A DNA stretch of 26,171 bases, taken from IMG/VR virus record IMGVR_UViG_3300008110_005146, positions 1 through 26,171 of that record; one strand, written 5' to 3'. Positions 1-26,171 of this stretch are shown here, in pieces. Under the pieces are notes generated by a model. That model searched no databases and had not been told where the DNA came from. It saw nothing but the letters and a program-made list of their open reading frames with translations. Within the stretch, counting starts at the first letter, position 1; every line of letters starts with the position of its first letter. Source of the DNA: a virus. The translations under genes were made by a program, and so were the position numbers.

Positions 1-696
1 AACAGTTCCAACTACTGCTACTGCTAGGTTTTCTTTTTTAGATCCTAGCACTAGGGTTGAATCTGCTGCAACTTGAGCTGCAGTAGATGTTACAATTTGC
101 TTAGAAATTGAGCCGTCTGCCCAAGTTCCACCAATTAGTGTTGCTGTCACAGTATCAGAAACTGCATTTCCAAATACGTCTGTTGTGTTTACTGTAATTG
201 ATGGAATAGTTCCTACTGCTACTGCAGTTGGTACTGATACTCCAACATTTGATACAGAGCCAGCAATTCCTTTAACATAAACAACTGTTGAATAAGATCC
301 ATTTACAATAGTAACTGAACCTGTTGCTGTAGATGTTGTAAAAGCATAAACAGTAACTGCAGAACCTGCTGATGTTACTGAATATGATGTTGAACCTGCA
401 GAAGCATTAACTACTGCATTTGTTGCGCTTAAAGCTGTAACTAGCTTAACGCCACCTGTTGCTGTAAATGTAACTACAGTTCCAGTATCCGCTGTTGCTG
501 CAAGAGCAACTGCATCTGCTGAATCTACTGTGTTGTCGGCTGGAACGTTCGCAGTCGCAGGCGCTGTAGATGTTGTAGCATTTGCTGAACCAGCAACGGT
601 TACTACAAGTGGTGCTGCTGATGCATTAATTGATTGAATGCCTAGTAGTGCTAGGGCTGCAGCCGAAGCAACGGCAATCTTTTTTAATGACTTCAT
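1..696 (-). CDS. Secreted Ala/Thr/Val-rich surface protein, C-terminus cut by window edge
   Basis: The frame is open from an ATG at 696 to base 1 without a stop, so 232 codons are visible and the 3' end is missing. The start has a clear Shine-Dalgarno (AGGAG, about 12 nt upstream) in an A-rich leader. Residues 1-28 form a Sec signal peptide: basic MKSLKK, a hydrophobic Ala/Leu stretch, then a small-residue site (INASAAP). The rest is almost all Thr, Ala, Val, Ser and Gly in alternating beta-strand-like runs, with two similar units (PTAVAVGTIPS near residue 155; NLAVAVVGTV at the edge) that suggest repeated Ig-like or invasin-like beta-sandwich domains. No catalytic motif is seen. It is the last gene visible downstream of the thioredoxin group. 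A cell-surface or adhesion role is inferred from composition only; being phage-encoded and Sec-exported is unusual. Confidence 0.8.
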   Translation of the reverse strand, partial: MKSLKKIAVASAAALALLGIQSINASAAPLVVTVAGSANATTSTAPATANVPADNTVDSADAVALAATADTGTVVTFTATGGVKLVTALSATNAVVNASAGSTSYSVTSAGSAVTVYAFTTSTATGSVTIVNGSYSTVVYVKGIAGSVSNVGVSVPTAVAVGTIPSITVNTTDVFGNAVSDTVTATLIGGTWADGSISKQIVTSTAAQVAADSTLVLGSKKENLAVAVVGTV

Positions 697-797
697 ATTT
701 TTTTATTTCTCCTTTTTATCCATTTTTTTGCAAAATGGAATTCTATTTTGGGTGTACTCCCATATATGTAAACGTTTAACTAAGCAGTTTGTTGTGC

Positions 798-974
798 TTA
801 TTGATCCCAAAGTTTTATGTGAAAACTACAAGGATCTCCACCATCTTCCCAGTCTTTCATTTCTTCATCTGTTAAGGGTGGCCCTTCATGAGTATCACAA
901 AATACTTCTGATACCCAATTTTTTTCACGGCCATATTCATACCAAGATTGAACATCTAAAAATTCTATAGCCAT
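798..974 (-). CDS. Small acidic phage protein, 58 aa
   Basis: ATG at 974 to TAA at 798. The start overlaps the last 10 nt of the thioredoxin gene, the tight junction style used throughout this strand. The protein is acidic and aromatic (MAIEFLDVQSWYEYGRE start; a WVSEVFCDTHEGPPLT middle; an acidic DEEMKDWEDGGDPC segment). It has two Cys (C26, C49) and a His (H29), too few for a standard zinc ribbon. From memory, similar short proteins with a CDTHEG-type motif occur in actinophages, but I cannot check this here. No function is proposed. Coding is supported by the open frame, codon use like its neighbours and the overlap. Confidence 0.7.
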   Translation of the reverse strand: MAIEFLDVQSWYEYGREKNWVSEVFCDTHEGPPLTDEEMKDWEDGGDPCSFHIKLWDQ

Positions 975-1270
975 TGTTTTAATTCCTCAATCATTTGATG
1001 TTTAGGTTTTGCCCCAAGTATTCTTTTAACCTCTTTACCTTTTTCAAATATAATTGTTGTGGGTACAGAAGTTATATTATATTTTGAAGCTTGAATAGGA
1101 TTTTGATCTATATCTATTTTAGCAATCCAAATACTATTTTCTTTAGCAATTTCTTCTAAAATAGGTGAAAACATTTTGCATGGTCTACACCATGTAGCCC
1201 AAAAATCAACGACCAAAATATTATGTAGGGTTAATATTTTATCAAAATCTTGATCATTAATTTCTAGCAT
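965..1270 (-). CDS. Thioredoxin
   Basis: Single-domain thioredoxin of 101 aa, close to the family's usual 105-110. The active site is WCRPC (C28, C31) in a FWATWCRPCK context, where most thioredoxins have WCGPC; the Gly-to-Arg change is expected to alter redox potential or partner choice. The cis-proline loop is SVPTT near residue 70, and a KIDID strand precedes it. No signal peptide, so it should be a cytoplasmic dithiol-disulfide oxidoreductase. The ATG shares one base with the TAA of the upstream 68-aa gene (TAATG), implying coupled translation. Phage thioredoxins can serve as polymerase processivity factors (T7 uses the host's) or reduce ribonucleotide reductase. The polymerase here is Pol III-like and no ribonucleotide reductase is in view, so the partner is unknown. 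The family call is firm. Confidence 0.95.
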   Translation of the reverse strand: MLEINDQDFDKILTLHNILVVDFWATWCRPCKMFSPILEEIAKENSIWIAKIDIDQNPIQASKYNITSVPTTIIFEKGKEVKRILGAKPKHQMIEELKQWL

Positions 1271-1476
1271 TATTTATCTTTTAATTCCTCTGCTGCTGCA
1301 TTAAATTTATTCATAAATGACTGAATAACAAAAAATGTTGTTTCTCCAGCATTTTTTGCCATTGCCTGTGAAGCTTCTTCATTTTTATCTGATTCTGGAA
1401 CAGAGTTGTACCATTTCTGGTACAACTCTGCAGAAACTTCTTTTATAATTTCTTCTAATACTGTTATATTAGCCAT
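1270..1476 (-). CDS. Small helical protein, 68 aa, unknown function
   Basis: ATG at 1476 to TAA at 1272-1270. It overlaps the subtilase stop by 8 nt (ATGGCTAA) and hands over to thioredoxin through TAATG. The sequence is predicted to be all-helical and charged, with a hydrophobic start (MANITVLEEIIKEVSAELY) and an Ala/Lys/Glu-rich C-terminus. No Cys, no membrane segment and no recognised motif. Its position between a secreted protease and thioredoxin says only that the three are co-expressed. I do not recognise it. Confidence 0.8.
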   Translation of the reverse strand: MANITVLEEIIKEVSAELYQKWYNSVPESDKNEEASQAMAKNAGETTFFVIQSFMNKFNAAAEELKDK

Positions 1477-2608
1477 TTACTTTTTTAGCCCATTCTAATT
1501 TAATTGCAGCAAGTTTATCAGCAGCAGCCTTAACCTCTGCTTGATATTGAGCCTCTGCAGCAGCAATTGCTTTATTTGCTTCAGATATTATAGCAGCCTT
1601 TTTTTCTGCAGCAATCTGCTCTGCAGTTTTTGTTACAGGTGCTGGTATTACTGGCGCAGAACTTGTTGTTGGAGTTTGGGCAGATATCGGGGATTGAGAT
1701 GATGGAATAAGTTTTCCATATTGCCCTCTTGCACCCTTAATAGGTTTTGAAATTAGGTTAAGTGTATTAATAATTTCATTATATGGAATTCCTGGTTTTG
1801 ATGCTTTTATAGAAACCCATGTTGCAGCAGCCACTTGTGTGGAGATAGACGATCCAGTCGCATTTTTTATTTGACCTCCTGGAATCATGACCTGCATATT
1901 TCCAATAGCATAATAATCTAATCTATCTTTATCAAAATTAGAATAGTTATCTATTTGTTCATATTGATCAGCCATTCCAATTGAAATGGAGTCATTAATA
2001 CATGCTGGCCATGATAGTCTTGCAAGATCTCTCATGTTTCCTGCTGCAAAGAATGTTGGAACTTCTACGGCAAGCAAAGAAGATATCATACTACGTAACA
2101 TTGTTGTTGTTGGACAATAATCTGATGCTGTAGATAATATGGCATGATTAGCTTGTGACATTGCAACTGCTTGAATATTAAATTTTGCTTTATTTTCTAA
2201 TACCCATTTTAATGCTAAAGCCACACCACCTTCTCCAGTAGATTGTCTTAATCCGCTAGGTGTATTTCCAATAATTCTAATAAATACAATTTTAATATTA
2301 GGATTAGTTCTAACAGCAACTGAGGCCATTTGAGTTCCATGATCAAAACCATTTACAGAAATTATGTTAGAGGGCAGAACTGCAGCGCCAGTTCCTTCCA
2401 TAAATTTTTGTCCATTTGGACATGAGGCCCATTCTAATACACAAACTTCATATGCAATCTTATCTTTAAAAATTGGTAATGAAGTATCTAGTGCTGTGTC
2501 TAAGATGGCTACTGTAGGGGCTTGTTGTTCCGCCTTAGCCTCTACAGCAAGAAATAAAGTAGATAATAATGATATTACTGATACTGCACTTATTAGTTTT
2601 TTATTCAT
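1469..2608 (-). CDS. Secreted subtilisin-like serine protease (S8 family)
   Basis: I start it at ATG 2608 (379 aa), giving a clean signal peptide (MNKKLISAVS, hydrophobic core, EAKAEQQ cleavage region). An in-frame TTG at 2644 is part of the -35 box and is rejected. The S8 triad is present in order: Asp37 (VAILDTALD), His90 (GFDHGTQMAS) and Ser254 (ATGSSISTQVAAA), with the oxyanion Asn191 in FFAAGN. The Ser motif departs from canonical GTSMASP. After about residue 310 a Pro/Ser/Thr linker leads to a 60-residue Ala/Lys/Glu-rich predicted coiled coil ending WAKKVNG. The expected product is an exported peptidase acting on cell-surface proteins, perhaps in superinfection exclusion or host envelope remodelling; this role is inference. 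Its promoter predicts a leaderless mRNA. Confidence 0.93.
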   Translation of the reverse strand: MNKKLISAVSVISLLSTLFLAVEAKAEQQAPTVAILDTALDTSLPIFKDKIAYEVCVLEWASCPNGQKFMEGTGAAVLPSNIISVNGFDHGTQMASVAVRTNPNIKIVFIRIIGNTPSGLRQSTGEGGVALALKWVLENKAKFNIQAVAMSQANHAILSTASDYCPTTTMLRSMISSLLAVEVPTFFAAGNMRDLARLSWPACINDSISIGMADQYEQIDNYSNFDKDRLDYYAIGNMQVMIPGGQIKNATGSSISTQVAAATWVSIKASKPGIPYNEIINTLNLISKPIKGARGQYGKLIPSSQSPISAQTPTTSSAPVIPAPVTKTAEQIAAEKKAAIISEANKAIAAAEAQYQAEVKAAADKLAAIKLEWAKKVNG

Positions 2609-2615
2609 ACTCCAT

Positions 2616-2644
2616 ATTTTACTAAATAGAGTACATACTGTCAA
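2616..2644 (-). promoter_or_regulatory. Sigma70-type promoter of the subtilase gene, leaderless configuration
   Basis: On the minus strand TTGACA (2639-2644) is followed by exactly 17 nt and TAAAAT (2616-2621). The subtilase ATG begins 7 nt after the -10 box, so the expected transcription start is at or within a base or two of the ATG and the mRNA would have no leader. The -35 sits in the gap after the 55-aa gene, next to a palindrome AATAGCTATT (2643-2652). Confidence 0.8.
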
Positions 2645-2650
2645 TAGCTA

Positions 2651-2818
2651 TTATGAATCTTTAATACGTCTTTGATACCATTTTCCAGCGTCTAATTGTG
2701 GTTGTGGCAAATTATTTGCATCTAATAGAGTTGCAAGCATATTGTTTAATAAATCTAATTCAAATTCAATTCTAACAATTTGTAATTCTAACAATCTTAT
2801 TCTTTCTGATTTTCTCAT
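2651..2818 (-). CDS. Small helical protein, 55 aa, unknown
   Basis: ATG at 2818 overlaps the TGA of the upstream zinc-ribbon gene as ATGA, and the frame closes with TAA at 2651. The protein starts MRKSERIRLLELQIVRIEFE and continues as an amphipathic Leu-rich helix (LDLLNNMLATLLDANN), ending in a basic segment (GKWYQRRIKDS). It looks like a short coiled coil with a basic tail. No homologue is recognised. Overlap style, codon use and lack of other coding sequence in the gap support it. Confidence 0.72.
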   Translation of the reverse strand: MRKSERIRLLELQIVRIEFELDLLNNMLATLLDANNLPQPQLDAGKWYQRRIKDS

Positions 2819-3021
2819 GGCCTATCCTCTGGTGTTGGGGCGGTTGCTAAGCTTCCGCAATTTGCACATTCCATATCTATAAAATATTGAACAATTTCAT
2901 AGTCATAAAAAGTTACTTTAACATTCCATATAAAGCATCCGCAAGGGCATACGTGGGTTGGTGTACCCCTTAAATCCATAGCCTTATCATAATTCTCTGG
3001 TTTAAGGTTATTAATGTCCAT
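2815..3021 (-). CDS. Zinc-ribbon protein, 68 aa
   Basis: Two Cys knuckles face each other: VCPCGCF (C25, C27, C29) and ECANCG (C52, C55), with a beta-rich segment between (WNVKVTFYDYEIVQYFIDM). This is the layout of a small zinc ribbon. It ends with a Pro-rich acidic tail. From memory similar CPCG/CANCG proteins are frequent in actinophages, function unknown. It has its own promoter ending 7 nt before the ATG and no good Shine-Dalgarno, so translation is probably leaderless. It overlaps the next gene by 4 nt. Nucleic-acid or protein binding is possible but not shown. Confidence 0.85.
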   Translation of the reverse strand: MDINNLKPENYDKAMDLRGTPTHVCPCGCFIWNVKVTFYDYEIVQYFIDMECANCGSLATAPTPEDRP

Positions 3022-3028
3022 ATAATTA

Positions 3029-3057
3029 ATTATACTCTAAACCTCTATGATTGTAAA
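3029..3057 (-). promoter_or_regulatory. Consensus-like promoter, leaderless configuration, for the 68-aa zinc ribbon gene
   Basis: TTTACA (3052-3057), 17-nt spacer, perfect TATAAT (3029-3034), then 7 nt to the ATG at 3021. The -35 and most of the spacer lie in the last codons and around the stop of the upstream Ntn-hydrolase gene (stop at 3037-3039). The predicted transcript starts at or next to the ATG. Confidence 0.85.
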
Positions 3058-3606
3058 GGGTGGTCTTACTGACATATTAAATTTAGCAGCAGCCTCTAAA
3101 GCCATTCTGACTCGTTTACGTGGAGTTTTAATTGATGTTGTAGAAAACAAAGAACCCAATGCTAGTTCTTGCCCAGCACCTTCTGCCATATATTGAATAT
3201 CTGCTTCGCCTATATGAAAATCACTATCCATAGTAAAAACTCTACCAGCACCTTGTACGGCAATTAAAAATACTCCACCTTCATCGCCATCTTCTGTGGA
3301 ACCTGCTGTTTGATTTCCATAGCCTTGTTCTTTAAATGCTTCTTTAATTGATTCTACAAATTTGGTTCTCATAAATTTATCTAAATTTTTAAATCCTGCT
3401 GTTGGTTTATAAACAGGTGGGGTCCAACTATATTGAAGAATTTGTCCCATTCTAAAACTATCAACAAATGCTATTCCAAATTGTCCTACTCTAAAAACTT
3501 TTGGGTCTACTCTAGAAAATATTAATCCAGATTTATCATCAGATGCAGCAGAATCTCCTCCTAGAAGGACTTTGTTTTCATGAATAAGGGCTACCACTGC
3601 GGTCAT
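3037..3606 (-). CDS. Proteasome-beta/HslV-like Ntn hydrolase
   Basis: 189 aa. After the initiator Met the chain begins TAVVALIHENKVLLGGDSA, matching the N-terminal pattern of proteasome beta and HslV subunits: nucleophile Thr2 (exposed on Met removal), Asp18 in GGDS and Lys36 in VDPKVFRVG, where these families carry the catalytic Asp17 and Lys33. A later GAGQELALGSLFST matches the conserved glycine-rich segment (G-x-G-x-x-x-A-x-G). No propeptide and no signal peptide, so cytoplasmic. Length fits a single beta-type subunit; a ring assembly and an unfoldase partner cannot be seen. It has its own promoter with only 6 nt between -10 and ATG. A role in scaffold or host-protein turnover is inference; an Ntn hydrolase with another substrate is the alternative. 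Confidence 0.85.
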   Translation of the reverse strand: MTAVVALIHENKVLLGGDSAASDDKSGLIFSRVDPKVFRVGQFGIAFVDSFRMGQILQYSWTPPVYKPTAGFKNLDKFMRTKFVESIKEAFKEQGYGNQTAGSTEDGDEGGVFLIAVQGAGRVFTMDSDFHIGEADIQYMAEGAGQELALGSLFSTTSIKTPRKRVRMALEAAAKFNMSVRPPFTIIEV

Positions 3607-3612
3607 AGTCTT

Positions 3613-3641
3613 AGTATACTAAATTAAAAATTAAATGTCTA
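3613..3641 (-). promoter_or_regulatory. Promoter of the Ntn-hydrolase gene, leaderless configuration
   Basis: TAGACA (3636-3641), 17-nt spacer, TATACT (3613-3618), then 6 nt to the ATG at 3606. The -35 lies in the final codons of the coiled-coil gene (stop at 3631-3633). No Shine-Dalgarno precedes the ATG, which fits translation of a leaderless transcript. Confidence 0.78.
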
Positions 3642-3942
3642 AAGACTCCGTTTTTTCTATTTCTGAGAGGGTTCTGAGCGCATTCTCTAGCTCAGATTTT
3701 AATAAAATTAATTCTTGCAAGGCGTCGTAATATTTGTCTTTCCACTCAGTTAATTCTTTTTCTATTTGATACAATTCAATTTTAAGGTCTTTTACTTCTA
3801 GCTTTAATTGATCTTGTTCTCTTTCTTTTTGTCTATTTTTTTCTTTTTTATTTTCGTTCAGACCAGCAATAATTGCCGTCCCCATGCCAGACAATATCGC
3901 AGCAGCCACTGCAATAACTATAGCGTTCAGATCTAGATTCAT
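3631..3942 (-). CDS. Membrane-anchored coiled-coil protein, 103 aa
   Basis: Residues about 5-27 form one transmembrane helix with small residues (LNAIVIAVAAAILSGMGTAI), followed by a very basic stretch (NENKKEKNRQKEREQ) that should stay cytoplasmic, then about 65 residues of heptad-patterned coiled coil (LKLEVKDLKIELYQIEKELTEW and onward). The layout resembles phage inner-membrane or holin-accessory proteins and spanin-like proteins, but no family is certain. It stands apart from the lysis block at 6.3-7.9 kb. It has its own promoter at 3952-3980. Confidence 0.85.
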   Translation of the reverse strand: MNLDLNAIVIAVAAAILSGMGTAIIAGLNENKKEKNRQKEREQDQLKLEVKDLKIELYQIEKELTEWKDKYYDALQELILLKSELENALRTLSEIEKTESLDI

Positions 3943-3951
3943 TATGCATTA

Positions 3952-3980
3952 ATTATACCGTATTAATTGTTTTAAGTTAA
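3952..3980 (-). promoter_or_regulatory. Promoter of the coiled-coil membrane protein gene, nearly leaderless
   Basis: TTAACT (3975-3980), 17-nt spacer, TATAAT (3952-3957), then 9 nt to the ATG at 3942, predicting a leader of about 2-3 nt. The -35 overlaps the stop region of the upstream CxxC gene (stop at 3972). Confidence 0.72.
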
Positions 3981-4208
3981 TAATTCAGAAGCGGATATTT
4001 CGCTTCCTTCATATCTTTTTTTAAGAATAAAATCTCTTACTGATTCAGAACCATTTTGTCTTCCAGAAATTATAATTAACCATCTTGGTTCAAGTTTTAA
4101 ATTTATACATCCTTCGCACATTAATAAATTTATTGGCAATAAAGAAGATCTTTTTAAAGTTAACTTATTTTTAGATTTGTTGCAAGAATAACATAGTACC
4201 TTATCCAT
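3972..4208 (-). CDS. Zinc-finger-like protein, 78 aa
   Basis: Starts MDKVLCYSCNKSK with C6 and C9; the second pair C31/C34 lies in MCEGCIN. The two CxxC pairs 21 residues apart indicate a small treble-clef or zinc-ribbon site. The middle is basic, then a hydrophobic strand WLIIISGR precedes a helix and an EGSEISASELLT tail. It overlaps the upstream gene by 8 nt (ATGGATAA). No enzymatic motif. Function unknown; one of an unusual number of small Cys-pair proteins in this window. Confidence 0.82.
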   Translation of the reverse strand: MDKVLCYSCNKSKNKLTLKRSSLLPINLLMCEGCINLKLEPRWLIIISGRQNGSESVRDFILKKRYEGSEISASELLT

Positions 4209-4404
4209 TATACTCCTCTTCTACATGAGTAAACACTAATTCATCCATAATTGAAAATTCTGAATTGTCGATCAATTCTTCATACTCCACTCCATCTTGT
4301 GTATATTTAACCATAGAAGCAAACGCTCCTAATTGTTCTGTTGAACCATAAAGCCCTAATTCGTGAATAAAAACTATTAATACTCTATCGTAATATTCTT
4401 TCAC
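4201..4404 (-). CDS. Acidic small protein, 67 aa, GTG start
   Basis: The longest frame opens at GTG 4425, but the GTG at 4404 is preceded by a perfect AAGGAG (4411-4416) at 6 nt, so I start there; the protein then begins MKEYYDRVLIVFIHELG. Sequence is a hydrophobic N-terminal strand or helix followed by an acidic C-terminal half (GVEYEELIDNSEFSIMDELVF, then HVEEEYNG). It overlaps the upstream 106-aa gene by 20 nt and the downstream gene by 8 nt. No motif is recognised. Its acidity would fit a protein-protein or DNA-mimic role, but that is speculation. Confidence 0.78.
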   Translation of the reverse strand: MKEYYDRVLIVFIHELGLYGSTEQLGAFASMVKYTQDGVEYEELIDNSEFSIMDELVFTHVEEEYNG

Positions 4405-4705
4405 TAGGAACTCCTTCCAGCTCACATCTTACTCCATATGATTCTAGTAGCCTTTTTACTTTTGCTACATAATCAATTACCATTTCTTTTTTAGTACCTT
4501 CAAATTGTATAAAGTTATCTTCATATAATCTTATTGCTAAAAATTCGGGATATTTTACTATATCCATTTGTAAGTTGTTTGCTGGCTTTGTAATTCCTCT
4601 TATTGCTTTTGCCATTTCTTGTGTATAAAAAACTGGCTTATTAGGTTCCCCAGTCCATTGATTTATTCCATGCTTAAAATGATTTTTGTTTTTATCAATA
4701 AACAT
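4385..4705 (-). CDS. Hypothetical phage protein, 106 aa
   Basis: ATG at 4705 overlaps the WhiB stop by 11 nt. It starts MFIDKNKNHFKHGINQWTGE and has a basic middle, a beta-like segment (FLAIRLYEDNFIQFEG) and a C-terminal helix (VIDYVAKVKRLLESYGVRCELE). A single Cys and no catalytic pattern. No signal or membrane segment. Co-transcription with WhiB from 5254-5283 is likely. I do not recognise the family. Confidence 0.82.
   Translation of the reverse strand: MFIDKNKNHFKHGINQWTGEPNKPVFYTQEMAKAIRGITKPANNLQMDIVKYPEFLAIRLYEDNFIQFEGTKKEMVIDYVAKVKRLLESYGVRCELEGVPSERILR
4411..4416 (-). promoter_or_regulatory. Shine-Dalgarno AAGGAG that sets the GTG start at 4404
   Basis: Minus-strand AAGGAG, 6 nt before GTG 4404. 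It lies downstream of the alternative GTG at 4425, which has no such site, so it decides the start. Confidence 0.8.
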
Positions 4706-5006
4706 TTTTTTTCTTTAATCTTTTCCAAGTATCTGCTGTTTTATGTAAGTTTCTTGATTTGTCTATTGATCCAGAATTTAAATAAACTCCACCCCATACT
4801 CCGTATTCATTATTATCAATACCAGATTTATAACACATTGCTATTACTGGACATGCTAAGCAAGCTTCATCAATATTTTTTGCAATTTTTGGATCAATTT
4901 CATATTTATCATAAAATAAATTAGTGTCCATGCCTCTGCATACTGCAAGGTGCCACCAATCTAAATCTTCTTGATCTACTCCAAGATCATTTAAAATATT
5001 TGACAT
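4695..5006 (-). CDS. WhiB-family Fe-S transcription regulator
   Basis: 103 aa with the four WhiB cluster ligands: C23, then C49-x-x-C52 and C58 (ACLACPVIAMC), spaced as in the family. The GVWGG turn at 69-73 follows, and a basic C-terminal tail (TWKRLKKKNVY) replaces the usual DNA-binding AT-hook-like region. WhiB-like proteins bind a 4Fe-4S cluster, contact the primary sigma factor's region 4 and change promoter choice; they are essentially restricted to actinobacteria and their phages. The gene is second in the operon from 5254-5283 and overlaps the preceding gene by 20 nt. A role in switching host or phage transcription, including its own dyad-bearing promoter, is plausible inference. Confidence 0.95.
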   Translation of the reverse strand: MSNILNDLGVDQEDLDWWHLAVCRGMDTNLFYDKYEIDPKIAKNIDEACLACPVIAMCYKSGIDNNEYGVWGGVYLNSGSIDKSRNLHKTADTWKRLKKKNVY

Positions 5007-5217
5007 ATTGTTTGGGCAAAACCCACATTCCTTTGTTATCTACAGATACTGTATCTGCTATTCCCCAAGCTTTATTAAACATTCCTTTTATATTAAAAAA
5101 TCCATTGTTATTTTTTTTCCAAATAATTAAATCGTAATTATTCCAATATGCTTCATTGGTAAATGATTTATATTTATTGATAAATACGTTTACGCCACGT
5201 TCATTTAAATGTAACAT
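4987..5217 (-). CDS. Small basic aromatic protein, 76 aa, first gene of the WhiB operon
   Basis: ATG at 5217 with TTAAGGA 4-6 nt upstream, so unlike the genes further downstream this one has a normal leader and Shine-Dalgarno. The sequence is rich in Lys, Asn, Tyr and Trp (NEAYWNNYDLIIWKKNNNG; ending GMWVLPKQYVKYFK). No signal, membrane helix or known motif. It is transcribed from the strongest-looking promoter here and overlaps WhiB by 20 nt. Function unknown. Confidence 0.8.
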   Translation of the reverse strand: MLHLNERGVNVFINKYKSFTNEAYWNNYDLIIWKKNNNGFFNIKGMFNKAWGIADTVSVDNKGMWVLPKQYVKYFK

Positions 5218-5240
5218 TTTTCCTTAAATATAAAGGGCTA

Positions 5241-5266
5241 ATCCCTATATACTATTATACAGGGAT
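5241..5266. repeat. 11-bp inverted repeat over the -10 box: candidate operator
   Basis: Arms ATCCCTATATA (5241-5251) and TATACAGGGAT (5256-5266) are inverted with one mismatch around a 4-nt centre. The dyad includes the TATAAT of the WhiB-operon promoter (5254-5259), so a dimeric repressor bound here would block RNA polymerase. No U-tract follows on either strand, so it is not a factor-independent terminator. Confidence 0.6.
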
Positions 5267-5283
5267 ACTTAAAGCCTTGTCAA
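5254..5283 (-). promoter_or_regulatory. Near-perfect sigma70 promoter of the WhiB operon
   Basis: TTGACA (5278-5283), 18-nt spacer, TATAAT (5254-5259). Both hexamers are consensus. A leader of about 30 nt carries TTAAGGA before the ATG at 5217. It lies in the 79-nt gap after the gene ending at 5297 and is overlapped by an inverted repeat. Confidence 0.88.
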
Positions 5284-5296
5284 CTGATTTTATATA

Positions 5297-6157
5297 TTAT
5301 TTTTTTATTGAGGATGGATTAAATTTTCCATCCCATAATGATTTATTAACTTTTTCTATTGGAACACAATTTGGCACCATACGACCATTTTTATCTTTCA
5401 TGCCTCTTTGGGTGTATCCTTCCCAGCATGCTTTTTGTAAATTATTCCATTTATCTTCTTCTTCATTGTCAGACTCATAATCTTCTTCGTCAGCAGATTT
5501 AACTACTGGCCAATTTACATCATTTTTCATAGGATCTCCTATTGGAGCTGGGCCAGATGATCCTTCTTCTATTTCTAATTCTGCCTCTGGCGCATCTTCT
5601 GATTCTGATTCTTCTTCCACATCGTCTTCTTCTGGAACTTCAATCATAGATTCAATTGCTTCCATGAGATGCTCAATAACCATTCCAAGTTGTTCTTTTG
5701 TTATTTCTGATCTTAATGCTTTAGAAATTTCTTCATCATCTGGAATTTCAACTACTGTATCTACTGGATTAACTACATCGTCTAGGATATCTTTAATTTC
5801 TTCTACTAATTCATTAGTGGTTAATGACTTTTTCATATTTTTTTCTCTTTCTACGATTTTACGAGACCAAGAGAATCCTGCGTCTCCGCCCCATGCTAAC
5901 CACATAATTTTTCCGTTAGATGGATTTTCTGCATTGCCCCAGTCTTTACCTTTTTTATCTACTTCATGACGTGAAAAGAAAGAATACATTCTTTTAACTG
6001 TTGATAGGCTAAGTGTTTCTCCTCTAGCAAGTTGTCCTGCACGAGTCCAGCCTACTGCTGTTCCTGCGCCTTTAGCTTTTCCTTGTTCTTTTAATTTAAT
6101 TGCACGGCGGGCTGCAGATTGCATTCCAGCGGTTGGTTTATATCCTTCTTTAGCCAT
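5297..6157 (-). CDS. Phage protein with RHEVDKK/WLAWGGDAG domain and acidic middle, 286 aa
   Basis: ATG at 6157 after AAGGAG at 5 nt. Three parts are visible. Residues 1-110 are basic with motifs AGTAVGWTRAGQLARGE, TVKRMYSFFSRHEVDKKGK and IMWLAWGGDAGFSWSRKIVE, a combination I associate from memory with phage head-region proteins next to prohead proteases. Residues about 110-225 are very acidic (runs of Glu/Asp), probably disordered. The C-terminus has a Cys-bracketed segment (C245 WEGYTQRGMKDKNGRM and VPNCVPIEK), also common in phage structural proteins. A DNA-binding or scaffold-like virion role is possible but unproven. It is the last gene before the WhiB promoter. Confidence 0.82.
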   Translation of the reverse strand: MAKEGYKPTAGMQSAARRAIKLKEQGKAKGAGTAVGWTRAGQLARGETLSLSTVKRMYSFFSRHEVDKKGKDWGNAENPSNGKIMWLAWGGDAGFSWSRKIVEREKNMKKSLTTNELVEEIKDILDDVVNPVDTVVEIPDDEEISKALRSEITKEQLGMVIEHLMEAIESMIEVPEEDDVEEESESEDAPEAELEIEEGSSGPAPIGDPMKNDVNWPVVKSADEEDYESDNEEEDKWNNLQKACWEGYTQRGMKDKNGRMVPNCVPIEKVNKSLWDGKFNPSSIKK

Positions 6158-6300
6158 TATTTCTCCTTAACGTTAATTATTTTAACGTTTTTAATTTCGT
6201 CATCTACGCCAAATATATCATTTGCATAGTCTAGAGCATCATTTTCGTCAAAGGCTTCTACTTCTACCTCTACCTCTAATTTTACTCTATAGGTATTCAT
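6157..6300 (-). CDS. Small beta-alpha-beta protein, 47 aa
   Basis: ATG at 6300 directly abuts the endolysin stop (TAAATG) and the gene ends TAATG at the next start. The chain reads MNTYRVKLEVEVEVEAFDEN, then a helix DALDYANDIFG and a strand KNVKIINVKEK, a compact beta-alpha-beta pattern. It carries the AAGGAG for the downstream gene in its last codons. No known function. Gap filling, coupled junctions and sensible secondary structure support it. Confidence 0.75.
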   Translation of the reverse strand: MNTYRVKLEVEVEVEAFDENDALDYANDIFGVDDEIKNVKIINVKEK

Positions 6301-6885
6301 TTACTTAATTGCTTGACCACACTCTGAACATGTTTTTGCTTTTTTAGTTGTTTTTGCAACAGGTTCAGATTTTTTAACAGGGCTTGCTCCAAATTTAGGT
6401 CTTCCAAATCCAACAATTGAAACCATTATATTCTTTTTATTTTTCTTATATGCACGAAGTTTTTTGCAAACTTCTCCGCCATTTCTTTGGCTTCCTTTAG
6501 GATCTCCAGAAGTATTACCTTCAATGCACCAAACTGTTCCGTCTCCATTGTCTACTGCAACTATTCCTACATGTGATATTCTGTCTACACCATCTGATGG
6601 GAAATCAAAATACGCAATATCTCCTGGTTCTGGATCTGCAATATCTCCATCTATCCATTGACCAGCTTTTTTAAATGCTGCTGCTCCGCCTGGAGTATAA
6701 ACTGTATTAGGAACTTTTACTCCTGCTTCGTTTGCACACCACATGACAAATGAACCACACCATGGTTGAAAATTAGCTTTAGTAAATGCACCATATTTTG
6801 TTTCATTGTCTTTAGGACCCTCTACGGTTCCAATTTCAGTTGTAGCAACTTCAACAAGTTTTGCTGCTGATCCTAGTTCAGCCAT
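6301..6885 (-). CDS. CHAP-domain endolysin
   Basis: 194 aa. The CHAP cysteine peptidase/amidase signature is clear: nucleophile C43 in PWCGSFVMWC, GDIAYFDF near 88-95, His105 in ISHVGIV, and E122/N124 in CIEGNTSG. The protein should cleave peptidoglycan stem peptides or the amide bond to muramic acid during lysis. After the catalytic domain (to about residue 160) comes a basic linker (SPVKKSEPVAKTTKKAK) and a terminal CSECGQAIK, half of a zinc ribbon, perhaps a minimal wall-binding tail. No signal peptide, so export would need a holin; holin-like genes lie just upstream. Shine-Dalgarno GGAGAAGG precedes the ATG, which overlaps the upstream gene by 13 nt. Confidence 0.92.
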   Translation of the reverse strand: MAELGSAAKLVEVATTEIGTVEGPKDNETKYGAFTKANFQPWCGSFVMWCANEAGVKVPNTVYTPGGAAAFKKAGQWIDGDIADPEPGDIAYFDFPSDGVDRISHVGIVAVDNGDGTVWCIEGNTSGDPKGSQRNGGEVCKKLRAYKKNKKNIMVSIVGFGRPKFGASPVKKSEPVAKTTKKAKTCSECGQAIK

Positions 6886-7067
6886 GATTTACCTTCTCCT
6901 AAAATTGTTTTTTTAACTTTAGATTCATTAGCAGTTGCTGCATATAACGCTCTTTGGTGTGCTAATGCTCTTGATTTGCTTGGATGACAACCTTTTAGTT
7001 CACCTTTATCATTTACTACTGCAAATCCTCTGCAACCTGCAGTGTTTTGTTTAATGTTATATGGCAT
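6873..7067 (-). CDS. Small Cys/His phage protein, 64 aa
   Basis: Starts MPYNIKQNTAGCRGFAVVND, then KGELKGCHPSKSRALAHQRALYAATA. The pattern (C12 ... GFAVV...G..GCHP.K..A..Q..ALYA) recurs in phage head-maturation regions in my memory, often fused to or next to prohead protease genes; here it is a stand-alone gene before the endolysin. C12 and C27-H28 could bind a metal. AAGGA 8 nt upstream. Overlaps the endolysin by 13 nt. Function unknown. Confidence 0.82.
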   Translation of the reverse strand: MPYNIKQNTAGCRGFAVVNDKGELKGCHPSKSRALAHQRALYAATANESKVKKTILGEGKSWLN

Positions 7068-7070
7068 GTA

Positions 7071-7481
7071 TTATTCCTTATCCCAGTTAGTGTCTACTGG
7101 CTGCTCTGCTGGCATTGCGCCATCTGGTTTAGCAAGTCTACGTGCCTTTGCTTCATCAATTTCAGCTTCTAATTTTTTATCTGCCTGTGTATTTTTTGCA
7201 TCAATTTCTTTATTAGCAATCTGTGCAGACATTATATCTTTAGCGCCTGACTGTCCAATTAACAAACCAGCTAATGTTCCAGTAATAAATGTAGCAACGC
7301 TACCTAATACGTTAAAAAACATTTTATCATTTTCAGATTGCCCAGTAATTGGTTGTGTAACAAATATTAGGGCATACATAATACCTACTGCAGTAATAAA
7401 TAAAATAGATCCTAATGTAATTCCTAAAATAAATTTAAGACGAGCATCTAATTCTGCTGGGGTTAATCTTTCTTTAGCCAT
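7071..7481 (-). CDS. Two-helix membrane protein, holin-like
   Basis: 136 aa. A charged N-terminus (MAKERLTPAELDARLKFILG) leads to transmembrane helix 1 (residues about 17-42, TLGSILFITAVGIMYALIFV), a short polar loop with GQSENDK, helix 2 (about 54-76, FFNVLGSVATFITGTLAGLLIG), and a long cytoplasmic predicted coiled-coil tail ending MPAEQPVDTNWDKE. Two helices plus a charged tail in a lysis cassette fit a class II holin or a holin-associated protein. AGGAAA lies before the ATG; 8-nt overlap with the lipoprotein gene. Which of this and 7704-7892 forms the lethal pore cannot be told from sequence. Confidence 0.85.
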   Translation of the reverse strand: MAKERLTPAELDARLKFILGITLGSILFITAVGIMYALIFVTQPITGQSENDKMFFNVLGSVATFITGTLAGLLIGQSGAKDIMSAQIANKEIDAKNTQADKKLEAEIDEAKARRLAKPDGAMPAEQPVDTNWDKE

Positions 7482-7671
7482 TTACAATTTCCTTTGTGTC
7501 TGCTAGATCTTCTGGACACGCTCCGTTAGCTGTACAGATTGGTGGTTTGCATTCTGCATTTTGCCAATTAGCGGGATCTTGACATGGATATCGATAATGA
7601 CCATCATAGCCACATCCACTTATAGACAATACCAAAAGGCTAGACGCCAAAAACACCTTTACTTTTTTCAT
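7474..7671 (-). CDS. Small lipoprotein, 65 aa
   Basis: A lipoprotein signal peptide: MKKVKVFLASSLLVLSISGC with lipobox SISG-C20, where C20 would be lipidated. The mature part (CGYDGHYRYPCQDPANWQ onward) has four more Cys (C30, C41, C46, C52) suggesting disulfides, and motifs GYDGxxRYPCQ and CKPPIC that I recall from phage lysis regions. No domain function is known. Position between two holin-like genes and the endolysin suggests an envelope role in lysis, spanin-like by analogy. The ATG is 6 nt after an extended -10 box, so it probably has a leaderless transcript. Confidence 0.88.
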   Translation of the reverse strand: MKKVKVFLASSLLVLSISGCGYDGHYRYPCQDPANWQNAECKPPICTANGACPEDLADTKEIVNG

Positions 7672-7677
7672 AAGTCT

Positions 7678-7686
7678 ATTATAGCA
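7678..7686 (-). promoter_or_regulatory. Extended -10 promoter of the lipoprotein gene, leaderless configuration
   Basis: TGCTATAAT on the minus strand (7678-7686): a perfect TATAAT with the extended TGn element. No convincing -35 lies 16-18 nt upstream, normal for extended -10 promoters. The ATG at 7671 follows 6 nt after the box, so the start of transcription should coincide with the start codon. Confidence 0.75.
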
Positions 7687-7703
7687 AATATGGCTTCTGG
7701 GTG

Positions 7704-7892
7704 CTACTCTTCTTCTTTTTCGGCTCTTTCTCTAATACCTATTGTTAAAAACCATACCGCTACTGAGGCTAAAGTTACGTACCCAACTACGGTTTTAGCG
7801 CTTCCTTCCAATACTACCCAGGCCACAAAAAATCCTAGAAATGTAAAGTTTTCGCTAAGTATAGCTATTATTCTTTTTTTCAACCAGTTCAT
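7704..7892 (-). CDS. Small holin-like membrane protein, 62 aa
   Basis: MNWLKKRIIAILSEN gives an amphipathic basic start, then two hydrophobic helices (about 15-31, FTFLGFFVAWVVLEGSA; about 34-53, TVVGYVTLASVAVWFLTIGI) and a charged RERAEKEEE tail. Size, basic start, two helices and charged tail match small phage holins. ATG follows the AAGGGGG of the upstream gene's last codons, separated from its stop by one base, so it is coupled to the giant secreted protein. The alternative is a non-lytic membrane protein. Confidence 0.82.
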   Translation of the reverse strand: MNWLKKRIIAILSENFTFLGFFVAWVVLEGSAKTVVGYVTLASVAVWFLTIGIRERAEKEEE

Positions 7893-7893
7893 A

Positions 7894-10377
7894 TTACCCC
7901 CTTATTCTCATTATTGCACTGCCAAGAATTACTTGACCAACTAAAACTGCTGCCACTAATACTTCTTTGGCCTTTTGTCTTTCTTGTGGCGACATATCTG
8001 CGCCAATATTTGATAATGCTTTAAACACTTCACATTGTTGCTCTTCTGTTAATCCCTCAATAGCTTCTTCTGGGTTAAAGCAACCAGATATAGCTCCAAT
8101 TAAAGCAGCTGGGGATTCTAATGTCAATAAAGCTGAGGCTACCTCTGCTGTAATAACCACAGGATTTCCGTTTAAATCTTCTCTTACTTCTACTGGTATT
8201 AATGGTGGAAGATCTGAATACTCAAGACCTGCTGCTTTTATGTCTGCTACTTCTACTGGTGCACCTTCTGCTGACTCTACTAGAACATCAGCAACTAATT
8301 CTTTTTCTGCTAATGTAAATTTACCATCTTCTGCCAGCGCTTCTGCTAAATTTGTTACTTCTTCAACAGTAATTTCTCCATCTGCTGATAATATTTCTGT
8401 GATTAATTCTGCTTCTGATTCTGTTAATCCGCCTTCAGATAAATCAGAAGATACCTCTGACATAACATCTAAAGATATTTCTCCATTTTCAGATAACATT
8501 TCCACTACTGATTCTATATCTGATTCTGTTAATACACCTTCATCAATTAAATTGCTAATAATTTCTTGTGCTTCTTCAACTGTTATTTCTTCTTGAGTAG
8601 GCTCTTCAATTATTGGTTCTTCAATTATTGGCTCTTCAATAATTGGTTCTTCAATAATTGGTTCTTCAATAATTGGTTCTTCAATAATTGGTTCTTCAAT
8701 AATTGGATCAACTGGTGTTATATAAGATGGTTGTGACGGAACGCTTACAACTTCTTCTGGTGGTATAGATATGGTGACCTCTGAATATTGACTAACAGGA
8801 CCAGACCAGTTAGCAATTCTAATTGTATATGTAGCACCTTCTGTTAAACCAGTTAACTGAATAGAGTCTGGTGCTCCATCTGTATTATATGTCCCACCAG
8901 CATATGGATTTTCTGCATTTGGATCATCTGTTATTACTTGATAAAACCAAGTATTTGCTTCATATCCAGATGGTAACTCTGGCGATACCGTTACGGTTGT
9001 ACCATCAACTATTGGCTGTGACAATAGGGGTGCTGGTGTTGGTATATTATTATTAATAGCGGTAGTTAGTTCTTGAGCGTTTGTATTTAAAGATGTTTGT
9101 AGATTTGTTTTTGTGATTAATGCCGTATTTATAGAATTAGTTAATGATGTTGTATTAATTGAATTTATTGCTGAGGTGTTTAAACTATTTTGAGCAACTA
9201 CTGGGCTGAGACTTTGATTTAATTGTGTAATAATTGCATTTGCTGCATCTACTGCTGACTGAACAGTTGATGTATTCGGATCTACATATGGAGTAAATGT
9301 TGCACCCTGACTTATTTGTCCAGAAAAACCAGAACCAGTATTTGTATCTTCAATTGGTGTAACTACCCCATTTGTTGTTTCTCTATAATTAAACCTGGAT
9401 CCATTTGGAATCGGACCAGTAGCAGTTACATTAGCCATCCATGCACCATCAGTTGGATTTACATCTGCATTAAATCTGATTTGAACCATTTGTGTTGAAG
9501 CATCTTGTTGTGGATATGGACGAACATCCCAAGCAATATCTAATGATGAGCCTGTTGTTGAATAAGTTATTCCAGTTCCTGTACTCCAGGTAGTCCAATC
9601 CCATCCAGCAATAGAAACTGAAGGGGCATTTGGAGTTTGATGGTAAACCCAACCTTCATCTACTCCAAAAGTAATTGTGGCATTTGATCCTACGTAAACA
9701 TTGTTGTATAAAGTTCCACCCATTTGTAAATTAAATGGAAGATTCATACGAATACCAGCATCATCTACTCCAGCAAGCACGTTTGTTGTAGTTCCAATTG
9801 TTGCTTGTAAGTTATTAACTGCTGTTTGAGCATTATCAATTGCAATATTAGCTTGAGTTAATTCTGTCTGTGCAGTTGCTTGTGCTGCAGAGGCTGCAGT
9901 TTTTGCTGCAGTAACTTGAGATATTTCAGTTTGTGCTGTAGTGACAGTAATACTATCTACTGCTGTTTGAGCAGATATAATGGTTGTTTTAGCGTCTTGA
10001 ACTATTTGTGAACTTTGATCCGTAGGAGTAGTAGTTAAATCTATATTACTAATTGTTGCTGTTGCTGTATCTATTAAATTAACTGCAGTTTGAGCAGTTG
10101 AAATGCTTTGAGTTACTTGTGTTACCGCTGTTTGAGCTTGAGACAACTCTGTTTGTGCCACTGATACCAGCACTGTAGATGAATCTGTGGCTGAAATAGC
10201 CTGTTGAACTTCTGTAGTAGCTGTTGCGATTGCTGTATTGACTGCTTGTTGTGCTGGACTTACTACTACTTGTTCTTGTCCACCTTGATCTGTAGCCCAT
10301 GCATAACTTGGTCCAATAAAAAATAGCCAACCTGTTACAAAAAGGCTAGCTAAAAAGTATTTTAACTTTCTACTCAA
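7894..10377 (-). CDS. Large secreted modular protein, TTG start, 827 aa
   Basis: I start at TTG 10377, 6 nt after GGAG (10384-10387); the TTG at 10389 lies within or above that site. Order of parts: signal peptide (MSRKLKYFLASLFVTGWLFF..., cleavage near SYAWA); about 170 residues of Ala/Thr/Gln-rich heptads with repeated TAQTELxQA-like units, probably a fibrous coiled coil; a beta domain near 205-345 (LPFNLQMGGTLYNNVYVGSN, then GWDWTTW) resembling nidogen-like or tail-fibre sandwiches; more coiled coil; an Fn3-like domain about 445-535 (TGLTEGATYTIRI); seven PIIEE repeats; about 150 acidic residues with DGEIT helix units; a C-terminal hydrophobic helix. It should be exported and remain at the cell surface. 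Adhesion, exclusion or virion attachment are inferences. Confidence 0.85.
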   Translation of the reverse strand: MSRKLKYFLASLFVTGWLFFIGPSYAWATDQGGQEQVVVSPAQQAVNTAIATATTEVQQAISATDSSTVLVSVAQTELSQAQTAVTQVTQSISTAQTAVNLIDTATATISNIDLTTTPTDQSSQIVQDAKTTIISAQTAVDSITVTTAQTEISQVTAAKTAASAAQATAQTELTQANIAIDNAQTAVNNLQATIGTTTNVLAGVDDAGIRMNLPFNLQMGGTLYNNVYVGSNATITFGVDEGWVYHQTPNAPSVSIAGWDWTTWSTGTGITYSTTGSSLDIAWDVRPYPQQDASTQMVQIRFNADVNPTDGAWMANVTATGPIPNGSRFNYRETTNGVVTPIEDTNTGSGFSGQISQGATFTPYVDPNTSTVQSAVDAANAIITQLNQSLSPVVAQNSLNTSAINSINTTSLTNSINTALITKTNLQTSLNTNAQELTTAINNNIPTPAPLLSQPIVDGTTVTVSPELPSGYEANTWFYQVITDDPNAENPYAGGTYNTDGAPDSIQLTGLTEGATYTIRIANWSGPVSQYSEVTISIPPEEVVSVPSQPSYITPVDPIIEEPIIEEPIIEEPIIEEPIIEEPIIEEPIIEEPTQEEITVEEAQEIISNLIDEGVLTESDIESVVEMLSENGEISLDVMSEVSSDLSEGGLTESEAELITEILSADGEITVEEVTNLAEALAEDGKFTLAEKELVADVLVESAEGAPVEVADIKAAGLEYSDLPPLIPVEVREDLNGNPVVITAEVASALLTLESPAALIGAISGCFNPEEAIEGLTEEQQCEVFKALSNIGADMSPQERQKAKEVLVAAVLVGQVILGSAIMRIRG
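8602..8706 (-). repeat. Seven tandem 15-bp units encoding PIIEE
   Basis: Seven in-register copies of a 15-bp unit (plus-strand TTCTTCAATAATTGG with single-base variants), 105 bp in all, inside the large secreted protein gene. The first two copies read CAATTATTGG, the rest CAATAATTGG, so later copies look recently expanded. It encodes a Pro-rich acidic spacer between the Fn3-like domain and the helical C-terminus. Copy number likely varies by slippage. Confidence 0.92.
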
Positions 10378-10414
10378 TTGGTTCTCCAATGCAACAAAAT
10401 TTTTGTTACATTGG
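10377..10414 (-). promoter_or_regulatory. Competing hairpins over the ribosome binding site of the large secreted protein
   Basis: In the minus-strand RNA, 10414-10401 and 10399-10386 form a 14-bp stem with a single-base centre, complete if one U-G wobble is allowed (arms CCAAUGUAACAAAA and UUUUGUUGCAUUGG). Its 3' arm ends in the GG of the GGAG Shine-Dalgarno. The same AUUGG can instead pair with CCAAU just downstream (10377-10390, loop AGAA). The two stems exclude each other and both touch the initiation region. The stop of the upstream gene (10406-10408) lies in the 5' arm, so a translating ribosome would open the first stem. Confidence 0.6.
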
Positions 10415-10534
10415 AATTATATCATGTGAATATCCACAAGATGAACAAGGTGGTACAACTTCTGTTTCATCAAACTTACGAGTAACTTCTAAAGACTTAT
10501 CGCAAGTGATACAACTGTATTCGTATATTGGCAT
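10406..10534 (-). CDS. FmdB-like zinc ribbon, 42 aa
   Basis: Starts MPIYEYSCITCDK with C8/C11 and has C30/C33 in PPCSSCGYS, the signature of the FmdB-type putative regulatory zinc ribbon (MPxYEYxCxxC...CxxCG). Family members are usually 60-100 aa; this is the bare ribbon. ATG shares a base with the nuclease stop (TAATG). TAA at 10406 lies in the 5' arm of the hairpin before the large secreted protein gene, so its translation could control that gene. Confidence 0.8.
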   Translation of the reverse strand: MPIYEYSCITCDKSLEVTRKFDETEVVPPCSSCGYSHDIIPM

Positions 10535-10941
10535 TATTTACCGCTCTTCTTTCTTTTCTCTGCTAAGGCAACAAAATCTTTAACTTTAGTTTCTCCCATA
10601 TATCCCCAAGCATATCCATCTTCAATCATCTGTTCATTTACAGACTTTGTATTACCATCAAGATAAACCCATCCTAGTATTCTGCCATATTTTTCTGAAC
10701 TGTCTGGTTTTTCTGTTTTAACAACTATATCTTTAGCATCTTTAAACTTATATTTAAGATATTCTTTAGATTCTAATCCTAAAGTTTTTTCTAATTTATC
10801 TGTTGTTCTAGATTCTGGGGTGTCTATTCCAGCCAATCTTAATCTTTGAGAGTATGAAATATTAAAACCAAGATCAATATCTACATCTATTGTATCTCCA
10901 TCAACTATTTTTGTAACTTGTTTAACCCTATATTCAAACAT
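10534..10941 (-). CDS. Staphylococcal-nuclease-type thermonuclease, intracellular
   Basis: 135 aa covering the complete SNase OB-fold. Key residues fall at the same numbers as in mature staphylococcal nuclease: D21, R35, D40, T41, E43 (RLRLAGIDTPES) and R87 (YGRILG). The family motif IVDGDTIDV is at 12-20. It should be a calcium-dependent nuclease cutting DNA and RNA to 3'-phosphates. Unlike most bacterial members it has no signal peptide, so it would act in the cytoplasm (host genome degradation, nucleotide salvage) or after lysis. GGAG lies 8 nt before the ATG, which shares one base with the stop of the LLM gene. Confidence 0.92.
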   Translation of the reverse strand: MFEYRVKQVTKIVDGDTIDVDIDLGFNISYSQRLRLAGIDTPESRTTDKLEKTLGLESKEYLKYKFKDAKDIVVKTEKPDSSEKYGRILGWVYLDGNTKSVNEQMIEDGYAWGYMGETKVKDFVALAEKRKKSGK

Positions 10942-11720
10942 TACTTTATCTCCTTTATTGTTTTTACTAAATCATGTATTCTATGTTTTTGTAGATCTCC
11001 AAATCCTGCAGATACCATTATATCTTTTATTCCAATATCATGTAGTTTTAGTATATTGCTCATAACCTTATCTTTAGTTCCACAATATTCTGGATCTAAG
11101 CCCTGAATTGTTTTATTTTTAAAAATTTCATCAATTTCTTCTTGAGTTTCTCTTATGCATAAAATAAGATTTACTATCTTTTTATTGATATTTTTGCTAT
11201 ATATATTTTTATCTATATATGGATATAATTCAATTATTAAAGCATCTGCATATTTTTCTGCAGCTACCAGTATTTTTTCGGAAGATCCACTTATGGCTAT
11301 TTCTGGCTTATCCCCTGGTAAACTTTTAAATATTTCTAAAAATTTATCAAGGTGATCTCTTCTAGAGTCTAGATCCATTTTTTCTGTAATTCTGTCTATT
11401 GTTGGAACTGGTGTGTCTTCGTCTTCTAGCAAATTACCAGCAACAAAATTTATAATTAATCTATTATCTTGAATTTCTTTAAAGCCATCACATTGCATTT
11501 TTAAATATTCTGGGCTTATTGAGTGTGGTCTTATTGCAATCATATATTTAATTTTTTGATTTTTATTAATTATGTGTGGAATTTTTATAAAAGAGTCTGG
11601 TGTATTTGAATGGTATGTTAATAAAACAGAATCATATCCTGCATTATCTAAATCATTTGAAAGATCAATTAAATTTTCTACAGAATAGTTTTCTCTAGCA
11701 AGCCAATGAAAATTAAACAT
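10941..11720 (-). CDS. LLM-class flavin-dependent monooxygenase (SsuD/luciferase-like)
   Basis: 259 aa. The N-terminus (FHWLAREN, then LIDLSNDLDNAGYDSVLLTY) and following strand/helix IKYMIAIRPHSISPEYLKMQ match the TIM-barrel start of SsuD-type alkanesulfonate monooxygenases, as do INFVAGN and the later ISGSSEKILVAAEKYADALI and GTKDKVMSNILKLHDIGIKDIMVS. Members use reduced FMN and O2 to oxidise sulfonates, aldehydes or other small molecules; the substrate here is unknown. It is shorter than typical (about 330-380 aa), losing length mainly in the mid-barrel insertion, but beginning and end are both present. AAGGA lies 3 nt before the ATG. Flavin monooxygenases are rare in phages, so this is a candidate auxiliary metabolic gene. 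Its long GC-rich leader is odd. Confidence 0.85.
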   Translation of the reverse strand: MFNFHWLARENYSVENLIDLSNDLDNAGYDSVLLTYHSNTPDSFIKIPHIINKNQKIKYMIAIRPHSISPEYLKMQCDGFKEIQDNRLIINFVAGNLLEDEDTPVPTIDRITEKMDLDSRRDHLDKFLEIFKSLPGDKPEIAISGSSEKILVAAEKYADALIIELYPYIDKNIYSKNINKKIVNLILCIRETQEEIDEIFKNKTIQGLDPEYCGTKDKVMSNILKLHDIGIKDIMVSAGFGDLQKHRIHDLVKTIKEIK

Positions 11721-11835
11721 ACTTCCTTAATTGTTAGGAGCCTTTTACAGACATGCTCAGGTCTATCCAGTTATTTAATGTCGCTGTCTCCCCCGACGGT
11801 ATCTGCGACTTCCCAGTGACGGGATGCAGACTTCT
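11721..11835 (-). ncRNA. GC-rich structured leader or short peptide gene between Hsp20 and the monooxygenase
   Basis: No normal gene occupies these 115 nt. On the minus strand, after TATAAT at 11836-11841, the first 55 or so bases are about 60% G+C while flanks are very AT-rich. Stems visible: UCUGC/GCAGA enclosing UCCC/GGGA, and GUCGC/GCGAC, which shares bases with the first and so excludes it, a switch-like arrangement. Alternatively a frame from CTG (11829, 6 nt after the -10) runs 31 codons to TAA (11734-11736): MHPVTGKSQIPSGETA..., but its GC-rich third positions differ from all neighbours. It matches no riboswitch class I know. The last 15 nt carry the monooxygenase Shine-Dalgarno. Confidence 0.45.
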
Positions 11836-11841
11836 ATTATA
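11836..11841 (-). promoter_or_regulatory. -10 box upstream of the monooxygenase leader
   Basis: Perfect TATAAT immediately after the Hsp20 stop codon. Hexamers 16-18 nt upstream are poor (A-rich, TAAAAC at 17), so strength depends on the -10 or an activator. Transcription would start about 11829, at the base of the first GC-rich stem. Confidence 0.55.
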
Positions 11842-12351
11842 CTATTTTTTCTTTTTAGGTTTTAGAAGACTTCGCTTCTCGGCTTGCTCAAGTAATTCAT
11901 CTTGTTCGGCAGCAGAAATTTCGGCTAGTCCGTCACCATCAGTAATTTCAAATACCTTTGGCTTTGCTTCTTCTGGAACCCTTTTTGTTAAAAATACAAT
12001 AAGAAGACCGTTAAGCATTGTTGCATAATCTACTTCAACATATTCTGCAAGAGAAAATGTTCTTGTAAAGTTACGTCCCCCAATGCCTTTATGAATATAC
12101 CCAATAGTATTATCGGATTTACTTTCTCCTGTAATAGTTAAAACATTTTTTTCTTGTTTTACAGTAATGTCTTCTCTATTGAATCCAGCAAGTGCTATTT
12201 CAATAACATAAGAATCTTCGCCAACCTGTTTTAGATTGTACGGTGGATAATTAGTTGATGTGTTCATTAATTTTTCGAGATCTTTGAAATGGCGATCCCA
12301 ACCAATAAAAAATGGATCCTTAAAAAGATCCAATGCGAAATGTGTTACCAT
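11842..12351 (-). CDS. Hsp20/alpha-crystallin small heat-shock protein
   Basis: 169 aa. The N-terminal segment (MVTHFALDLFKDPFFIGWDR) and YPPYNLKQVGEDSYVIEIALAGF at about 36-58 are IbpA-like; the alpha-crystallin domain continues through REDITVKQEKNVLTITGE and a conserved GIGGRNFTRTFSLAEYV. An extension ends in KPKKKK. It holds unfolded proteins for refolding; Hsp20 genes are known in other phages, where a role in virion assembly or host stress is proposed. It has a very strong Shine-Dalgarno (AAGGAGG, 6 nt spacing), its own extended -10 promoter and a 5' hairpin, so it is set for high expression. Confidence 0.93.
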   Translation of the reverse strand: MVTHFALDLFKDPFFIGWDRHFKDLEKLMNTSTNYPPYNLKQVGEDSYVIEIALAGFNREDITVKQEKNVLTITGESKSDNTIGYIHKGIGGRNFTRTFSLAEYVEVDYATMLNGLLIVFLTKRVPEEAKPKVFEITDGDGLAEISAAEQDELLEQAEKRSLLKPKKKK

Positions 12352-12417
12352 TTTATTCCTCCTTCAAGCGAATAAGTTAAATTAGGTCCCGTTTGGCGAC
12401 CTATGTATATTATACCA
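12352..12417 (-). promoter_or_regulatory. Hsp20 promoter and 5' leader with hairpin
   Basis: TGGTATAAT (12409-12417) is an extended -10 with no good -35. Transcription should start near 12402, exactly where a hairpin begins: AGGTC, bulged G, CC, loop AAAC, GGGACCT (12384-12402). AAGGAGG at 12358-12364 is about 20 nt further on and not paired by this stem, so the hairpin more likely protects the 5' end than acts as a thermometer. Confidence 0.7.
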
Positions 12418-12419
12418 TA

Positions 12420-12713
12420 TTATTCAAGTGGAATAATTCCTTTTGATTCTATTATTTTTTTAGCCTGGTCTGTTAGCGATATTGTAGCTTCAAGATTTTC
12501 GTTATACTCTACAGAAATTAAATCTTTTTCATATAAATCTAAAAGAGTTTTATCAACATAATCTTTATGGGCTTTCCATAATTCTGGAGCTACCTCTTTT
12601 GCGGTCTCTGTTACTAAAAAACACATCTCTCCAGTTTCATCAATTCCAGATGGCTCTATTGCTCCAATAGAAATATAATAATCAAATAAACTTTCGTATT
12701 CTGGATTATCCAT
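12420..12713 (-). CDS. Conserved-looking phage protein, 97 aa, winged-helix-like
   Basis: Acidic, mostly helical protein: MDNPEYESLFDYYISIGAIE, then ETGEMCFLVTETAKEVAPELW, VDKTLLDLYEKDLISVEYNEN, and ATISLTDQAKKIIESKG. The repeated pattern of Thr/Ser followed by a helix (TETAKEVAPEL; TDQAKKIIES) after a strand is that of a small winged-helix or MarR-like wing, so DNA binding is possible, though the acidity argues for protein binding. Overlaps the upstream oxygenase by 8 nt. No recognised family. Confidence 0.8.
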   Translation of the reverse strand: MDNPEYESLFDYYISIGAIEPSGIDETGEMCFLVTETAKEVAPELWKAHKDYVDKTLLDLYEKDLISVEYNENLEATISLTDQAKKIIESKGIIPLE

Positions 12714-13236
12714 TAATTTTCTTTTCTACAAAAAATGACATAATCATATATCTATTTCCAGATAAAATGTCTTTTACAGCATGGACAATATCTCCTGGCA
12801 TTATTATAAGACTGCCAGGAAGTGGCTTTAAACAAATTTTTAAATCGGTAAACTCTAATTCCCCACCCTCGTAATCATTATTAAAATAAATCATAGCAGT
12901 ATATTCTGGGTACTTTGTTTCTGAGTCTTCTGAGTAAAAATAGTGATCTTTATGGGGGTTTACTCCAGGTCCTGGCTTATACATTCTTACATATGGATTT
13001 AATAATAAATCAAAGTTAATTTTATCTGTGTACAATGCAAAACATTTCCAAAAAATGCTTTTTATTTCTTCATACATGTAATCGTCTAAAATATGATTAA
13101 TTCCAAAAAAATCTCCATTAGATCTATATTCTATATTTGTATTTTTAATATTTTTAATATTAAAAAATAAATCATCTATATTTTTAATTGCATCTTTAAA
13201 ATAATAAATTTTATTATCAAAGACTTCTAGATCCAT
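12706..13236 (-). CDS. 2-oxoglutarate/Fe(II) dioxygenase (prolyl-4-hydroxylase-like)
   Basis: 176 aa with the complete facial triad and 2OG site: H95-x-D97 (NPHKDHYF), H152 (MPGDIVHAV) and R162 (GNRYMIMSF) on the double-stranded beta-helix. YEGGELEFT and the PGSLIIMP strand are typical of the P4H/PKHD group. It should hydroxylate a protein or small molecule using O2 and 2-oxoglutarate. AAGGAG lies 7 nt before the ATG and starts almost at the 3' end of the tRNA, so tRNA and gene probably share one primary transcript. First of three distinct members of this fold in the window. Confidence 0.92.
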   Translation of the reverse strand: MDLEVFDNKIYYFKDAIKNIDDLFFNIKNIKNTNIEYRSNGDFFGINHILDDYMYEEIKSIFWKCFALYTDKINFDLLLNPYVRMYKPGPGVNPHKDHYFYSEDSETKYPEYTAMIYFNNDYEGGELEFTDLKICLKPLPGSLIIMPGDIVHAVKDILSGNRYMIMSFFVEKKING

Positions 13237-13250
13237 GTGATATCTCCTTG

Positions 13251-13324
13251 TGCAACAGGTAGGACTTGAACCTACGATTACCGAATTATGAGTTCGGGGC
13301 TTTAACCAACTAAGCTACTGTTGC
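13251..13324 (-). tRNA. tRNA with CAT anticodon (elongator Met, or Ile2)
   Basis: Cloverleaf on the minus strand: acceptor GCAACAG/CTGTTGC, D-arm with AGTTGGTTAAAG, anticodon stem CCGAA/TTCGG with loop CTCATAA (anticodon CAT, complement at 13288-13290), and T-arm TAGGTTCAAGTCCTA. Discriminator A; CCA is not encoded. The anticodon stem lacks the three G-C pairs of initiators. Sequence alone cannot separate elongator Met from lysidine-modified Ile2, which also carries CAT. Confidence 0.93.
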
Positions 13325-13335
13325 TTATAAATAAC

Positions 13336-13364
13336 ATTATATATATTATTTATATAACGGTCAA
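13336..13364 (-). promoter_or_regulatory. Promoter of the tRNA-oxygenase unit
   Basis: TTGACC (13359-13364), 17-nt spacer of pure A/T after the first G, TATAAT (13336-13341). The expected start is a few bases before the tRNA 5' end at 13324. The sequence AGCTATTGAC over its -35 (13360-13369) is identical to that at the subtilase promoter (2640-2649). Confidence 0.85.
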
Positions 13365-13368
13365 TAGC

Positions 13369-14013
13369 TTAAAACTTATTATGCTTATAAAAATCTTTGG
13401 TATGAATAAATCCAGGAAGAACATAACGCATAGGTCCATCTTTTGGTGCCCTTACTCCATGCTCAAACTCTTCTGTTCCAGGAAATATTAATAATGATCC
13501 TGGTTTTGGCTTTATTTCAAAATCTTTATTAACAAAATAAAATTCTCCTCCATTATAATTATCATTTAAATATATAATGGAAGCATATCTAATTGAAGGA
13601 TCAGTGTGTTGATCTACGTGACTTTTTAATGGAACATCTTTATATTGTCTTTGTATGCTACCAAATCCAGGAACATCTAAATCTGTAAGGTCTTTTAATA
13701 CAGTTTTTAATCTATTTGTAATATAATTTCTTTCTGGTAAATTGTTTGTACTTATAATTTTATCTGCCCAATTATCTGTAATTTCAAATTTTCCTTCTTT
13801 AACTAAATTATCTACATCATCTCTTCCAAATTTTGTCATACAAAATCTTTTTAAATTTTCTAAATATTCTACTCTCCAGCCCTCTTCAGTTGTATTTTCT
13901 GCTACGCTAACTAGTGTATTTATTTCTTCTTGCGTTAAAAAATTATCTACTAATAAAACTTCATCAATTAAATATCTAGCGCTATATCCGTTTTCAATAA
14001 ATTTAGATAGCAT
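13369..14013 (-). CDS. 2-oxoglutarate/Fe(II) dioxygenase, second copy
   Basis: 214 aa. Facial triad H132-x-D134 (KSHVDQHTD) and H185 (EEFEHGVRA), 2OG-binding R196 (PMRYVLPGF); RYASIIYLND and YNGGEFYFVN precede a KPKPGSLLIFP strand, as in the P4H fold. About 130 N-terminal residues form a helical region starting VLLVDNFLTQEEINTLVSVAE, typical of this group. AGGAG lies 6 nt before the ATG, which overlaps the upstream gene by 11 nt. It differs strongly from the other two copies, so they are unlikely to be a recent duplication. Substrate unknown; tail or surface protein hydroxylation is the usual proposal. Confidence 0.92.
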   Translation of the reverse strand: MLSKFIENGYSARYLIDEVLLVDNFLTQEEINTLVSVAENTTEEGWRVEYLENLKRFCMTKFGRDDVDNLVKEGKFEITDNWADKIISTNNLPERNYITNRLKTVLKDLTDLDVPGFGSIQRQYKDVPLKSHVDQHTDPSIRYASIIYLNDNYNGGEFYFVNKDFEIKPKPGSLLIFPGTEEFEHGVRAPKDGPMRYVLPGFIHTKDFYKHNKF

Positions 14014-14248
14014 TTTTATCTCCTAATATGCTTCTTTCTACTATTTGTTGCACGTATTCTGAAAAATGTTTCCTTATACTGCCAGCTGGCCTTGAGCCTA
14101 GAGTGTTCCATAACCTAGTATATTCTACAATATTAGCAAATGTGGTTGGGCATACCATAATCCCATTATACTCTTTTAATACTGTTGGTAGCGGAACATG
14201 CTTACCACAACATTTACATTCTTTTGCTTTTTCTTGATATATACTCAT
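14003..14248 (-). CDS. Small Cys-rich protein after terminase, 81 aa
   Basis: Cys cluster ECKCCGKHV (C11, C13, C14) and a later C33 (IMVCPTT) suggest a small metal site, followed by a basic helical region (RLWNTLGSRPAGSIRKHFSEYVQQI). It overlaps the terminase stop as ATGA and the downstream oxygenase by 11 nt. Some phages put an HNH protein next to terminase, but no HNH motif is present here. The basic, Cys-bearing character suits nucleic-acid contact; function unknown. Confidence 0.82.
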   Translation of the reverse strand: MSIYQEKAKECKCCGKHVPLPTVLKEYNGIMVCPTTFANIVEYTRLWNTLGSRPAGSIRKHFSEYVQQIVERSILGDKNAI

Positions 14249-16044
14249 ACTATTGTCATCCTATCTATAGCTTCTTTTAATTGTTCTGGCATTCTTGGTG
14301 CCCTTATCATGTTTAATGAAGATACTTCTGGGTTATCTTTACTAAAATCATTATCATAAGACATTGATTCATAAGTGTGTATTTTTATTTCTTCGTTTGA
14401 ATCAAATCTAGTTCCAGTTATTGCATTAAAAATAGAACCACAAACAGCATCTGCTAAGTCTTTTGAACCTTTTCTTGGGTGATCTACTTTGTCTCTCATA
14501 ATTTTAAGCTGAAGCAGTTCGTCAATAAGTAAAGGAATATGTGGACCACGAAGTCTTTCTTCTAATACAATCATTGCCATGTCGTCATAATGTTTTTTAG
14601 CAACAGATAATATTTCTGTATTAATTCCATATTGTTTTAATTGTTGCATCATGTCATGAGAATTCCATCTATCAAATGTACAAAGTCTAATTTTAAACCC
14701 CTTTGTTCTTAACGATAAGATATAGTCTCGAACTTCAGCAAAATCTACAGATTTATCTGGTGTCGGCGTCCAAAATCTTACTGCATCTATTTCTACTATT
14801 GGAGCTGGTTGTGAGTACGTGTCTGTTACTTTTACATTTACCCATTTTTGTACATGTGACATCGAAACTGCACAGTGGTCATGTTTTTGTGCTAAGTCTA
14901 CGTGAATAAAATATTCTTTATCTGGGTCTGGGGCAAACCAGTTTTCAAATCTTCCAAATTGATCTATTGCTAATGCCGTATTGTTAAAAGCAGTTTCTAC
15001 TTTTTCTCTTGATTTAAAAAATGCATCGACAGCATCAGATGGCATACATGCAAATCTTCCAAGAGCATCTATTGAATTTTTATAAAAAGCTACTTTAAAA
15101 TCATCAATACTTCTTGTTGGATTAATTTCCCATGTTGGCCTTCTAAGAGCATAAACTTTAGGAATAGCATAAGAGATAATATGATCTTCTTCCCACTCTA
15201 TTTCAAATTCATTTCCTTCAGTTCCGTCTGGCAAGTCTGTGTCCATTTTAAATTTATGACTTCTAATAATAGTTTCTTTTTCTGAAATTACTGAACTATA
15301 AAATTTTTGAATTGGATCATTTTTAAAACGTGGAAAAGAAAGCAATATTACTTTACCAAAATCTGGAAAACGTGAATCTACGGATGCTCTATACATTTCA
15401 TATATAGCATCTGCTGTTTTTGCTTGATCATGTCCTGTAGTATTTTCTGTTGCGAAACCAGATATTTCATCAAGAATAACAACTATAACGTTGTACCCTT
15501 CCCACGCTTCACGTTCAGAGTGTCCAGAGTGAACGGTAATTGCTTTATCAAATTTGATCTCAGAAGCTTTATCAGTATATTTTCCAGTAAACCATGGAGA
15601 TTTTTCAATACGTGTTTTAAATCCCTTAAAGAAAACATTGTTTGCTTGCTGGGCATTAATAGCAATATTTAAAATATCAATTGCATCTCCAGGTGGTTTT
15701 CCATAATATGATGCTGGATCCTTAAGACATAACAATAAATATACAATATACGCTGTTGCAATTGTTGAGCAATAATCTTTTCCAGACCCTTTACCTAATT
15801 GAGCAATAACCTCATTTGCTGTTTGTCTAAACATTCTTTCACCCTCTTGTTCTCCAAAGAGTTTTTTAAGTGTAGATTCTTTATAAATTTGAGATGATTT
15901 TTCAATTAAAGTATACTGATATTCAGATAGTGTTGGTAAGCCAAGATAATTTGGGCTTGTTACAAATGTCTTTAAATCAACTGGTCTTTCTTCAAATTCT
16001 TCTCCATCAAGAATATCTATTAAGTCTGTAAAATTAAATGACAT
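14245..16044 (-). CDS. terL: Terminase large subunit
   Basis: 599 aa from ATG 16044, chosen because it joins a 51-aa gene by TAATG; the longer GTG start at 16095 would run over that gene. ATPase: Walker A GKGSGKD at 84-90 (AQLGKGSGKDYCSTI) and Walker B VVILDE at about 188-193 with the catalytic Glu193. C-terminal RNase H-like nuclease: HVDLAQKHDHCAVS supplies the first Asp, then TFDRWNSHDMMQQL, and DLADAVCGSIFNA the last Asp. It packages DNA by ATP-driven translocation and cuts concatemers. It follows a small subunit as usual. Portal and head genes that normally come next are absent on this side; instead oxygenases follow, an uncommon order. Confidence 0.95.
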   Translation of the reverse strand: MSFNFTDLIDILDGEEFEERPVDLKTFVTSPNYLGLPTLSEYQYTLIEKSSQIYKESTLKKLFGEQEGERMFRQTANEVIAQLGKGSGKDYCSTIATAYIVYLLLCLKDPASYYGKPPGDAIDILNIAINAQQANNVFFKGFKTRIEKSPWFTGKYTDKASEIKFDKAITVHSGHSEREAWEGYNVIVVILDEISGFATENTTGHDQAKTADAIYEMYRASVDSRFPDFGKVILLSFPRFKNDPIQKFYSSVISEKETIIRSHKFKMDTDLPDGTEGNEFEIEWEEDHIISYAIPKVYALRRPTWEINPTRSIDDFKVAFYKNSIDALGRFACMPSDAVDAFFKSREKVETAFNNTALAIDQFGRFENWFAPDPDKEYFIHVDLAQKHDHCAVSMSHVQKWVNVKVTDTYSQPAPIVEIDAVRFWTPTPDKSVDFAEVRDYILSLRTKGFKIRLCTFDRWNSHDMMQQLKQYGINTEILSVAKKHYDDMAMIVLEERLRGPHIPLLIDELLQLKIMRDKVDHPRKGSKDLADAVCGSIFNAITGTRFDSNEEIKIHTYESMSYDNDFSKDNPEVSSLNMIRAPRMPEQLKEAIDRMTIV

Positions 16045-16199
16045 TAGATTGACCACCAGCCCACAAATTTTGCGTTTCCAGAGTTTGGCCACCACTTAAG
16101 CAATTTATTTTGAAAATCCCAATCTGTTTCATGAGTAACACTTTTACATATAGGGCATACATCAGATCCTACATCTTTATAAACATGCTCACAATACAT
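16044..16199 (-). CDS. Small zinc-binding protein between terminase subunits, 51 aa
   Basis: ATG at 16199 to TAA at 16044-16046. MYCEHVYKDVGSDVCPICKS gives C3, H5, C15, C18, a compact zinc site, followed by an aromatic tail (WDFQNKLLKWWPNSGNAKFV, ending GWWSI). It overlaps the small-subunit gene by 11 nt and terL by one base, so all three are translationally coupled. A structural or recognition cofactor of the terminase is an attractive guess from position alone. Confidence 0.8.
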   Translation of the reverse strand: MYCEHVYKDVGSDVCPICKSVTHETDWDFQNKLLKWWPNSGNAKFVGWWSI

Positions 16200-16728
16200 T
16201 AGGTTCTTCTTCAGTTAGAATAACTGGCTCTACTATTCCAGTAATTTGAGAAAGTCTTTTAGCTACATCCATTTTACATTTAGGACAAGAGGCGGTTACT
16301 TCTTTTAATATTTTAACAAGTATTTCTTGCTTATGCTCTGTTTCGGCTATTTGAGAGGCTAATTCCGCATTATCTAATAACCCCACTTCTTTAAGCATAG
16401 TAATTCTTTTTGTTTCAATATCTGAAATCAATTTGAGAGCATTTGCTTTTACATTTAATTGACCTGCTTGATCGGCATCCTCTACTGTTTTCCATGCTTC
16501 TTTAATAAGCATAGAGTAATGCTGGTCTGCTCCTGAGATAGCTTCCTTAGCCCTCTCCTTTGACCCTGTATCGTTGTATACGACGTTTTTCCACTCATCT
16601 ATAAGTTCTACTACATCAGATCGCTTAAAGCCCGTCAGAGAGGCAATCTGGGTCGGATTATTGCCCTTTAAAAGTTCGGCAACAACTTTATTCATACGAT
16701 CAAAATGATCAGATAATTCAATTTCCAT
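16189..16728 (-). CDS. terS: Terminase small subunit (probable)
   Basis: 179 aa. Residues about 10-48 form a helix-turn-helix (MNKVVAELLKGNNPTQIASL, then TGFKRSDVVELIDEWK), as in small subunits that bind the packaging site. Residues 55-145 are long helices (AKEAISGADQHYSMLIKEAW; ANALKLISDIETKRITMLKE) suited to ring oligomerisation. A CPKC (C148, C151) near the C-terminus is an extra half zinc knuckle. Position before terL supports the call; without terL the HTH plus coiled coil would be only suggestive. The promoter puts the ATG about 1-2 nt from the transcription start. Confidence 0.85.
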   Translation of the reverse strand: MEIELSDHFDRMNKVVAELLKGNNPTQIASLTGFKRSDVVELIDEWKNVVYNDTGSKERAKEAISGADQHYSMLIKEAWKTVEDADQAGQLNVKANALKLISDIETKRITMLKEVGLLDNAELASQIAETEHKQEILVKILKEVTASCPKCKMDVAKRLSQITGIVEPVILTEEEPNVL

Positions 16729-16736
16729 ATATTGCT

Positions 16737-16765
16737 ATTATATTCCTAGTCGACTAAAATTGCAA
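16737..16765 (-). promoter_or_regulatory. Promoter of the terminase operon, nearly leaderless, with palindrome in spacer
   Basis: TTGCAA (16760-16765), 17-nt spacer, TATAAT (16737-16742), 8 nt to the ATG at 16728. The spacer holds a perfect 10-bp palindrome TAGTCGACTA (16747-16756), a possible operator between the two boxes. Confidence 0.7.
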
Positions 16766-16766
16766 A

Positions 16767-17339
16767 TTAAACAGGAACTTTTATCTCTTTATATATATAG
16801 CTTGGAATAATAATTCTAGTCCCATCCAATAATTTTGTGACAAAATGGGTGCATATTTCTTGAGCACAATGTATTAAAAGGTCTCCAGGCTCTGGGGAAA
16901 AGGTAATATTTTGATTTGGATAGATAATGTCTCCGCCATTTGTTTTTTGTAAATATAAAATTACTCCATATTCTGGCTTATTAACTGTTTTATACTCCAT
17001 GCCGTCTTTATATAATTTAGATAATTCAATTTCTTTTAGCACTTTATTATCGTCTTGGTGGGCTGACATGCCTTGATTAGTTTTATATTTTTGAAAATAA
17101 CAATGCTTATCTAATATTAATTCATCAAAAACAATACTATTTAATTTATTAAAAAATATTTCTTTTATTTCTTTAATTTCTGAATTTTTACTTACGTAAT
17201 GAGTTTCACAATCTGCCCACTCTTCTTCACTAAATGAATAGGCTAAATTTAATAATATATCTATTTCTTCTTTATTTATAAAATTTTTTTTAACATGTAT
17301 ATTGTCACCAATTTTATTAAAATTTAACAAATCTATCAT
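16767..17339 (-). CDS. 2-oxoglutarate/Fe(II) dioxygenase, third copy
   Basis: 190 aa. Facial triad H94-x-D96 (MSAHQDDNK) and H165 (ICTHFVTKL), 2OG-binding R175 (GTRIIIPSY). The beta-helix strands YGVILYLQKTNGGDIIYP and EPGDLLIH are in the expected order. An approximately 20-residue insertion after the HxD motif (LKEIELSKLYKDGMEYKTVN) is not in the other two copies. AAGGG lies 6 nt before the ATG and the gap to the upstream gene is 2 nt. It is the last gene before the terminase promoter and so belongs to the preceding transcription unit with the epimerase and glycosyltransferase. Confidence 0.9.
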   Translation of the reverse strand: MIDLLNFNKIGDNIHVKKNFINKEEIDILLNLAYSFSEEEWADCETHYVSKNSEIKEIKEIFFNKLNSIVFDELILDKHCYFQKYKTNQGMSAHQDDNKVLKEIELSKLYKDGMEYKTVNKPEYGVILYLQKTNGGDIIYPNQNITFSPEPGDLLIHCAQEICTHFVTKLLDGTRIIIPSYIYKEIKVPV

Positions 17340-17341
17340 GT

Positions 17342-17662
17342 TTATCCCTTAGCTATTTTATATAATATTAAATAACCAATGAGATCATCTATATCATTAT
17401 CTCCTGCAAATCCTTGATTGTTTTTAACTCTATTTAATTTATCATCAATTCTTACCTTTAATTGTTCTATGGCATCTGTGGTAGAAAATATTCTAATTGG
17501 ATTTAAAGCAGAATCCCCATATGAAATATTTTTGTCAATTAGCATTTGGGCAACATCGATACATGCATCAAGTATTAGTTTGCCAGATGGTGCTGATAAT
17601 GAATGTAAATATAAATCATCATAAATAAAATGTTTTACATCTTTATACACTGGCTTTGGCAT
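17342..17662 (-). CDS. Nmad1/DUF1599-like protein
   Basis: 106 aa. The pattern KNISYGDSALNPIRIFS, IEQLKVRIDDKLNRVKNN and DDLIGYLILYKIA matches what I know of the DUF1599 family, also called nucleotide modification associated domain 1, which is common in phages and helical (MazG-like EQLxxRxxDKLxR helix and D-D-L-x-G-Y motif). The biochemical role is not established; association with base modification was proposed from genome context. Here it sits beside an epimerase, a glycosyltransferase-methyltransferase and a 2OG oxygenase. Overlaps the epimerase by 20 nt. Confidence 0.72.
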   Translation of the reverse strand: MPKPVYKDVKHFIYDDLYLHSLSAPSGKLILDACIDVAQMLIDKNISYGDSALNPIRIFSTTDAIEQLKVRIDDKLNRVKNNQGFAGDNDIDDLIGYLILYKIAKG

Positions 17663-18548
17663 TGCTAATCCAATCTAATAAATTAGTTTTAGGTGTCCAC
17701 CCAAAATCATTATTTGCTTTGCTATTATCAGCTAAAGTTTCTTTTGCTTCACCTGGTCTTGGCTCTATGTATTGTACATTATCTGATATGTTTTTGGCAA
17801 TATCTAAAATTGATATATTTTTACCAGTTCCTATATTATATGTTTCTCCATATATGGAATCATTATTAGATGTTGCTGCCAATATGTTTGCTTCAACCGC
17901 ATCTTGAATATACGTAAAATCTCTTTTTTGAGTACCATCCCCAACTATAGTCAATGGCAGGCCCTCTTTAAATTGTTTTAAGAATAATCCTACTACTGGT
18001 GCGTACTGACCTTTTAATGGATGTCTTTCACCATATACATTAAAATATCTTAAAGAAACAGTTTCTAATCCATATAAATTAAAATAAACTCTCATTAAAT
18101 TTTCTCCAAATATTTTAGCCGAAGAATAGGTGGTTAGGGGATCTGGTTTTTGAGATTCAATATTAGGCAGTGTATTTTTCTTTCCATATGAAGATGATGT
18201 ACTAGAATATATCACACGCTTTACATTATTTGTTCTAGATGCTTCTAAGACATTAAATGTTCCAACTGCATTTGTGTGCATAGATTTTCTTGGATTTTGT
18301 ATAGCAATTTGAATTCTGGCATCTGAGGCTAGGTGAAATACATAGTCTACATTTTTAAACAAAGGTTCAATTAAATCATAATCACAAATATCATATTTAT
18401 AATTAATAGCTTTGGGATTCCAATAAAATTGTTCATTGGATACAGCACTTTCATTATCTATACATATAACCTCATGTCCAAGACTAATTAATCTATCTAC
18501 AACATGGGACCCAATAAATCCAGCACCACCAGTTACTAATGATTTCAT
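17643..18548 (-). CDS. NAD-dependent sugar-nucleotide epimerase/dehydratase
   Basis: 301 aa extended short-chain dehydrogenase. Nucleotide-binding TGGAGFIGSH (6-15), acidic IDNE after strand 2, catalytic Y141-x3-K145 (YSSAK) with the Ser of SSTSSSYG before it, SLRYFNVYGERH and the substrate-side GDGTQKRDFTYIQDAVEA are all present. This is the UDP-glucose/UDP-GlcNAc 4-epimerase branch (WbpP- or GalE-like) and length is near normal. It would supply a modified sugar nucleotide. AAGGAG 6 nt before the ATG; ATGA overlap with the glycosyltransferase gene, so a joint glycan pathway is likely. Exact substrate cannot be read from sequence. Confidence 0.92.
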   Translation of the reverse strand: MKSLVTGGAGFIGSHVVDRLISLGHEVICIDNESAVSNEQFYWNPKAINYKYDICDYDLIEPLFKNVDYVFHLASDARIQIAIQNPRKSMHTNAVGTFNVLEASRTNNVKRVIYSSTSSSYGKKNTLPNIESQKPDPLTTYSSAKIFGENLMRVYFNLYGLETVSLRYFNVYGERHPLKGQYAPVVGLFLKQFKEGLPLTIVGDGTQKRDFTYIQDAVEANILAATSNNDSIYGETYNIGTGKNISILDIAKNISDNVQYIEPRPGEAKETLADNSKANNDFGWTPKTNLLDWISNAKASV

Positions 18549-19828
18549 TTAACTCTCCTTATCCATATTTGCCATCCACGATTTAAAATTTCAATATATG
18601 GATTAAAAACATTTAAAAATGAATCAATTGCAACCCTAGGAGCAAAAGTATTTCCGTCTGGATGGGTCCATTCATAATCATCAAATGCCATAATGCCTCC
18701 AACTTTTAACAAGTCCCAAGATAATACAGCATCTGACAATACGGTATTTGCAGTATGGTCTCCATCTATATATATAAAATCAAAAGATTGTGATCTATTA
18801 TTAAGCAGCCATTCCTGACTAGTAACCTTATTTTTATCTACTTTGTGCTTAAATGGCTCTATTCTTTTATCAAATTTTTCCTCTACTGCACCCATTGTAA
18901 ATTTTTCTTTTAGTTCTCCAGCATGCTCTAAACTACCAGCCCAGGTATCTACACAAACCAATCTAGATGAGTTTGAAGTAAGTATGTTTTCCAGCATATA
19001 TACCGCACTATCTCCTGTAAATGATCCTATTTCTAAAAATAATAAATTATCTTTATTTTTGTATTCGGCAAGCATGCTTTCAAAATTTGTACTAGCTTTA
19101 ATTCCATCAAACCAATTTGGAAATTCAATTTCTTTAGTTGGTTCTATATTATACGCATGTATATATTTTTCTTGCCCTGGCTCTCCACCCCATTTTTTTA
19201 CATAATGATCATATATACTTCCCACTTGAGAATCCCAAGTCTTTTGTTCTTTTGCATCTTTTAGAGTTGCTGATCCTACGTGGGAAACTCCGCCAACTTT
19301 TTCCATTGGAACATAAGTTATTTCTCTGTCAGTTATTTCTTTAATAATATAACCCTTTGATCTAACTCTCCTATAATAATCGTTATCTAGCAAATATCCA
19401 TTTTGTTGAAATGGCCATTGATCATCTCCCCATGGACCAATATCTTTACAAGCTTTTGTATTAAATGCACATAAAACATCATAATTTGTAAAAATTACTC
19501 CCCAATTTTCTGAAAGTGTCTCTGCGTATCTTATTAGTTCGACGTCCGTGTCATCATGTACTTCACCATCATTATGCATAAAAGAATAAAAATCAAAATT
19601 GTTATCTATAGCGTATTGTCTCATCATATTTTGAGTTTCAGTAAATGTCATTCTGCGTTCAGGTTGCCATACTCTAAATTGTGTTCCACTATATATTTCT
19701 AAAGGTATCTCTTTTTCAGAATTATTAAATATAATATACTCATTATAAAGATCTAGTTTAATACTTTTTACAGCTTTTTCTAATAAATCAAATCTATTAA
19801 CTACTGGCACAAATATAAATTTTTTCAT
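18545..19828 (-). CDS. Glycosyltransferase-methyltransferase fusion protein
   Basis: 427 aa in two parts. Residues 1-220 resemble a GT-A family 2 glycosyltransferase: MKKFIFVPVVNRFDLLEKAV opening, MMRQYAIDNNFDFYSFMHND leading to the metal-site region H85-N-D87, VIFTNYDVLCAFN, and acceptor-side GPWGDDQWPFQQNGYLLDND. Residues about 255-427 are a class I SAM methyltransferase of the Methyltransf_24 type: motif I FLEIGSFTGDSAVYM (264-278), CVDTW, FIYIDGDHTANTVLSDA (351-367) and VGGIMAFDDY. The fusion would transfer a sugar and methylate the same or a neighbouring glycan. Phage or host surface decoration is likeliest; DNA-base glycosylation is a weaker alternative. No Shine-Dalgarno; start coupled by ATGA to the HTH gene. 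Confidence 0.85.
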   Translation of the reverse strand: MKKFIFVPVVNRFDLLEKAVKSIKLDLYNEYIIFNNSEKEIPLEIYSGTQFRVWQPERRMTFTETQNMMRQYAIDNNFDFYSFMHNDGEVHDDTDVELIRYAETLSENWGVIFTNYDVLCAFNTKACKDIGPWGDDQWPFQQNGYLLDNDYYRRVRSKGYIIKEITDREITYVPMEKVGGVSHVGSATLKDAKEQKTWDSQVGSIYDHYVKKWGGEPGQEKYIHAYNIEPTKEIEFPNWFDGIKASTNFESMLAEYKNKDNLLFLEIGSFTGDSAVYMLENILTSNSSRLVCVDTWAGSLEHAGELKEKFTMGAVEEKFDKRIEPFKHKVDKNKVTSQEWLLNNRSQSFDFIYIDGDHTANTVLSDAVLSWDLLKVGGIMAFDDYEWTHPDGNTFAPRVAIDSFLNVFNPYIEILNRGWQIWIRRVK

Positions 19829-19971
19829 CTTTTTTTAATTAACCCAAACTGCTCTAAATATCTCTGTATGGTCATTGCAGAAACATTACATTCTTTACTA
19901 ATTTCAGTAACTGTCTTTTTTTGCACTATATATCTACGATATAACCAATCTTTACTTTGATACAATTTCAT
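19825..19971 (-). CDS. Minimal helix-turn-helix protein, 48 aa
   Basis: ATG at 19971 overlaps the resolvase stop (ATGA) and its TGA overlaps the next ATG the same way. MKLYQSKDWLYRRYIVQKKT is followed by VTEISKECNVSAMTIQRYLE and FGLIKKR: a tri-helical homeodomain-like HTH, with the turn at CNVSA and recognition helix MTIQRYLEQ. Such domains also occur at the C-terminus of homing endonucleases and recombinases; here it is alone. It could be a small regulator or the relic of a larger protein. Confidence 0.78.
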   Translation of the reverse strand: MKLYQSKDWLYRRYIVQKKTVTEISKECNVSAMTIQRYLEQFGLIKKR

Positions 19972-20534
19972 CTTTTAGTTAATACTTCATTTGAATAATG
20001 TGCAATTCCAAATGCATCTGCTACATCAAAATCATTTAGCAATAAATTATATTTATTGTTAAAATAATCTACAGTTCTTTGTTTACGCATATTGCGTAAT
20101 TGATTTTTGTACCAAGAGTCTGCATATCCTGGATTCTTTAATCTTATTGCAGACTTTTCATCTTTCGTTGGATTTTTGTTGCCAATATGCGCCTGCCATG
20201 CGGATGGGCTAATTGTAATAACTTTAGCGCCAGTAGACATAAGCTCAGCAATAACAACTCCATAGACATAAGATAATTTTATCACAGCATCTGGAGATCT
20301 GACAAGTACTGCGCCTTCAACTACAATATAATCTGATTTTAATTCATTTAACATTGCATTCATTTTAACTTTAGCGTCATATATTTTTTCATATATATCT
20401 GCACCAGTAAATTCTATTTTTCCCCATTTTAAAGGAATATTTTTTTCCATTAAACAAAATGCAACTGAGTTTGTGGAGGCATCGATTCCCAAAACTTTAT
20501 TTGCTTTGGTTTTAACAAGATTAGCTAAGGTCAC
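19968..20534 (-). CDS. RuvC-like Holliday-junction resolvase
   Basis: 188 aa from GTG 20534. RNase H-fold acidic residues in the RuvC order: D18 (LGIDASTNSVAF), E73 (YIVVEGAVLV), D170 and D173 (FDVADAFGIA). VITISPSAWQAHIGNK is the usual segment before the final helix. It should cut four-way junctions, clearing recombination and replication branches before packaging. Overlaps the upstream zinc-finger gene by 14 nt. Its neighbours (Cas4-like nuclease, RecA) make a recombination module. Family call firm, substrate specificity inferred. Confidence 0.9.
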   Translation of the reverse strand: MTLANLVKTKANKVLGIDASTNSVAFCLMEKNIPLKWGKIEFTGADIYEKIYDAKVKMNAMLNELKSDYIVVEGAVLVRSPDAVIKLSYVYGVVIAELMSTGAKVITISPSAWQAHIGNKNPTKDEKSAIRLKNPGYADSWYKNQLRNMRKQRTVDYFNNKYNLLLNDFDVADAFGIAHYSNEVLTKR

Positions 20535-20799
20535 CTAATATTCTCCATATCATTGTTTTACTTTCATATGTAATATTTTTTTCACATATTGAACAAATAT
20601 TAGACTGATTATACCTGCTTAACTTTGTTTTACAATTTTTACAATGTCTTACCGCTCCATTTTTTATAGCTTTTTTTTCGTAATATTTTTCCATGATTCT
20701 ACGATTAGTTGCTATTCTGCAGCATTCATCTGTACAATATTTTTGATTATGAGTCTTTGGAGTAAATTCTTTTTTACATTCTATATTTAAACAAATCAT
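20521..20799 (-). CDS. Double zinc-finger protein, 92 aa
   Basis: Two Cys sets: C3/C8 with C22/C26 (CLNIEC, KYCTDECC) and C53/C56 with C69/C72 (HCKNC, ICSIC). The first half (FTPKTHNQKYCTDECCRIAT, then NRRIMEKYYEKKA) is the pattern of small phage/bacterial zinc fingers that resemble HNH-associated or MYM-type fingers. ATGA overlap with the Cas4-like gene. DNA or RNA binding is likely given the replication context, not proven. Confidence 0.85.
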   Translation of the reverse strand: MICLNIECKKEFTPKTHNQKYCTDECCRIATNRRIMEKYYEKKAIKNGAVRHCKNCKTKLSRYNQSNICSICEKNITYESKTMIWRILGDLS

Positions 20800-21572
20800 A
20801 TTGTTGGAACCTCATATGGCTCTATTTGAACTGTTCCAGTTTCCATAGACCAGCAATCTTTTTTAATTGGACAATACTTACAGGTTGATGTCGATTTTGT
20901 AAATGGCCTCATTGGAATACCTCCATCTTTAAAGTTATCCCATACTTCACATAGCCATGTAAAAGTATCTTCAATTATTTTTTTATTTCTATCATTCATT
21001 TGAACTGGTATTAAAAGAACTTCTTGTGTATTTTTATTTTCATATAAAAAGAATCCTTCTTTAGCATCTGTAAGTTTCATGTAGGTAAGGAGTTGTAATA
21101 AATGATTAACAGCTGGTTTCATTTCTGCCTGTCTTGTATCCCAAACTTCTTGCTTAGCAGTTTTAATTTCTCCAATAACTTCAGTACCTTTCCAATCCAA
21201 AACAAGGTCTATAAATCCTCGTATTGGCGGATATTCATTAATAATTTCTTTTTCTACTTTTTTTAAAACACCAGTAGACTCAATAAGTTTTTGTAATCTT
21301 TCGTGAGCTTGAGTTCCCTGTGCCATATTTGCTACTGCAACTGAATCGTTTTCATCAATAAATCCAACACCACTAAATGCCAGATACCAATATCTAGGAC
21401 ATTTACCATGACCGTATCCAATAGTACTTGGACTAAATGATGTTTTTGTCATAATTTGATCGCCACGTTTTGTTGCTAAATAAGCATCATCAAGCATTTT
21501 TGCAAAATCACTAGGATCAAATTCTCCAGTTACTTTTTTAAATTTTAAATTACTTACTATTTCTCTACCCAT
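20796..21572 (-). CDS. PD-(D/E)XK nuclease, Cas4/RecB-like with Fe-S cysteines
   Basis: 258 aa from ATG 21572, which gives an 8-nt overlap seen at other junctions here; ATG 21599 (267 aa) would overlap by 35 nt and is less likely. Neither has a good Shine-Dalgarno. Nuclease core: H90 (GTQAHERL), D122 (IRGFIDLVLD), E135-x-K137 (GEIKTAKQ) and the QLLTY motif near 160-164. Four Cys, C58 (GKCPRYWY) and C231/C234/C240 (CKYCPIKKDC), are placed as the 4Fe-4S ligands of Cas4/AddB-type nucleases. It likely resects DNA ends for RecA-mediated recombination. No CRISPR array or cas gene is nearby, so adaptation is not implied. Confidence 0.9.
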   Translation of the reverse strand: MGREIVSNLKFKKVTGEFDPSDFAKMLDDAYLATKRGDQIMTKTSFSPSTIGYGHGKCPRYWYLAFSGVGFIDENDSVAVANMAQGTQAHERLQKLIESTGVLKKVEKEIINEYPPIRGFIDLVLDWKGTEVIGEIKTAKQEVWDTRQAEMKPAVNHLLQLLTYMKLTDAKEGFFLYENKNTQEVLLIPVQMNDRNKKIIEDTFTWLCEVWDNFKDGGIPMRPFTKSTSTCKYCPIKKDCWSMETGTVQIEPYEVPTI

Positions 21573-21906
21573 TGTATCTAACGACATACTTGAGAGCATC
21601 TACAAGTTTATCTATAGACTCCTTTACTGAATAATAAACATTCTTTTTATTGTTGTTTTCTGTACCAGCTTTGTCTTTCATAATAGTAGAATACACAGAT
21701 GCTAGTACTGCAAATTTAGTTGACATAGCTTGTAATTCCATAATTAAATGTGGAGCTTTAGCAGATGGGACATCTGGGTTCATTAATAACTTTACTACAA
21801 TTGCTAAGCATTTATCTAAATGCTCATCTTTCATAAACTCATGTAAATCATTAAATTCTGTTATATCACTAATAAGCTCTAAAGTATTTTTTGATTCCAA
21901 TGTCAT
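21565..21906 (-). CDS. Helical protein of the recombination block, 113 aa
   Basis: Acidic start (MTLESKNTLELISDITEFND), then long helices rich in Met, Ala and Leu (KCLAIVVKLLMNPDV, PHLIMELQAMSTKFAVLASV) and a C-terminal helix YSVKESIDKLVDALKYVVRY. No Cys, no catalytic motif. ATGA overlap with the 46-aa gene and 8-nt overlap with the Cas4-like gene. Position between recA and Cas4-like nuclease hints at a recombination accessory or ssDNA-related role, untested. Confidence 0.82.
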   Translation of the reverse strand: MTLESKNTLELISDITEFNDLHEFMKDEHLDKCLAIVVKLLMNPDVPSAKAPHLIMELQAMSTKFAVLASVYSTIMKDKAGTENNNKKNVYYSVKESIDKLVDALKYVVRYNG

Positions 21907-22043
21907 TTTTTAATCCTTTTTTCTTTAGGAAATGGTCCCATGTCAGCTTTTATAGTTCCATCTTTTCTAAGTCTGACTATTCTGCCATCTTTAATTTGCA
22001 TTGGATTAAATCCATCATGTCTTTTATATCTTCCGCTAGACAT
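21903..22043 (-). CDS. Small basic protein, 46 aa
   Basis: ATG at 22043 overlaps the upstream stop by 8 nt (ATGTCTAG) and the frame ends ATGA onto the next gene. MSSGRYKRHDGFNPMQIKDG, then RIVRLRKDGTIKADMGPFPK and a lysine-rich end: very basic, with a possible beta-hairpin. Coding is supported by both junctions and gap filling. Nucleic-acid binding would fit the charge; no family recognised. Confidence 0.74.
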   Translation of the reverse strand: MSSGRYKRHDGFNPMQIKDGRIVRLRKDGTIKADMGPFPKEKRIKK

Positions 22044-22344
22044 TATCTGCCTCCCATCTTTCTACTAGTTGTTCTAATAAAGACCATTCGATTACTGCTA
22101 ACCTGATTTTGCTACTAGATGAGCCAAGGATGAGTTTGAGTACTGGATATTTATCCCTACTAACTTTAAAAGTATCTGTACAGATCTTAGCCCAAATACT
22201 TTGCGAAATAGAGATTGACTTTTCGTACTCTTTATAATCCACCACAAAATTTCTCCACTGTGCGTCACCCTTTTGATAATCACCACGTCCGCTATTTTTG
22301 TGTTGCTTCGCCCCATCTCTTTTCGCTTCCGACCTTTCTGACAT
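22036..22344 (-). CDS. Basic protein with possible PD-(D/E)XK nuclease-like core, 102 aa
   Basis: Very charged start (MSERSEAKRDGAKQHKNSGR), then GDYQKGDAQWRNFVVDYKEY, a helix ISISQSIWAKICTDTFKV, strand VLKLILGSS and strand KIRLAVIEWSLLEQLVE. The order strand-DYK-helix-strand (V-D35?-Y-K in FVVDYKEY) resembles the (D/E)xK half of PD-(D/E)XK resolvases such as Hjc, with GD in QKGDA as a possible first acid. Overall length fits a minimal fold. The call rests on pattern only; an unrelated DNA-binding protein is the alternative. One-base overlap with the CxxC gene. Confidence 0.75.
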   Translation of the reverse strand: MSERSEAKRDGAKQHKNSGRGDYQKGDAQWRNFVVDYKEYEKSISISQSIWAKICTDTFKVSRDKYPVLKLILGSSSSKIRLAVIEWSLLEQLVERWEADNV

Positions 22345-22535
22345 TATGCGTTAACCTTTATTTGATTTGCATGACCTTGTGGACAAGTCCAAGACATTAT
22401 AAATGTTAATGGATCCCAAAATGCTTCTGCTGCATCTTCATTACATTTTGAACATGGCTTTACCCCAGATATTTTTTGTAATTCTGCATTATGTAATTTT
22501 TCTGGTTTATGAAAAAATTCATTAAGATTTGGCAT
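22344..22535 (-). CDS. Zinc-ribbon protein next to RecA, 63 aa
   Basis: CSKC (C28, C31) and CPQGH (C51, H55) about 20 residues apart, with an aromatic segment between (EAFWDPLTFIMSWTC): a C2CH zinc ribbon. N-terminal 25 residues are helical and charged. Overlaps recA by 14 nt and the next gene by one base. Function unknown. Confidence 0.83.
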   Translation of the reverse strand: MPNLNEFFHKPEKLHNAELQKISGVKPCSKCNEDAAEAFWDPLTFIMSWTCPQGHANQIKVNA

Positions 22536-23526
22536 TTATTTCCTCAATTAACTTATTAGTTACATCTAGGTTATCTCTTAAATATTGTACAGCTTTTGCT
22601 CTTCCTTGAAATCGCTCTCCATTAACCGTATACCAGGCTCCACCTTTTTCAACAATGCCACACATTTCTGCAACATCAAGAGTTTCTCCAACCCTATCTA
22701 CACCAATTACTTCTCCTTGGTAATAGAAGTCATATTGACCAGATAAGTTTGGTGGTCCAAGTTTGTTGTAATCAATAATCCAATTAACTGGCCTTCCGAC
22801 TCGTTGCTCAATGATTTTGTCGCCCACTTTAATACCAGCTTTAATAGCATTAGCTTCAGCTTCAGAAGACCAAAGCTTAATGACAGTGGATGAGAAGAAT
22901 TTAACTGCCATTCCTCCCGTTGGTATGTGTGAGGCATGCATAGAGCCAAATTGGTTTCTTTGTTGGGAAATGAGAACAAGTAATGTGTTTTTGTTTGCAT
23001 AGTTTAACATTTTGACTGCGTGGGTCATATCCTTTGCTTCAGCGCCTATCTGTTTGGTATCCTGTAAATCTTTCATTTCATTGCCATCTTTTTCAAAATA
23101 AATTGCTGGAAGAAGTGCTGATATCGAATCTACAACAATTAAATCTACGCCAGCATCCATAAGTTTTGTAGCAACGTCAACCATATCGTTAACTGTTTTA
23201 GCAGAAGAATAAATTAACTTAGAAGAATCTACCCCTAAAGTTTCAGCCCATGTCTGATCATAAGAAGCTTCTGCATCTATCCATGCACAAGACTTTCCTT
23301 CTTTTTGTGCTAAGGCTATCATTTGTAAACAGAAAGAAGATTTTCCAGCAGATTTATTTCCCCATACTAAAACTTGTCTTCCAAAACCAAGCCCACCCTT
23401 TAATGCCATATTTAAACCTATGCTTGGAGTAAGTTGTTTTTCTACTTTAACATCTTGTGCTGATTGAACTCTTGCCCTTGTTTTTGGATCTAATTTTGAT
23501 AATACTTCATCTATTAAAATTGTCAT
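22522..23526 (-). CDS. recA: RecA-family recombinase
   Basis: 334 aa, close to bacterial RecA (about 350). Walker A GNKSAGKSS (56-64), catalytic-Glu region IDAEASYD (83-90), Walker B DLIVVDSISALLP (128-140), L1/L2 area with SQQRNQFGSM and IPTGGMAVKFFSS. The C-terminal lobe (YTVNGERFQGRAKAVQYLRD) is short. It forms filaments on ssDNA and catalyses strand exchange, here probably with the Cas4-like nuclease and RuvC-like resolvase. An extended -10 lies about 20 nt upstream, inside a small overlapping gene. The Shine-Dalgarno is weak (AAGAAAG). Confidence 0.95.
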   Translation of the reverse strand: MTILIDEVLSKLDPKTRARVQSAQDVKVEKQLTPSIGLNMALKGGLGFGRQVLVWGNKSAGKSSFCLQMIALAQKEGKSCAWIDAEASYDQTWAETLGVDSSKLIYSSAKTVNDMVDVATKLMDAGVDLIVVDSISALLPAIYFEKDGNEMKDLQDTKQIGAEAKDMTHAVKMLNYANKNTLLVLISQQRNQFGSMHASHIPTGGMAVKFFSSTVIKLWSSEAEANAIKAGIKVGDKIIEQRVGRPVNWIIDYNKLGPPNLSGQYDFYYQGEVIGVDRVGETLDVAEMCGIVEKGGAWYTVNGERFQGRAKAVQYLRDNLDVTNKLIEEINAKS

Positions 23527-23650
23527 TTTTTTCTTTCTTTTCTCTTATTATATCATTAAAGTAAAATTTTGTTTTTTCATAGGAGAAATCATTTGATCTC
23601 TTATTTAAAACAGGGGGGGCTGGCTCCTCGATATTATTCTGTAGGAGCAT
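23507..23650 (-). CDS. Small protein overlapping recA, 47 aa
   Basis: ATG at 23650 to TGA at 23507-23509, overlapping the upstream gene by 17 nt and recA by 20 nt (20-nt overlaps occur at three other junctions here). Sequence MLLQNNIEEPAPPVLNKRSN, then DFSYEKTKFYFNDIIREKKE. A seven-C run (minus strand, 23613-23619) encodes the APP segment and could shift frame if miscounted. No Shine-Dalgarno close to the ATG. The protein-like composition and full use of the gap favour coding. Confidence 0.58.
   Translation of the reverse strand: MLLQNNIEEPAPPVLNKRSNDFSYEKTKFYFNDIIREKKEKNDNFNR
23547..23555 (-). promoter_or_regulatory. Extended -10 promoter before recA
   Basis: TGATATAAT (23547-23555) with no good -35. 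Start expected near 23540, giving a leader of about 14 nt for recA. It lies within the 47-aa gene 23507-23650. Confidence 0.6.
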
Positions 23651-23864
23651 CCTGATTATCAGTTGATTGTTCAATATTCTCCTTTAATTGAAATATAAAT
23701 TCTTTTCCTTCTTCATTATACTCAACATTTAAATTTTTTTGTTCATTACCTGCATTTAAAAATACATCAATTGGAATTTTAACTATGTTTTGTGTTTCTA
23801 AAATAGCTAATAAAATTTTTGTAGCATTCATTGCTTCAAATACTTCATTTGGAGTTTTATTCAT
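23634..23864 (-). CDS. Acidic small protein after the polymerase, 76 aa
   Basis: ATG at 23864 overlaps the polymerase stop as ATGA. MNKTPNEVFEAMNATKILLA is a helix, followed by a beta-rich middle (VKIPIDVFLNAGNEQKNL, NVEYNEEGKEFIFQLKEN) and an acidic polar tail (IEQSTDNQDAPTE). The helix-strand-strand layout is compact, without Cys or catalytic motif. Coupling suggests a polymerase accessory role, unproven. Confidence 0.82.
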   Translation of the reverse strand: MNKTPNEVFEAMNATKILLAILETQNIVKIPIDVFLNAGNEQKNLNVEYNEEGKEFIFQLKENIEQSTDNQDAPTE

Positions 23865-26171
23865 TTTATTTCCTTTATCATTAATGTTCCATCATCTAAT
23901 TTAGATAGGACTGGTCTGCTGATCATGCCTTCACGCATTTTAGCCAAAACTTTTGGATACATGGCTGGAAACGCAATTGCTCTTGTTAACTTTTTATTTT
24001 TATCTGTCATTACAATGTGTGCCATAGTTTTTCCAGCCTTAGTTTTATAAGGACTAAAATTAATAACCATAACCTCATCTTCTTGCATATCATATTCTTT
24101 TCTATATAAGTAATCTACAAATAAATCAGAACCATTTGGATCAACATCATTTATTTTAATATATCTTGCTATACGGTTATCTCCAACTAAAATAAAATAC
24201 ATCTGGCCAGTTTCAATTTGTGTTTGTTCGTGATGAAATAATCCAATAGATCCAGTTTCATCTACTAATTCAACTCTTGCCCAACCAGTACCACGTTTAA
24301 TACTCTTAACCATTCCAAACATAGGAAAAGATCCTAAGTCATCAAAATCTTGAATTGGTCTTGCCTGAGCTTTAATTCTTGGAGGAATAGATTCTAAATT
24401 AAATGTTGGTATTCCTAAGTATTCGTAGTAGTTTTCTTTTTCTTTACCGCTTCTTGGATTGTCGTCAAAAGCAGCACCACCAATAGCATTAAGAGCAGAT
24501 ACAGCCCTACTGTTAATCCCGCTACCTTTCTCAGAGGCTTTTTGTACGAAGTTGGAATAATTGGCATACGGTCTTCTTTCTATAATTTTATTTGCAATAC
24601 TATCTGATATAAATTTGATTTCTGCTAAACCAAATTGAATTGCATTATCTTTTAATGAAAAATATAAATCTGATTCATTGATATGAGGCAGTAATACTTT
24701 TAAGTTTAATCTTTTTGCCTCAATTAAATATTCTGTTCTGGCGTCTTTGTCATTTTCATTTTTAAGAACTGAAAACATGAACTCAAGAGGGTAATACTTT
24801 TTAAGCCAAGCCGTATAATAACTAAGCATGGAATAAGCAACAGCGTGAGAACGATTAAAAGAATAACCTGCGTGAGCTTCGAAATCATGCCATAACGATT
24901 CGGCTTTCTTTTTAGAAATGTGTTTTGAAGCCCCATTAATAAATTGATCCTTGAACTGGTCGAATTCTTTTGCATCTTTTTTCTTTCCAATAATTTTACG
25001 TACTTTATCTGCTTCTGACCAAGACATTCCGCCCAGGTATACGCAGGCTTGCATAACTTGCTCTTGGTATATAATAACACCATATGTATTTTCAGTAAAA
25101 GGCTTCATAATTTCATGAACATATTCAACGTTTTCTTGTCCATGTTTTCTGTTAATATATGAAGCACCTACTGTATTCATAGCACCTGGACGAACTAAAG
25201 CATTTGACGCTGCTAGATCTTCAAATTTATCTACACCCATTTTAATTAATAAATTAGTATATGGAGTAGCTTCAGCTTGAAATACTCCTTTGGTGTATCC
25301 TTCGCTTAATATTTTGTAAACCTCTGGGTCATCTAGAGTCAGACTGGATAATTTTATGTCCTTGTTATGTCTTTCTTTTATAGCATTTAATGTATCTGAA
25401 ATAACCGAAAGGGTCTTCAATCCAAGAGCATCTAACTTAATTAATCCAATGTCTGCAACAGTATCCATATCATAAGCAACCACTGGAATACGTCCAGAAA
25501 CTTTATCCTGTGCATCTTCTCTAGATTCAATTGGTGCAAAATTTCTTAAATCATCTTTAGCTACAACGACACCAGCAGCATGAACTCCAACGCTTCTAAT
25601 TTTTCCACGTAATCTTTCTGCAAGCCATACTACTTCTGGATATTTAGTTCTAAATTCTTTTGTGTTAGGAGATTCCATAAAATCTTCAAATGTATCAATT
25701 GACTTCATGGCACGATTTACATCTTGTAGTGGAACCATAAATACACGAGCAGCATCTCTAATAACACCTTTATCTTTAAAATATGTATATGTTGAAATAG
25801 ATGCTACGTGTTTAAATTTCTTTTTAAGATAATCTTTAACTTCTTTACGACGGCGATCTTCAAAATCTGTATCAATATCTGGGAAGTCATTACGCTCAGG
25901 ATTAATAAATCGGAAAAATAATAGGTCATATTCAATTGGGTCTACATCTGTAATTCCTAGGGCATAGCATACTAATGAACCAGCAGCAGAGCCACGACCA
26001 GGACCAACCATAATATTATTTTCTTTAGCCCAATTAATCATGTCTGCTACTACTAGAAAATATGAGGCAAAACTTTTATCTTTAATAATTTCTAATTCTT
26101 CTATCAATCTTTGCTCATATATGTCATTTCCTAGCCATGATGAGGTCAGATGTAGGCTTTCTAAGCCTTTA
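23861..26171 (-). CDS. dnaE: DNA polymerase III alpha-type replicative polymerase, N-terminus cut by window edge
   Basis: The frame stays open to base 26171 (about 770 codons visible), so the true start and N-terminal PHP domain lie outside. Visible: palm motif VGPGRGSAAGSLVCYALGI, catalytic FPDIDTDFEDRR (the two palm Asp), third acid in LIKLDALGLKTLSVI, fingers FEAHAGYSFNRSHAVAYSML, tandem HhH-like region near IKFISDSIANKIIERRPYAN, and a C-terminal OB domain (FGMVKSIKRGTGWARVELVD and onward). This is the C-family enzyme, shorter at the C-terminus than bacterial DnaE and without a visible tau-binding tail. It would replicate the phage genome, probably with the host clamp. Confidence 0.95.
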   Translation of the reverse strand, partial: KGLESLHLTSSWLGNDIYEQRLIEELEIIKDKSFASYFLVVADMINWAKENNIMVGPGRGSAAGSLVCYALGITDVDPIEYDLLFFRFINPERNDFPDIDTDFEDRRRKEVKDYLKKKFKHVASISTYTYFKDKGVIRDAARVFMVPLQDVNRAMKSIDTFEDFMESPNTKEFRTKYPEVVWLAERLRGKIRSVGVHAAGVVVAKDDLRNFAPIESREDAQDKVSGRIPVVAYDMDTVADIGLIKLDALGLKTLSVISDTLNAIKERHNKDIKLSSLTLDDPEVYKILSEGYTKGVFQAEATPYTNLLIKMGVDKFEDLAASNALVRPGAMNTVGASYINRKHGQENVEYVHEIMKPFTENTYGVIIYQEQVMQACVYLGGMSWSEADKVRKIIGKKKDAKEFDQFKDQFINGASKHISKKKAESLWHDFEAHAGYSFNRSHAVAYSMLSYYTAWLKKYYPLEFMFSVLKNENDKDARTEYLIEAKRLNLKVLLPHINESDLYFSLKDNAIQFGLAEIKFISDSIANKIIERRPYANYSNFVQKASEKGSGINSRAVSALNAIGGAAFDDNPRSGKEKENYYEYLGIPTFNLESIPPRIKAQARPIQDFDDLGSFPMFGMVKSIKRGTGWARVELVDETGSIGLFHHEQTQIETGQMYFILVGDNRIARYIKINDVDPNGSDLFVDYLYRKEYDMQEDEVMVINFSPYKTKAGKTMAHIVMTDKNKKLTRAIAFPAMYPKVLAKMREGMISRPVLSKLDDGTLMIKEIK

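Follow-up and report, generated by a model that had tools for sequence, protein, structure and literature searches.

The cI gene of phage lambda is expressed from the promoter PRM. Its mRNA has been discussed as a leaderless transcript (PMC9031893). In Thermus phage phiYS40, most middle and late mRNAs are reported to be leaderless (Sevostyanova 2007, via review PMC3594737), and phage transcripts have been called "often leaderless" (PMC5312081), so systematic use by phages is not as little described as the original prediction for the present locus held. In Deinococcus-Thermus, leaderless expression from a "-10 region adjacent to ORF" and its need for specific spacing were established by experiment in Deinococcus (PMC12340547). 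Leaderless translation is, as was also proposed, common in Actinobacteria, in which TA-led leaderless genes make up >20% of genes (Zheng 2011, PMC3160421). In the literature searched, coverage of which was incomplete, we found no description of such a layout in actinophages.

Start-codon-adjacent boxes in the window

The window, i.e., the whole stretch of DNA analysed, is an IMG/VR virus record of 26,171 bases, part of the AT-rich genome of an actinophage, and every recognised gene in it lies on the minus strand. The phage was placed among the actinophages based on a WhiB-family gene (Table 1), which supports an actinobacterial host, and on its terminase, which is ~64% identical to the terminase of the Streptomyces phages Francob and Gilson (the latter classified as Stanwilliamsviridae). 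It is a phage of freshwater actinobacteria; no plausible host was obtained from a search of genome contigs with the epimerase-like gene. A DNA polymerase, a UvsX/RecA-like recombinase, a CHAP-domain protein, and a tRNA-Met are also encoded.

Table 1 Predicted promoters and associated genes in the window. Gap, distance from the end of the -10 box to the ATG.
Feature	Coordinates	Strand	Annotation or remark
Promoter TTGACA-17-TAAAAT, gap 7 nt to ATG 2608	2616–2644	-	Subtilase gene; kept in relatives
S8 subtilase-like secreted protease gene, predicted leaderless	1469–2608	-	Pfam PF00082, E=5e-11
Promoter TTTACA-17-TATAAT, gap 7 nt to ATG 3021	3029–3057	-	
Small zinc-ribbon-like protein gene, predicted leaderless	2815–3021	-	
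Promoter TAGACA-17-TATACT, gap 6 nt to ATG 3606	3613–3641	-	
HslV-like Ntn hydrolase gene, predicted leaderless	3037–3606	-	phrog_1040 peptidase HslV family, E=5e-11
Promoter TATAAT, gap 9 nt to ATG 3942	3952–3980	-	Proposed -35 TTAACT (17-nt spacer) not conserved
Coiled-coil protein gene, predicted leaderless	3631–3942	-	phrog_10127, E=3e-13
WhiB-family transcription factor	4695–5006	-	PF02467
Contrast: perfect TTGACA-18-TATAAT promoter with leader	5254–5283	-	12/12 match
TATAAT after TGC (extended -10), gap 6 nt to ATG 7671	7678–7683	-	
Small lipoprotein-like gene, predicted leaderless	7474–7671	-	
TTGCAA-17-TATAAT, gap 8 nt to ATG 16728	16737–16765	-	
phrog_9507 gene shortly upstream of terminase gene, predicted leaderless	16189–16728	-	phrog_9507, E=4e-54

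The four promoter-like sites originally pointed out (hereafter named by the start codon that follows, i.e., 2608, 3021, 3606, and 3942) are all present on the minus strand, with 17-nt spacers and gaps of 6–9 nt. At three of the four, the -35 box overlaps the final part of the upstream gene; at 2608 it falls just past the gene end. They were described as heading four consecutive units, which is not strictly the case because gene 2651–2818, which shares 4 nt with the zinc-ribbon gene, intervenes between two of them without such a promoter. Family searches with the zinc-ribbon-like gene returned no match. Relatives of the HslV-like Ntn hydrolase at ~27–39% identity occur in phages infecting, among others, Pseudoalteromonas, Vibrio, Geobacillus, Moorella, and Aeromonas, and no unfoldase partner for the hydrolase was recognised within the window.

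The marked genes were also said to lack a good Shine-Dalgarno (SD), unlike many neighbours, and this agrees with our results. None has a usable SD, nor do the distinct relatives of 2608 (n = 27) and 3606 (n = 30), whereas for the neighbouring genes 7481, 6157, 4208, 974, 696, 12351, and 10941 an SD is retained in all or the majority of relatives, and a TA-led start is very rare there. Two more sites were found beyond the original four, at 7671 and 16728, the latter belonging to a family that is TA-led in 8/9 members. Altogether, 6/48 window genes combine a -10 box ending 6–9 nt before the ATG with no usable SD.

Promoter-like matches between 2400 and 5400 were no more numerous than in shuffles (13 vs 16.6), and the boxes are thus informative through their position and conservation, not through their occurrence as such. 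Of the sigma70-type matches in this region, the best five are the four original sites and the leadered promoter at 5283–5254, which is followed by a leader of ~30 nt, an AAGG-type SD, and gene 4987–5217. Exact TATAAT occurs 6–9 nt before 4/48 gene starts vs 3/1313 other ATG/GTG/TTG codons on the same strand (odds ratio 40, p = 4e-5), and boxes matching TATAAT at 5/6 positions or better before 7/48 vs 31/1313 other start-like codons (p = 2e-4), both p-values being post hoc, computed once the sites had been pointed out. Among the twelve genes with an upstream gap of at least 15 nt, six have the leaderless layout, five have SD-like leaders, and one has a TTG start behind a palindrome. The last is the large repeat-rich gene 7894–10389. 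Its palindrome, AACAAAAATTTTGTT (10389–10410, minus strand), stops 3 nt short of the start and may represent an operator or a hairpin; alternatively, the TTG start may be misplaced.

Conservation and genome-scale pattern

Eighty related contigs were retrieved via the Ntn hydrolase, and near-identical upstream regions were removed before counting; the relatives remain mutually non-independent. A -10 box was found in 30/30 distinct relatives at 3606 (gap 6–7), in 26/27 at 2608 (gap 6–8), and in 15/20 at 3021 (gap 5–9), where the remaining five have a different upstream region. Exact TATAAT is present in all 25 distinct relatives at 3942 (gap 8–10) and in all 31 at 7671 (gap 6 in 30, range 6–7). 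The stretch between the -10 box and the ATG varies in sequence across relatives and is nearly constant in length.

The -35 boxes are less uniform. Those at 2608 (mean 5.8/6) and 3606 are conserved and beat all of 100 permuted hexamers. The -35 at 3021 is also conserved but lies within codons of the upstream gene's conserved C-terminus, and is thus not independent evidence. At 3942 and 7671 the -35 is missing or weak and not conserved, and the one originally proposed at 3975–3980 does no better than permuted hexamers. Bases before the -10 box that go beyond the sigma70 consensus are conserved at two sites (TTTAG at 2608, AATAG or TTTAG at 3606) and recur in related contigs.

Six large relatives (91–115 kb) were then scanned using gene starts picked blind to upstream signals, with the expectation taken from more distant positions. 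TATAAT-like boxes were in excess at gap 6–9 (66 observed vs 28 expected), as the original prediction anticipated, and this excess was absent in the AT-rich controls T4 (observed/expected, 1/11.5), Staphylococcus phage K (0/10.6), and pelagiphage HTVC008M (4/5.3). The strongest peak in the control set was that of phiYS40 (16 observed vs 3.1 expected). The same method gave no excess in Planktophila phage E7 (cultured), Thermus phage P23-45, and lake actinophage DSL-LC01, and only a weak genome-wide excess in Gilson. The spectrum of distances from TATAAT to an ORF-starting ATG peaked at 6 nt (80 vs ~7.5 per position over gaps 15–40), with no such peak for permuted and reverse-complement hexamers. 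Bare counts of TANNNTN{6,9}ATG without gene starts were set aside as too noisy in AT-rich genomes.

Promoter distance and SD were strongly linked. In the six relatives, the -10 of strong -35/-10 pairs ended either 6–9 nt before the start (n = 18, SD in 1) or 13–40 nt before it (n = 38, SD in 33), and none at 10–12 nt (Fisher p = 4e-9); the 18 close pairs come from fewer gene families, and 25 permuted motif pairs yielded 0–3 cases. No SD was found in 65/79 TA-led genes. Across 119 gene families with at least four distinct members, 12 are TA-led in at least 50% and 85 in <5% of members, indicating that the leaderless layout goes stably with particular genes. Several strong promoters on the minus strand of L088 and L101, leadered and leaderless, share TGTCAGTGG between the -35 and -10 boxes, and this string is possibly a shared operator.

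Virion genes of Streptomyces and Rhodococcus phages

Streptomyces and Rhodococcus phages carry relatives of two virion-gene families, the head maturation protease (phrog_9427) and phrog_9394. In the Streptomyces phages, both families show TTGnnn-17-TAnnAT-6/7-ATG without SD (the -35 spacing was read by eye), with TATTAT, TAAGAT, TACCAT, TATAAT, or TATGAT 6–7 nt before the annotated ATG. The layout is present in Circinus, Muntaha, EGole, Yaboi, Blueeyedbeauty, TunaTartare, Paradiddles, and Coruscant, and is less clear in Faust. The Rhodococcus phages Trina (TACAAT), Weasels2 (TATACT), and Grayson (TATAAT) carry the box at 6–9 nt.

In Paradiddles and Coruscant, the promoter of phrog_9394 is abutted on its upstream side by an intrinsic terminator hairpin (-14.7 and -18.5 kcal/mol, respectively), which makes an upstream-derived leader unlikely in these two phages. 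The result is a compact terminator-promoter-ATG junction.

Proposed mechanism and comparison with known systems

The boxes, their spacing, the missing SD, and their conservation across the group, with two virion families reaching into Streptomyces and Rhodococcus phages, can be read directly from the genomes. Given these patterns, the sites are very probably host-sigma promoters, nested within a collinear array of genes, that make leaderless mRNAs. The host housekeeping (sigma-A-type) RNA polymerase would read them, and transcription would begin at the A of the ATG or within ~3 nt, giving mRNAs that lack an SD-bearing leader and that ribosomes would initiate in leaderless mode. Most other genes of these phages would be SD-driven, in longer transcripts or behind leadered promoters. 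The leaderless promoters, placed in short gaps at the head of sub-operons, would provide own transcription of the gene and any overlapping gene behind it, in addition to read-through. With gaps of only 15–42 nt and no terminator found between window genes, these promoters probably sit inside longer transcripts. The original claim of nested promoters that place the ATG at the transcription start is thus borne out by conservation and by the dichotomy of distance and SD, while the exact start sites, like sigma-A recognition, leaderless translation, and a regulatory benefit, are what we infer from sequence comparison. The original idea that these mRNAs would be individually tuned is the weaker part of that prediction. 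Gaps of 8–10 nt at 3942 are a counterpoint, as they would correspond to leaders of 1–4 nt given the usual start distance.

The promoters could be real and yet the protein come mostly from read-through transcripts by termination-restart, the leaderless mRNAs being minor. The same short gaps and lack of terminators would suit this, and overlapping SD-less starts elsewhere imply coupling. It explains neither the fixed distance of 6–9 nt from -10 box to ATG in divergent relatives nor the terminator that Paradiddles and Coruscant have directly ahead of the promoter, and we consider it improbable.

Less credible still is an AT-rich element that acts in translation initiation (unstructured or S1-binding) and is no promoter. 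Non-SD genes of some phyla are AT-rich at about -20 to -10 (PMC5397173), but the conserved string is the specific TAtaaT, located 17–18 nt from TTGACA-like boxes at 2608 and 3606, and permuted hexamers produced no peak.

We assign a similarly slight chance to a reading in which a phage-specific partner of the polymerase, or a phage-specific regulator, recognises the sites in place of an ordinary host sigma; the extra conserved bases before some -10 boxes (those at 2608 and 3606, and ATGG or TGC elsewhere) might point that way. The consensus is of the ordinary sigma70 type, and neither sigma region 2 nor an above-threshold region 4 was detected in ten relatives, which makes the host polymerase the likely user. 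Weak region-4 matches were rejected as a phage-encoded sigma, being to a small helix-turn-helix-like protein of ~50 aa. Chance in an AT-rich genome, to which promoter-like matches no more frequent than in shuffles lend some colour, is refuted for practical purposes by the lack of enrichment in T4, K, and HTVC008M and by the conservation and spacing.

If the sites are host-sigma promoters of leaderless mRNAs, individual phage genes can carry a start-codon-adjacent promoter as a heritable trait. The layout recurs among related lake and soil phages, and it is kept in the two virion-gene families from lake actinophages (33–38% G+C) to Streptomyces phages such as Gilson (47% G+C), and a TAnnAT ending 6–9 nt before an ATG offers a rule for gene starts in SD-less actinophage genes. 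A defined set of genes, comprising the head maturation protease, phrog_9394, phrog_9507, a LamG-like virion protein, the HslV-like and subtilase proteases, and a lipoprotein, might be kept leaderless across actinophages of lake and soil hosts because leaderless translation gives a distinct expression regime during infection, e.g., when initiation-factor balance or ribosomes change, though we regard this explanation as tentative and rather unlikely. The Streptomyces relatives can be cultured in laboratory hosts, and the prediction is therefore open to direct test.

The actinophages resemble phiYS40 in that many genes lack an SD and have their -10 box ~6 nt ahead of the ATG, and in the genome-wide excess of such boxes at gap 6–9. 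They differ in extent, as the layout concerns about one family in ten here (12/119) and reportedly most middle and late genes in phiYS40, which is moreover another phage with a host of another phylum. With the TA-led genes of Actinobacteria they share the host phylum and a TANNNT ~12 nt upstream (counted from its first T) that replaces the SD, but these are phage virion and accessory genes, with a fuller TATAAT and low G+C, and not cellular genes. The Deinococcus-Thermus pattern is identical in architecture but belongs to cellular genes of another phylum, and lambda cI, also a leaderless phage mRNA, is a single regulatory gene and not a conserved set. Systematic phage use is already known from phiYS40, and the genes described here are a well-supported further case, in actinophages.
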